The translations under genes were made by a program, and so were the position numbers. DNA of 40,147 nucleotides from a virus. Position 1 is the first letter of the stretch, and every line of letters begins with the position of its first letter. The stretch is taken from positions 1-40,147 of IMG/VR virus record IMGVR_UViG_3300036859_001049. One strand, 5' to 3'. The notes under the pieces were generated by a model. That model had not been told where the DNA came from. It saw only the letters and a list, made by a program, of their open reading frames with translations, and did not search any database. This document shows, in pieces, positions 1 through 40,147 of this stretch.

Positions 1-1392
1 TCACGCTCGTCCTCCTCTTCCTCTGATCGGCAGCACCTTCGCGGTGTAGCCGTCCGTCTTCAACCTCGTCAGGTACGCGGCCCACGACACGAACGCGGCA
101 CGCCGCTCGTCGAGCAGCTCCGCGTGGTCGTAGATGTCGGTTGCCTCCGCGATCTTCGGATCCGCGCGCTGCGTGTGGCCGAGGATGCGCCCGGTGACTT
201 CCTTGGCGACGCGCAGCCGGTCGATCATCACGGTCGTGATCGTGTGGCGCAGCGTGTGCGGGGACCAGTGCGGCACCTTCTTGCGCGTGGCCACAACGTC
301 GATGACATCCTCGTCGTCGGGGCGCTTCTTCGGCATGAGCGGCAGCGGCTCGCCGCGCGCCTCGAGCAGCGCAACGGCCAGCTGGTAGCGCAGCAGCTGC
401 GTCCAGTCGGATGTCCACGCCCACGGCGCCGGCGCCGCGTCCTTCCGCCGCGGCTTCCCGGGGAAGAGCAGCGCGCCCGATGTCGACGCGAGGCGGCGCT
501 GCGCGACGACGACGGCGGCCGCGGATAACGGCACCAGGTGCGAGACGCCGCGACCGATCTTCGCCTTCGTGCCACGGCGCTCGGGCGGGATCACGGCGAG
601 CGGCGCCTCGCCGGTGACGTCGACCAAGTCGTCGTCGTGCAGGCCGAGCACCGCGGACTCGCGCAGGCACGTGAAGAGGAGCAGCTCCGTCGCGTCCGCC
701 TGTAGCGGCCAGGCCTTCTGCAGACGCTCGAGCGCGACGAGCAGCGCGAGCAGCTCTTCGTCGGAGAGCACCCTCTTCCGTCGACGGACGCGCTCGTCGG
801 TCGGCGGCTTGAGGCCCGTGCACGGCGAGGCCTGCACGAGCTCCTTGTCCATCGCCCAGGTGTAGATGCGGCGGATGACGGCCAGCACGCGGTTTGCCCG
901 CACGGGTGCGCGCTCGATGATCGGGTCGAGCAGCTCGCGAACGTCCGCGCGCACGATGCCAGCCGCGGGGCGGGTGCCGAGCGCGGGCTTGAGGACACGG
1001 TCGATGATGCCCTCCCAGTCGCGGCGCGTGTCCGGACGCAGCTTCGCCTGCGCCATGTACTTGTCCGCCAGGCCGGAGAAGCTGAGGCGCTCGGCCTCCG
1101 CTGCGCGCCGGCGCTCCTGGCGCCGCTCGTCGAGCGGGTCCCGCCCGAGGCCGACCGCGGAGAGGATGCGGCGCGCCTCGGTGCGCGCGGCCGCCAGACC
1201 GAGGGGCGGCGTCGCGCCCAGCCAGTACCGCCGCACGCGGGCGAACCGGCTGTAGCGCACGTAGAAGGCGCGCGCCCCGGTGGGGGACACGCGCAGCTGC
1301 AGGCCCGGGACGACGGTATCGGTGTACTCGGTCCGTCGTCCGTTCAGCGCCTGCAGCTGGTGGAAGGTGTTGGCGTGTAGCTTCAGTCGCAC
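1..1392 (-). CDS. int: Tyrosine-type phage integrase (P4-like)
   Basis: Site-specific recombinase that would integrate and excise the phage. 463 residues, GTG start at 1392 and TGA at 1-3, so the gene is complete at the window edge. Residues 1-100 look like the P4-type N-terminal arm-binding domain, about 105-200 a SAM-like core-binding domain, and 205-440 the catalytic domain. The catalytic set is visible: Arg244 (TCLRES), His379/Arg382 (HTLRH), His406 (GH) and probably Tyr421 (IYDHAE). Between the first Arg and HxxR there is a longish insert (about 310-370). It is transcribed away from the rest of the phage. Family assignment is firm; the attachment site is outside the window or not recognisable. 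Confidence 0.95.
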   Translation of the reverse strand: MRLKLHANTFHQLQALNGRRTEYTDTVVPGLQLRVSPTGARAFYVRYSRFARVRRYWLGATPPLGLAAARTEARRILSAVGLGRDPLDERRQERRRAAEAERLSFSGLADKYMAQAKLRPDTRRDWEGIIDRVLKPALGTRPAAGIVRADVRELLDPIIERAPVRANRVLAVIRRIYTWAMDKELVQASPCTGLKPPTDERVRRRKRVLSDEELLALLVALERLQKAWPLQADATELLLFTCLRESAVLGLHDDDLVDVTGEAPLAVIPPERRGTKAKIGRGVSHLVPLSAAAVVVAQRRLASTSGALLFPGKPRRKDAAPAPWAWTSDWTQLLRYQLAVALLEARGEPLPLMPKKRPDDEDVIDVVATRKKVPHWSPHTLRHTITTVMIDRLRVAKEVTGRILGHTQRADPKIAEATDIYDHAELLDERRAAFVSWAAYLTRLKTDGYTAKVLPIRGRGGRA

Positions 1393-1457
1393 GCCCGAGA
1401 ACCTACCTGGTGCGCGAGCCGAGCAACAGTGCCGATCTCGATCGAGGACGGCCTGTC

Positions 1458-1901
1458 CTATCGTGCGTCCTCCACCTTGACCACCGCGCCGTTCAGGACG
1501 TGGAAGCGCTGCGTATGGACCACCAGGGCGCCGAACGAGTTCTTCGCCCGGTAGGTGCAGTCAACGAGCCACGCCTTGTCTCCTGCAGACACATCGCATG
1601 CCCGCTTCCCGACGCCCTGGTAGCTCGACGGGTCCTTCAGGCTGCGCGCCAGGTACATCTCCACAGGGCATGGGGGCGCCTCCCGGATGCGGCTGAAGCC
1701 CAGTCCCTTCAGCCCTGAGCCCGGGCAGTACTCGATCTTGCCGAAGCGCTGTTCCTGAGCGGAAAGGGTAGTGGGTGGCGGCGTGGGCGCGGTCTTCACG
1801 ATGTAGGCGCACATCCCGACCAGCAGCAGGCCGGCGAAGCAAACGAGACCGGCCGTGATGAGCAAGGCCTTCAGGCAGCCGCCCCCGCTCTTCTCAGGCA
1901 T
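1458..1901 (-). CDS. Single-pass membrane-anchored small protein
   Basis: 147 residues. Residues 12-36 form one clear hydrophobic transmembrane segment near the N-terminus. The remaining ~110 residues would be outside the cytoplasm. The C-terminal part has a YLARSLKDPSSYQ start and a RAKNSFGALVV stretch followed by NGAVVKV, a pattern I associate with small uncharacterised secreted or anchored domains. ATG at 1901 is preceded by AGGAG with good spacing. It lies 65 bp upstream of int on the same strand, so may be co-transcribed with it. Four cysteines in the soluble part could form disulfides. Function unknown; expression from the lysogen is plausible. Confidence 0.7.
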   Translation of the reverse strand: MPEKSGGGCLKALLITAGLVCFAGLLLVGMCAYIVKTAPTPPPTTLSAQEQRFGKIEYCPGSGLKGLGFSRIREAPPCPVEMYLARSLKDPSSYQGVGKRACDVSAGDKAWLVDCTYRAKNSFGALVVHTQRFHVLNGAVVKVEDAR

Positions 1902-1928
1902 GCGTCACTCCTGTGCGGGAGGCCATCC

Positions 1929-2483
1929 TCATCTCCGCCCAAGCGCTCGCGGTCGGAAGGCGGTCAGATCGACCGCTAGCCGGCCGGCGCGTTCATAGAT
2001 CGTGTCGCGGTTCACACCGAGCACACGCGCTGCAGCGGACACGTTCCCCGCCACCTGGCGCAGGACGACCTCCAGTTGCCGGCGCAGCTCGGCCGCGGGG
2101 GATGCCACGCCAGCGAGGTAGGGCCCGAGGGCGCGCGGCCGCTCGAGCGCGCGTACGCGTTCAGCGAGGACGCGGGCGTGCGACTGTTCGTGCGGTTCCG
2201 GGAAGGTCGGGTGCGCGGTGTCCAGATACATCAGCGCGACGAGGGTGCCGTCGAGAAGGAGCGGCCAAACGATACCCTGCCCAACTCGGGTGAGCGTTCC
2301 CGCCCTCAGCGCCTGTTCGTGGCTCGACCACGCGAAACCGGAGCTGTCGATCCCGGCCTGGTCGAGGTCGACTGCGGCGCGCAGAGCCAGGGTGCGCTCC
2401 GGGCCAGGCACGAAGAGTGCGGCGACGTGCGCCTCGGCGAGAGCGGCGGCCGCCTTCAGGTGAACGGACAGGACTCGATCCAC
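1929..2483 (-). CDS. GAF-like sensor with Fis-type helix-turn-helix
   Basis: 184 residues from the GTG at 2483, chosen because GAGG lies just upstream and because the frame further upstream loses coding character. Residues 1-112 resemble a short GAF-type sensory domain (WPLLLDGTLVALMYLDTA is typical of its later strands). Residues 131-172 are a Fis-type helix-turn-helix, with NVSAAARVLGVNRDTIYERA as the recognition unit, as found at the C-terminus of sigma-54 activators. The AAA+ domain of those activators is missing, so it cannot be a classical sigma-54 activator; it may be a DNA-binding regulator answering a small ligand. It diverges from the small peptide gene at 2636. Confidence 0.72.
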   Translation of the reverse strand: MDRVLSVHLKAAAALAEAHVAALFVPGPERTLALRAAVDLDQAGIDSSGFAWSSHEQALRAGTLTRVGQGIVWPLLLDGTLVALMYLDTAHPTFPEPHEQSHARVLAERVRALERPRALGPYLAGVASPAAELRRQLEVVLRQVAGNVSAAARVLGVNRDTIYERAGRLAVDLTAFRPRALGRR

Positions 2484-2577
2484 GGAGGCCTCATCAGGGG
2501 CGTTGGAGGTCGCCCACTGCTCAATGAATGGCGGGAATGTACACGAACCGTCAACCGGCCACCACCCTATCCGGCGG

Positions 2578-2606
2578 TTGTGCTGGACAAATCCGGCACA
2601 TATGTC
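2578..2606 (+). promoter_or_regulatory. Candidate sigma70-type promoter for the small peptide gene
   Basis: TTGTGC (2578-2583), 17 bp, TATGTC (2601-2606). Each hexamer matches the consensus at 3 of 6 positions, and spacing is ideal. Transcription would start near 2613, immediately before the hairpin that holds the ribosome site. It sits in the divergent gap after the GAF/Fis gene. Prediction only. Confidence 0.35.
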
Positions 2607-2615
2607 GGACGATCG

Positions 2616-2632
2616 CACCTCCCTTGGAGGTG
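2616..2632 (+). promoter_or_regulatory. Hairpin that sequesters a strong Shine-Dalgarno sequence
   Basis: CACCTCC (2616-2622), loop CTT, GGAGGTG (2626-2632): a perfect 7-bp stem. The 3' arm is a near-ideal ribosome site placed 5 nt before the ATG at 2636. The 5' arm equals the anti-Shine-Dalgarno core of 16S rRNA. In RNA the ribosome site would be paired and translation of the 29-codon gene held low unless the hairpin is opened. Confidence 0.65.
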
Positions 2633-2635
2633 GCG

Positions 2636-2725
2636 ATGTTCCTCGACCTGCTGACCGCTCTCGCCCGGCTGTTCTTCCCGACCCCGTTCGACGGCGACGA
2701 GCCGCCCCCGAAGCCCAAGCCGTAG
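2636..2725 (+). CDS. 29-residue hydrophobic peptide, translation-controlled
   Basis: Reads MFLDLLTALARLFFP followed by an acidic, proline-rich tail ending PPPKPKP. The first 15 residues are amphipathic to hydrophobic and could insert in or lie on a membrane. The ribosome site is excellent but folded into a hairpin, and a strong hairpin follows the stop codon by 10 nt, so the unit looks like a self-contained small transcript. Possible roles: a small membrane-active peptide (type I toxin-like), a leader peptide for the membrane protein gene at 2809, or a small phage effector. No homologue is recognised; the case rests on layout. Confidence 0.5.
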   Translation: MFLDLLTALARLFFPTPFDGDEPPPKPKP

Positions 2726-2735
2726 GCGCCCCCGA

Positions 2736-2765
2736 CAGAAGCGCCGGAGGAATCCGACGCTTCTG
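2736..2765 (+). terminator. Strong hairpin, probable terminator after the small peptide gene
   Basis: CAGAAGCG (2736-2743) pairs with CGCTTCTG (2758-2765); inside, CGGA and TCCG close a GGAA loop (a GNRA tetraloop), with one C/A mismatch between the two stems. The hairpin is followed by CCCCTTTCCTT, a poor but pyrimidine-rich tail. It could end the small transcript or act as an attenuator before the gene at 2809. Confidence 0.55.
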
Positions 2766-2808
2766 CCCCTTTCCTTCGACGCGCTGCGGCGCATATTCGC
2801 CTCGTCCC

Positions 2809-3510
2809 GTGCGCACGCTGCTGCCGACCCTCCATATCGCGCTGATGGTCGTCCTGCTCGCCGCGCTGGCCGTGCGCGGCATGCGTGGGGCGCCGAGGCT
2901 TCTCATCGCCTACTGCGCGATCGGCGGCTCGCTCAAGGCCCTGCTCCTGCTGTGGCCTGGGACCTTCTACAACTGGGCTTGGTGGCTCGTCTTCGAGTTA
3001 ATCGGCGCCGTCCTGGTGCTGGCGCTGGCGATCGAGATCGGCCTGCTCGTCTTTGGCCGCCTGCCGGTCGGCCGCCGTCGACTCACGGAGCTCGCCGTCG
3101 CGGTGCTCTTCGTGGCGCTGGTCGTGATCCTAGCGGCGCCGGCGCCCGCGGGCGACGCGAGCACGAACACCATCTACTACGAGGCCAGCCTGCGGGCGTC
3201 GCAGGCCAAATGCGCCGCCGGCTGGCTATTCGTGGCCATCCTGGCGCTCAGCCTCCAGCACGGCGTTCCGCTCGAGCCGCTGCACCGCGACGTCGTCGCC
3301 GGGCTCGCGATGTGGACGCTCCTGCAGGTGTTCGGTGAAGAGCTATCGATCCTGGATCCCTACCTCGGTATCGGGCGCCAGGGCTTTCAACGCCTGGTGT
3401 ACACCGGCGTGCTCGGCGTCTGGGCGATCACGGCCTGGCGGCCCGAGGAGAGAAGCGACCTCAGCGCCGAAGCCATCCGCCTGCTCTGGCCGTGGCGCGT
3501 GTCCGCATGA
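2809..3510 (+). CDS. Seven-helix integral membrane protein, unknown function
   Basis: 233 residues from a GTG at 2809 (VRTLLPTLHIAL). Upstream of this the same frame is open but runs through the small peptide gene and its hairpin, so the longer version is unlikely. Hydrophobic segments lie at about 5-23, 32-49, 58-82, 93-112, 134-149, 162-176 and 193-210, suggesting seven membrane helices. Its stop overlaps the next start in an ATGA (3507-3510), so the two are probably translated together. Its place between int and the repressor is where prophages often carry lysogenic conversion or superinfection-exclusion genes; that role is inference. Confidence 0.6.
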   Translation: MRTLLPTLHIALMVVLLAALAVRGMRGAPRLLIAYCAIGGSLKALLLLWPGTFYNWAWWLVFELIGAVLVLALAIEIGLLVFGRLPVGRRRLTELAVAVLFVALVVILAAPAPAGDASTNTIYYEASLRASQAKCAAGWLFVAILALSLQHGVPLEPLHRDVVAGLAMWTLLQVFGEELSILDPYLGIGRQGFQRLVYTGVLGVWAITAWRPEERSDLSAEAIRLLWPWRVSA

Positions 3511-4136
3511 AGCTCGCTGCGCTCGCCGCGTTCCTGTTGGCGCTGCTGCTTGCCGTCGCGCGCGCTCGGAACAGGGAGCGGGCCCGCCGCCTCGCGTCGA
3601 CGTGGGCGCAGTTGCTCAGTCCCTCGGGCGCCGAGGTCCTCGACTACCTGGTGCTTGCGATCGAGGAGCACCGTATCGGCCTCGAAGTGCTGAGCCGCGC
3701 CATGATCGCGCGCGACAGCGCTCGCCTACGGACCGCGGTCGAGGTCGTCGAGGGCTTCGCGCCCGGCCTCGAGGAGGGTCTAACGGCGGTTCGCCGGATG
3801 GCCCGCGTGGTGAGCGTACTGGTTCCGCTGCCGGCGATCGGGCCGGCGCTGTGGAGGGCGCGCGGCCTCCGTGGCGCGGCCGCGGCCGCGGTCCTGGTAC
3901 ACGCCGTCCTGGTCGGTGCCGCGGAGCGCGCGCGTCTTCGGGCCTGGTTGCTCGCAAGAGCGCTGCGCTTCTGTGTGGCCTCCCTCCACCGCTCCTCCTC
4001 ACGGCTCGACGCCGGCCAGGGGGAGTGGCCATCCGTGGAGATCGCGCTGCAGGACCTCGCAGCCGTGGGGGACGAAACCGAGGTCACCTACCGGCGGATC
4101 GTTCGAGCTCTGGATGCGGTCGGTGGGTTCGCGTGA
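3507..4136 (+). CDS. Membrane-anchored helical protein, unknown function
   Basis: 209 residues, ATG at 3507 overlapping the previous stop. Residues 1-20 are a hydrophobic anchor or signal segment (KLAALAAFLLALLLAVA), followed by an Arg-rich stretch that would face the cytoplasm. A second hydrophobic region lies around residues 125-140. The rest is predicted as long alpha helices rich in Ala, Arg and Leu. It forms a translationally coupled pair with the seven-helix protein and ends 23 bp before the convergent repressor stop. No family recognised. Confidence 0.6.
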   Translation: MKLAALAAFLLALLLAVARARNRERARRLASTWAQLLSPSGAEVLDYLVLAIEEHRIGLEVLSRAMIARDSARLRTAVEVVEGFAPGLEEGLTAVRRMARVVSVLVPLPAIGPALWRARGLRGAAAAAVLVHAVLVGAAERARLRAWLLARALRFCVASLHRSSSRLDAGQGEWPSVEIALQDLAAVGDETEVTYRRIVRALDAVGGFA

Positions 4137-4159
4137 TGTCGCCGGGCCTTCGATGCCAG

Positions 4160-4567
4160 CTACGCGTGCGAGCCTGATCGCTTTCGCGTCGGCGTGCGAC
4201 GCGTTGGCGGCTGAGCTGCGTCGCCTTCTTCCTCCTCGGGCAGCTCGCCGGCGAGGTGTCGCGCCTCGTCAGCAAGCCTCTCGACGGCTCGCAGTAACCG
4301 GCGTACTGCGGCGGCGGAAACCGAAGGCGGCAGGTCGGGCGGTGAAGGGGCCGCCGGCGCGCCGAGGAGCCAGTCGACAGTAACGCCTGTGACCTCGGCA
4401 ATCAGGGCCAGGTCGTCTAGGTTCGGCTGCGCTACGCCCTTGATCCACTTGCCGACGGTGGACTCATGACGACCCATCTTGGCGGCCATAGCGCGGTTGT
4501 TCAGGTGCGCTCGATCGAGGGCATCCTGGAGGCGCTCGAGGAAAATCGAGGAGGAGCTTTGCTTCAT
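4160..4567 (-). CDS. Phage repressor, HTH (cI/Xre-like)
   Basis: 135 residues from ATG 4567. Residues 5-68 are an Xre-type DNA-binding domain; the helix-turn-helix is about 23-44 (RAMAAKMGRHESTVGKWIKG), followed by PNLDDLALIAEVTGVTVDWLLG, typical of this family. The C-terminal half is a short helical segment then an acidic and a basic low-complexity tail; there is no LexA-like peptidase domain, so RecA-stimulated self-cleavage is not expected. It is divergent from the Cro-like gene, the standard immunity layout. An open frame continues upstream but runs antisense through the Cro-like gene, so the short start is preferred. Confidence 0.85.
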   Translation of the reverse strand: MKQSSSSIFLERLQDALDRAHLNNRAMAAKMGRHESTVGKWIKGVAQPNLDDLALIAEVTGVTVDWLLGAPAAPSPPDLPPSVSAAAVRRLLRAVERLADEARHLAGELPEEEEGDAAQPPTRRTPTRKRSGSHA

Positions 4568-4604
4568 CGGGCTGGCGAGTCCCGCCACCCTAGATGAAAA
4601 GTGC

Positions 4605-4633
4605 TTGACAGATCCGCTAGTCATGAGTACCTT
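4605..4633 (+). promoter_or_regulatory. Early promoter of the Cro-like gene
   Basis: TTGACA at 4605-4610 is a perfect -35; after 17 bp comes TACCTT (4628-4633), a weaker -10. Predicted start of transcription is about 4640, only 3-4 nt before ATG 4644, so the mRNA would be almost leaderless. It lies in the divergent gap between repressor and Cro-like gene. Confidence 0.65.
4606..4623. promoter_or_regulatory. Candidate operator inside the early promoter
   Basis: TGAC (4606-4609), 10 bp, GTCA (4620-4623): an inverted repeat of 18 bp overall, spanning the -35 and the spacer. A dimeric HTH repressor bound here would block the polymerase. Half-sites are short, so this is a suggestion. Confidence 0.35.
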
Positions 4634-4643
4634 GCTGCCTGAA

Positions 4644-4850
4644 ATGGCTAGCGAGGAGTCACGGCTCAGCCGGATCCGCAAGGCGCAGGGCGTCCGGCGC
4701 GAGAAGATCGCCGCGGATGCTGGCATTTCCGTCCAGTACCTCTGGGCGCTTGAGCGTGGCAAACACCAGCCCAGCCTCGACGTCGCCCGCCGCTTGGCGG
4801 CGGCCCTGAACACGACCGTCGACCAGCTGTTCCCCGAGAGGGCGGCGTGA
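4644..4850 (+). CDS. Cro-like / Xre-family transcriptional regulator
   Basis: 68 residues from ATG 4644 (MASEESRLSRIRKAQG). Nearly the whole protein is an Xre-type HTH: helix-turn-helix about 21-40 (IAADAGISVQYLWALERGK), then PSLDVARRLAAALNTTVDQL. An in-frame ATG at 4623 would add seven residues but lies within the promoter, upstream of the predicted transcript start, so 4644 is preferred. Neither ATG has a clear ribosome site, which fits a leaderless message. First gene of the rightward early operon; its GTGA end is shared with the next gene. Could be a Cro repressor or an early activator. Confidence 0.8.
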   Translation: MASEESRLSRIRKAQGVRREKIAADAGISVQYLWALERGKHQPSLDVARRLAAALNTTVDQLFPERAA

Positions 4851-5449
4851 CGAGCACTCGTAGCGCACGCCTGCAACTTGCGCCGCCGGTCCCCGAGCCA
4901 TCAGTGCCGATGAGTGGCCATGCGGAACTGGTGCGCGGCCGGATCATCGAGCGCCGTCAGGACCTGGCCGTCGACGAGCCGGGCGGCATCGATGTCGGCG
5001 CCCAGGCGATCGCCGCGATGCACGAGGCCGCCTACGGCGAGATCCCGCAGATTCGGTGCGACCGCCAGGTCCGCTACCGAGGGATGCAGCTCGCCGGCGA
5101 GAAGGCGCTGCCGCTCGAGGACCTGCCGGCCATCCGTCGCAAGGGTCCGGTCGGCCAGGCCGTCGTGGTAGCCGCGCTGCGCGTGCTGGCCGCGGACTGT
5201 GGCTACACGCTGGCGCCCTCCCAGACGAGGGCGGACGGAGACGTCCACGAATCCCTGGCGGGGGTGATCGAGCAGTCCGCCACCGTCACCGCCACCGCAG
5301 CGCGCGCGCTTCAAGATCGCGTCTTCGCGCCAGCCGAAGCTGCCGAGCTGGTGGCGAAGATCCAGGGACTGAAGGCCGCGGTAGCCGACCTCGAGGCCGT
5401 GAGCGACGAGCTCGCGCGCGGGGGAGTCGCGAGGGCGGCGTGCCGCTGA
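4847..5449 (+). CDS. Putative phage regulatory protein (CII-like position)
   Basis: 200 residues, GTG start overlapping the upstream stop. The middle (about 50-115) carries an Ile/Arg/Gln-rich part then a conserved-looking KGPVGQAVVVAALRVLAADC segment; the C-terminal third is a long helix rich in Ala, probably coiled. Its place directly after the Cro-like gene and the general layout remind me of phage regulatory (CII-type) proteins, but no diagnostic motif is seen. Coupled by TGATG to the following small HTH gene. Function is inference. Confidence 0.5.
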   Translation: MTSTRSARLQLAPPVPEPSVPMSGHAELVRGRIIERRQDLAVDEPGGIDVGAQAIAAMHEAAYGEIPQIRCDRQVRYRGMQLAGEKALPLEDLPAIRRKGPVGQAVVVAALRVLAADCGYTLAPSQTRADGDVHESLAGVIEQSATVTATAARALQDRVFAPAEAAELVAKIQGLKAAVADLEAVSDELARGGVARAACR

Positions 5450-5631
5450 TGGACAACGCCGCCCTGGCGGCCGAGCTCGACTGCTCGGTGCGCGAGCTGC
5501 AGCGGATGCGGAAGGTCCGGCCCGACTTCCCGCGTCCGCTTCGTCTGCGTGGTCCGCGGTCGCGGCCGAAGTGGGAGCCGGAGAAGGTCGAGGAGTTCAA
5601 GGCGCGCCTCCGCGCCGAAGCCCAAGCCTGA
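5449..5631 (+). CDS. Small excisionase-like / MerR-like HTH protein
   Basis: 60 residues, ATG 5449 overlapping the previous TGA. ALAAELDCSVRELQRMRKVR followed by DFPRPLRLRG and a KWEPEKVEEFKARL helix matches the pattern of AlpA/Xis-type winged helix proteins (helix-turn-helix, then proline-rich wing, then a helix). It could be the excisionase directing prophage excision or a small transcription regulator. The position in the early operon fits either. Confidence 0.6.
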   Translation: MDNAALAAELDCSVRELQRMRKVRPDFPRPLRLRGPRSRPKWEPEKVEEFKARLRAEAQA

Positions 5632-5675
5632 CGTCGGTCGTACCTCAGCGGTGCCGTTGAACGGGAGAGGTGTGT

Positions 5676-6068
5676 ATGGAGAACGATCGCGACGTCAACA
5701 TCGTGCGCGTGCTCGCCGACGTCCGACGCCTGGGCGTCGCCGGAAAGATGGCCGTCTTCGCGGCGACCGTTCAGCAGCTGGTGGCCACGGGCCTCGAGCC
5801 CGCCGACCTCCGCCGGCTGATGGAGCGCAGCTGGTCCACCGACTGGCAGCAGCTCCTGCCCGTGGCGGCGCCGCTGGTGGTCACGGTCTGCGGCATCCAG
5901 CGGCCGGGCTGCCAGGCGCCCGAGTCCAACGTCCCGGACGGCATGGCCATCGAATACGCCCGCTGCATCGCGTGCGACGTCGCCGTCCGCGCCGACGAGC
6001 TCGCCGCCGGCGCGCTCCTGAAGGTCCGCCGCGAGCCGGCGCCCGCGCTCGAGGCCGTGGGCCTGTGA
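5676..6068 (+). CDS. Early-region hypothetical protein with C-terminal Cys pairs
   Basis: 130 residues. ATG 5676 has GGGAGAGG 5 nt upstream; an in-frame GTG at 5670 overlaps that ribosome site and is rejected. N-terminal half is helical with no cysteine; then CGIQRPGC and CIAC give four cysteines that may bind zinc. Overlaps the next gene by GTGA. No family recognised. Confidence 0.6.
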   Translation: MENDRDVNIVRVLADVRRLGVAGKMAVFAATVQQLVATGLEPADLRRLMERSWSTDWQQLLPVAAPLVVTVCGIQRPGCQAPESNVPDGMAIEYARCIACDVAVRADELAAGALLKVRREPAPALEAVGL

Positions 6069-6337
6069 GCCTGCGCGAGGCCGTGCTCGAGCTCTTCGAG
6101 AAGCAGCAGGCCGCCGCTGCCGCCGAGGACGCCATCCAGCGGGCGATCGACGCCAGCAACGCAGCGAGCGAGCTCCTTCGGAAGGCGTCGCAGGGCGACA
6201 CCTTCGGGCTGGGGCCCGATGAACGGCGCCTGTTCGTTCTCGACGAGGGCCACTTCGTCCTGCAGCGCTTCGGCGGCGGGGCTGTCCGGGCGCTCCGCCT
6301 GGACGTCGAGGACCTCCGAACGCAGGTCCTTCGGTGA
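6065..6337 (+). CDS. Early-region hypothetical helical protein
   Basis: 90 residues from GTG 6065, which overlaps the preceding TGA. The frame is open further upstream but shows off-frame composition there. First 45 residues are a predicted helix with an alanine run, possibly coiled coil; the remainder (LFVLDEGHFVLQRFGGGAVRALRLDVEDL) looks like a small beta unit. Ends in GTGA with the next gene. Unknown function. Confidence 0.55.
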   Translation: MSLREAVLELFEKQQAAAAAEDAIQRAIDASNAASELLRKASQGDTFGLGPDERRLFVLDEGHFVLQRFGGGAVRALRLDVEDLRTQVLR

Positions 6338-6617
6338 AGGTCACCGACCTCCGCCCCTGCGACGTCTGCGGCGGCGCGCTCGGCCTGAGCTTCCACCTGG
6401 TGCGCACGTGCGTCGTGCTCCGCCAGCTCGACCCCACCGTGGAGAAGGTGATCGTCGCCGGCGACGTCCTACGTGCCGCGATGGTCGAGCTCTTCATGTG
6501 CTTCGACTGCTACACGAAGACGACCTGCCGATCCTCGTGCAGCGTCGCGCGGAGGAGCAGCTGCGCGAGTTCGAGGGCCGCCCGCCGCGGCTCGCGCCGG
6601 CGCCGGTGCCGCGATGA
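6334..6617 (+). pseudogene. Small zinc-ribbon protein gene with an apparent frameshift
   Basis: From GTG 6334 the protein has CDVCGG and CFDC pairs (a zinc-ribbon pattern). Coding signal then leaves this frame near 6519 and continues one frame back as DLPILVQRRAEEQLREFEGR up to a TGA at 6615-6617, which overlaps the next ATG as in neighbouring genes. Joined, the product would be about 94 residues. One missing G at the AAG/GAC junction (6518-6520) would explain it. There is no slippery heptamer, so a real mutation or a sequence error is more likely than programmed shifting. Read without the shift, the frame would run on to 7215 with implausible Arg/Ser-rich content. Confidence 0.55.
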
Positions 6618-6985
6618 CGCACTCGTACGCCGTTCTCAACGTCTCGCCGGCGGCCTATCAGGAGATCCGGGCGCTCCTCGCGAGCTCGGGGTACCAGCAC
6701 GCCTTTCACCAGGACGACGGCCGCGAGGTGATCGACATGCACGGCATCGCCCTGGCCGTGGCGCCGCTCGGCGGGATCATGACGACTCGCGACGAGCAGC
6801 AAGCGGTCCTCGCCGAGACGCTCTACCGCGTGGTGGTGGGCACCGCCCTTTTCGGCGGGAGGCTGCCGGCCGCGCAGAACCTTCCGCCCCTGGAAGGCGA
6901 GGCGCTGGTCTCCACGGTCGATTCGGCCGGCCACATCATCGAGGCGCTGGAGCGTGTCGGCGTCACCTTCGGGCCGCGCGCATGA
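6614..6985 (+). CDS. Early-region hypothetical protein
   Basis: 123 residues, ATG 6614 overlapping the preceding TGA. Reads MTHSYAVLNVSPAAYQEI and continues as a compact alpha/beta protein containing DMHGIALAV and GEALVSTVDSAGHIIEAL. No cysteines and no membrane segment. I recall similar small proteins in early regions of phages and mobile elements, but cannot name a function. Coupled to the next gene by ATGA. Confidence 0.6.
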   Translation: MTHSYAVLNVSPAAYQEIRALLASSGYQHAFHQDDGREVIDMHGIALAVAPLGGIMTTRDEQQAVLAETLYRVVVGTALFGGRLPAAQNLPPLEGEALVSTVDSAGHIIEALERVGVTFGPRA

Positions 6986-7215
6986 GCGGCAAGGAGAACC
7001 CGTTCGCCTTCAGCGCGCGCCTGGCGGACGACACGCTTGTGCTCGTCGCCGCGGCCTTCGACCACGAGGGGACGCTCTACCTCGAGCACGCCTGGCTCGC
7101 GCGCCAGGACGGCACGGGCGGGCCCGACTTCCTGGACATCGTCAGCTGGGAGGCGCGCCTCGATCTCCTGCAGCAAGCCGAGGTCGAAGCCCGGCGGTTG
7201 GGAATCCTCGGATGA
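6982..7215 (+). CDS. Early-region small hypothetical protein
   Basis: 77 residues, ATG 6982 overlapping the previous stop. FAFSARLADDTLVLVAAAFD looks like a beta hairpin, then a helix at the C-terminus (RLDLLQQAEVEARRLGIL). Soluble, acidic. Ends in ATGA with the next gene. Unknown function. Confidence 0.55.
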   Translation: MSGKENPFAFSARLADDTLVLVAAAFDHEGTLYLEHAWLARQDGTGGPDFLDIVSWEARLDLLQQAEVEARRLGILG

Positions 7216-7415
7216 ACCCCGCCGACTACATCCCGGTTGACCACCAGGCCGCGCTGAGCCGTCGCTGGCGGATCGCCGGTTGGGAGGTGACCGTGTCCAC
7301 CGACGTCTTCGGCCTGGGCGACCTGATCAAGCGAGCGATCGCCAGCGCTGCACGCTCCGCGAAGGGCGGCCCGACCACCGTGCGCGTTCGGCGGCTGACT
7401 GAGGGGCAGCCGTGA
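7212..7415 (+). CDS. Early-region small basic protein
   Basis: 67 residues, ATG 7212 in the overlap. Reads MNPADYIPVDHQAALSRRW and ends in a basic segment TVRVRRLTEGQP. Could bind nucleic acid but has no recognised motif. Translationally coupled on both sides (ATGA upstream, GTGA downstream). Confidence 0.5.
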   Translation: MNPADYIPVDHQAALSRRWRIAGWEVTVSTDVFGLGDLIKRAIASAARSAKGGPTTVRVRRLTEGQP

Positions 7416-7714
7416 CGGTCCTGCAGTTCGACGCGCGCGCCCGCGTGCGCGAGAACGATCGGCTCGTCCGCCGTGAGATGCGGCGCCGTCGCTGGCGCCG
7501 GCGGCTGGACGACCTGCGGTTCGGCTGGCGGATGCGCCTCGCGCGCGTCCGCTTCAGAGGCGACCGCGCGGTCGTCGCGCTGATGGTGTTCGCAGGCCTC
7601 GCGCTGCTGCTCGCCAGCCTCCGCGTTCCGCTCCTCCTGGCAGCCGCCTTCGCGGCGTCGATCACGCTGAACCTCGTCGCGCTCGCGCTCCACCTGCAGG
7701 GCCGCCGCCGGTGA
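7412..7714 (+). CDS. Small two-helix membrane protein in the early operon
   Basis: 100 residues, GTG 7412. The first 50 residues are extremely Arg-rich (cytoplasmic), followed by two hydrophobic segments at about 53-70 and 72-95 and a short basic end. The topology is a basic cytoplasmic domain with a membrane hairpin. Early expression suggests a host-takeover or exclusion role rather than holin, which has its own candidate at 19558. Inference only. Confidence 0.6.
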   Translation: MTVLQFDARARVRENDRLVRREMRRRRWRRRLDDLRFGWRMRLARVRFRGDRAVVALMVFAGLALLLASLRVPLLLAAAFAASITLNLVALALHLQGRRR

Positions 7715-7905
7715 GGGTCATCGCCTTCGTGCGCTGCCTGGTGCGCGGCCGCCACGAGCCGCGCCGCCAGTTCGGCGGCGGCTTCCGCTGCGCGGACTGT
7801 GGCCACGCCGGCGAGGACCTGGACGACATGGGCTTCTACGGCGGCGGGTACGTGGCGCCCGAGCGCCGGCCGTTCGTGCGCCCTCGCGCGAAGGCGCGGG
7901 CGTGA
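7711..7905 (+). CDS. Small zinc-ribbon-like protein
   Basis: 64 residues, GTG 7711. Contains CLVRGRHE then CADCGHAGEDLDDM; the CxxC plus upstream Cys/His could bind one zinc ion. The C-terminus is basic (RPRAKARA). Part of a run of tiny cysteine-pair proteins in this operon. Unknown function. Confidence 0.5.
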   Translation: MRVIAFVRCLVRGRHEPRRQFGGGFRCADCGHAGEDLDDMGFYGGGYVAPERRPFVRPRAKARA

Positions 7906-7936
7906 CCAGCTCGGGGCGGATGGGCCGCTCCGCTTC

Positions 7937-8041
7937 ATGGAGGACCGCATGCCGGACGACGACGACGACGACCTCGACGACGGCGAGCTCGAAGACGACG
8001 ACGACGACAGCGACGACGAGGAGGACGACGACGACGAGTAG
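7937..8041 (+). CDS. 34-residue poly-acidic peptide
   Basis: ATG 7937 to TAG 8041. After MEDRMP almost every residue is Asp or Glu (25 of the last 28). Encoded by GAC/GAG runs. The alternative reading from GTG 7902 would give a poly-Thr protein that continues into the next gene and looks off-frame. Very acidic phage peptides can act as DNA mimics that inhibit DNA-binding host proteins, but this is speculation. Ribosome site is weak, so it may also be untranslated simple repeat. Confidence 0.4.
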   Translation: MEDRMPDDDDDDLDDGELEDDDDDSDDEEDDDDE

Positions 8042-8084
8042 TCGATCGACCAGGCCGGCGGGGGGCCGATCCACCCTCGCCGGC

Positions 8085-8210
8085 CGCTTCAGACGAGCGG
8101 CGCGGCTGCTCGTGTCGGGCGAGCTGGAGACGCACCTGGTACGCGGCGCGCTGCTTCCGTCCCCCCGGCGGCGCGCCGCGACAACGACGCCGCGCCGCTC
8201 GTCTGAGGCG
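8085..8210 (+). other. Nested inverted repeats, predicted three-way-junction structure
   Basis: Outer stem: 18 perfect base pairs (8089-8106 with 8189-8206), extended to 22 with one T-G pair (8085-8210). Inside are two hairpins: GCTCG/CGAGC (8108-8112, 8120-8124, 7-nt loop) and a 14-pair stem with two wobbles (8142-8155 with 8167-8180, core CGCGGCGCGC, loop 11 nt). Together they give a three-way junction. It fills the only long gap (8042-8218) in this part of the early operon, and its right foot lies at the ribosome site of the gene at 8219. Candidates: structured regulatory RNA, processing site, or a replication/recombination element. Confidence 0.6.
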
Positions 8211-8218
8211 AGGTCGCG

Positions 8219-8566
8219 ATGGAACTGCAGAAGTGCCTGCACTGCAACGCGGCGATCCGTTGGGCCGTGACGCTTCGCAGCGTCCAGGCCGGCGGCGAGC
8301 TGAAGCACATGCCGATCAACCCGGCCCCGGACCCCTCCGGGAACGTGGAGTTCACCGAGCCCGACCGAGAGGACGGGCCGGTGCGCGTGCTGACGAAGGA
8401 GGCGATGGCAGGGCCGGCGACGCGCTACCGCTACACGGCCCACTTCGCCACCTGCCTGTACGCCAGGCGCAGCGCCCGCGGCGCGACGCCGGCGGCGCGG
8501 GAGCGCACGCAGCAGCGCTTCGAAAAGGAGACGTCGCACATGGAGCGGGGGAGACGCGATGACTGA
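8219..8566 (+). CDS. Phage small zinc-finger-like protein
   Basis: 115 residues, ATG 8219 with GAGG upstream. CLHCNAAIRW at the N-terminus, then a MPINPAPDPSGNVEF segment and RYTAHFATC further on. The order CxxC, PxNPxPDxxGN, HFATC is one I know from small uncharacterised proteins in many phages and mobile elements; the His and Cys at the end would complete a zinc site. C-terminal tail is basic and variable. Function unknown. Confidence 0.7.
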   Translation: MELQKCLHCNAAIRWAVTLRSVQAGGELKHMPINPAPDPSGNVEFTEPDREDGPVRVLTKEAMAGPATRYRYTAHFATCLYARRSARGATPAARERTQQRFEKETSHMERGRRDD

Positions 8567-8822
8567 ACGTGACGAGCTGGTGTCCGAGATCACCCAGGAG
8601 CTGACCGCACAGCTGACCGTGGATGCGCTCGGCTCGAACCGCAAGCTCGCGGAGGCGATCGTGGCAGGTCTCCAGGCCCGCGGCCGCGTCTACTGGCGGC
8701 CGGTCGCCCCTTGCACGGTCTGCGGGCACATGGCCGAGCGCGTGTCGACCGTGGACTGGCACTGCGGCGACTTCTGCTGCCGGTGCGTCCGCAAGGGCGG
8801 CGGATGCAAGGTCGCCGCGTGA
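8559..8822 (+). CDS. Small Cys-rich early protein
   Basis: 87 residues, ATG 8559, overlapping the previous gene by 8 nt. N-terminal helix (1-40), then CTVCGHM, HCGDFCCRC and GGGCK: seven cysteines that could bind two zinc ions. Followed by GTGA overlap with the next gene. Unknown function; probably nucleic-acid or protein binding. Confidence 0.55.
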   Translation: MTERDELVSEITQELTAQLTVDALGSNRKLAEAIVAGLQARGRVYWRPVAPCTVCGHMAERVSTVDWHCGDFCCRCVRKGGGCKVAA

Positions 8823-9061
8823 AGTGCATGCGGACGGACTGCGCGGCGCCGGCGACCTTGCACGGCGTCTTCGCCTGGGCGGCGCCGGCCGCCCCGTCGG
8901 AGCTGGACACGGCCCTCGAGCTCTGCCAGCAGCACGCGGCCGAGGAGGACCAGCTCGGCGCCCTGCAGCGGCACTTCCTGTTCGTCGCTCGCGTCGTCTG
9001 CAACGCGGTGAAGCGTCCGCACCCCGTGGACGTGCGCCTGACCTGGAGGCCGACGTCATGA
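8819..9061 (+). CDS. Small Cys-containing early protein
   Basis: 80 residues from GTG 8819 (VKCMRTDCAAPATLHGVF). Two cysteines at the start, then CQQH in the middle, consistent with one zinc site (CxxxxC...CxxH). Remainder helical. Overlaps its neighbours by GTGA and ATGA. Unknown function. Confidence 0.5.
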   Translation: MKCMRTDCAAPATLHGVFAWAAPAAPSELDTALELCQQHAAEEDQLGALQRHFLFVARVVCNAVKRPHPVDVRLTWRPTS

Positions 9062-9567
9062 AGAAGCCGATCCGCTACGCCGAGGGCACGTCCGTCCCGG
9101 CCGAGAAGACGCAGTTCGAGATCCGCCAGCTGATCGGCCGCCACGGTGCCGAGGGCTTCGCGTACGCCGAGACGCCGAAGCTCGCGCGCATTGAGTTCAT
9201 GACCCGCGGGCGGCGCATCCGGTTCGAGCTGGCGATGCCCCAGCTCGACGCGGCGCTGTACACGCCCGGCGATCGCGAGCGCGGGGCCCAGTACCGCGAG
9301 CTCTTCGGCAAGAGCCGCTACTGGCGGACCGACGCGACCGCGCACGCGATCCGCGAGCAGGAGATCCGGCGCCTGTGGCGCTGCCTGCTGCTCTGCATCA
9401 AGTCGAAGTTCGAGGTTGTGGCCACGGGCATGGCGATCTTCGAGGAAGAGTTCCTCGTGAACATCGTTCTCCCGGACGGCCGCACCGCCGGCGATCACGT
9501 CGTTCCCGCCATCGCCCGCGCGTACGAGACCGGCCGCGTCGTCGGCCTGCTGGGCACGGGGGAGTAG
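9058..9567 (+). CDS. Conserved phage/mobile-element protein of unknown function
   Basis: 169 residues, ATG 9058. Pattern TQFEIRQLIGRHGAEGFAYA, then RRIRFELAMP, then EQEIRRLWRCLLLCIKSKFE and EEEFLVNIVLPDGRT. I recognise this arrangement from an uncharacterised family frequent in siphophages and integrative elements, often near replication genes. Alpha/beta, soluble. No function is known to me. Stop is 26 nt before the ParB-like ATG. Confidence 0.7.
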   Translation: MKKPIRYAEGTSVPAEKTQFEIRQLIGRHGAEGFAYAETPKLARIEFMTRGRRIRFELAMPQLDAALYTPGDRERGAQYRELFGKSRYWRTDATAHAIREQEIRRLWRCLLLCIKSKFEVVATGMAIFEEEFLVNIVLPDGRTAGDHVVPAIARAYETGRVVGLLGTGE

Positions 9568-9593
9568 GCCCCCGCCCCATGAACGGAGGAGAG

Positions 9594-11267
9594 ATGGACG
9601 AGTTCCGAAAGATCCCGCTCGACCAGATCGTCGAGTCGAAGACCAACCCGCGCCGCCACTTCGACAAGGCCGCGCTCGAGCAGCTCGCCGCGAACATCAA
9701 AGAACGCGGCGTGCTGGTGCCGCTGCTCTTGCGACCCAACCCCGGCTCCACGAGCGTCTCGGAGTCGCTGTGCGACTTCGAGCTGGTCGCCGGCGCCCGC
9801 CGCTTCCGTGCCGCCAGGATGGCAGGGCTCGACCAGGTGCCCGCCCGCGTCCTCGATCTGTCGGACGACGCCGCGCTCGAGGTGCAGGTGATCGAGAACC
9901 TGCAGCGCGAGGACGTCCACGAGCTCGACGAGGCCCAGGGCTACGAGGCCCTCAAGGCGCGCGGGTACGACGTGCCGACGATCGCGGCGAAGGTGGGAAA
10001 GGACAAGAGCTACATCTACAAGCGGATGAAGCTGTGCGCGCTGACGAAGGCCTCGCGCACGGCGTTCTTCGAGGGAAAGGTCAGCTCGTCCATCGCCCTC
10101 CTGGTGGCGCGTGTCCCCTCGGATCTCCAGGCAAAGGCGCTCGACGTCATCGTCGAGAACGAGATGGGCTTCCGGCAGGCCTCGGACTACCTGCAGGACG
10201 AGTTCATGTTGCGCCTCGACGAGGCGCCGTTCCCGGTGTCCGACGCGCAGCTGGTACCCGCCGCCGGCTCGTGCGGCTCCTGCCCGAAGCGCACGGGCAA
10301 CAACCCCGACCTCTTCGGCGAGATCAAGAGCGCGGAGATCTGCACTGACCCCGCGTGCTTCAAGTTGAAGGTGAAGACCCACGCCGAGAAGCGGCTCGCG
10401 GAGGCCCGTGCGAAGGGGGTCGAGGTCCTGTCGGACGCCGCCGCGAAGAAGGTGATGCCGTACGGCGACGACTACGTCAATCCGTCTGCGGGCCTCGTGC
10501 GACTGGACGACGCTTGCCATGAGGACCCGAAGGGCCGGACGTACAGGAAGCTGTTGAAGGACGTGGAGCCCGCGTTCGTAAAGGTGCTCGTCAAGGACGG
10601 GGCCGTCGTCGAGCTGGTCGACCGGAAGGCAGTGACGGCCGCTCTGAAGGCGGCGGGCCACGACTTCGCGAAGGCCAGCAACCAGGCGCGCCCGGTCGGC
10701 GCCTCGTCCCACAGCGTGGAGGAGAAGCGTCGGACGGAGAAGGCCGCGCGCGAGACGCGTATCCGCTCGCTCATCGCGCGCGACATCCACGACCGGGCGC
10801 CGGCGACGCTCGTCGACGTCGAGCTGCTCCGCGCCGTGGCCGAGGGCTTCGTGCAGGAGGTCTGGAACGAAAACCAGAAGCGGCTCGCCAGCATCAACGG
10901 ATGGAAGGACATCGCCGACCTGAAGAAGGGGCTCAAGACCGCCGACGCCACGGCGCTCGTGTCTTTCCTGCTGACGGCGGCCGTGGTGCGCGAGGTGTAC
11001 GTCTCGACCTACGAGATCGCGCCCAGATCGAGCCGGCTGCTCGCGATCGCGCGCCGCCTGAAGATCGACCCCGAGAAGATCCGCCGCGACGAGCTGGCGG
11101 CCGCGACCGCGCGGAAGGACGCCAGGCCGCCGGCGAAGTCGGCCGGTGCCCGGGCAGTCGATCGAGTCCTGAACGCGAAGAAGAGCAAGCCCCCGAAGAA
11201 GAAGCCGGCGGGCCCGCTCGCGCGGAAGGCGAAGGGGAAGGCGGCCAAGGGCAAGAAGGCCGCGTGA
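9594..11267 (+). CDS. ParB/Spo0J-family protein
   Basis: 557 residues. ATG 9594 is preceded by GGAGGA; an ATG at 9579 lies before that ribosome site and is less likely. ParB N-terminal (CTPase) domain about 5-110 with NPR (18-20), GARRFRAA (67-74, the GxRRxRA box) and ENLQRED (101-107). HTH about 129-150. Then a CGSC...CTDPAC unit (Cys227, 230, 250, 255), probably zinc-binding, seen in phage/plasmid ParB-like proteins. A lysine-rich tail ends the protein. No ParA partner is present, so classical partition is doubtful; DNA binding near replication or gene control is as likely. Confidence 0.85.
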   Translation: MDEFRKIPLDQIVESKTNPRRHFDKAALEQLAANIKERGVLVPLLLRPNPGSTSVSESLCDFELVAGARRFRAARMAGLDQVPARVLDLSDDAALEVQVIENLQREDVHELDEAQGYEALKARGYDVPTIAAKVGKDKSYIYKRMKLCALTKASRTAFFEGKVSSSIALLVARVPSDLQAKALDVIVENEMGFRQASDYLQDEFMLRLDEAPFPVSDAQLVPAAGSCGSCPKRTGNNPDLFGEIKSAEICTDPACFKLKVKTHAEKRLAEARAKGVEVLSDAAAKKVMPYGDDYVNPSAGLVRLDDACHEDPKGRTYRKLLKDVEPAFVKVLVKDGAVVELVDRKAVTAALKAAGHDFAKASNQARPVGASSHSVEEKRRTEKAARETRIRSLIARDIHDRAPATLVDVELLRAVAEGFVQEVWNENQKRLASINGWKDIADLKKGLKTADATALVSFLLTAAVVREVYVSTYEIAPRSSRLLAIARRLKIDPEKIRRDELAAATARKDARPPAKSAGARAVDRVLNAKKSKPPKKKPAGPLARKAKGKAAKGKKAA

Positions 11268-11290
11268 TCCACGCGTTCGTAGAAGGGAGC

Positions 11291-11320
11291 GCTGGGCGCG
11301 TGTTGAAGCACGCGCCCAGC
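11291..11320 (+). terminator. Perfect 12-bp hairpin after the ParB-like gene
   Basis: GCTGGGCGCGTG (11291-11302), loop TTGAAG, CACGCGCCCAGC (11309-11320). Very stable, 23 nt after the stop. No T run follows, so it may be a terminator of the non-canonical GC-rich type, an mRNA stabiliser, or a ParB-related site. Confidence 0.5.
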
Positions 11321-11354
11321 ACCCGCCGCACACAGGTGGATCCCTGTGCACCTT

Positions 11355-11404
11355 GGGCCGAAGACTCCCTTGCCGCGATCGCAGCGAGGCGACTCTACCG
11401 GCCC
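11355..11404 (+). other. Second structured element in the leader of the methylase gene
   Basis: GGGCCG (11355-11360) pairs with CGGCCC (11399-11404); inside, CCTTGC (11368-11373) pairs with GCGAGG (11384-11389) around a loop holding GCGATCGC. The gap 11268-11431 thus holds two stable structures and no gene. It ends in CTCCACCA, but no tRNA cloverleaf can be drawn. Confidence 0.35.
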
Positions 11405-11431
11405 TCCACCAGAGCAACAAACGGGGGTCCC

Positions 11432-12211
11432 ATGCGGAGCGCCTTTCCCTGGATGGGCAGCAAGCGGCGTCTGGCCGCGCCCATCCTCGCCCGGTTTCCA
11501 AAGCACCGTTGCTACGTCGAAGCGTTCGCAGGCAGCGCGGCGCTGCTCTTCGCGCGTTCGGAGCCGGCACAGCTCGAGGTCCTGAACGACGTCGACGGCG
11601 ACTTGGTCAACTTCTTCCGGGTGGTCAAGCACCACCTGGTGGAGTTCTGTCACCAGTTCCGCTTCTTGGTCGTCAGCCGGAAGCAATTCGACTGGGCGAA
11701 CGCGACGCCGCCCGTCGTCCTGACAGACATCCAGAGGGCCGCGCGATTCCTCTACCTGCAGAAGCTGTGCTTCGGTGGGAAGCCGACCGGGCGCACCTTC
11801 GGCGTGGTGACGTCAGGCCCGCCGCGCTTCAACCTCTCGCGCGTCGAGGAGGACGTGTCCGAGATCCACGCGCGCCTCGAGCGGGTGGTGATCGAGAGCC
11901 TGGACTGGCGAGCCTGCCTGGCGCGGTACGACCGCGCCGAGACGCTGTTCTTCCTGGACCCTCCCTACTACCAGACCGCCGGATACGACGGGCCGGCGTG
12001 GACGCTGGCCAACTTCGTGGACCTGGCCGGCACTCTCCGCAAGCTGCGCGGGAAGGCACTCCTGACGGTCAACGACCATCCGGAGCTGCGCCGTGTCTTC
12101 GACGGGTTCGCGCATGAGCTGCTTGAGGTCCGCTACACGGTCGGCCTGGCCGACAAGCGTGCTCGCCCGAAGAGCCGGGAGCTGCTCTTCCGCACATGGG
12201 GAGGCCGGTAG
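11432..12211 (+). CDS. Dam-type DNA adenine methylase (D12 class)
   Basis: 259 residues, ATG 11432. N-terminal PWMGSKRRL, motif I VEAFAGSAALLF (SAM binding, about 29-40), LNDVDGDLVNFFR, and the catalytic motif LDPPYY (175-180) are all in the expected order for N6-adenine methylases of the Dam family. The product would methylate adenine in a short, here unknown, target; phages use such enzymes against host restriction or to time replication and packaging. Full-length compared with the family. It follows the ParB-like gene and precedes an HNH nuclease gene. Confidence 0.9.
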   Translation: MRSAFPWMGSKRRLAAPILARFPKHRCYVEAFAGSAALLFARSEPAQLEVLNDVDGDLVNFFRVVKHHLVEFCHQFRFLVVSRKQFDWANATPPVVLTDIQRAARFLYLQKLCFGGKPTGRTFGVVTSGPPRFNLSRVEEDVSEIHARLERVVIESLDWRACLARYDRAETLFFLDPPYYQTAGYDGPAWTLANFVDLAGTLRKLRGKALLTVNDHPELRRVFDGFAHELLEVRYTVGLADKRARPKSRELLFRTWGGR

Positions 12212-12213
12212 CC

Positions 12214-13158
12214 GTGGGGCGCGCGGCACCAGAGAAGCGGTGGGTCTGCCTCGGGCCGTGCCGCCGCTCGCTCCGTATCCGCGACTTCGCCCCGAACCGC
12301 CACGGGAACCCGGGCAGTCGCTGCAGGCCGTGCCTCCGCGCGGGTGTCCGCGCGAACAACGCCGCTCACCGTCCGAAGCGACTGGCCTACCAGGCCACGT
12401 ACCGGCGCACGCACCGCGTGCAGCTTGCCGCGGCCGACAAGCGCCGGCGCGACGCGAAGCCGAAGAGCGGCCGCCGGCGCTTCTGGCAGCCTCACGAGCT
12501 CGAGCTGCTCGTCGCGCGCTACCCGCACGAGTCGACGGCCGTGCTGGCGCGCGAGCTGGGCCGCGGCATCGGGCACGTCTATCAGCGCGCGGCGAAGCTC
12601 GGGCTGAAGAAGACGAGAGCGTACCTGGCGAGCCCCGCCGCGTGCCGCCTGCGCCGCACCGGAGGCGAACACCCGGGCGTCGCCTACCAGTTCCCGAAGG
12701 GCCACGTGCCCCACAACAAGGGCCTGCGCCGTCCTGGCTGGTTCCGCGGCCGCATGAAGGAGACGCAGTTCAAGAAGGGCGAGCGCCGCGGTGTGGCCGC
12801 TCGCCTCTGGAAGCCGATCGGGACCGAGCGCGTGAGCAAGGACGGCTACCTCGAGCGGAAGGTCAACGACGACCTGCCGCTGCAGGCGCGCTGGCGCGCG
12901 GTCCACCTGATCGAGTGGAAGGCGGCGCATGGGCCGCTTCCGAAGGGCCACGCGGTGCGCTTCAAGAACGGCGACCGCCGCGACGTCCGTCTCGACAACC
13001 TCGAGCTCATCACGCGCCGCGAGCTGATGGCGCGCAACACCGTCCACAACCTGCCGAAGCCCGTCGCCCAGGTCGTCCAGCTGCTGGGAGCCCTGAAGCG
13101 GCAGCTCAATAGGAGAACCAAGGCACATGGCCAAGAACAAGATCGAAGACCTGCGTGA
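12214..13158 (+). CDS. HNH endonuclease with N-terminal zinc finger and Myb-like domain
   Basis: 314 residues from GTG 12214, chosen because GGGGAGG lies 9 nt upstream; an ATG at 12196 lacks a ribosome site. Cys12, 16, 37 and 40 form a possible zinc finger. About 88-133 resembles a Myb/SANT-like DNA-binding unit (WQPHELELLVARYPHES). Then FPKGHVPHNKG and ETQFKKGERRG, seen in many phage HNH proteins, and the HNH domain at 228-266 (RAVHLIEW, GHAVRFKNGD, LDNLELI; His231, His246, Asn252, Asn262). Probably homing-type or packaging-related. Downstream gene starts inside its last 32 nt. Confidence 0.85.
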   Translation: MGRAAPEKRWVCLGPCRRSLRIRDFAPNRHGNPGSRCRPCLRAGVRANNAAHRPKRLAYQATYRRTHRVQLAAADKRRRDAKPKSGRRRFWQPHELELLVARYPHESTAVLARELGRGIGHVYQRAAKLGLKKTRAYLASPAACRLRRTGGEHPGVAYQFPKGHVPHNKGLRRPGWFRGRMKETQFKKGERRGVAARLWKPIGTERVSKDGYLERKVNDDLPLQARWRAVHLIEWKAAHGPLPKGHAVRFKNGDRRDVRLDNLELITRRELMARNTVHNLPKPVAQVVQLLGALKRQLNRRTKAHGQEQDRRPA

Positions 13159-13393
13159 CCACCTGTTCGCGACGCTCGAGGCGCTCCGCGACGAGGACAA
13201 GCCGATGGAGCTCGACCGCGCGCGGACGATCGCTGAGGTCGCCGGCGTCGTCGTCGCGTCGGCCAAGGTCGAGGTCGACTTCCTGAAGGCGACGGGGGAG
13301 CGGCGGAGCACGAAGTTCCTGCCGACCGAGGAGGAGACCGAGGCCCGCGACGCGGCCGACAAGAAGAAGCTGCCCCCGGCGCCGCGGCACTGA
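13127..13393 (+). CDS. Conserved small phage protein
   Basis: 88 residues, ATG 13127 inside the 3' end of the HNH gene. KIEDLRDHLFATLEALRDED, PMELDRARTIAEVAGVVV and SAKVEVDFLKATG form two helices in a pattern I recognise from small proteins of many proteobacterial phages, usually near replication genes. Function not known to me. Lysine/proline-rich end. Confidence 0.7.
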   Translation: MAKNKIEDLRDHLFATLEALRDEDKPMELDRARTIAEVAGVVVASAKVEVDFLKATGERRSTKFLPTEEETEARDAADKKKLPPAPRH

Positions 13394-13395
13394 CC

Positions 13396-13626
13396 ATGGA
13401 GCCGGCCGCCCTGCTGTGCGACGCGCCCGGGTGCCCGGGCCTGCGCGCCGACGCAGCTCTGCTGATGGAGACCACGAAGGGCCAGCTCTGCTCGGCCTGC
13501 TGGAAGCGCCTCGGCTATCCGCCGTCGCCGGCGGACGCCGGGCCTGCGCAGCCCTTCGTGCCTGTGGCCGCTAGCCGGATGACGCAGGAAGCGGCCCTGG
13601 CCCTCGAGCGCAAGAGGCGGAAGTGA
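13396..13626 (+). CDS. Small zinc-ribbon-like protein
   Basis: 76 residues, ATG 13396. CDAPGC and CSAC pairs (LLCDAPGCPGLRA, GQLCSACWKRLG) suggest one zinc site; then a proline-rich part and a basic helix LALERKRRK. Ends in a GTGA overlap with the ASCH gene. Unknown function. Confidence 0.5.
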   Translation: MEPAALLCDAPGCPGLRADAALLMETTKGQLCSACWKRLGYPPSPADAGPAQPFVPVAASRMTQEAALALERKRRK

Positions 13627-14120
13627 GGGATCCCCTCGAGTCCGCCGCGCGCCCGTACCTGCGCGCGATCACGCTCTGCCAGCCCTGGGCGTCGCTGCTG
13701 GTGATCGGCGCGCGCGTGTACGACGTCCAGCACCAGCCGACCCTCTACCGCGGCGAGCTCGCGATCTTCGCGAAGCTCGAGTTTCCAGAGTGGGCCCAGC
13801 ACAAGGCGCTCGAGCGCGAGTTCGCAGGCCTGCTGTCGGCCGCAGGCCTGAAGCCCTGGGCTCTGCCGCGCGGCGTCGTGCTCGGTGTCGCCGACCTGGT
13901 CGACGTCCAGTCGATCGAGCAGGAAGGCGTCGTCGCCGGCGTCGCCATGTGCACGCTCGAGCGGCGCCTCAGCGACTACAAGGTCGGCCGCTACGCCTAC
14001 CGCTACGAGCGCATCCGCCGGCTGCGCGAGCCGATCGGCACCCGCGGCCGCGCTGGCCTCTGGCACTGGCGTTCACCTAAGCCGCTCGTCTTCACGGAGA
14101 GACCAGCAGACCCGAGATGA
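13623..14120 (+). CDS. ASCH-domain protein
   Basis: 165 residues, GTG 13623. LRAITLCQPWASLLVIGAR, then YRGELAIFA, LPRGVVLGVADLVDV and YRYERIRRLREPI are the expected strand-by-strand markers of the ASCH/PUA-like fold: QPWA at the start of the first helix, GxVVGxAxL in the centre. ASCH proteins bind RNA or act on modified nucleosides; some hydrolyse N4-acetylcytidine. In phage the role is unclear. Coupled to the initiator gene by ATGA. Confidence 0.85.
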   Translation: MRDPLESAARPYLRAITLCQPWASLLVIGARVYDVQHQPTLYRGELAIFAKLEFPEWAQHKALEREFAGLLSAAGLKPWALPRGVVLGVADLVDVQSIEQEGVVAGVAMCTLERRLSDYKVGRYAYRYERIRRLREPIGTRGRAGLWHWRSPKPLVFTERPADPR

Positions 14121-15205
14121 CCTCCACCCCCGGCAGGGCGCCGGACCGCGTCGTGAAGGACGTCGTCTCACGGAAGGGGTCTGTCTACTCGCCGGTCGAG
14201 CGCTTCGTCGCGTGGACGATCGCCGACCACATCAACCTCGAGCTCGGGTACGCCTGGCCGTCGATCGCGCGCCTGGTCGACCACACGGGCTTCTCCGAGA
14301 GGGCCGTCAGGAACGCCGTGCGTGCCCTCACGAGCGGCCCGCGCGCGCTGTTCGACCGTGAGGAGCCACCCCCGGGCGGCTGGCGCGACGGACGGGCAGG
14401 GCGCGAGCGTGGAGGCCGCGACGGCAGCTCGCGCTACCGCGTCCGCAGGGCCGTCCTTGAGGGGCACCACGTGCCCCCCATTGAGGGGCATCAGGTGCCC
14501 CCCATGGACGCGATGAGGGGCACCACGTGCAGTGATGAGGGGCACCAGGTGCCGGGATGGGGGGCACCAGGTGCCTACTACAGTCCGAATAGAACTTCCG
14601 AGAGAACGTCCGATACACACCCCCCTACCCCCGCTCACGAGCGGGGGCGCCCTCTCCCGAGCGCGAGCCAGCTGGTCTGGCAGCGATGGCTCGAGGCCCA
14701 GCAGATCGGCGCCGGCGGCCTGGCCGACAAGCGCTGGCGGAAGTGGTGCGGCGACCAGCTGCGGACACGCGGCATCGCCGCCGGCGAGCAGCTCGTCCGA
14801 CAGCGCATCGCGCGCGACGCCGAGGAGCGCCGCCAGGCGGCCGCGGAGGACGAGCAGCTCGCGGAGGTCCACGCGGCCGCGCGGGAGCTGCTGGCGCAGG
14901 CGCAGCGCGAGGGCCAGCCTCCGGGCGAGCTGTGGACACGGTTCATCGCCGCGGTCGAGGCGCGTGTAAACGAGCACGCCTTCGGCACCTGGTTCCGCTT
15001 CCTGGCGCCCGTAGCGCTCCTGCGCGGCGGCGCCGGCGAGCGTCTGATCGTGGCCACACCGAGCGCGCAGCACCGCGGCTGGATCGAACGGAACTACCGG
15101 GCCCAGGTCAGGGACGCGCTGCGCGACATCGGCCGCGATGACCTGGAGCTCGAGCTGCTCGTCGATCCCGCGCACGCGCCGCCTGGCGCATCGAGGGCCG
15201 GGTGA
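14117..15205 (+). CDS. Replication initiator: winged-helix plus DnaA-N-like domain
   Basis: 362 residues. Residues 20-75 are a winged helix of the HTH_36 type found in phage replication proteins (FVAWTIADHINLELGYAWPS, then GFSERAVRNAVRAL). About 275-355 resembles DnaA domain I (LWTRFIAAVEARV, FGTWFRFLAPV, LIVATPSAQHRGWIERNY), which in DnaA recruits helicase and other partners. The linker (114-153) is low-complexity because its DNA is five iterons. By analogy with lambda O, the protein would bind the iterons in its own gene and load the host helicase through the DnaA-N-like part. No phage helicase loader is seen nearby. Confidence 0.8.
   Translation: MTSTPGRAPDRVVKDVVSRKGSVYSPVERFVAWTIADHINLELGYAWPSIARLVDHTGFSERAVRNAVRALTSGPRALFDREEPPPGGWRDGRAGRERGGRDGSSRYRVRRAVLEGHHVPPIEGHQVPPMDAMRGTTCSDEGHQVPGWGAPGAYYSPNRTSERTSDTHPPTPAHERGRPLPSASQLVWQRWLEAQQIGAGGLADKRWRKWCGDQLRTRGIAAGEQLVRQRIARDAEERRQAAAEDEQLAEVHAAARELLAQAQREGQPPGELWTRFIAAVEARVNEHAFGTWFRFLAPVALLRGGAGERLIVATPSAQHRGWIERNYRAQVRDALRDIGRDDLELELLVDPAHAPPGASRAG
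14458..14574. repeat. Five 17-bp iterons, probable replication origin
   Basis: Copies at 14458-14474, 14482-14498, 14514-14530, 14536-14552 and 14558-14574, all on the same strand, consensus TGRGGGGCAYCASGTGC. Starts are 24, 32, 22 and 22 bp apart. Each contains a partly palindromic core (GCACCASGTGC). They lie within the initiator gene linker, as the origin does in lambda O. Other regions of the gene show no such repeats. Confidence 0.8.
14575..14627. other. Low-GC segment next to iterons, candidate unwinding element
   Basis: Starts CTACTACAGTCCGAATAGAAC; 14576-14621 is roughly half A+T, clearly lower in GC than the surrounding sequence. Its position directly beside the iterons is where an origin unwinds. 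By eye only. Confidence 0.5.
14628..14647. other. Hairpin beside the candidate origin
   Basis: CCCCCGCT (14628-14635), loop CACG, AGCGGGGG (14640-14647): 8 perfect pairs. It may mark a single-strand initiation site or simply limit unwinding. Occurs within the initiator coding sequence. Confidence 0.45.
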
Positions 15206-15510
15206 GGCCCGAGGACCTGCCGGGCCCGTGGGAGACGCCAGGCGAGCAGCGACGCGAGGAGGTGGTCGGTGAAGAGCGGCGGCAGACGCAGACCAAAGGC
15301 GAGGTGCCGAAACGGAAGCCGGGCGAGACGGGCCTCGCGTTCGTGCGGCGGCTCGCGCAGGAATGGCACGGGCTGGAAGTCCCGCCCGAGGACCCGCCGC
15401 CACCACCGCCGGGCAAGCTGAGGGTGCCGCGCAAGGTGCGCCCCTTCGAGGAGCGGATCGAGGACATCTACCGCGGCGCGCGCGACCGCGAGCCGGGTGA
15501 GGAGGGCTGA
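15202..15510 (+). CDS. Early-region hypothetical protein
   Basis: 102 residues, GTG 15202 overlapping the initiator stop. Charged, with a Pro run (PPEDPPPPPP) between two helical parts (GLAFVRRLAQEWHGL and RPFEERIEDIYRGARD). No domain recognised. Its coupling to the initiator gene suggests a replication accessory role, but this is only position. Ends in TGATG with the next gene. Confidence 0.55.
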   Translation: MRPEDLPGPWETPGEQRREEVVGEERRQTQTKGEVPKRKPGETGLAFVRRLAQEWHGLEVPPEDPPPPPPGKLRVPRKVRPFEERIEDIYRGARDREPGEEG

Positions 15511-15791
15511 TGAAGGTGTACCGGATCGACTACAGCGACGGAAACGTGAGCGACTGGTTCGTCGCGGATAGCCCCCAAGCCGCCGAGGAGGCCTTCAAGA
15601 AACACCAGGTCGAGACGATCGGCTACGAGCTCGACGATCCGGAGATCAAGGTCAACCGCGTCGTGGAGCTGGCTGACGATGCGCCCCTGACGATGCACGA
15701 CGACGGTGGCTCGCCCGAGACGAGGACCTGCGGGGAGTGGGCCGCGGCCGCGACGCCCGAAGGCGCGTTCCTGGGCAGCTCGGAGTGGTGA
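15510..15791 (+). CDS. Early-region small protein
   Basis: 93 residues, ATG 15510. MKVYRIDYSDGNVSDWFVAD then SPQAAEEAFKKHQVETIGYE looks like a beta-hairpin plus helix plus strand unit, a small alpha/beta fold common in phage early proteins. Acidic C-terminus. Unknown function; lies just before the RusA gene. Confidence 0.55.
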   Translation: MKVYRIDYSDGNVSDWFVADSPQAAEEAFKKHQVETIGYELDDPEIKVNRVVELADDAPLTMHDDGGSPETRTCGEWAAAATPEGAFLGSSEW

Positions 15792-15792
15792 C

Positions 15793-16182
15793 GTGGAGTT
15801 CGTGATCGATGGCGATCCGATCGGCGCGCCGCGCATGACTCGCGCGGACGCCTGGCGCAAGCGGCCGTGCGTCGTCGCCTATCACGCATGGTGCGACCTC
15901 GCGCGCCGCTCTGCGGGCACGCTGTTCCTCTTCGGCCGCCGGCGCGAGGCTCCGCTGGTGGTTGTGGCCACGGGCTACTTCACGTTCCCCGACAGCTACG
16001 GGAAGCGGAAGCGGCTGGAGCTCGCCGGCCAGCCGCACCGGGTCAAGCCCGACCCCGACAACGTCGGCAAGGCGCTGCTCGACGCCCTCTTCACGCAGGA
16101 CCAGCAGGTCGCCGACCTGGTGGTGCGGAAGCGATGGGACGACGGCAACGGCGCGCGCCTGCACGTGGTGCTGGAGTACTGA
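15793..16182 (+). CDS. rusA: RusA-like Holliday junction resolvase
   Basis: 129 residues from GTG 15793. The frame is open upstream but overlaps the previous gene. Family markers are clear: VIDGDPIGAPRMTR at the start (GxPxxxxRxR type), KPDPDNVGKALLDAL at 85-99 and QDQQVADLVVRKRW after it. Asp residues 86, 88 and 103 would hold the catalytic metal. It resolves four-way junctions in replicating or recombining phage DNA, preparing concatemers for terminase. Length is usual for the family. Confidence 0.9.
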   Translation: MEFVIDGDPIGAPRMTRADAWRKRPCVVAYHAWCDLARRSAGTLFLFGRRREAPLVVVATGYFTFPDSYGKRKRLELAGQPHRVKPDPDNVGKALLDALFTQDQQVADLVVRKRWDDGNGARLHVVLEY

Positions 16183-16392
16183 ATGGTGATCGTGCTGGAC
16201 GAGTACTACCCGCCCATCGAGGACGATCCCTTCGAGTGCAGCATGTTCGGCTGCGACGAGACCGCCGTGTTCTTGGTGGCGGGCTGGTCCTGCGGCGACG
16301 GCTGCGACCACATGCACAGAGTTCCAGCCCCGATGTGCGACGGTCACGCGCGCGCCGCCGGTCGCGAGATCGTCGGGACCACAGGAGACTGA
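16183..16392 (+). CDS. Small Cys/His-rich protein
   Basis: 69 residues, ATG 16183 directly after the RusA stop. CSMFGCDETAVFLVAGWSCG, then CDHMH and MCDGHARAAG: Cys and His spaced as in small B-box or zinc-finger-like units. Unknown function. Confidence 0.5.
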   Translation: MVIVLDEYYPPIEDDPFECSMFGCDETAVFLVAGWSCGDGCDHMHRVPAPMCDGHARAAGREIVGTTGD

Positions 16393-16393
16393 C

Positions 16394-16597
16394 ATGTCAG
16401 ACGCCTGGGACGAGCTGCGCGAGGAGCTGGGCCAGCGCGCGGGCGCCGAGTTCCTTCAGCGTTTACGCGCGACCGATAGCGGCGAGGTGTCGCTCCATGC
16501 GCAGCGGAGACGCTTCAAGACGGTCGCGAAGTGGGTCGAGCCGCCACCGATCATTGACGACGGGCCAGGGCCAGGCGCACAATCCGATCGTTCGTAA
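16394..16597 (+). CDS. Last small gene of the early operon
   Basis: 67 residues, ATG 16394 with AGGAGA upstream. MSDAWDELREELGQRAGAEF is a helix; the remainder is charged with a Pro/Gly end. Unknown. After its stop there is a 99-bp gap before the lysis genes with a start-codon hairpin. Confidence 0.5.
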   Translation: MSDAWDELREELGQRAGAEFLQRLRATDSGEVSLHAQRRRFKTVAKWVEPPPIIDDGPGPGAQSDRS

Positions 16598-16672
16598 GGC
16601 CCTGGGACGCCTGAGCACAGGCAGGGCCACCCGCAGAGGGAAACGCCGGGCCATCCGTCTCCCACGGCCCCC

Positions 16673-16702
16673 CGGCACTCGGAACGGAGTTCCAGAGTGC
16701 CG
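16673..16702 (+). promoter_or_regulatory. Hairpin over the ribosome site and start codon of the lysis enzyme gene
   Basis: CGGCACTC (16673-16680) pairs with GAGTGCCG (16695-16702); above it GGAAC (16681-16685) pairs with GTTCC (16689-16693), loop GGA, one bulged A. The GTG start at 16697 and the only ribosome-site-like GGAG (16686-16689) are both inside. Translation of the lysis enzyme would be low until the structure opens. It could also serve as a terminator of the early operon. Confidence 0.6.
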
Positions 16703-17293
16703 CCCTCTGCCACGTATCCCATCGACACCAACCTCCGTCGCCTGATCGACGCCGCCGCGCTGCAGGCCGGCCTGCCCAGCTGGCCGCGCGCGGGAAAGAC
16801 GTTCGCTCCCGGTGAGCTGCTCGAGGCCATCGTCCTCACCGAGTCCTCGGGCAACGCCCGGGCCCGCCGCTACGAGCCGCACCAGGACCGCCGCGACCGC
16901 CGCGACGCGCCGCAGGACCCCGACACGGCCGACCGCGACGACGGTGAGTTCGAGGACGACGCCTCGTACGGGCTCATGCAGGTCATGGGCTACAACGTGC
17001 GCGTCCTCTGCGGCGTGCCGCCCCGCACGTCCATGCGGTTCGGCTGGCTGTACCTGCCCATCACGAACATCGCCTTCGGCCTGCGCATCCTGCTCGGCGA
17101 GCTGTCCGCCGTGCGCGACGAAGTGGCCACGGGCAAGACGGCGCCGGGCCGCGACGTCGATCGCGCGCTCGCCCGCTACAACGGCGGCCCCACGGGAGAC
17201 GACCTGGTCGGCGGCGCGTTCCGCCTGCAGGCGTACGTGGACAAGGTCGGGCGCAACGCGGCTCTCGCGCGCGCCAATCGCGAGGAGGTCTGA
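16697..17293 (+). CDS. Lytic transglycosylase-type endolysin
   Basis: 198 residues, GTG 16697. SLT-like fold: catalytic Glu49 in AIVLTESSGNARARR, SYGLMQVM at 90-97, and ALARYNGG at 157-164, all classic lysozyme-superfamily markers. It would cleave peptidoglycan glycan strands. An acidic/basic insert (62-88) separates the first two motifs. No signal peptide, so release needs a holin; candidates are at 19558 and 19112. First gene of the lysis cassette and directly followed by a lipoprotein gene. Confidence 0.88.
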   Translation: MPPSATYPIDTNLRRLIDAAALQAGLPSWPRAGKTFAPGELLEAIVLTESSGNARARRYEPHQDRRDRRDAPQDPDTADRDDGEFEDDASYGLMQVMGYNVRVLCGVPPRTSMRFGWLYLPITNIAFGLRILLGELSAVRDEVATGKTAPGRDVDRALARYNGGPTGDDLVGGAFRLQAYVDKVGRNAALARANREEV

Positions 17294-17294
17294 A

Positions 17295-17600
17295 GTGTTG
17301 AAGCTCTACGCCTGCGCGCTGGTCGCGCTCCTGTCGTTCACGGCCTGCGGTCCCGCCGAGGCGCCGCCGCAGGCGCAGGGCGTGCGCGACTCCGCGCCGC
17401 TCGAGGATCCGACGCCGGAGCCGTCGCCCACGGTGCTGCCGCCCACGAGCACGGTGCCCGGCCAGGACGACTGCCGTACGCAGGGCTGCCCCGAGGGCGA
17501 GTTCTGCAGCGAGCTGAAGCCCGACGTGTGGATGTGCTTCGGCTTCTCCTCGCCGTTCCCCGATCCCTGCGACCCCAAGGACCCGAAGAAGGAGGAGTGA
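17295..17600 (+). CDS. Lipoprotein 1 of the lysis cassette
   Basis: 101 residues from GTG 17295, with GGAGG 6 nt upstream. Signal sequence with lipobox ending FTAC; then a long Pro-rich spacer, then a Cys-rich end (CRTQGCPEGEFC...CFGF) resembling small disulfide modules of secreted proteins in high-GC Gram-negatives. Next to an endolysin gene a lipoprotein may act in outer-membrane disruption (spanin-like), but the length and Cys module are not typical of spanins. Ends with a TGATG overlap. Confidence 0.65.
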   Translation: MLKLYACALVALLSFTACGPAEAPPQAQGVRDSAPLEDPTPEPSPTVLPPTSTVPGQDDCRTQGCPEGEFCSELKPDVWMCFGFSSPFPDPCDPKDPKKEE

Positions 17601-17911
17601 TGAAGGTTCGCCGGCTGTTCCACCTGGTGGTCGCTCTCGCGATCGCCACGCTCAGCGCGGGCTGCTCCCTGGCCGTCGAGGGGAAGGCCCGCGCGTCGTT
17701 CCTCGCGCCCATGAATCGCGAGGTGAAGCAGTCGGCCGACAGCGCGATCGCGGAGGGGCAGATCGTCGGCGCCCTGATCGTCGAGGCCGGCGGCGAGCCG
17801 TTCCTGGCCGAGGCCTACCTGAAGGCCCGCGGCTACTCGGACAACCAGGTCGCCGAGCGCATCGCGATCGCGCGCGCTCGCGGCGCGGCCACGGTCGGCC
17901 GCAAGCAGTGA
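17600..17911 (+). CDS. Lipoprotein 2 of the lysis cassette
   Basis: 103 residues, ATG 17600, strong GGAGGAG upstream. Signal sequence with lipobox LSAGC. The mature part is about 80 residues of helix, with AEAYLKARGYSDNQVAERI near the end. It could span part of the periplasm as an outer-membrane lipoprotein. Role unproven; overlaps the next gene region by GTGA-type spacing. Confidence 0.65.
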   Translation: MKVRRLFHLVVALAIATLSAGCSLAVEGKARASFLAPMNREVKQSADSAIAEGQIVGALIVEAGGEPFLAEAYLKARGYSDNQVAERIAIARARGAATVGRKQ

Positions 17912-17922
17912 GGAGGATGTCC

Positions 17923-18435
17923 ATGCGCAAGCTGTCCCTGGTCCTGCTGGGCGCGATCGCGCTCGGCGGGTGCTTCAACGAGTCGAGCTGCTTCAGCCAG
18001 ACGCAGACCGGACCCACGGTCGTGGTGCCCACGCCCGCCCCGTCTCCGTCGACGTCGCCCTCGCCCGGCGTGTCCCCCTCGCCCGGCACGGGCGCGGGCT
18101 TCTGCCAGGTCCCGTCCGCCACCGTCGCGCGCGTCGGCATCCGCGTCACCGGGGGCACCCGGGCGAACGGCGCGCCGATCCCGGAGGACACGGTCAGCGG
18201 CTACCGGGTGGGCGACAAGCCGAACCTCGACTTCACGCCGAAGGACGCGGGCAACCAGCCCGTGCTCTGTCACTGGTCCCTGGAGGCGAAGGCCACGGGC
18301 AACTGCACCATGCGGAGCGGTGGCGCCTTCGACTTCACGCCGTCGCTCGAGTTCCTGGCGGGCGCTGGTACCTGCACGATCACCGGCACGGTGAACGGAG
18401 GCGCGGGCACGCTCGCGCTCGAGTCGCTGGGGTGA
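17923..18435 (+). CDS. Lipoprotein 3 of the lysis cassette
   Basis: 170 residues from ATG 17923, which has AGGAGG 6 nt upstream; the earlier in-frame GTG 17908 and ATG 17917 lie before or next to that site. Lipobox in LLGAIALGGC. A Pro/Ser spacer (about 35-60) precedes a beta-rich C-terminal domain (CHWSLEAKATGNC, SGGAFDFTP, CTITGTVNGGAG), like an Ig-type module. Perhaps surface exposed on the lysogen. Overlaps the next gene by GTGA. Confidence 0.65.
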   Translation: MRKLSLVLLGAIALGGCFNESSCFSQTQTGPTVVVPTPAPSPSTSPSPGVSPSPGTGAGFCQVPSATVARVGIRVTGGTRANGAPIPEDTVSGYRVGDKPNLDFTPKDAGNQPVLCHWSLEAKATGNCTMRSGGAFDFTPSLEFLAGAGTCTITGTVNGGAGTLALESLG

Positions 18436-19115
18436 AGTACTCCACCTGGCTGTCGGCGCTCCTCGTCCTCCTGCTGCTGCCGCTCGCGGCCGCGGCGGAC
18501 GAGGACGCCGGCGTACAGACGCAGCTGCTGACCGGATCGGAGACGGTCTTCAGCGGCGACACCGCGCCCGGCCTTCGCCCCACGGCGACCATCGGCGTTC
18601 GCGCGCCGATCGTCCTGGGGGAGAAGGCCGTCGCGCGTTTGCACGCACGCCTCCGCCTGATCGGCCTGCCCGGCGCGTCGGTGAACGTCCGGGACGTCGA
18701 AACGGTGAAGGCGGCCGACCTGCAGCTGGGCGGCTTCGCCCAGGTCGGCAAGCTGAAGGGCGTGTCCACCGGCGTCGGCTGCGTGTGGGGCTTCAGCACC
18801 ATCTGGCCACAGGCCGAGGACCTGCAGGCCGCGAACCGCTACCCGCGGCACTACGGCTGCGGCGTGCGAGGCGAGAAGGCGCGCGGCCCCTGGCTCAGCG
18901 TCGTCTACGGTCGCCACCAGGCGGCAGGGCCGCGCGGCTGGGGCCAGGTGATCGTCGCCGGCGAGGTCCCGCTCAAGCTGACCCACGACGTGCTGGTGCT
19001 GGGCGGGGAGACGGTCCTCTCGGTGGGCTCGCCAGCGTCGGCCCCGCTGCAGCGCGATATCTGGCGCCTGCAGGCGGCCGTCGACGCGTTCGCGATCGCG
19101 GAGCTCTTCAGGTGA
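18432..19115 (+). CDS. Exported protein, possibly outer-membrane beta structure
   Basis: 227 residues from GTG 18432. Signal peptide 1-22 ending AAAADEDA. The mature part alternates beta-like segments (VARLHARLRLIGLPG, LQLGGFAQVGK, GPWLSVVYGRH, WGQVIVAGEVPLKL), which suggests beta strands, perhaps a small barrel. No family recognised. It sits inside the lysis cassette between lipoprotein 3 and two membrane proteins. Could belong to lysis or alter the host surface. Confidence 0.6.
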   Translation: MKYSTWLSALLVLLLLPLAAAADEDAGVQTQLLTGSETVFSGDTAPGLRPTATIGVRAPIVLGEKAVARLHARLRLIGLPGASVNVRDVETVKAADLQLGGFAQVGKLKGVSTGVGCVWGFSTIWPQAEDLQAANRYPRHYGCGVRGEKARGPWLSVVYGRHQAAGPRGWGQVIVAGEVPLKLTHDVLVLGGETVLSVGSPASAPLQRDIWRLQAAVDAFAIAELFR

Positions 19116-19561
19116 CGCCCGAGCAGTTCGCGGCACTCCCGTTCGCCTGGCAGCTCGCCCTGGGCGGCGTGGCCGTGGGCGGTGGCCTCTACGGGATCTT
19201 CAAGGCGGTCAAGGAAGGCGCGAAGCAGGGCAACAAGGTCGTTGTGGCCAAGACGGACGAGCAGACCACGCTGCTGAACGCGATGGCGGCCGAGCAGATC
19301 CTCCAGCGGAAGGACCTGCGCGAGATCAAGGTTTCGACCGGCAACCTCGCGCACAAGGTGGGCGTCCTGACGGGCACCACCGCCTCGCTCACGGACGGGC
19401 AGCGCGCGCTGCAGGACACCGTCCAGGGGCTGGCCCTGGCCCACGTGCAGCTCGACGCCATCGTCCACAAGCGCGAGGTGGACGAGGAGCGGCTGCGCGC
19501 CCTCACCGCCAAGCTGACGCCGGCGCCGCCGGCGTCGTCCCGCACAGGAGGAGACCAGTGA
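19112..19561 (+). CDS. Membrane-anchored coiled-coil protein (lysis cassette)
   Basis: 149 residues from GTG 19112. One hydrophobic segment at 11-30 (FAWQLALGGVAVGGGLYGIF), then a long charged helix with heptad-like spacing to the end. Topology resembles inner-membrane spanin subunits or Rz-type proteins (anchor plus periplasmic coil), and an Rz/Rz1-like pairing with one of the upstream lipoproteins is possible. Overlaps the next gene by GTGA. Confidence 0.55.
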   Translation: MTPEQFAALPFAWQLALGGVAVGGGLYGIFKAVKEGAKQGNKVVVAKTDEQTTLLNAMAAEQILQRKDLREIKVSTGNLAHKVGVLTGTTASLTDGQRALQDTVQGLALAHVQLDAIVHKREVDEERLRALTAKLTPAPPASSRTGGDQ

Positions 19562-19776
19562 GCCGTCTGGCCAGCCCGCGCCTGTGGCTGCAGGGCCTCG
19601 TCAGCGCCGTCCTCGTCGGTGCCGGAACCGCAGGAGCGGAGGCCCTCGCGACGGGCACCGTTCACTGGCGCGTGGTCGGCGCGGCCGCCCTCATCGGGGC
19701 TGTGCGCGCTGGCTTCCTGCACATGAAGGAGAAGCCCCTGCCTCGTGGATACGTGCGACTGCGGCGAGGTCGGTAG
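19558..19776 (+). CDS. Putative holin
   Basis: 72 residues, GTG 19558. Two hydrophobic segments (about 12-30 and 38-54) separated by a short turn, with a basic C-terminus (PRGYVRLRRGR). Size, two-helix topology, charge and place at the end of the lysis cassette all fit a class II holin. Sequence alone cannot prove it. Confidence 0.55.
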   Translation: MSRLASPRLWLQGLVSAVLVGAGTAGAEALATGTVHWRVVGAAALIGAVRAGFLHMKEKPLPRGYVRLRRGR

Positions 19777-20245
19777 GTCCACCGTGCGCGCCCGCAGCAT
19801 CTGCCGCCACGCTGGCTGTCCGCACGTGGCGCCCTGCCCTGTCCACCCTCCCATGGCCAGCGCGCGCCTGCCTGGGGCGAGCAGGACGCCCTGGCAGCGG
19901 CCCAGCATGAGGCAGCGCTACGGCTCGGGCTGGGAGAAGACGCGCGCGCGTGTCCTCTCCGAGGAGGCGAGGTGCGCCGAGTGCGGCAGCCCCTTCAATC
20001 CCACGGTCGACCACATTGTGCCCCTCGCTGAGGGCGGGACGCATGACCGCCGCAACCTGCGCCGCCTGTGCGCCGACTGTCAGAAGCGCAAGGCGTCGGC
20101 CGAAGGCCATCGCGCGCGCGCGCGACGCCGGCGGAGCCAATTTTCCGGATCCGGTATACCGGTCCCCCCCCTCTCCGTACCCGCGCGGGCCGTGCCGGAT
20201 TTTTTCGTGTACGGGTCTGGTGGATCCGTACGGGTCTGGCGGTAG
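19745..20245 (+). CDS. HNH endonuclease next to terminase
   Basis: 166 residues from GTG 19745; the core starts near residue 55. RYGSGWEKTRARVLSEEARC, CAECGSPF, VDHIVPLAEGG, RNLRRLCADCQKRK: a standard HNH_1 nuclease with two CxxC zinc pairs. Phage HNH proteins beside terminase aid cos cleavage and packaging. The last 35 residues use rare-looking codons and lie over the repeat-rich segment 20140-20245, so the true protein may end functionally earlier. It starts inside the end of the putative holin gene. Confidence 0.85.
   Translation: MDTCDCGEVGRSTVRARSICRHAGCPHVAPCPVHPPMASARLPGASRTPWQRPSMRQRYGSGWEKTRARVLSEEARCAECGSPFNPTVDHIVPLAEGGTHDRRNLRRLCADCQKRKASAEGHRARARRRRSQFSGSGIPVPPLSVPARAVPDFFVYGSGGSVRVWR
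20140..20245. repeat. Repeat-rich, lower-GC segment before terminase: cos/pac candidate
   Basis: Contains the perfect palindrome CCGGTATACCGG (20151-20162), a run of six T (20200-20205), and a direct repeat GTACGGGTCTGGYGG at 20209-20223 and 20228-20242 (14 of 15 identical, 19 bp apart). Composition and codon use differ from neighbours. Packaging sites commonly lie near the small terminase gene, so this is the best candidate in the window. Confidence 0.4.
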
Positions 20246-20248
20246 GTA

Positions 20249-20794
20249 GTGGCCGGCATCGGGCCGCCGCCCAAGCCGCCGTCGATGCGGCGCCGCCGGA
20301 ACAAGGTCGCCGGCGCCACCACGCTCGAGCCGCAAGGCCCGTCCGGGCCGCCGCCGCCGCTGCCCTCGCGCGGTTGCCCTTCGTGCAACGGCACGGGTCG
20401 GCTGTCGGAGAAGAAGGGCTGCCCGTCGTGCGGCGGCACTGGCGCCCAGCCCTGGCACGCGATGGTCGAGGCCTGGTGGACCGACGTGTGGGCCTCGCCG
20501 ATGGCGCATGAGTACGTCGAGAGCGACAAGCACGGGCTCTACTTGCTGGCCGAGCTGCATGACCAGTTCTGGCGCACGGGCGAGCGCGAGATCGCGGGCG
20601 AGATCCGCCTCCAGGAGCAGCGCTTCGGGCTGTCGCCGATGGACCGTCGCCGCCTGCAGTGGCAGGTCGCGACGACGGAGGAGCGCCTGCGCAAGGGCAC
20701 GCAGCCGCCGGCGCCGCGCGCCGCGGTACAGCCGCCGCGCGCGAAGGACCCGCGCCGCGCCCTGGCGCTCGTGCCCGGAGGCAAGCGCGCGTGA
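20249..20794 (+). CDS. terS: Terminase small subunit with DnaJ-like zinc motif
   Basis: 181 residues. IGPPPKPPSMRRRRNK at the start and EWW/WASPMAHEYVESDKHGL, then IRLQEQRFGLSPMDRRRLQW, are the pattern of small terminases of siphophages. Unusually, residues 43-65 insert CPSCNGTG and CPSCGGTG, the CxxCxGxG repeats of DnaJ zinc fingers. This may add a zinc-binding DNA or protein contact. The stop overlaps the large-subunit start (GTGA). Confidence 0.82.
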   Translation: MAGIGPPPKPPSMRRRRNKVAGATTLEPQGPSGPPPPLPSRGCPSCNGTGRLSEKKGCPSCGGTGAQPWHAMVEAWWTDVWASPMAHEYVESDKHGLYLLAELHDQFWRTGEREIAGEIRLQEQRFGLSPMDRRRLQWQVATTEERLRKGTQPPAPRAAVQPPRAKDPRRALALVPGGKRA

Positions 20795-22431
20795 TCCTCC
20801 AGGTCCCGCCCGTCGACTCGAAGCCGTGGCCGACGCTGGGCCCGCTCGTGTGCGACTGGATCGAGGAGAACCTGGTCTTCGGCCCGGGCGATCTGCGCGG
20901 CCTGCCCGCGCGCGTCGACGACCAGAAGCGCGCGTTCCTCTACTCGTTCTACGAGGTCCACCCGAAGGGCAGCCCGCGCGCCGGCCGCCGCCGCTTCGAT
21001 CGTTGCGCGCTGTCGCTCCGGAAGGGCGTGGCGAAGTCCGAGTTCGCGGCGTGGATCGCCGGCGCCGAGCTCCACCACGACGCGCCCGTGCGGTGCATCG
21101 GCTTCGATCGGCGCGGCAACCCGATCGGCGGGCCCGTCACGGACCCGTACATCCCGCTGATGGCGAACACGGAGGAGCAGAGCGAGGAGCTGGTGTACGG
21201 CGCCCTGAAGGCGATCCTGGAGCTGTCGCCGATCGCCGGCGACTTCGACATCGCGCTCCAGAACGTCGTGCGTTCGGACGGCACGGGGAAGGCCGTCGCA
21301 CTCGCCGGCGCGCCGGGCCCGCGCGACGGCGCGCGCACCACGTTCCAGGTCTTCGACGAGACGCACCGTCTCTTCTCGCCGCGGCACAAGGAAGCCCACC
21401 GGACCATGCTCGCCAACATGCCGAAGCGCCCGATGGCCGATCCGTGGGCGCTCGAGGTGACGACGGCCTTCTCGCCCGGCGAGCGCAGCGTGGCCGAGGA
21501 GGCGATGGACTACGCGCGCGCGATCAAGGAAGGCAAGATCGCGAACCCCTCGTTCTACTTCTTCCACCGCCAGGCCAGCGACACGCTGAAGATCTACGAC
21601 CGTGAGGGCGCGGTGATCCCGCGCGCGCTGCGCAAGGCTGTGGTCGAGGCCTCCGGGCCCGACGCCGGATGGTCGGACATCGACCGCATCACGAAGCAGT
21701 GGGACGACCCGAAGGCCGACCGCTCCTTCCTGGGCCGCGTCTGGCTGAACCAGCCGAAGCAGGCGGCCGACCGCGCCTTCTCCGTCGTGGCCTGGCAGAA
21801 CTGCGCGGACCCGGACTACGAGATCCCGGACGGTGTCCTCATCACGCTCGGCTTCGACGGCGCGCGCACGAACGACTCCGTCGCGCTGATCGGCACCGAG
21901 ATCTCGACCGGCTTCCAGGCCGTGCTCGGCCTGTGGGAGCGGCCGCGTACCGCGAAGGTGTGGGAGGCCCCGGAGGAGCTGGTCGAGGAGGCCGTCGCCG
22001 CGGCGTTCGCGCGCTGGAAGGTCTGGCGCATGTACGCGGACCCGCCCTACTGGGAGACGAACGTCGCCACCTGGGCGAAGGAGCACGGCGACGAGGTCGT
22101 GATCCGGTGGCGGACGAACCAGTGGACCAAGATGGCGGCCGCCTGCGCCGCCTACGCGACCGCCATGGCTCAGGGCCACCTGAAGCACGACGGCAACGCG
22201 GACATGGAGAGCCACGTCGGCAACGCGCACAAGCTCCAGATGCACGCGCGCGACTCCGACCGCAACTTCCTGTGGGTGATCGTCAAGGAGCGAAAGGACT
22301 CGCCGAACAAGATCGACGCCGCGGTCGCCGGGATCCTGTCGTGGCAGGCGCGCACGGACGCGCTGACGTTGAACGCCACGCCCGACGACGGGCCGTCGAT
22401 CTACGAGTCGCGAGGCATGGTGACCATGTGA
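20791..22431 (+). CDS. terL: Terminase large subunit
   Basis: 546 residues from GTG 20791. ATPase: Walker A-like SLRKGVAKSE (75-84) and Walker B FQVFDETH (185-192, DE = catalytic acidic pair). C-terminal nuclease: GFDGARTNDSVALIG as its first strand with a catalytic Asp, MYADPPYW in the middle and KIDAAVAGILSWQ near the end with the last Asp. It pumps DNA into proheads and cuts concatemers. Full length. Similar to terminases of HK97-type siphophages with an adjacent HNH gene. Confidence 0.93.
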   Translation: MILQVPPVDSKPWPTLGPLVCDWIEENLVFGPGDLRGLPARVDDQKRAFLYSFYEVHPKGSPRAGRRRFDRCALSLRKGVAKSEFAAWIAGAELHHDAPVRCIGFDRRGNPIGGPVTDPYIPLMANTEEQSEELVYGALKAILELSPIAGDFDIALQNVVRSDGTGKAVALAGAPGPRDGARTTFQVFDETHRLFSPRHKEAHRTMLANMPKRPMADPWALEVTTAFSPGERSVAEEAMDYARAIKEGKIANPSFYFFHRQASDTLKIYDREGAVIPRALRKAVVEASGPDAGWSDIDRITKQWDDPKADRSFLGRVWLNQPKQAADRAFSVVAWQNCADPDYEIPDGVLITLGFDGARTNDSVALIGTEISTGFQAVLGLWERPRTAKVWEAPEELVEEAVAAAFARWKVWRMYADPPYWETNVATWAKEHGDEVVIRWRTNQWTKMAAACAAYATAMAQGHLKHDGNADMESHVGNAHKLQMHARDSDRNFLWVIVKERKDSPNKIDAAVAGILSWQARTDALTLNATPDDGPSIYESRGMVTM

Positions 22432-23210
22432 AGATCCGAGTGCCGACCCTTCTCCTGCCGCCCGGCCTGCGCGCGGCCGCGCCGCCGAAGGTCATGGTCG
22501 GCTATCCGGTGGGCGGCTCCGTGACTCTGGCCTTCCACGCCTCCGTCCTCAGCCTGCTCGGGTACGAGATCGCCAAGGGCGACGACCGGCTGCTGGCGAG
22601 GATCACGCACAGCCAGGGCCTGTACGTCGCCGACAACCGGACGCTCCTGATCCAGCGGTTCTTGAGCACCGAGGCCGAGTGGCTCCTGCAGGTGGACACA
22701 GATATCGCGTTTCCGCCCACCCTGCTCGAGACGATGGTCGAGCTCGCCGGCACCGAGCGCAAGGTGCTGGCCGCGAGCGTCCCGCTCAGCGACGTCCTGC
22801 CCACGTGCGCGTTTAACCGCACGGAGGTCCCGGGGATCTTCGCGCCGCAGCCCAAGTTCGAGGGCGTGATCGAGTGCGACGCGGTGGCGACAGCTGTGCT
22901 CCTCGTCCACCGCAGCGTGCTGCTCGACATCGCCGACCTGGACGGACAGTCGTGGATGCACCACCTGTATCTGCCCGCCAGCAACGTCGTCACGGATATG
23001 CGCCACTTCGTCTACCGCAGTCAGGGCGAGGACCTGGCGTTCTGCATGCGCGCGAAGAAGGCCGGGCACCGCATCTGGTGCGCGCGTGTCCACGGGCTCA
23101 GGCACCACAAGGCGTTGGCCATGTCGCACGACTACGACCTCAAGGTGCCGACGGGCGATCCGGGAGTCGGCGTGGTTGTGGACGACGAGCTGGTGGAGGA
23201 AGTGGGATGA
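22428..23210 (+). CDS. GT-A type glycosyltransferase in the head module
   Basis: 260 residues, GTG 22428 overlapping the terL stop. VMVGYPVGGSVTLAFHAS, ADNRTLLIQRFL, then LLQVDTDIAFPP with the DxD-type motif DTD (90-92), and a later SQGEDLAFCMRAKKAGHRIWC, where the acidic pair of GT2-like enzymes is expected. It would move a sugar from a nucleotide donor to an unknown acceptor. Its place between terminase and portal suggests virion protein glycosylation, known for some phages; DNA glycosylation is an alternative. No signal peptide, so cytoplasmic. Confidence 0.82.
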   Translation: MKIRVPTLLLPPGLRAAAPPKVMVGYPVGGSVTLAFHASVLSLLGYEIAKGDDRLLARITHSQGLYVADNRTLLIQRFLSTEAEWLLQVDTDIAFPPTLLETMVELAGTERKVLAASVPLSDVLPTCAFNRTEVPGIFAPQPKFEGVIECDAVATAVLLVHRSVLLDIADLDGQSWMHHLYLPASNVVTDMRHFVYRSQGEDLAFCMRAKKAGHRIWCARVHGLRHHKALAMSHDYDLKVPTGDPGVGVVVDDELVEEVG

Positions 23211-24952
23211 ACCTCTGGAGCCGCGTGAAGCTGGCCTTCCGGGCGCTGACGTTCGCCGACCTGCCCCAGGCCTGGCGTTCGATCCTGGGCGACGGCGAGC
23301 CGGTGGCCGCGGGCATCGCCGTCAACGAGAAGACGGCGATGACCAACTCGGCCTTCTGGTGCGGCGTCAATCTGATCTCGTCGCAGATCGCGACGCTGCC
23401 GCGCCACGTGCAGCGCCGCGTGGCCGACGACGGCCGCGAGCGGGACCGTGTCCACCACGCAGCCCGCGTGCTCGAGCAGCCCAATACCATGACGACCGCG
23501 GTCACGTTCTGGGAGACGCTGATGGCGCACGCCCTGACCTGGGGCAACGGCTACGCCGAGATCGAGCGTGACAAGGCCGGCCGGCCGCTGGCGCTCTGGC
23601 TCATCACGCCCGACCGAGTAACCCCGTTCCTCGACGGCGACGTACTTCGGTACCGCTGCACCCGCGCTGCGGACGGCAAGCAGACCGTCCTCGACGCGGA
23701 CGACATGCTGCACATCCCCGGCCTGGGCTTCGACGGGATCCGCGGCTACTCCGTGGTCTTCATGGCGCGGCAGTCCCTTGGCCTGTCGCTCGCGGCCGAG
23801 CGCTTCGGCGCGAAGTTCTTCGGCAACGGCGCCCGCCCTCAGACCGTGCTCGAGCACCCGAAGCAGCTGTCGCCGGAGGCCCAGGACCGCCTGAAGGTCG
23901 GCTTCGCCCGCGAGAACGCCGGCGAGCGCCAGCTGGGCGTCACCGTCGCCGAGGAGGGCATGCGGGTCCGCGTCATCGGGATCCCCCCCGACGATGCGCA
24001 GTTCCTCGAGACGCGGCAGTTCCAGATCGAGGAGGTCGCGCGCTGGCTCAACACGACGCCCTCGAAGCTGAAGAGCAAGGTGGGCGAGCGCCCGGGCGGC
24101 AACCTCGAGGCCAGCCAGATCGACTTCCTCACGGACACGCTCCGCCCATGGCTGGTGCGGATCGAGCAGGAGTGCGACCGCAAGCTCTTCAAGGCGGCGG
24201 AACGCATCGTGTACTACGTCGAGCACGTGGTGGACGCGATCCTGCGCACCGACCAGAAGTCCCGCCTCGAGGGCTACAAGGTCCTGGCGGAGCTCGGGGT
24301 GCTGACGCCCGAGCAGATCGCGCGGAAGGAGAACCTGCCGGCGCCGAAGCAGCGCGAGGCGCCGATCGCGCAGCGGATCGAGAGCGTCGGCCAGCTCATC
24401 CGCGCCGGCTTCGATCCCGACGAGGCGGCCGCGGCGATGGGCCTTCCGAAGATCAAGCACCTGGGGGTGCTCCCGGTCACCGTGACCCCGGTCGAGTCCG
24501 GACCGAAGGGCCCACCGCCGGGCGACGGCCCGGAAGCGCAGCGGATGCGCGCGGCGGTCCGCGCGGTGCTGGTGGACGCGGCCGCGCGCTTCGCGCGCCG
24601 CGAGGCGACCCAGGCGCGCCGCGCCGCGAAGGACGGGCCGGAGGCCTTCGGCGCATGGGCCGAGCGCTTCTACGCGCGCGAGGTCCTGGTGCTGCGCGAC
24701 CTGATCCGTTGCGGCGTCGAGCTCCAGCTGGCGTTCGCGTCCGTCCGGGCCGACGCCGGCGGCGTGGCGGCCGCGCTGGCCGAGGACTACGCGAAGCGCT
24801 CGCGCGAGCAGCTGCTCGGCCTGAAGGCGTCGAACCTCGAGCGCGAGGTGGAAGGTGTCGTGGAACGCTGGCTCACGCTGCGGCCGATCGAGATCGCCGA
24901 CACCGTGGCCGCCATGAAGGAGGGGAGTCATGCCGGAGTTCACGCTGCCTGA
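23207..24952 (+). CDS. Portal protein (HK97 family) with C-terminal extension
   Basis: 581 residues, ATG 23207. SAFWCGVNLISSQIATLPRH, WETLMAHALTWGNGYAEIER, PDRVTPFL, DDMLHIPGLGFDGIRGYS and FQIEEVARWLNTTPSKL are typical in order for HK97-like portals. The twelve-subunit ring forms the DNA channel. After about residue 430 there is a helical extension of ~150 residues rich in Ala and Arg, which is long for the family and might contact scaffold or protease. Overlaps the protease gene by 23 nt. Confidence 0.92.
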   Translation: MNLWSRVKLAFRALTFADLPQAWRSILGDGEPVAAGIAVNEKTAMTNSAFWCGVNLISSQIATLPRHVQRRVADDGRERDRVHHAARVLEQPNTMTTAVTFWETLMAHALTWGNGYAEIERDKAGRPLALWLITPDRVTPFLDGDVLRYRCTRAADGKQTVLDADDMLHIPGLGFDGIRGYSVVFMARQSLGLSLAAERFGAKFFGNGARPQTVLEHPKQLSPEAQDRLKVGFARENAGERQLGVTVAEEGMRVRVIGIPPDDAQFLETRQFQIEEVARWLNTTPSKLKSKVGERPGGNLEASQIDFLTDTLRPWLVRIEQECDRKLFKAAERIVYYVEHVVDAILRTDQKSRLEGYKVLAELGVLTPEQIARKENLPAPKQREAPIAQRIESVGQLIRAGFDPDEAAAAMGLPKIKHLGVLPVTVTPVESGPKGPPPGDGPEAQRMRAAVRAVLVDAAARFARREATQARRAAKDGPEAFGAWAERFYAREVLVLRDLIRCGVELQLAFASVRADAGGVAAALAEDYAKRSREQLLGLKASNLEREVEGVVERWLTLRPIEIADTVAAMKEGSHAGVHAA

Positions 24953-25538
24953 GATCGAGATCCGCAGCTGCGGCGTCGAGCTGCGCGCCGCCGAGGGCGA
25001 AGGGTCGACGATCCGGGGCTACGCCGCCGTCTTCAACAGCAAGAGCGAGGACCTGGGCTTCCGGGAGATCATCCTCCCCGGCGCCTTCGACCGTGCGCTG
25101 AAGGAGGCGCACGACGTCCGCGCCCTCTGGAACCACAACAGCGACCTGGTGCTCGCCCGCACGAAGAACGGGACGCTGCGCCTGGCCGTCGACGCGCGCG
25201 GCCTGAAGATCGAGGCCGACCTGCCGGACACCCAGGCTGGCCGCGACGGACTCACGCTCATCAAGCGCGGCGACGTCGACCAGATGTCCTTCGCGTTCCA
25301 GGTGCCGCTGGGCGGCGACGACTGGACGCAGGAGGGGCGGGACATGGTGCGGCGCGTGGCCGACCTTGACCTCCTCGACGTCAGCCCGGTCGCGTACGCG
25401 GCCTACTCGAAGACGCGCGTGTCCGCGCGCGCTCTCGCCATGGCCAAGGAGCTGCCGCCGGAAGTGCCGCCGCCGGCGGCGCCGACCGGACGGTCTCTCG
25501 CGCTGAACGAGCTGCGCATGCGCCTGTGGGAGTTCTGA
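24930..25538 (+). CDS. Prohead maturation protease (HK97 gp4-like, S78)
   Basis: 202 residues, ATG 24930 with GGAGGGGAG just upstream. IRGYAAVFN, GFREIILPGAFDRAL, ALWNHNSD (His69) and DQMSFAFQ (Ser120) are the family landmarks of the His-Ser protease; DLLDVSPV carries the conserved SPV. It assembles inside the prohead and removes the capsid delta domain. No scaffold gene is visible, so as in HK97 the delta domain of the capsid protein would serve. Confidence 0.92.
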   Translation: MPEFTLPEIEIRSCGVELRAAEGEGSTIRGYAAVFNSKSEDLGFREIILPGAFDRALKEAHDVRALWNHNSDLVLARTKNGTLRLAVDARGLKIEADLPDTQAGRDGLTLIKRGDVDQMSFAFQVPLGGDDWTQEGRDMVRRVADLDLLDVSPVAYAAYSKTRVSARALAMAKELPPEVPPPAAPTGRSLALNELRMRLWEF

Positions 25539-25539
25539 C

Positions 25540-26094
25540 GTGGAGCTGCTCCTCGGCGCCGGCTCGGACCACTCCCGCCGTATGCCGCTGAGCGGGCGCC
25601 GGGAGTGGTCGCACCTGGTGACGCTCGACCAGAACGCCGACCACGCGCCGGACATCGTCCACGACCTCGAGCGGCTACCGTACGACTTCGCCGGCGACGA
25701 TACCTTCGACGAGATCCACGCCTACGAGGTCCTCGAGCACACCGGGCGACAGGGCGACTGGCGGTTCTTCTTCGCGCAGTTCTCCGAGCTGTGGCGCATC
25801 CTGAAGCCGGGCGGCCTGCTCGCGGCCACCTGTCCCAGCTACCGCAGCATGTGGGCCTGGGGCGACCCGAGCCACACGCGCGTGCTGACGAGCGGCTCTC
25901 TCGTCTTCCTCGACCAGGACCAGTACCGGCAGCAGGTCGGCAAGACGGCCATGTCCGACTTCCGCTTCTGCTATCGCGCCGACTTCGAGCTCGCGCGCGG
26001 CCAGGGCCCGGGCACGCTGATCGAGGACGAGGACTGTCTCCAATTCATCATCCGGGCCGTGAAGCCCTCGCGCTGGGCGCCGGCGCGCGCTTGA
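25540..26094 (+). CDS. SAM methyltransferase-like protein
   Basis: 184 residues, GTG 25540. DQNADHAPDIVHDLERLPYD, then FDEIHAYEVLEHTG, and LWRILKPGGLLAATCPSY are the later motifs of class I methyltransferases (DLxxLP, post-II HxxEHV-like, LKPGG). The start of the domain (glycine-rich GxGxG) is short: MELLLGAGS is the probable remnant. Placed between protease and capsid genes, which suggests modification of a virion protein or of a glycan added by the upstream transferase. Substrate unknown. Confidence 0.75.
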   Translation: MELLLGAGSDHSRRMPLSGRREWSHLVTLDQNADHAPDIVHDLERLPYDFAGDDTFDEIHAYEVLEHTGRQGDWRFFFAQFSELWRILKPGGLLAATCPSYRSMWAWGDPSHTRVLTSGSLVFLDQDQYRQQVGKTAMSDFRFCYRADFELARGQGPGTLIEDEDCLQFIIRAVKPSRWAPARA

Positions 26095-26119
26095 CGATTT
26101 CTTCGGGTTGCCCCACACT
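26091..26119 (+). promoter_or_regulatory. Possible late promoter before the capsid gene
   Basis: TTGACG (26091-26096), 17 bp, CACACT (26114-26119). The -35 is good, the -10 poor (3 of 6). It would give a leader of about 175 nt containing two hairpins. Weak evidence. Confidence 0.25.
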
Positions 26120-26180
26120 TCCGCCCGTAGACGTTGCAGTTCGATCGGGTCGGGCCGGCTAACCGCACCCACCGATCGTC

Positions 26181-26242
26181 CTAGCGTGCTCCCCGCACGA
26201 CTAACGGGCGTGGGCACTGAGCGAAGAAGCAGTCTTCTTTGC
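26181..26242 (+). other. Leader hairpins upstream of the capsid gene
   Basis: The gene-free gap 26095-26302 holds TAGCGTGC/GCACG(A)CTA (26182-26203) and GCGAAGAAG/CTTCTTTGC (26221-26229 with 26234-26242, 9 pairs, one wobble, loop CAGT). The segment is lower in GC than the genes around it. They may stabilise or regulate the abundant capsid mRNA, or the second may end upstream transcripts. Confidence 0.4.
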
Positions 26243-26302
26243 CAGGGCTCGCGCCCCTTCTAGTTTCGGGCGCTCCTGGCTTCGCGCTGGGAGGCGCACG
26301 AC

Positions 26303-27547
26303 ATGGACACGAAGGCCCTGATCGAGGAGCGAGTCAAGCTCCACGAGGACAACAAGGCCCTGCTCGACAAGGCGGAGAAGGAGGGTCGCTCGGCCCTCAA
26401 CTCCGAGGAGCAGGTCGAGTTCGACAAGCGCGACGCGCGCAGCGTCGAGATCCGGAAGACGCTCGACAACCACGCGCGCGTCGAGGCCGAGGAGCGCGCG
26501 CTCGGCGAGAGCCGCGGCCGCCGGGTCGACTCCGCGATCGTCCCCGTCGAGGACGCCCGCGCGGCCGACCAGCAGCTGGCGTTCCGGGCGTGGGCGATGG
26601 GCGACGACGCGCCCGACGAGATGGTCGCCGCAGCCCAGCGCCTCGGCTTCCGTCACCGGCAGAAGACGCTCGAGGTGCGCGCGCTGTCCAGCGTCACGGC
26701 GACGCAGGGGCAGAACACCATCCCGGACGAGATGATGCGCGCCTTCGTCGACGTGCAGAAGTGGTACGGCAGCGTGCGTTCGCTGTCGACGGTGTGGCCG
26801 ACCGCCACCGGCGCGCCCCTGCCGATCCCCACCGGCGACGACACGTCGAACACGGGTGAGATCGTGGCGGACGGCGGCGCGATCACGACCACGGCCGACC
26901 CGACGTTCGGCCAGGTCACGCTCGGGTCCTTCAAGTACAGCTCGAAGGCGCTCATCGTGCCGTGGGAGCTGCTGCAGGACTCGTTCCTCAACCTGCCCGT
27001 GTACCTCGGGCAGAAGCTCGGCGAGCGCATCGCGCGCAAGCAGAACGCCGACTACACGGTCGGCGGCGGCACCACGCTCCCGTTCGGAGTCGTGCCGCGC
27101 GCGTCGCTGGGCAAGACGGCCGCGGCGACGAACCTGATCACCTGGGACGAGGTGATCGACCTGACACACTCCGTGGACAAGGCCTACCGCGCGCAGCCGT
27201 CGTTCCGGCTGATGATGCACGACCTGACCGCGGCGTTCCTCCGCAAGCTGAAGGACTCCCAGAACCGCTACCTCTGGGAGGTCAGCCTGCAGGTCGGCCA
27301 GCCGGACAAGGCGTTCGGCATCCCCGTGGAGATCAACAACGACATGAGCAGCTCCTTCGCCACGGGCGAGAAGCTGGTCCTGGCCGGTGCGTTCTCCTAC
27401 TACAACATCCGCGACGCCGGCGGCGTCACGTTCATCCGCGCGGACGAGCTCCGCGTGCTGAACGGCCAGGTGGTCTTCCTCGCCTGGCAGCGCTCGGACG
27501 GCAACCTCACCGACACCACCGCGGTCAAGTACCTGCGCACGGCCTAG
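26303..27547 (+). CDS. Major capsid protein (HK97 fold)
   Basis: 414 residues, ATG 26303, GGGAGG upstream. Residues 1-75 are a charged coiled coil, the delta (scaffold) domain. Cleavage by the protease is likely near 126-127 (EVRALSS). The mature part shows the HK97 order: TIPDEMMRAFVDVQKWYGSV (N-arm), VPWELLQDSF (spine helix/P domain), GERIARKQNADYTVGGG, and the C-terminal IRADELRVLNGQVVFLAWQRSDG. Starts with a long leader and ends with a clear hairpin terminator, consistent with a high-level mono-cistronic message. Confidence 0.95.
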   Translation: MDTKALIEERVKLHEDNKALLDKAEKEGRSALNSEEQVEFDKRDARSVEIRKTLDNHARVEAEERALGESRGRRVDSAIVPVEDARAADQQLAFRAWAMGDDAPDEMVAAAQRLGFRHRQKTLEVRALSSVTATQGQNTIPDEMMRAFVDVQKWYGSVRSLSTVWPTATGAPLPIPTGDDTSNTGEIVADGGAITTTADPTFGQVTLGSFKYSSKALIVPWELLQDSFLNLPVYLGQKLGERIARKQNADYTVGGGTTLPFGVVPRASLGKTAAATNLITWDEVIDLTHSVDKAYRAQPSFRLMMHDLTAAFLRKLKDSQNRYLWEVSLQVGQPDKAFGIPVEINNDMSSSFATGEKLVLAGAFSYYNIRDAGGVTFIRADELRVLNGQVVFLAWQRSDGNLTDTTAVKYLRTA

Positions 27548-27558
27548 GTGGTGGCCAG

Positions 27559-27592
27559 CCGGAGGCGGTGGGCATGGGCCCGCCGCCTTCGG
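27559..27592 (+). terminator. Terminator after the capsid gene
   Basis: CCGGAGGCGG (27559-27568) pairs with CCGCCTTCGG (27583-27592), one G-T wobble; inside GGGC (27570-27573) pairs with GCCC (27578-27581). Followed by TCCCCTTTATC. It starts 11 nt after the stop codon and probably reduces read-through into tail genes. Confidence 0.65.
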
Positions 27593-27620
27593 TCCCCTTT
27601 ATCGAGGAGGGCACACGCCC

Positions 27621-28019
27621 ATGCGAGTTCGAGCGCTTCAGCCGTTCACCCTGGAGAACAGCGCCCACGTGACGGGCGACGAGATGGACATGATCGACGC
27701 GCACGCCGAGATCCGGATCGCGAACGGCCTGGTCGCTCGAGTCGAGCCGAAGCCGGCGAAGCCGCCGGCGGCGCCGCGGCCCGCGCGCGGCGCGGCCGCC
27801 ACCGAGACCGCCACGGCGCCGCCCGCCGGCGAGCCGACGACCGCCCCCGAGAGCGCGGCGGCGGCGGCGCCGAAGGAGCCCGAGACCGCGGGCGGGCAGC
27901 CCGCCGACGCTCCGCCGCCGACGCCCGGCGCCGGCGTCACCGCGCCCGGCCTGGTCGAGCGCGCGAGCACGCCGCCGTGGCCGCGGCGGCCGGCCAAGAA
28001 GGCCACGCGGAAGAAGTAG
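27621..28019 (+). CDS. Head-module small protein with Pro/Ala-rich tail
   Basis: 132 residues, ATG 27621, GGAGGG upstream. The first ~42 residues (MRVRALQPFTLENSAHVTGD... IRIANGLVARVE) form a small beta unit like those of short proteins between capsid and connector genes in many phages. The rest is Pro/Ala/Glu-rich and disordered, ending in a basic ATRKK. Function unknown. Confidence 0.65.
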   Translation: MRVRALQPFTLENSAHVTGDEMDMIDAHAEIRIANGLVARVEPKPAKPPAAPRPARGAAATETATAPPAGEPTTAPESAAAAAPKEPETAGGQPADAPPPTPGAGVTAPGLVERASTPPWPRRPAKKATRKK

Positions 28020-28028
28020 GCCCGACCG

Positions 28029-28685
28029 ATGGCCCTGCCGAACTACGCGCTCATGTCCGAGGCCGAGTTCCGCGAGCGCTACGGCGCCGGCGGGACCTCG
28101 CAGGCCGCGAACATTCAGAGCGCGCTGGCGTCCGCGACGCTGGCGATCGAGGCCCGTGTCTTCCGGCTGCTCGTGTCCCGCGGCTCGCTGACGGAGTACC
28201 ACACCCTCTCGTCCTGCGACCGCTTCACCGAGCTGTTCGTGAGCCAGTGGCCGATCGTCAGCGTCACGACGCTGCACGAGTCCGACGTCTTCCCGCGCGT
28301 GTACGACGGCACGAACGTGCTGGTGGCCGGCACGGACTACGAGATCGTGGCGCCCGACCGTCTCCGCCGCCTGGGCGCCGGCGGCCCGCGCTGCTGGCGG
28401 CAGGGCTCCCGCGTCGTCCGCAACGTGATGCTCGCCGGCTACAAGGGGCAGGACGGGCAGCCGAGCGCCGCGCCGGCGGTGCCCGACGACCTGAAGCACG
28501 TGTGCTTCGTGGTCGCGGCCTCGATCTTCCGCGAGGCCGATCGGAAGCAGTTCGGCGTGTCGGCCGCCACGGACGCGACCGGCAACTATCAGCGCTTCAC
28601 GGGCTACATCACGCCGTCGCTGGACGAGATGCTCGACCCCTACAAGCGGCGCGAGTTCCACCGGACCTGGGAGGTCGCGGCGTGA
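28029..28685 (+). CDS. Head-tail connector protein (gp6/gp15-like)
   Basis: 218 residues, ATG 28029. FRERYGAGGTSQAANIQSAL, ATLAIEARVFRLLVSRG, QWPIVSVTTLHE, GTDYEIV and VPDDLKHVCFVVAASIFRE match connector proteins that sit below the portal. A helical start, a beta middle with the PI.SVT.. strand, and a C-terminal helix with the VP.DL motif are visible. Overlaps the next gene by GTGA. Confidence 0.85.
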   Translation: MALPNYALMSEAEFRERYGAGGTSQAANIQSALASATLAIEARVFRLLVSRGSLTEYHTLSSCDRFTELFVSQWPIVSVTTLHESDVFPRVYDGTNVLVAGTDYEIVAPDRLRRLGAGGPRCWRQGSRVVRNVMLAGYKGQDGQPSAAPAVPDDLKHVCFVVAASIFREADRKQFGVSAATDATGNYQRFTGYITPSLDEMLDPYKRREFHRTWEVAA

Positions 28686-29179
28686 TCGACTTCTCGATCG
28701 AGGTCCGCGGCCTGCAGGAGACGATGGACTCCTTCAAGCAGTTCCGCCGCCGCGTGCCCGGCACGGTCCTGAACGCCGTGCGCCGCCCGCTGCGCCGCCG
28801 CGTTACGAAGGTGCGCCAGGGGATCCGCCGCGAGTCGGGCATCGGCCGCAGCATCTGGGGCAAGAAGGGTAACGCGATCGACCTGGCCAAGATAGTGAAG
28901 CTCATCAAGGCGAAGGTCGCAGGCGCCCAGCTGGTGACGGGCATCAGCCTCAAGGGCTTCCCCGCACTCATCGAGGAGGGCGGCCAGGTCAAGCCGCACG
29001 CGATCAAGAACGCGTTCGGCCAGGGCAAGGTCGCGAAACACCGCGGCATGACCGTGCGGCCGCACGGGATCGCGAAGCGCGTGCTCGCCGGCGTCGGCGC
29101 TGAGATCGTGGAGGCCGTCCGCCAGGACCTCGACAAGCTGAAGGCGAAGGTCATGTTCGGCAGCGGGAAGGGCCTCTGA
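28682..29179 (+). CDS. Tail completion / head closure protein (HK97 gp10-like)
   Basis: 165 residues from GTG 28682. FSIEVRGLQETMDSFKQFRR, VLNAVRRPLRRRVTKVRQGI and FPALIEEGG, HRGMTVRPHGIAKRVL give the pattern of HK97 gp10-type proteins: a first strand with xGLxEL, helices, then the RPxxRxA-like end. It would join completed heads to tails. Strongly basic. Coupled to the next gene (TGATG). Confidence 0.8.
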   Translation: MIDFSIEVRGLQETMDSFKQFRRRVPGTVLNAVRRPLRRRVTKVRQGIRRESGIGRSIWGKKGNAIDLAKIVKLIKAKVAGAQLVTGISLKGFPALIEEGGQVKPHAIKNAFGQGKVAKHRGMTVRPHGIAKRVLAGVGAEIVEAVRQDLDKLKAKVMFGSGKGL

Positions 29180-29664
29180 TGGCGAACCAGCACGAGACCG
29201 TGGTGCTGGCGATCGTCGCGCGGCTGGAGGCCGGCGGACCCCAGCGCGTTTACACGCCGAACGCCGTGCAGCGCGTCCTCTGGTTCCCCGTCAACTGGAT
29301 GCCGGACGAGACGCACGACACGCAATACATCGTCCACCCGGGCGACGAGACGTTCCGCGTCGGGAGGCCGGACAACTGCTCGGTCGAGGGCCGCGCGGAG
29401 ATCTTCGTCGTGGTGCTCCGGCGCCTCATCCAGGGCAGCGACAACCCGGCGACGGAGCCACCCGAGCGGTGGCAGGTCGCCAACGAGCTGATCGCGGACG
29501 CAGCCGAGGCGATCTTCGCGGACCAGCAGTTCGGCAAGACCGCGCTCGGTCTGGTCGAGGACTCCATCTTCGTCGACCGGACGCCGGCGGCGGATCTACC
29601 GGGCTACGCCATCGGCGGGCTCCGCTTCATCGTCCGCTACGCGACGAACAGGCCGGGCCGATGA
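29179..29664 (+). CDS. Putative tail terminator protein
   Basis: 161 residues, ATG 29179. Starts with a helix HETVVLAIVARLEAGG, then beta strands and WQVANELIADAAEAIFADQQ, ending with GGLRFIVRYAT. This topology and gene order (after the gp10-like gene, before the tube) fit tail terminators, which cap the tube and set its length. Sequence identity to known ones is not obvious. ATGA overlap to the next gene. Confidence 0.7.
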   Translation: MANQHETVVLAIVARLEAGGPQRVYTPNAVQRVLWFPVNWMPDETHDTQYIVHPGDETFRVGRPDNCSVEGRAEIFVVVLRRLIQGSDNPATEPPERWQVANELIADAAEAIFADQQFGKTALGLVEDSIFVDRTPAADLPGYAIGGLRFIVRYATNRPGR

Positions 29665-29843
29665 GGAAGGCGAAGTCGATCGAGGAGCTGCAGGCGCGCG
29701 TCGAGAAGCTCGAGGGGATCGTCACCGACCTGGTGGTGATCGTCGGCGAGCTCGTGGACCGCCAGGCGCCCGCCGTCGAGGAGCGCGGGCCCGGCGTGCA
29801 GGAGTGGATCGAGGACTGGCGGCGTCGCCTGGCGAAGAGCTGA
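29661..29843 (+). CDS. Small coiled-coil protein in the tail module
   Basis: 60 residues, ATG 29661 in the overlap. SIEELQARVEKLEGIVTDLVV has clear heptads; the end (EWIEDWRRRLAKS) is a second helix. May multimerise. Unknown function. Confidence 0.55.
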   Translation: MRKAKSIEELQARVEKLEGIVTDLVVIVGELVDRQAPAVEERGPGVQEWIEDWRRRLAKS

Positions 29844-29893
29844 TGGGCGGCTGCTGTGGCGAGACGCCGGCGGACCGTGAGTGGAGGGAGTCG

Positions 29894-30259
29894 ATGAGCG
29901 ACGACATGCCGAAGGTGATGGACACGGCGGAGATGGTGCCGCTGTACACGACGGTCCTGGGGATGGAGCTGCAGATCCCGCCCTACGGCAACGCGACGAA
30001 CACGCAGCCCTGCATGGTCCCGCCCAGCGTCGCCGAGGGGATCCTCCACGCGAAGAAGCACCGCGGCGGCAAGGACATCGTGCTCGAGGACACGCGCCTC
30101 TCGCTCGAGCAGACGATCTTCCCGGAACCGGAGTCGCCGGCCGGAGCCGAGGGCGAGGGGGATGCCGCCGGCGACGAGTCCGCCGCCGCGGCGGAGGCCA
30201 GCACCACGCGCGCGGCCGCGCGCCCGACGCCCCGACGCCGGGGCGAGAAGAAGGAGTAG
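29894..30259 (+). CDS. Tail-module hypothetical protein
   Basis: 121 residues from ATG 29894, preceded by GGAGGGAG; the in-frame ATG 29843 overlaps the upstream stop and is a possible longer start. The middle (LYTTVLGMELQIPPYGN, MVPPSVAEGILHAKKHRGGK) looks conserved; the end is Ala/Glu-rich then basic. It lies directly before the tube gene. Unknown function. Confidence 0.6.
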   Translation: MSDDMPKVMDTAEMVPLYTTVLGMELQIPPYGNATNTQPCMVPPSVAEGILHAKKHRGGKDIVLEDTRLSLEQTIFPEPESPAGAEGEGDAAGDESAAAAEASTTRAAARPTPRRRGEKKE

Positions 30260-30262
30260 GCC

Positions 30263-31465
30263 ATGACGCTCACCGCCCCCACCCCGACGAACCAGTACTC
30301 GCACTTCGGGGAGGTCGAAGTCACATACGGCGACATCACCGCCACGCCCGCGGCCGGCGACGCCGTTCGCCTGCGCACCAAGAACCTCTCGTTCAAGCCC
30401 GTCATCACGCGGCTGAACCGCGACCAGGACGCGGACCGCTCCGCGAGCAGGGTCCTGCCGGCACCCGGGCGGATCTCGGCCACGTTCGAGATCATGGCCG
30501 CCCTGGCCAGCTCGGGCGTCACGGGCACGCCCACCCCTCCGGACCTGGGCGAGCACCTGCGCGCGCACTTCGGTGTGCAGCGCCTCCACCTGGCGCACTC
30601 CACGTGCACGACCGGCAGCACGACGACCTCCGTCGTGGGCTCGGCGGGGGCGACGGCCGCGCTTGGCGCGGCCACGGGCGACTTCCTGGGCTTCGTCACC
30701 ACCGCGGGGATCGAGGCGCGTCAGATCACCGTCTCCGGCGACACCTTCACGGTCACGCCGGCGCTGACGTCGGCGCCGATCAACGGGTCCGCGATTTACG
30801 GCTGCGCCATCTACAAGCTCTCGAAGGCCGCCATCCTGTCGATGATCCTCTACGGCTACCTCGACGGGGACTTCAAGCACCTGTGCGCCGGCTGCGCGAT
30901 GGCGGCGCTGGCGATCGACTACGACATGGGCGGCGACACCCCGGAGCCCCTCATCAAGCTGGCCGGTCCGGGCGCCCGGGTGGAAACGCTGGCGACAGCG
31001 ATCCCCACGCCGACGCTGGCCGCAACGCGCGGCCTCGGCTCGGTGCCGATGTACGCGTGGATCGACGGCACGAAGGTCTGCGTGACGAAGGCGGGCCTGA
31101 AGTCGGACAACGGCCTGGTGCTCGTCCAAAACCAGTCCTGCGGTCCCTCGAGCGGCGCCAACCTCTACCCGACCGGACTCGTCCGCACCGGCAACAACGG
31201 GAAGTGGAAGGTCGAGATGGAGCTCGAGATGTTGAACGTGGGCGCCACGGTGGAGGCCCTGTTCGACAACGCGCGGGCGCTCGCCAACCACGACGTCACG
31301 ATGCAGCTCGGCACCGCGATCGGAAACATGGTCGCGTGGCGCGTCCCCAACTGGGTGCCCGCGCCCGACGAATCCGACGTCGAGAGCATCGCGGCGATCA
31401 GCCTCAAGGGCGAGTGCTACCAGGGTGCCGCCGAGGACAGCGAGCTCACGCTCGCGGTCTTCTAG
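30263..31465 (+). CDS. Major tail tube protein
   Basis: 400 residues, ATG 30263. HFGEVEVTYGDITATPAAGD, FKPVITRLNRDQD, PGRISATFEIMAAL and the final AAISLKGECYQGAAEDSELTLAVF fit tube proteins of large siphophage type (beta-rich, threonine/glycine-rich). Position before the chaperone and tape measure is diagnostic. It is larger than lambda gpV, with a central domain (about 95-300) that may decorate the tube surface. Confidence 0.82.
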   Translation: MTLTAPTPTNQYSHFGEVEVTYGDITATPAAGDAVRLRTKNLSFKPVITRLNRDQDADRSASRVLPAPGRISATFEIMAALASSGVTGTPTPPDLGEHLRAHFGVQRLHLAHSTCTTGSTTTSVVGSAGATAALGAATGDFLGFVTTAGIEARQITVSGDTFTVTPALTSAPINGSAIYGCAIYKLSKAAILSMILYGYLDGDFKHLCAGCAMAALAIDYDMGGDTPEPLIKLAGPGARVETLATAIPTPTLAATRGLGSVPMYAWIDGTKVCVTKAGLKSDNGLVLVQNQSCGPSSGANLYPTGLVRTGNNGKWKVEMELEMLNVGATVEALFDNARALANHDVTMQLGTAIGNMVAWRVPNWVPAPDESDVESIAAISLKGECYQGAAEDSELTLAVF

Positions 31466-31475
31466 AAGGAGCGAG

Positions 31476-32063
31476 ATGGCGCAGATCTTTTCGGACTACG
31501 TGCGAACGAAGCTGCCCTTCATGGGCGGAGTCATCGAGCTCGACCTGCGGGCGCTGGACAAGATGGAGGCGCCCGCCTTCCGCGGCAAGGCCCGCGACCT
31601 GCAGGAGCGCTCGAGCGAGTGCTTCGTGCGTCGCGAAGGGGAGAGCGACGAGAGCTACGGGCAGCGCATTCGCGACGGCCTGGAGCAGCTCGAGGCCTTC
31701 TTCCTGGAGGTCTTCACGGCCACCATTCCGACGAAGCGCGGTGAGCAGGGCTACTACCTGCGGCTGCCCGGGGGCGTGATCGAGAACGAGGACGACGACA
31801 CCCGTTCGATCCGTAGCGCGCGCGAGCTGTACGACCGCGCGACGCGGACCTTTAAGGAGGCCGTCCTGCTCGAGATCGGCTCGCTGATCGAGGACGACCC
31901 CCTGGGAAACTTGCCCGGCTCGCCGTCCACGTCTTCCTCGGCGGCGGGCCCGACATTTACCGACGTTCCTGCGCCCACCACCGAGCTGTCGGCGACCTCC
32001 ACCTCGTCCTCAACTGCGACGGCACCGACGAGTCCGGGCGAGTCGTCTTCGCCGGCGGAGTAG
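31476..32063 (+). CDS. Tail assembly chaperone, unshifted form (gpG-like)
   Basis: 195 residues, ATG 31476 with AAGGAG upstream. The first 145 residues are mostly helical and acidic (YDRATRTFKEAVLLEIGSLI). Just after, at LGNLPG, the codons contain the slip site; the remaining 50 residues in this frame are Ser/Thr/Pro-rich and look like a by-product of constraint on the other frame. By analogy with lambda gpG it binds the tape measure protein during tail assembly. Confidence 0.85.
   Translation: MAQIFSDYVRTKLPFMGGVIELDLRALDKMEAPAFRGKARDLQERSSECFVRREGESDESYGQRIRDGLEQLEAFFLEVFTATIPTKRGEQGYYLRLPGGVIENEDDDTRSIRSARELYDRATRTFKEAVLLEIGSLIEDDPLGNLPGSPSTSSSAAGPTFTDVPAPTTELSATSTSSSTATAPTSPGESSSPAE
31904..31910 (+). 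other. Programmed -1 frameshift site GGGAAAC
   Basis: In phase as G GGA AAC (codons 31905 and 31908), a textbook X XXY YYZ heptamer. After the slip reading continues at 31910. A stem-loop follows: CGCCG (31921-31925) with CGGCG (31939-31943), and GCCCG (31913-31917) with CGGGC (31945-31949). Confidence 0.88.
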
Positions 32064-32365
32064 GGAAGGACGGCAAGCCGCGGATCACGGCCACCCGATG
32101 CCCCAGCGCCCAGTTCGCCGGCACCGAGGTCGTCGAGCTGCTGGACTGGTGGCTCGGCAGCTCGCCGTGGGACGGCATGTCGGGGCGGCCGTCCGGGCCC
32201 CCCGAGTGGCCACACCGCGGCGGGATCCTCCGCCAGCCGGCGCGCCTGGTGACGCTGGTCGGGATCATGCGGGAGGAGTTCGCGTTCGTCGGCCGCCCGC
32301 CGAAGAAGCCGCCGAAGCCAGAGGCGCCCGCGCCGCCGCCGCCGTACACACGCCGTAGGCGCTGA
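31910..32365 (+). CDS. Tail assembly chaperone, frameshift extension (gpT-like)
   Basis: Made only by -1 shifting from the upstream frame; the fusion would be about 296 residues (145 + 151). The extension reads ARLAVHVFLGGGPDIYRR, LHLVLNCDGTDESGRVVFAG, EVVELLDWWLGSSPWDG and MREEFAFVGRPPKKPPKP, and has no plausible start of its own near 31910. High third-position GC and open frame up to TGA 32365 support coding. Sequence GREVVF..WPxWxL-like elements suit the T domain. It ends 10 nt before the tape measure gene. Confidence 0.85.
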   Translation, partial: LARLAVHVFLGGGPDIYRRSCAHHRAVGDLHLVLNCDGTDESGRVVFAGGVGKDGKPRITATRCPSAQFAGTEVVELLDWWLGSSPWDGMSGRPSGPPEWPHRGGILRQPARLVTLVGIMREEFAFVGRPPKKPPKPEAPAPPPPYTRRRR

Positions 32366-32374
32366 GGACCCAAC

Positions 32375-35086
32375 ATGGGCACGGAACTCGAGCTACTGAT
32401 CAAGGCGAAAGCCGACATCGACGCCGCCTTCAACAAGCTCGAGACGCGCCTGAAGGGCACGGGCGACGAGTCCAAGAAGGCAAACGACTTCGTCAGCAAG
32501 CTGGCGAACGAGGGGATGCGCCAGTTGGGCGACGTCTCCGGGAACCTGTCGGGCAGCCTGGGCAACACCGGTTCGTTCCTGACCGCGCTCGGGCCCGCCG
32601 GAACGGCGGCCGCGGTCGGCATCGGCGCGGTCGTGGCCGTGATCGGGTTCGCGGCCAAGGTCAGCGCGGACGCGGCGATGGCCGCGGCCGACTACGCAGA
32701 CAGGCTCGCGGGCCTGGCGGACAAGAGCAGCCTCTCCGGGGAGGCGCTCCAGGGCCTCGACGTCGCGGCGAAGCTCGGCAACTCCTCGCTCGAGGCGGTC
32801 GCCGGCGCCGTCAACAAGATGCAGCTGGCGCTGGCGAAGGGCTCGGACGGCTTCCGCCAGATGGGCCTGAACATCGCCGACCTGCGGAAGCTCTCGCCCG
32901 AGGAGCAGTTCGCGGAGGTCTCGCGCGCGATCCTGGCCATCGAGGACCCTGTCGACCGCGCCGCCGTCGGCTCGAAGATCCTCGGGAAGTCCTGGGGCGA
33001 CCTGGTGGGGACGATGAAGGCGGCCGCGTCCGGCGCCTCCGATCTCGGCGGCGCCCTCAGCAGGGACGCACTCGATGCGTCGGCCGACCTGAAGGACCAG
33101 ACGGACCTCCTCAAGGAAGCCTGGGACCGCGTCCAGAGGCAGTTCGGTGCGGCCATCGCCAGCTCTCCGGAGCTGCGCAAGGGGATCCACGACCTCGCGA
33201 CGTCGGTCGCCTCTCTGGCCACCGAGCTCGCCAAGGCGGCACCGGCCATCTCGAAGTTCTTCGACAACTTCACGAACGGGATCCGCGCCACCGCCTCCGT
33301 CGCGAAGACCGGCGGCGGCTTCCTTTCCGACCTGTTCGGCGGCAAGGGCGTGCTGACCGCTGGTGCGAACGCCGCCGGCCGGATCGCCGGCGACCTGTAC
33401 ATGGAGGGCATGCGCGACTCCATCGCGAAGATGAAGGGAGAGATCGGCTTCGGGGAGAAGGGCAAGGGCGTCCTCGGAGGTAAGGGCGGTGGGATCGGCC
33501 CGAGCGACGAGGACGTCGCCAAGGCCGTGGCCGCGCACAAGAAGGTCATCGAGGCGATCGAGGCGGAGAACAAGGTCCGCGAGCACACCTCGCTCGCCTG
33601 GGACGCGTTCTTCAAGACGCTCACCAGGGAAGAGTCCGACCTCACGAAGTGGGTGACGACGGAGGCAAAGGCCCGCACGGACGCGCGCGTCAAGGCTCTG
33701 GCGGAGGAGATGGTGGCCGCGCGCGAGGCGGCCGCGGACCGCCGGAAGTCGTACCAGGAAATGGCCGAGGCCATGCTGGCTGCTACCGACCGCCTGCGGA
33801 GCGAGGGCTTCGATGGACTGTCGGACGGCCTCCACCAGGTGGTCGGCGTCATGGAGCTCCTGGGTATCTCCAGCGACTCGACGCTGGGGAAGATCGCGGG
33901 GATCGCGTCGCGCACCGCGGACATGCTGGCGACGGCGGCCAAGAACGGGGGCATTACCCTCCAGCAGCTCGCTACGCAGGTCGCCGACATCTACAAGACG
34001 GGGTCGGCTGGGGCGGGCGCGCTGTCGGGCGCCATGACCGGATTCGCGGTCGGCGGCCCGATCGGCGCCGGCATCGGTGCGATCGGCGGGGCGCTCCTCG
34101 GGTGGGCTGGCAAGGCGAAGGCCGCCGAGGAGGCGATGAAAAAGCTCCGCGGCGAGTTCGTCCAGGGCGCCGGCGGAATGGCTGCGCTCGAGGCGAAGGC
34201 GAAGGCTGCGGGCGTCTCTCTCGATGGGATGTTCCGCCAGAAGAGCGCGGCCGCGCTCGCTCACCAGATCGACACCATCAAGGCGAAGCTGGCGGATTGG
34301 GCCGACGCCCAGGAGTTCCTCAAGGAACAGATGGACGAGTTCGGCATCACGGCCGCCGAGATGGGGAAGGACTACGCGGGCCTGGAGCTGGACAAGCGGG
34401 CAGAGCAGTACGCGAAGGCCTTCGCCGGCCTCGCTCTGGTCAGCGGCGACGCGTCGATGGTGGCGTCGAAGATGGGCGACAAGGTCCTCGACCTGGTCGC
34501 GCAGTATCAGGCGGCCGGCCTGAAGATCCCGGCCGCTCTGAAGCCGGTGCTCGACGCGATGCTGAAGAACGGCCAGCTCGTCGACGAGAACGGCGTGGCC
34601 TACGAGTCCCTCGAGGCTGCGGGCATCCAGTTCGGCCAGACCATGGAAGGCGCGATCGACAAGATGTCGGACGCAGTCAACAAGCTGATGGAGGTCCTCG
34701 CGCGGGGCTTCCATATCCCCATCAATTTCGACGTGGGCGGCGCCCCGTCCGTCCCCGGCGGGCCCGGCGGTGGTGGCCACCCGCCCGGCTACGACGCCGA
34801 GCTGCCCCTGGCGGCGGGCGGCATTCTGTCCTGGCCGCGGCGCGTGATCGCCGGCGAGGACGGCCCTGAAGCCTACCTGCCCCTGAACGCGCGGACGTAC
34901 GCCGAGCTCGGCGCCGGCATCGCCATGGCCATGAGCTCTCACGGCGGCGGCGGCGCCGCCGCCGGCGGGGTGGACACGGTCGTCGCGAACTTCGCGCTGG
35001 GCCAGCGGCAGCTGGGCCGGGCGGTGGCCACCGTCTCCCGCCGTCGCATCGGACGCGTGAACCCTTCCGGCATTCGGAGGAACTAG
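32375..35086 (+). CDS. Tape measure protein
   Basis: 903 residues, ATG 32375. Mostly alpha-helical, with hydrophobic segments at about 72-95 (GTAAAVGIGAVVAVIGFAA) and 549-580 (a glycine-rich, GxxxG-type region), and the C-terminal IAGEDGPEAYLPL typical of tape measure proteins. It sets tail length and may help DNA entry through the host envelope. Its length predicts a tail of roughly 130 nm by the usual 1.5 Angstrom per residue rule. Ends in GTG overlap with the next gene. Confidence 0.93.
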   Translation: MGTELELLIKAKADIDAAFNKLETRLKGTGDESKKANDFVSKLANEGMRQLGDVSGNLSGSLGNTGSFLTALGPAGTAAAVGIGAVVAVIGFAAKVSADAAMAAADYADRLAGLADKSSLSGEALQGLDVAAKLGNSSLEAVAGAVNKMQLALAKGSDGFRQMGLNIADLRKLSPEEQFAEVSRAILAIEDPVDRAAVGSKILGKSWGDLVGTMKAAASGASDLGGALSRDALDASADLKDQTDLLKEAWDRVQRQFGAAIASSPELRKGIHDLATSVASLATELAKAAPAISKFFDNFTNGIRATASVAKTGGGFLSDLFGGKGVLTAGANAAGRIAGDLYMEGMRDSIAKMKGEIGFGEKGKGVLGGKGGGIGPSDEDVAKAVAAHKKVIEAIEAENKVREHTSLAWDAFFKTLTREESDLTKWVTTEAKARTDARVKALAEEMVAAREAAADRRKSYQEMAEAMLAATDRLRSEGFDGLSDGLHQVVGVMELLGISSDSTLGKIAGIASRTADMLATAAKNGGITLQQLATQVADIYKTGSAGAGALSGAMTGFAVGGPIGAGIGAIGGALLGWAGKAKAAEEAMKKLRGEFVQGAGGMAALEAKAKAAGVSLDGMFRQKSAAALAHQIDTIKAKLADWADAQEFLKEQMDEFGITAAEMGKDYAGLELDKRAEQYAKAFAGLALVSGDASMVASKMGDKVLDLVAQYQAAGLKIPAALKPVLDAMLKNGQLVDENGVAYESLEAAGIQFGQTMEGAIDKMSDAVNKLMEVLARGFHIPINFDVGGAPSVPGGPGGGGHPPGYDAELPLAAGGILSWPRRVIAGEDGPEAYLPLNARTYAELGAGIAMAMSSHGGGGAAAGGVDTVVANFALGQRQLGRAVATVSRRRIGRVNPSGIRRN

Positions 35087-36243
35087 TGGCGCAGCGGCTC
35101 TTCCCTCCCGACGACGATCTCATCATGCAGTCGTCGACGCTCCTGACGACGACGGGCGCCGACGTCACGTTCCCGGTCGAGTTCCTGCAGGACCAGCTCC
35201 GTCAGAAGCCGCTCAAGTGGGGCTCCTACATCGTCGACGCGAACAACGACAAGATCGATTTCAACCGCGGGGGCGTGAAGGTCGCGACGCTGACGCACGG
35301 CGTCTACACGACGCCGGGCGCGTACGCGATCATGGTCACCGCGCGCCTCGAGGCGGCGGACGCGGCGCCAGTCTGGGCGGTCGACTACAGCCCGAGCGGC
35401 AGCGCGAACCACTTCCGGATCCGCGACGCGGGCGGTGCGCCGCTCGGCTTCAACCTGCTCGGCCAGACGGGCGTCAACGCCAACGTCTCTGCTCTCCCGG
35501 ACATGGGCTTCGACGCGGGCATCGACTTCACCGGTGCCTCGACCTACACGTCCGGGCGCGTCTCGTACCAGTCGCGGAAGTACCTCATCGTCTCGAAGGC
35601 TGACGGGTCCGCCGGCACCGCGATGGTCGCGATCATCGCGGACCACAACGCGACGGTCGTCGGCAGCTCGACCGTTCGGTCCCACGTGTACATCCAGGGC
35701 AACACGACGAACGCCTGGCCGCTCGTGGGCTTGCCCCTGGACGAGGAGTTCACCGACCTCGCGCAGGTCAACGCGCTAGAGGATCCGAACGTGCCCTGCC
35801 GGCGGTACTTCGCGGTCGGCCAGCAGACGCTGGAGTTCTACCGCCTGGTCATCGACGACGTGCAGAACCCGGACGGCTATCAGCGGCTGGGCCGGTTCCT
35901 CCTCGGCACCTTCCTCGACTTTTCGATCTGCATCGCGGACAGCTTGGCTATACACCCCGAAGACTTCTCGACCGGACAGGAGGGCCCGGACGGGACGCTG
36001 TACGCGAGCCTGCGCCGGCGTCGCGAGGTCTTCGATGTCGGGTGGAATCAGGCGGCAACCGCCGCTCACTCCGATTTGCTCAGCTTCTTCCGGCGGATCG
36101 CTGCGCGACGGCAGTGGTTCTTCGACTTCGACATCGCCGACTACTCGCAGACGTACTACGGGTACTTCAAGGAGCCGCCGGCGCGATCCTTCGTTCCGAT
36201 CGACTATTGGGACTGGCGGTTCACCTTCTTCGAGGCGCTGTAG
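35086..36243 (+). CDS. Distal tail / minor tail protein
   Basis: 385 residues, GTG 35086 overlapping the tape measure TAG. Beta-rich: GSYIVDANNDKIDF, GVYTTPGAYAIMVTARLEA, HFRIRDAGGAPLGFNLLGQT, then a domain with EFYRLVIDDVQNPDGYQRLG and ends WRFTFFEAL. The last part resembles DUF2460/Dit-like proteins where tail baseplate rings form. The order after the tape measure supports a distal tail role; receptor binding is possible. Confidence 0.7.
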   Translation: MAQRLFPPDDDLIMQSSTLLTTTGADVTFPVEFLQDQLRQKPLKWGSYIVDANNDKIDFNRGGVKVATLTHGVYTTPGAYAIMVTARLEAADAAPVWAVDYSPSGSANHFRIRDAGGAPLGFNLLGQTGVNANVSALPDMGFDAGIDFTGASTYTSGRVSYQSRKYLIVSKADGSAGTAMVAIIADHNATVVGSSTVRSHVYIQGNTTNAWPLVGLPLDEEFTDLAQVNALEDPNVPCRRYFAVGQQTLEFYRLVIDDVQNPDGYQRLGRFLLGTFLDFSICIADSLAIHPEDFSTGQEGPDGTLYASLRRRREVFDVGWNQAATAAHSDLLSFFRRIAARRQWFFDFDIADYSQTYYGYFKEPPARSFVPIDYWDWRFTFFEAL

Positions 36244-39060
36244 GTGTCGGTCGGGCACGGGCAGTACGGCTTCCGCTCGGACATCCGCATCTTCGGCCAG
36301 CTGCAGGACCAGAGCACCTGCCGGAGCGACGCCTTCGTCGAGTTCGACGGGGGCGCGATCATCAACGACACCTGGGTACGCGAGCGGGGCGTCACAGCCG
36401 GCTACGAGTACGACTGGATCCAGGACTTCGACGGCGAGGTCCTGGACGTCAGGGCCGTCCGGACGCTGACAGAGGACCTCTACCGCGTCGAGGCCGCCGA
36501 CCAGGTCGAGGCCACCGAGGGCACCTTCCAGTACGACATGGAGGAGGGCGTGCTGCGCGTGCACCTCGTCGGCGACGCCGATCCCTCCGGCGCCGATGTG
36601 CTCGTCATTACGACCTTCCGAAACGGTACGGCCGGGGCACAGAGCGATCACCTGATCCAGCCCTACACGGGCAACGACTACTTCGTCGACGGCGACATGG
36701 CGACGTCGGGCCTGCCCGACTGGACGAAGAGCACCACCGGCGCTGGCTGGACGATAGCCCGCGCCGCAGCCACGCTGCTGTCGGGCGGCTTCGAGGCGCT
36801 GCTGAGCGCCACGGGGGCCGCGGGCGGCCAGGCCACGATGTACCAGGTGCCCGACACCAGGGTCGCCGGCCGCTACCGCTACTTCGGCTACTACAGCACG
36901 CCCGTCGACCAGGCGAGCTCGGCTCACGCGTACGTCCGCGTCGGCACCACCACCACGCTGTCGGCGGATGGCAGGAGCGGCGAGCCCACGCTCACCGACG
37001 GGCTAGAGCTGACGCCCACCCATGGCCGGACCCGGGCCTTCCTGTTCGACTACATCAGCCACGAGGCGGCGCCCCGGGTCGCGCTGCGCCTGGTGAACGG
37101 GTCCGCCTCCGCCTGCAGCCTGCGCGTCGCACGGGCTCGCCTGCGGCCGATCCACGGCTGGAGCCTCTTCCACCCGCGCGTCGCCGCCGGCGGCGTGCCG
37201 GAGTCCGAGCAGGGCTCGGCCGACGTCTACAACGGCAGCGCCACGGTCGCCTCCGGATCGGTGTCCCTGATGAACGGCGACACCGCCGTGCTCGAGCGCC
37301 TCTTCTCTCCGAACCCGTGGACCTTCCTCTCGCGCGAGGTCCGTGTCCGCTACGGGGGCGCGTTCATGGACGACGGCCAGGACATCGTCTGGGACGACAT
37401 GTTCATCGGCCAGTCGGGCGTGATCGCCGGCGACGACTGGCTCCAGATGACGGACGAGCAGGCGGTGATCTCGTTCGAGGCCGACAGCGACCTCATGGAG
37501 GCGCTGCTGCCGTCGACCGACTACGGCAGCGTGTGGGCCGACGTCGAGGAACGTGACCAGGCGCGGCCGCGCGTGATGATGTGGGGCGTCCACACGCACA
37601 TCCGCCCGAGCCGCGTCGACGCGGACGGAACGACGCTCCTGGGACTCTACGAGGTCAACGACCCCACGTACGCGGTGGGCAACGCGATCGCCGCGCTCAC
37701 CGTCTACGCCTTCGTCGACGAGGAGGCCGCGGAGGCGAACGACGCGTCGAAGCGCGTGACCCTCGTGGACACGTCCGACTACACGAAGGACCTCGCGCAG
37801 GGGACCTTCCAGATCACCCGGAACCCGGGCGTCTTCGTCATCACGGGCGGCGAGGGGCCGGACAACAAGGGGGCCAACGACCGGATCGACTTCATCGGGA
37901 ACGTCACCACCTACGAGGCGCAGCTCACGCACAACCCGTACACGTCGGCCACCCTCGCCGCGCACGTCGAGACGCGCATGGAGGCCGCCGGCATCGGCCT
38001 GGCCCTGACGGTCACTTACTCGCAGACGACGCACAAGTTCACGATCGCCTGGGGCGGCGCCGGCAACCTCACGCTGAAGGCGGACACGGGCGCCAACAAG
38101 CAGCGCTCGGCCCTCAACATGCTGGGCTTCACCAGCTCTGACGACTACGTCGGATCGACGAGCTACACCAGCGACGTGGCCGTCTTCACCGACCCGGATG
38201 ACCAGAACTTCATCCGCTGCGACGCGACCGGGTACCTGGACGACGGCGCCGGCACCTACACCGGCACGCCGAGCGCGCCGGTCCAGCTCCCCGCCGACTT
38301 CATCCGGTACGTGGTGGGCAAGGTGCTGAACCGGCCGTCGAAGGTCGACACGGTCAGCTTCGACCTCGCGCGGACGCTGTCGCCGCAGCAGATCGCCGCT
38401 TATCTGGGCGTGATCGCGAGCGTGGCCGACAGCAAGGGCGGCGCGCTCACGGTGCAGGAGCTAGTCGACCGCACGGAGTACAGCGGCTCGGGCTACATCG
38501 TGGGCGGCATCAACCCGCAGGGCCTGGCCGACATCCGCATCACGTGCGAGGGCGTCTGGCAGTTCGGTACGCGGGCCAGCGGCTTCGCCGGCGGCGCGAT
38601 CGTCTCGCTGTACGACTACGACTACCTGGACTGGAGCAACAGCCTCAACGGGGGAGAGCCGAGCGGCATCATCCGGCTGAACTGGGGCCAGGACCCGAGC
38701 ACCGGACGCGTCCACACGAAGACGCTGCAGAACGACACGACCATCCTGCGCGATGGCGTTCGCCAGAAGCGAGACCCGTTCGACACCTTCCTTGTGCAGG
38801 AGTCCGACGCGACCGCGGCCGCGGTCGCGATCGGCGCGATCGCGCGCTCGTCCATCCGGCACTTCGGCTTCACGGTGATCGGCAAGCTGCTGAAGTCCAA
38901 CCCCGGGGACCTCGTCACGCTCTACCGCCGGCGCGGCCTGCAGGGCGCCAGCGAGCTGAGCGGGGCCCTGGTCGCCGTCCAGGCCCGGATCGTCTGGCTG
39001 AAGAAGAACTACCTGACCCGCGAGGTCCAGGCGATCGCCCACACGAACATCGTCGAGTGA
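36244..39060 (+). CDS. Large tail tip / tail-associated protein
   Basis: 938 residues, GTG 36244 directly after the previous stop. First ~350 residues are beta-rich. About 535-640 is a domain I recall from other phage tail proteins: NDRIDFIGNVTTYEAQL, YTSATLAAHVETRMEAAG, THKFTIAWGG, ALNMLGFTSSDDY. The last ~130 residues (SSIRHFGFTVIGKLLKSNPG... ) may be the central hub. It probably closes the tail tube and contacts the host. No peptidase or fibre (collagen-like) segment is obvious, and no separate fibre gene follows. Confidence 0.7.
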   Translation: MSVGHGQYGFRSDIRIFGQLQDQSTCRSDAFVEFDGGAIINDTWVRERGVTAGYEYDWIQDFDGEVLDVRAVRTLTEDLYRVEAADQVEATEGTFQYDMEEGVLRVHLVGDADPSGADVLVITTFRNGTAGAQSDHLIQPYTGNDYFVDGDMATSGLPDWTKSTTGAGWTIARAAATLLSGGFEALLSATGAAGGQATMYQVPDTRVAGRYRYFGYYSTPVDQASSAHAYVRVGTTTTLSADGRSGEPTLTDGLELTPTHGRTRAFLFDYISHEAAPRVALRLVNGSASACSLRVARARLRPIHGWSLFHPRVAAGGVPESEQGSADVYNGSATVASGSVSLMNGDTAVLERLFSPNPWTFLSREVRVRYGGAFMDDGQDIVWDDMFIGQSGVIAGDDWLQMTDEQAVISFEADSDLMEALLPSTDYGSVWADVEERDQARPRVMMWGVHTHIRPSRVDADGTTLLGLYEVNDPTYAVGNAIAALTVYAFVDEEAAEANDASKRVTLVDTSDYTKDLAQGTFQITRNPGVFVITGGEGPDNKGANDRIDFIGNVTTYEAQLTHNPYTSATLAAHVETRMEAAGIGLALTVTYSQTTHKFTIAWGGAGNLTLKADTGANKQRSALNMLGFTSSDDYVGSTSYTSDVAVFTDPDDQNFIRCDATGYLDDGAGTYTGTPSAPVQLPADFIRYVVGKVLNRPSKVDTVSFDLARTLSPQQIAAYLGVIASVADSKGGALTVQELVDRTEYSGSGYIVGGINPQGLADIRITCEGVWQFGTRASGFAGGAIVSLYDYDYLDWSNSLNGGEPSGIIRLNWGQDPSTGRVHTKTLQNDTTILRDGVRQKRDPFDTFLVQESDATAAAVAIGAIARSSIRHFGFTVIGKLLKSNPGDLVTLYRRRGLQGASELSGALVAVQARIVWLKKNYLTREVQAIAHTNIVE

Positions 39061-39066
39061 TCTGAG

Positions 39067-39297
39067 CTACGTCCCCGACAGCGGACCGAAGGCCACCAGG
39101 ACGTGCAGGCACACGCCGCACAGCAGGTCATCCTGGCCCACGAGCGGCGGTCGGTTCGTCTTGCACAGGGGGCAGTAGACGCCGACGTCGCCGGCGCCGG
39201 TGATCGACCAAGCGGGCGGCGCCGGCGGTTCTGGCGCGGGCCACCGGTTTGCCAGGCCCGTGAAGGTGACGAGCTCGTTCTCGTTCTGATCGGCCAT
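39067..39297 (-). CDS. Small zinc-ribbon protein (opposite strand)
   Basis: 76 residues, ATG 39297. YCPLCKTNRPP and LLCGVCLHVLVAFG form two CxxC pairs 19 residues apart, a small zinc ribbon. The start is Asp/Glu/Asn-rich with a Pro-rich spacer. It is convergent with the tail operon (6 bp apart) and divergent from the gene at 39355, the usual setting of a late-end accessory gene expressed in the lysogen. Confidence 0.6.
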   Translation of the reverse strand: MADQNENELVTFTGLANRWPAPEPPAPPAWSITGAGDVGVYCPLCKTNRPPLVGQDDLLCGVCLHVLVAFGPLSGT

Positions 39298-39317
39298 GCC
39301 GCGAGCGTAGCGCGTCC

Positions 39318-39337
39318 GGGCCTGTAGGGGCAGGCCC
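39318..39337. other. Hairpin in the divergent gap
   Basis: GGGCCTG (39318-39324), loop TAGGGG, CAGGCCC (39331-39337): 7 perfect pairs between two divergent genes. Could be an operator or a leader hairpin. Confidence 0.35.
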
Positions 39338-39354
39338 TTCGGCATGCTCGGGCC

Positions 39355-39681
39355 GTGATCGAGTGGAAGCTGCCCTGCGAGCTCTGCGGCGAGCGCGACG
39401 TCGAGATCCACGCGGCCTGGCCGGCGGAGCGCCATCCGCTCGGCCATTCGCACGAGACGGTCGTGGTCCACTGGAATGGCGACCGATGCTATCCGCTCCG
39501 CCGGCGCGTCGAGGTGGCCGCGGCCGCGCCTGATGACCCGAGGCGCGCAGCTCGCGCGGGGCTGCCAGGCGCGCTCGCTGCCGCGCGGCGGCGCCGCCTC
39601 GAGGCGGACGAGGAGCGCGAGGCGGGGGACGCCCGCCTCGCGCGCTCGGATCCTAGGGGGCCGTCACCTCGGGCACGGTGA
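39355..39681 (+). CDS. Small hypothetical protein with Cys pair
   Basis: 108 residues, GTG 39355. WKLPCELCGERDVEIHAAWP and a later HWNGDRCYPLRRR; then Ala/Arg-rich helix of doubtful coding quality. Overlaps the convergent gene by 29 bp at its end and carries a 12-bp hairpin in its last part, so the functional product may be shorter. Unknown. Confidence 0.45.
   Translation: MIEWKLPCELCGERDVEIHAAWPAERHPLGHSHETVVVHWNGDRCYPLRRRVEVAAAAPDDPRRAARAGLPGALAAARRRRLEADEEREAGDARLARSDPRGPSPRAR
39615..39643. terminator. Strong hairpin between convergent genes
   Basis: GCGCGAGGCGGG (39615-39626), loop of 5, CCCGCCTCGCGC (39632-39643): 12 perfect pairs. It lies 9 bp past the stop of the minus-strand gene at 39653 and likely ends that transcript. 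No T run. Confidence 0.5.
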
Positions 39682-40147
39682 CCTCGATCGTCGTGACGCT
39701 GCCCGGGGCGCTCTCGATCGAGACGACGTACGCGCCGGGCTCGAAGATGCCGGCGTAGTTCCCGATGCGGTCCGGGTCCGGGTGGCCGTTGCCAATGTCG
39801 TGCGGCCGCCGGTAGACGCGCCAGGCGCGATCGCTCCCGCCGGTGATGCTCCACTTCGGGTACGTCGGGCAGCCGCCCTCCGAGTCGAACAGACGCCGGC
39901 TGGTCATCCAGAACCCGGGCTCGCCCTGCAGGTCGGGATGCAGAACGATCTCCCGCGCGCAGACGTTCGGCGGCGCCGTCGCCTTCGGCGCCGGCTCGTC
40001 GATCCGGACGGCCGAGGCGCTGGCGGGCGAGAGCGCGTGCACGTCGGCACAGGCGAAGCCGAGAGCGACCGCGGCCGCGATCACCAGGGCGGGGGCAGGC
40101 TGGGGGCAGCCGAAGCGGCGGCGCTCGCGGCCGGCGGAATGGGGCAT
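39653..40147 (-). CDS. Exported protein at the right edge
   Basis: 164 residues, ATG at 40147, the last base of the window, so an earlier start cannot be excluded. Residues 19-36 are hydrophobic (PALVIAAAVALGFACA), a signal peptide or weak lipobox at GFAC. The mature part has three Cys and ends in a beta module (IFEPGAYVVSIESAPGSVTT). Not recognised. Either a lysogenic-conversion gene or the first host gene beyond the phage. Confidence 0.6.
   Translation of the reverse strand: MPHSAGRERRRFGCPQPAPALVIAAAVALGFACADVHALSPASASAVRIDEPAPKATAPPNVCAREIVLHPDLQGEPGFWMTSRRLFDSEGGCPTYPKWSITGGSDRAWRVYRRPHDIGNGHPDPDRIGNYAGIFEPGAYVVSIESAPGSVTTIEVTVPEVTAP

Follow-up and report, generated by a model that had tools for sequence, protein, structure and literature searches.

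A lineage-specific inverted repeat predicted to form a long RNA hairpin at an early-operon gene junction of a high-GC phage

Introduction

Phage early mRNAs carry intercistronic RNase III processing sites, as in the early genes of T7 and the N leader of lambda. Inverted repeats just 5' of translation starts are a feature of Cluster K mycobacteriophages, where the ESAS (about 17–18 bp) occupy unusually large gaps in the non-structural gene half; their spacers are mostly 4–13 bp, they occur in many copies per genome and are tied to a conserved 13-bp SAS, and their authors reported little support for mRNA hairpins (PMC3203893). Microbacterium Cluster EG phages contain 8–10 copies of inverted repeats upstream of starts, the whole palindrome being 18 bp (PMC7302621). 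The put antitermination RNA of HK022 is about 70 nt long, consists of two stem-loops and lies 0–270 nt from early promoters (PMC9378689).

Here we describe an inverted repeat within the window, meaning the whole stretch of DNA that was analyzed, a 40,147-base IMG/VR virus record with 70.5% GC. Like intercistronic RNase III sites, the element would form a long and nearly perfect duplex in an intergenic gap of a polycistronic early operon, with a ribosome-binding site immediately 3' of it. Its 21 contiguous pairs, each predicted with a probability of about 1.0, agree with the feature by which such sites are recognized, some 20 bp or more of duplex in a gap that is non-coding. The element differs in being a single site, at which cleavage would be expected by analogy. 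An inverted repeat upstream of a start (ATG 8219) in a large gap also recalls ESAS; however, the arms are 18–22 bp, the spacer is 82 nt rather than 4–13 bp, and the window holds a single copy with no repeated motif such as the 13-bp SAS, and membership in that family was rejected on both counts. The element shares a start-associated 18-bp inverted repeat with the Cluster EG phages, but has 18 bp in each arm and is unique. With put it has in common a structured RNA, here a predicted one, in an early phage operon, whereas its 126 nt, its one long enclosing stem with inner hairpins and its distance from any recognized promoter all differ. Size, layout and position therefore argue against a put-type RNA, no promoter-like site having been found in 7200–9200 by a scan of sigma-70 types only.

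Results and Discussion

The early operon and its non-coding gaps

The head genes of this phage are of the HK97 type (terminase, 20659–22431; portal, 22874–24952; protease, 24930–25538; major capsid protein, 26303–27547). The element lies in a rightward run of short and mostly overlapping genes: 7212, 7412, 7711, 7949, 8219, 8559, 8819, 9058, 9564 and 11432. The product of gene 9564 (9564–11267) is ParB-like and has an HTH domain, and that of gene 11432 is a DNA methyltransferase. Upstream of the element, on the plus strand, is a gene for a 30-residue peptide (7949–8041; MPDDDDDDLDDGELEDDDDDSDDEEDDDDE) preceded by a Shine-Dalgarno GGAGG at 7939–7943; its coding score of +30.5 over 30 codons is inflated by repeated GAC codons. 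The peptide is almost wholly acidic, its gene has a good ribosome site, and it could mimic DNA; alternatively, the gene may be an artefact produced by a tract of GAC triplets. Downstream, gene 8219 (8219–8566, plus strand) encodes a 115-aa, zinc-finger-like protein (CxxC...HxxxC) of phrog_5984, a family without an assigned function.

The 177 nt separating these two genes (8042–8218) have negative coding scores in all six frames, from -8.7 to -35, as against +20 to +37 for the neighboring genes. One ORF, 7902–8270, spans the gap from a GTG that overlaps the previous stop. This GTGA overlap is in line with the habit of the operon, and 8079–8160 is slightly positive in the frame of the ORF, but the score over 7902–8218 is -26.7, the ORF has no PHROG match and its last 52 nt would lie within gene 8219. 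That the gap is coding is scarcely credible.

The original prediction took this to be the one gap of any size in a densely packed operon, a statement that we must correct. A second non-coding gap of 164 nt (11268–11431) separates the ParB-like gene from the methyltransferase gene, which starts at 11432, and the hairpin in this second gap, GCTGGGCGCGTG-TTGAAG-CACGCGCCCAGC, with perfect 12-nt arms and a 6-nt loop, is at least as striking; the folding z there is -7.5 on the minus strand, versus -5.0 for the stretch that holds the element. Furthermore, a 13-bp perfect inverted repeat, TGCAAGGTCGCCG (8805–8817/8850–8862), brackets the start of gene 8819. It is the second-longest in the window at spacers <200 nt, and among 39 start regions tested, that of gene 8819 has the lowest predicted accessibility. 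Long inverted repeats at other junctions of the operon, namely the 8819 start and the gap after parB, count in favor of an intercistronic role for the element.

The inverted repeat and its predicted fold

The outer arms occupy 8085–8106 (CGCTTCAGACGAGCGGCGCGGC) and 8189–8210 (GCCGCGCCGCTCGTCTGAGGCG) of the plus strand, the latter terminating at the ribosome-binding site of gene 8219. They are 22 nt each, 95% complementary and separated by 82 nt. Eighteen consecutive perfect pairs join 8089–8106 to 8189–8206; a single U-G at 8088 brings the stem to 21–22 pairs with one G-U. These are the arms originally predicted, with 18 perfect pairs and 22 including one wobble, though the outermost pair, 8085–8210, is weak, with a probability of just 0.10–0.24 in three folding contexts. 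The 21 pairs of 8086–8106/8189–8209 have probabilities of 0.99–1.00 in three contexts.

Within the outer stem, a strong hairpin is predicted at 8142–8180 of the plus strand, with probabilities of 0.9–1.0 at most of its pairs. It has an 11-nt loop and the 14 pairs that had been claimed for it (8142–8155/8167–8180), two of which are U-G. A long outer stem carrying this inner hairpin is thus a firm feature of the predicted structure. The second inner hairpin, at 8108–8124 of the plus strand, has 6 pairs and is marginal (P about 0.63), and for this reason the three-way junction proposed originally is partly supported: it is the best single, minimum-energy model, but not a certain one.

The outer arms of 18 pairs are not a product of chance or of GC-richness, as is evident from their rarity in Markov copies, simulated gaps and related high-GC phage DNA. 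In the window itself, 18 is the longest perfect arm and the runner-up is 13 (spacers up to 300 nt). Arms of at least 18 appeared in 0 of 200 order-2 and 2 of 200 order-4 Markov copies of the window, and once in 60,000 simulated gaps of 177 nt with matched dinucleotide content. Across 387,582 bases of related high-GC phage DNA, the longest arm was 14 at loops >20 nt and 16 at short spacers. The original judgment that such a repeat is unexpected by chance is therefore well founded.

The total folding energy of the element is not exceptional for this phage. The sense-strand fold of 8075–8220 has a predicted energy of -99.1 kcal/mol (z -6.05), compared with -91.1 (z -3.65) for the antisense strand; for a shorter stretch the z values are -5.0 and -4.1, respectively. 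In a window-wide folding scan the stretch with the element ranked sixth, and coding stretches of the same phage at 18511–18650 and 5407–5546 gave z values of -6.1 and -4.6. Because coding regions reach similar scores, energy alone proves nothing, which is a caution for 70% GC phage DNA at large: folding energy does not single out functional RNA where coding stretches score equally.

A probable element of RNA rather than DNA

The evidence leans towards an element that acts at the RNA level, because the gap is non-coding, the sense fold is the more stable, the five non-Watson-Crick pairs in the minimum-energy fold are without exception G-U on the sense strand, and the predicted fold reaches the ribosome site of gene 8219. 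This last point bears out the original description of where the structure ends, with the Shine-Dalgarno GAGG at 8210–8213 of the plus strand and the ATG at 8219. G8213 and the spacer 8214–8218 are predicted to pair with either 8078–8084 or 8248–8253, and the mean unpaired probability predicted for the ribosome-start region, 0.17, is the second lowest among 39 starts. Since the pairing partner varies with the stretch that is folded, occlusion of the start is not robustly tied to the outer stem.

A site that works as DNA, whether as paired inverted protein-binding sites, as a cruciform or as terminal repeats bounding a small mobile element, appears distinctly unlikely. A near-perfect 22-bp inverted pair 82 bp apart does resemble transposon ends or paired operators, and a ParB-like HTH protein is encoded downstream (9564–11267). 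However, the strand asymmetry favors RNA, a target-site duplication of at least 4 bp is absent at every boundary, the window has a single copy, and no viral contig has both arms; neither of the two features expected of a transposon or MITE with terminal inverted repeats, a target-site duplication and further copies, was found, the copies having been sought in the window and the viral contigs. The absence of a target duplication and of a second copy also disfavors the second replication or recombination site that the original prediction had entertained, as does the presence of a candidate origin elsewhere, at 14456–14577.

Roles in transcription were considered as well. The location inside a long operon would suit a pause, a terminator or a put-like antitermination RNA, and the structured gap at 11268–11431 might be a counterpart. 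Against these roles, the stem is followed by AGGTCGCGATGG, which contains no U-tract; there are 0 terminator-like sites in 7200–9200; and the element is well inside the operon, in the region where the sigma-70 scan detected no promoter-like site. A 2014 paper by Czyz et al. (ref 28 in PMC9695777) states in its title that mycobacterial RNA polymerase needs a U-tract at intrinsic terminators. An ordinary intrinsic terminator is ruled out for this GC-rich stem with no U-tract behind it, and a transcription element of any of these types is improbable. Less credence still can be given to a discrete trans-acting small RNA from 8085–8210, which we regard as very improbable: the 126-nt fold is compact and self-contained, but the same scan offers no promoter-like site for it and no credible Rfam match, strong or weak, was obtained.

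Distribution among phages

BLASTN of the gap DNA against phages and plasmids yielded short chance matches only, the best listed having an E value of 0.04. Among 2.9 million IMG/VR viral contigs, a 17-mer of the arm occurred exactly in 15, each time as a single arm in unrelated sequence, and none of the 2.9 million had both arms. A covariance model built from the single sequence identified no second member in 98 sources or in five records. Its next hits were rejected, one being a hairpin inside a coding sequence (L078) and the other a simple short hairpin (L105). No Rfam family of 4227 was matched at the gathering score, and a permissive threshold added chance hits only.

Relatives were recovered by major capsid protein at best identities of 52–74%, including a 43-kb contig (L035) and the short L028, L029 and L036. 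The six capsid-relative records that were tested have neither gene 8219 nor parB nor the element, and the capsid relatives examined contain no inverted repeat >13 bp. In G003, a relative of 43 kb, other genes come after the homologue of gene 7711 and there is no strong repeat. A search of genome contigs with portal and capsid queries returned no relatives.

Relatives of gene 8219 were found in Rhodococcus phage Tonitrus (gene 77) and in contig L064 (IMGVR_UViG_3300038379_000915). In both, the homologue overlaps or abuts the preceding gene, with no upstream gap and with different upstream neighbors, indicating that gene 8219 can do without the element. Relatives of gene 9058 were present at 80 loci, of which L064 alone also has gene 8219 and a ParB-like gene. 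The ParB-like, 8219-like and 9058-like genes of L064 (1011–3492) are in an order unlike that of the window, a change which indicates that the early module has been shuffled between phages.

With no homologue in any search, the element is lineage-specific as far as can be seen. Related phages without the stems, named in the original prediction as grounds for refutation, are thus what we found among the available distant relatives; this tells against a conserved RNA class and leaves a lineage-specific element unaffected.

The same distribution bears on the possibility that the repeat is a neutral relic, formed by hairpin insertion or local inverted duplication where the acidic-peptide gene met the 8219 module and functionless now. 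The lack of homologues, together with the gapless 8219 relatives and their other upstream neighbors, points to a lineage-specific junction, as a relic would require. Yet the 18 pairs are still perfect, and the only departures from the helix are G-U pairs confined to one strand, a pattern not favored in a repeat undergoing decay. Phage genomes, moreover, seldom retain 177 nt of useless DNA within an operon. We consider a relic unlikely, while granting it some weight.

A putative intercistronic mRNA element

The reading that we tentatively favor, giving it somewhat less than an even chance, is a cis-acting, lineage-specific intercistronic mRNA element that limits translation of gene 8219 until an RNase III-type cut opens the stem, a reading drawn by analogy with the processing sites of phage early mRNAs. 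Transcription across 8042–8218 would place the 21-pair stem and its inner 14-pair hairpin on the mRNA, downstream of the acidic-peptide gene and upstream of gene 8219. The stem would leave the start region of gene 8219 paired, so that translation of this gene and of the overlapping later genes would be held down, with no coupling to the upstream genes for as long as the stem stays closed. The most likely means of opening would be cleavage of the long duplex by an RNase III-type enzyme. The upstream mRNA might then also retain a protective hairpin, as happens at intercistronic RNase III sites in other phages. A regulatory RNA or processing element, as suggested originally, fits the computed anatomy (a non-coding gap, sense-strand G-U pairs and predicted occlusion), but is not helped by the want of a homologue or by the gapless relatives of gene 8219.

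A bolder proposal would make the element the founding example of an undescribed class of intercistronic phage RNAs that gate a conserved early-gene module; such RNAs would have a long outer stem and a strong inner hairpin, perhaps in a three-way junction, and the gap at 11268–11431 would be a second, differently folded member in this operon. This has little prospect of being correct. Because no other sequence searched has the fold, a local switch or processing site is most likely, not a demonstrated new RNA class. The element itself is a genuine hairpin, present once, specific to this lineage and familiar in kind. If functional, it would be one more phage hairpin at a gene junction that sets the expression of downstream early genes, in a lineage for which no cultured relative was found. 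For now its main value is as a clear case of a junction hairpin that lends itself to testing, and as the caution on folding energy given above.

A probable replication origin and other genes

The O-like initiator gene at 14117–15205 holds five spaced repeats of the GAGGGGCACCAGGTGCC type (iterons) at 14456–14577. A lambda-type origin usually sits inside the O-like initiator gene, and the replication origin is probably at these iterons. On its C-terminal side the initiator matches the DnaA N-terminal domain (PF11638), an unusual combination. An 88-aa protein encoded at 13127–13393 matches phrog_2044, which is annotated as 'RNA polymerase beta subunit'.

Follow-up and report, generated by a model that had tools for sequence, protein, structure and literature searches.

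An origin of replication located within the gene of its own initiator is known from phage lambda, where O dimers bind iterons that form near-perfect inverted repeats and where lambda P brings the DnaB helicase (PMC5043065). In the lambda O gene, which we used as a control, the four annotated iterons are followed at once by the lowest-GC 40 bp of the gene. The phage locus described here shares with lambda O and its origin an initiator of putative winged-helix type, dyad iterons within the gene and an adjoining low-GC block; it differs in that the C-terminus of the initiator resembles DnaA domain I and no match to lambda P was found. Other described systems share single features with this locus. 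For example, pLS32/pBS32 RepN and other RepA_N initiators also carry a helix-turn-helix (HTH) and have iterons in their own gene (PMC4490491; PMC3155836), but they belong to a different N-terminal family and are stated to have no A+T-rich region (PMC4490491); RepN functions without DnaA and requires DnaD and DnaB (PMC10201431). DnaA-like plasmid replicases of the Rhodobacterales, a described type according to Petersen et al. 2011 as cited in PMC9025767 and PMC3832669, are likewise initiators with similarity to DnaA, as far as these citing accounts describe them.

Phage initiators of the HTH_36/PHROG 391 type (e.g., those of Pseudomonas phage PP9W2, Itty13, the viral loci L003 and L037, and others) also have an HTH at the N-terminus and a linker with GGCACCWNGTGC-type dyads followed by GAACC-type A+T-rich repeats. 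However, these initiators differ in the C-terminus (relatives of L003 are annotated as "primosomal protein I"), and many of them carry or neighbor a DnaB helicase, unlike the phage studied here. The initiator of Brevibacillus phage Jenst (YP_009199065.1) combines HTH_36, 17-mers in the linker and a C-terminal DnaA_N domain, as does the initiator described here, but its iteron sequence is a different one, its genome is low in GC, and no sequence relation is recognizable outside the domains. The plasmid initiator of Alicyclobacillus sp. ALC3 (L080) has HTH_36, six linker repeats, an A+T-rich block with repeated TGAATATATCAC and a C-terminal DnaA_N; it differs in being encoded on a plasmid, in also matching DnaD_N and in having all of its repeats in one reading frame, so that these are less clearly a DNA element. 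Judging from these sequences, the combination of HTH, linker repeats and DnaA_N is not unique to the phage described here, as Jenst and the Alicyclobacillus plasmid precede it. No description of HTH_36 together with in-gene iterons and DnaA_N was found in the literature searched, which lay largely outside subscription journals.

The window analyzed here, i.e., the whole 40,147-bp virus record IMGVR_UViG_3300036859_001049, represents a temperate tailed phage by gene content, with a tyrosine integrase (1-1392, minus strand), an HTH repressor (4160-4876, minus strand), an HNH nuclease, RusA, small and large terminase, portal, prohead protease and capsid. This integrase-carrying phage also encodes a 630-aa ParB-like protein with ParB_N and HTH_ParB (9375-11267, plus strand); no ParA match was found among the ORFs scanned. 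Two hairpins with 12-bp stems, at 11291-11320 and 39615-39643, are the strongest of the record and lie within or beside intergenic gaps. The gene directly upstream of the initiator (13623-14120, plus strand) matches PHROG 3193, which carries no functional annotation, and its product is presumably ASCH-like, as judged by eye from the sequence.

The initiator gene (14117-15205, plus strand) is an ORF encoding 362 aa, with an in-frame GC3 of 0.88 as compared to a GC2 of 0.56, and shares 4 bp (ATGA) with the upstream gene. Residues 25-71 (14189-14329, plus strand) match the Pfam helix-turn-helix HTH_36 with 23.1 bits (E = 6.5e-5), just below the cut-off of 25, while residues 21-73 match PHROG 270, 1032, 391 and 8540 ("replication initiation protein" or "O-like"); the predicted recognition helix is SERAVRNAV. 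With the HTH ending at approx. residue 71 and DnaA_N starting at residue 271, the protein shows the two domains and the intervening linker that a sequence-only reading of the window had assigned to it. When viral contigs and species genomes were searched by pattern plus tblastn, no relatives of the complete initiator were found; tblastn of the initiator against annotated phages and against plasmids returned a single partial match in each case (to the HTH only or to a plasmid DnaA), and a portal-based search for kin returned two fragments only, neither of which extends to the initiator. These searches thus found no close relative by which conservation of this particular fusion of HTH and DnaA_N could be gauged.

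Five exact plus-strand matches to TGRGGGGCAYCASGTGC start at 14458, 14482, 14514, 14536 and 14558 (spacings of 24, 32, 22 and 22), i.e., five copies in 117 bp that fall into the linker at approx. residues 114-153 of the initiator, exactly as the five same-strand 17-bp repeats had been described. The individual copies, all on the plus strand, are TGAGGGGCACCACGTGC (iterons 1 and 3, 14458-14474 and 14514-14530), TGAGGGGCATCAGGTGC (iteron 2, 14482-14498), TGAGGGGCACCAGGTGC (iteron 4, 14536-14552) and TGGGGGGCACCAGGTGC (iteron 5, 14558-14574). When up to 3 mismatches and both strands were allowed, 8 matches to TGRGGGGCAYCASGTGC were observed as compared to 1.16 expected by chance. The iterons are near-palindromes about a central A (GGGGCACC-A-GGTGCCCC, of the GGCACC-A-GGTGCC type), and both overlapping minus-strand matches and inverted pairs were observed. 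A scan of species genomes for an exact iteron pair gave no match.

The 45 bp immediately after the last iteron (14575-14619) have a GC content of 46.7% as compared to a record mean of 70.5%, and represent one of the 3 lowest-GC clusters of the record (percentile 0.0004), which bears out the claim that a lower-GC stretch follows the repeats. This block, which we predict to be a probable duplex-unwinding element, contains two 12-mers on the plus strand, TAGAACTTCCGA (14590-14601) and GAGAACGTCCGA (14602-14613), of a GAAC/GAAT repeat kind that also occurs in related origins; these two repeats and the dyad symmetry of the iterons had not been part of the sequence-only reading. The block is followed by a C tract, CCCCCCTACCCCC (14620-14632, plus strand), which resembles a tract at the corresponding position of 6 of the 20 other origins examined, and by a hairpin with an 8-bp stem and a 4-nt loop (CCCCCGCT-CACG-AGCGGGGG, 14628-14647), similarly placed in some relatives. 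While the hairpin is thus present as claimed, it does not stand out as a distinctive feature, since stems of this length are frequent in the record (26 entries with at least 8 pairs, overlaps included); with a fold z-score of -1.88, it is by itself unremarkable for this genome. A function of this hairpin as a terminator was rejected, as no T run is present.

The layout of the site recurs in other viruses. In IMG/VR, 2.9 million viral contigs were searched, using DNA only and no protein criterion, for two GGCACCWNGTGC dyads within 33 bp, which yielded 52 loci, including L002 and L003, which were already known from an earlier scan. In 25 of the 50 remaining loci, an HTH initiator ORF lay over the dyads (E < 1e-4, with an HMM built from the N-termini of this initiator, L002 and L003, and with several near-duplicates among the loci); many of the loci without such an ORF represented long repetitive ORFs. 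Among 21 genes, the 60 bp past the last iteron contained 41 [AT]GAA[CT] words as compared to 8.4 in shuffles and were unusually A+T-rich for their own locus, with a low-GC block in nearly all of these genes. Moreover, a CCCCC(T)(T/A)ACCCCC-type tract was found past the A+T-rich block in 7 of the 21 origins (L048, L030, L015, L027, L051, L050 and this phage). Many of the proteins encoded at dyad loci have a recognition helix resembling SERAVRNAV, whereas a different helix is found in Jenst and ALC3, whose repeats have other sequences. Recognition of the dyads by the HTH domain is thereby supported, though not proven.

Overall, these sequence comparisons indicate that the iteron array and the low-GC block very probably form a replication origin inside the initiator gene, as had been proposed from the repeats and their position. 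GC skew, which had been put forward as a further indicator, did not back this proposal, as it showed no clear switch at 14458-14647. The array itself is a DNA element. A protein-level repeat (GHHVP/GHQVP) with no function in the DNA would be compatible with the fact that three of the five iterons (1, 2 and 4, offset 2) share a frame and encode similar peptides, but iterons 3 and 5 are located in the two other frames (offsets 1 and 0, respectively), and the repeats vanish when the codons of the initiator gene are shuffled synonymously (mean of 0.017 exact iteron copies, maximum of 1, in 300 trials). The occurrence of iterons in three frames and their loss upon shuffling imply that the DNA element rather than the peptide is kept; with the protein-repeat reading refuted by the frame test, its probability is negligible. 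An alternative in which replication starts elsewhere and the repeats act as the initiator gene's operator, for autoregulation or copy control, appears unlikely: although the iterons of many plasmids also control initiation (PMC5043065; PMC3832669), the array lies approx. 340 bp into the gene, no promoter-like site was found close to it, a low-GC block of the kind found in the lambda origin follows it directly, and it is the only iteron-like array in the 40-kb record, where the only further family with several copies is a GAC-rich acidic-protein repeat. Control and origin roles of the array can, however, coexist. Even less probable is that the array serves the ParB-like protein (9375-11267) as its centromere. 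While the gene of this protein is located 3 kb upstream of the array, in many viral records the same dyads are found over HTH initiator genes, and 15 of 24 such records, fragments included, have no ParB_N match; the dyad tracks the HTH gene and not ParB, and an assignment of the array as a ParB site was rejected for this reason.

At the other end of the initiator, residues 271-336 (14927-15124, plus strand) match DnaA domain I (DnaA_N, PF11638) with a Pfam score of 30.8 bits (cut-off of 24.6), and the only solved structures that matched the initiator sequence at E < 0.01 were DnaA chains (4tps and 8btg). The match to full-length DnaA (TIGR00362; 18 bits) is confined to the first 75 of 437 positions, and a Pfam scan found neither the AAA+ domain nor domain IV of DnaA in the initiator. 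A DnaA_N match with 11 bits at 20995-21075 is located inside the terminase frame and was taken as chance. As the model of the full-length initiator was poor (pLDDT 47), the C-terminal 89 residues were modeled alone (single-sequence, pLDDT 71), which yielded the element order H-H-E-E-H-E. The top three Foldseek matches to this model all represented DnaA domain I, 4tps and 2e0g among them (TM 0.5-0.7, E 0.007-0.03); 4tps, which is DnaA domain I in complex with SirA, showed a TM of 0.65-0.73, and the fourth match was the helicase loader DciA bound to DnaB. Sequence matches and predicted fold thus agree with the earlier suggestion of a DnaA-like C-terminus, and homology of the tail to DnaA domain I is well supported by both. 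B. subtilis requires residues T26, W27 and F49 of DnaA domain I for the recruitment of DnaD to the origin (PMC10201431). In our alignment of the initiator with DnaA, the Thr-Trp pair (T26, W27) is kept, within FGTW, while the position of F49 (F46 in E. coli) is occupied by Gln and that of E. coli E21 by Ala. The partner-contact Phe is kept in 7 of the 8 plasmid and phage relatives aligned, the Hymenobacter protein having Arg.

DnaA_N was also found on other initiators. A DnaA_N consensus query, which was composed from the known pattern with the sequence of this phage in mind and whose matches were confirmed independently by Pfam, identified such initiators among annotated phage records only in the Brevibacillus phages Jenst and SecTim467; its other matches in phage records were mostly unannotated fragments or chromosomal DnaA, and many matches were found in plasmids. 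In Pfam searches, a C-terminal DnaA_N was combined with HTH_36 in Thermobacillus, B. licheniformis, Alicyclobacillus, Jenst and Terribacillus (in the latter with HTH_36 under the cut-off), with RPA/Rep3_N in Rubrobacter (L073) and with Rep3_C in Hymenobacter (L079). Repeats between HTH_36 and DnaA_N were present in Alicyclobacillus ALC3 and Jenst and absent from most other plasmid genes. A Sulfitobacter protein encoded beside parAB (L076), which we take to be probably of the Rhodobacterales DnaA-like replicase type, also has DnaA_N at its C-terminus, but is shorter than the phage initiator and shows no clear in-gene iterons. A 295-aa protein of a Leptolinea plasmid (L081, 2941-3828) carries DnaA_N at the N-terminus and no other Pfam domain, and possibly represents another arrangement of the module. 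Three scans of viral contigs for other DnaA_N initiators, with patterns so narrow that rarity is not implied, found none that was real, and DnaA_N was present in 0 of 29 related viral records tested.

While a lambda-style intragenic origin is itself known, the variant observed here is an initiator that ends in DnaA domain I. The origin of this phage is that of lambda in layout, but it is not part of a lambda O/P module, as there is no PF06992 match and the next gene (15202-15510) has no Pfam match. The missing helicase and loader, which had been taken to fit a mimicry of DnaA, were borne out in that DnaB_C, IstB/DnaC and lambda P (PF06992) had no match in the 40-kb record, with none in Pfam scans of the main ORFs. 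A clear DnaB_C helicase was found in 13 of 29 related viral records. In many of the others, no helicase and no loader were found, in part owing to the fragmentary nature of these records; an absence so common among viruses of the same origin type fits DnaA mimicry but is not specific to it.

We infer the following sequence of events. The five dyad iterons at 14458-14574 would be bound by the N-terminal winged-helix domain, which probably acts as a dimer, and the filled array would strain and melt the adjoining low-GC block (14575-14619). The copies of DnaA domain I brought to the array in this way would in turn recruit the replicative helicase of the host, either by themselves or via a host loader, so that the phage would need neither a helicase nor a loader of its own. 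Given the origin, a DnaA-type recruitment of the helicase by the tail is likely and represents the best available mechanism; the explanation as a whole, i.e., a lambda-O-type initiator with the origin in its linker and a DnaA domain I tail that draws the host helicase, is on balance probable. The Gln at the F49/F46 position and the commonness of missing helicase and loader genes weaken the recruitment part of this explanation. DnaA domain I self-associates, and the tail could serve self-association of the initiator or contact another host factor at a correctly recognized origin, with the helicase arriving through an unrecognized phage protein or a PriA-type route. The replaced Phe and the Ala at the E21 position would fit such a tail, as would the several early ORFs of the phage with no Pfam match, which could encode loaders of a new type. 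We consider this rather improbable, as the Thr-Trp pair of the interface is kept, as the fourth structural match was a loader in complex with DnaB, and as the recurrence of DnaA_N at the C-terminus of unrelated DNA-binding initiators is a better fit to a shared recruiting role.

How temperate phages without a loader acquire the host helicase is mostly unexplained outside lambda and a few models, and one compact gene that carries the origin, an origin-binding domain and a DnaA-type recruiting domain would be a directly testable answer; that a second phage and a plasmid share this layout hints at a solution of general use. The combination of dyad iterons with GAAC-type A+T-rich repeats and, in some cases, a C tract also permits origins to be called from sequence alone in many uncharacterized phages. 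More tentatively, and with somewhat less than even confidence, DnaA domain I may be a portable helicase-recruiting module that has been attached repeatedly to unrelated initiators (lambda-O-like HTH_36, Rep_3, RPA and DnaD-like), providing phages and plasmids with a loader-free route. If so, many free copies of the module in a phage could additionally divert helicase from the origin of the host.
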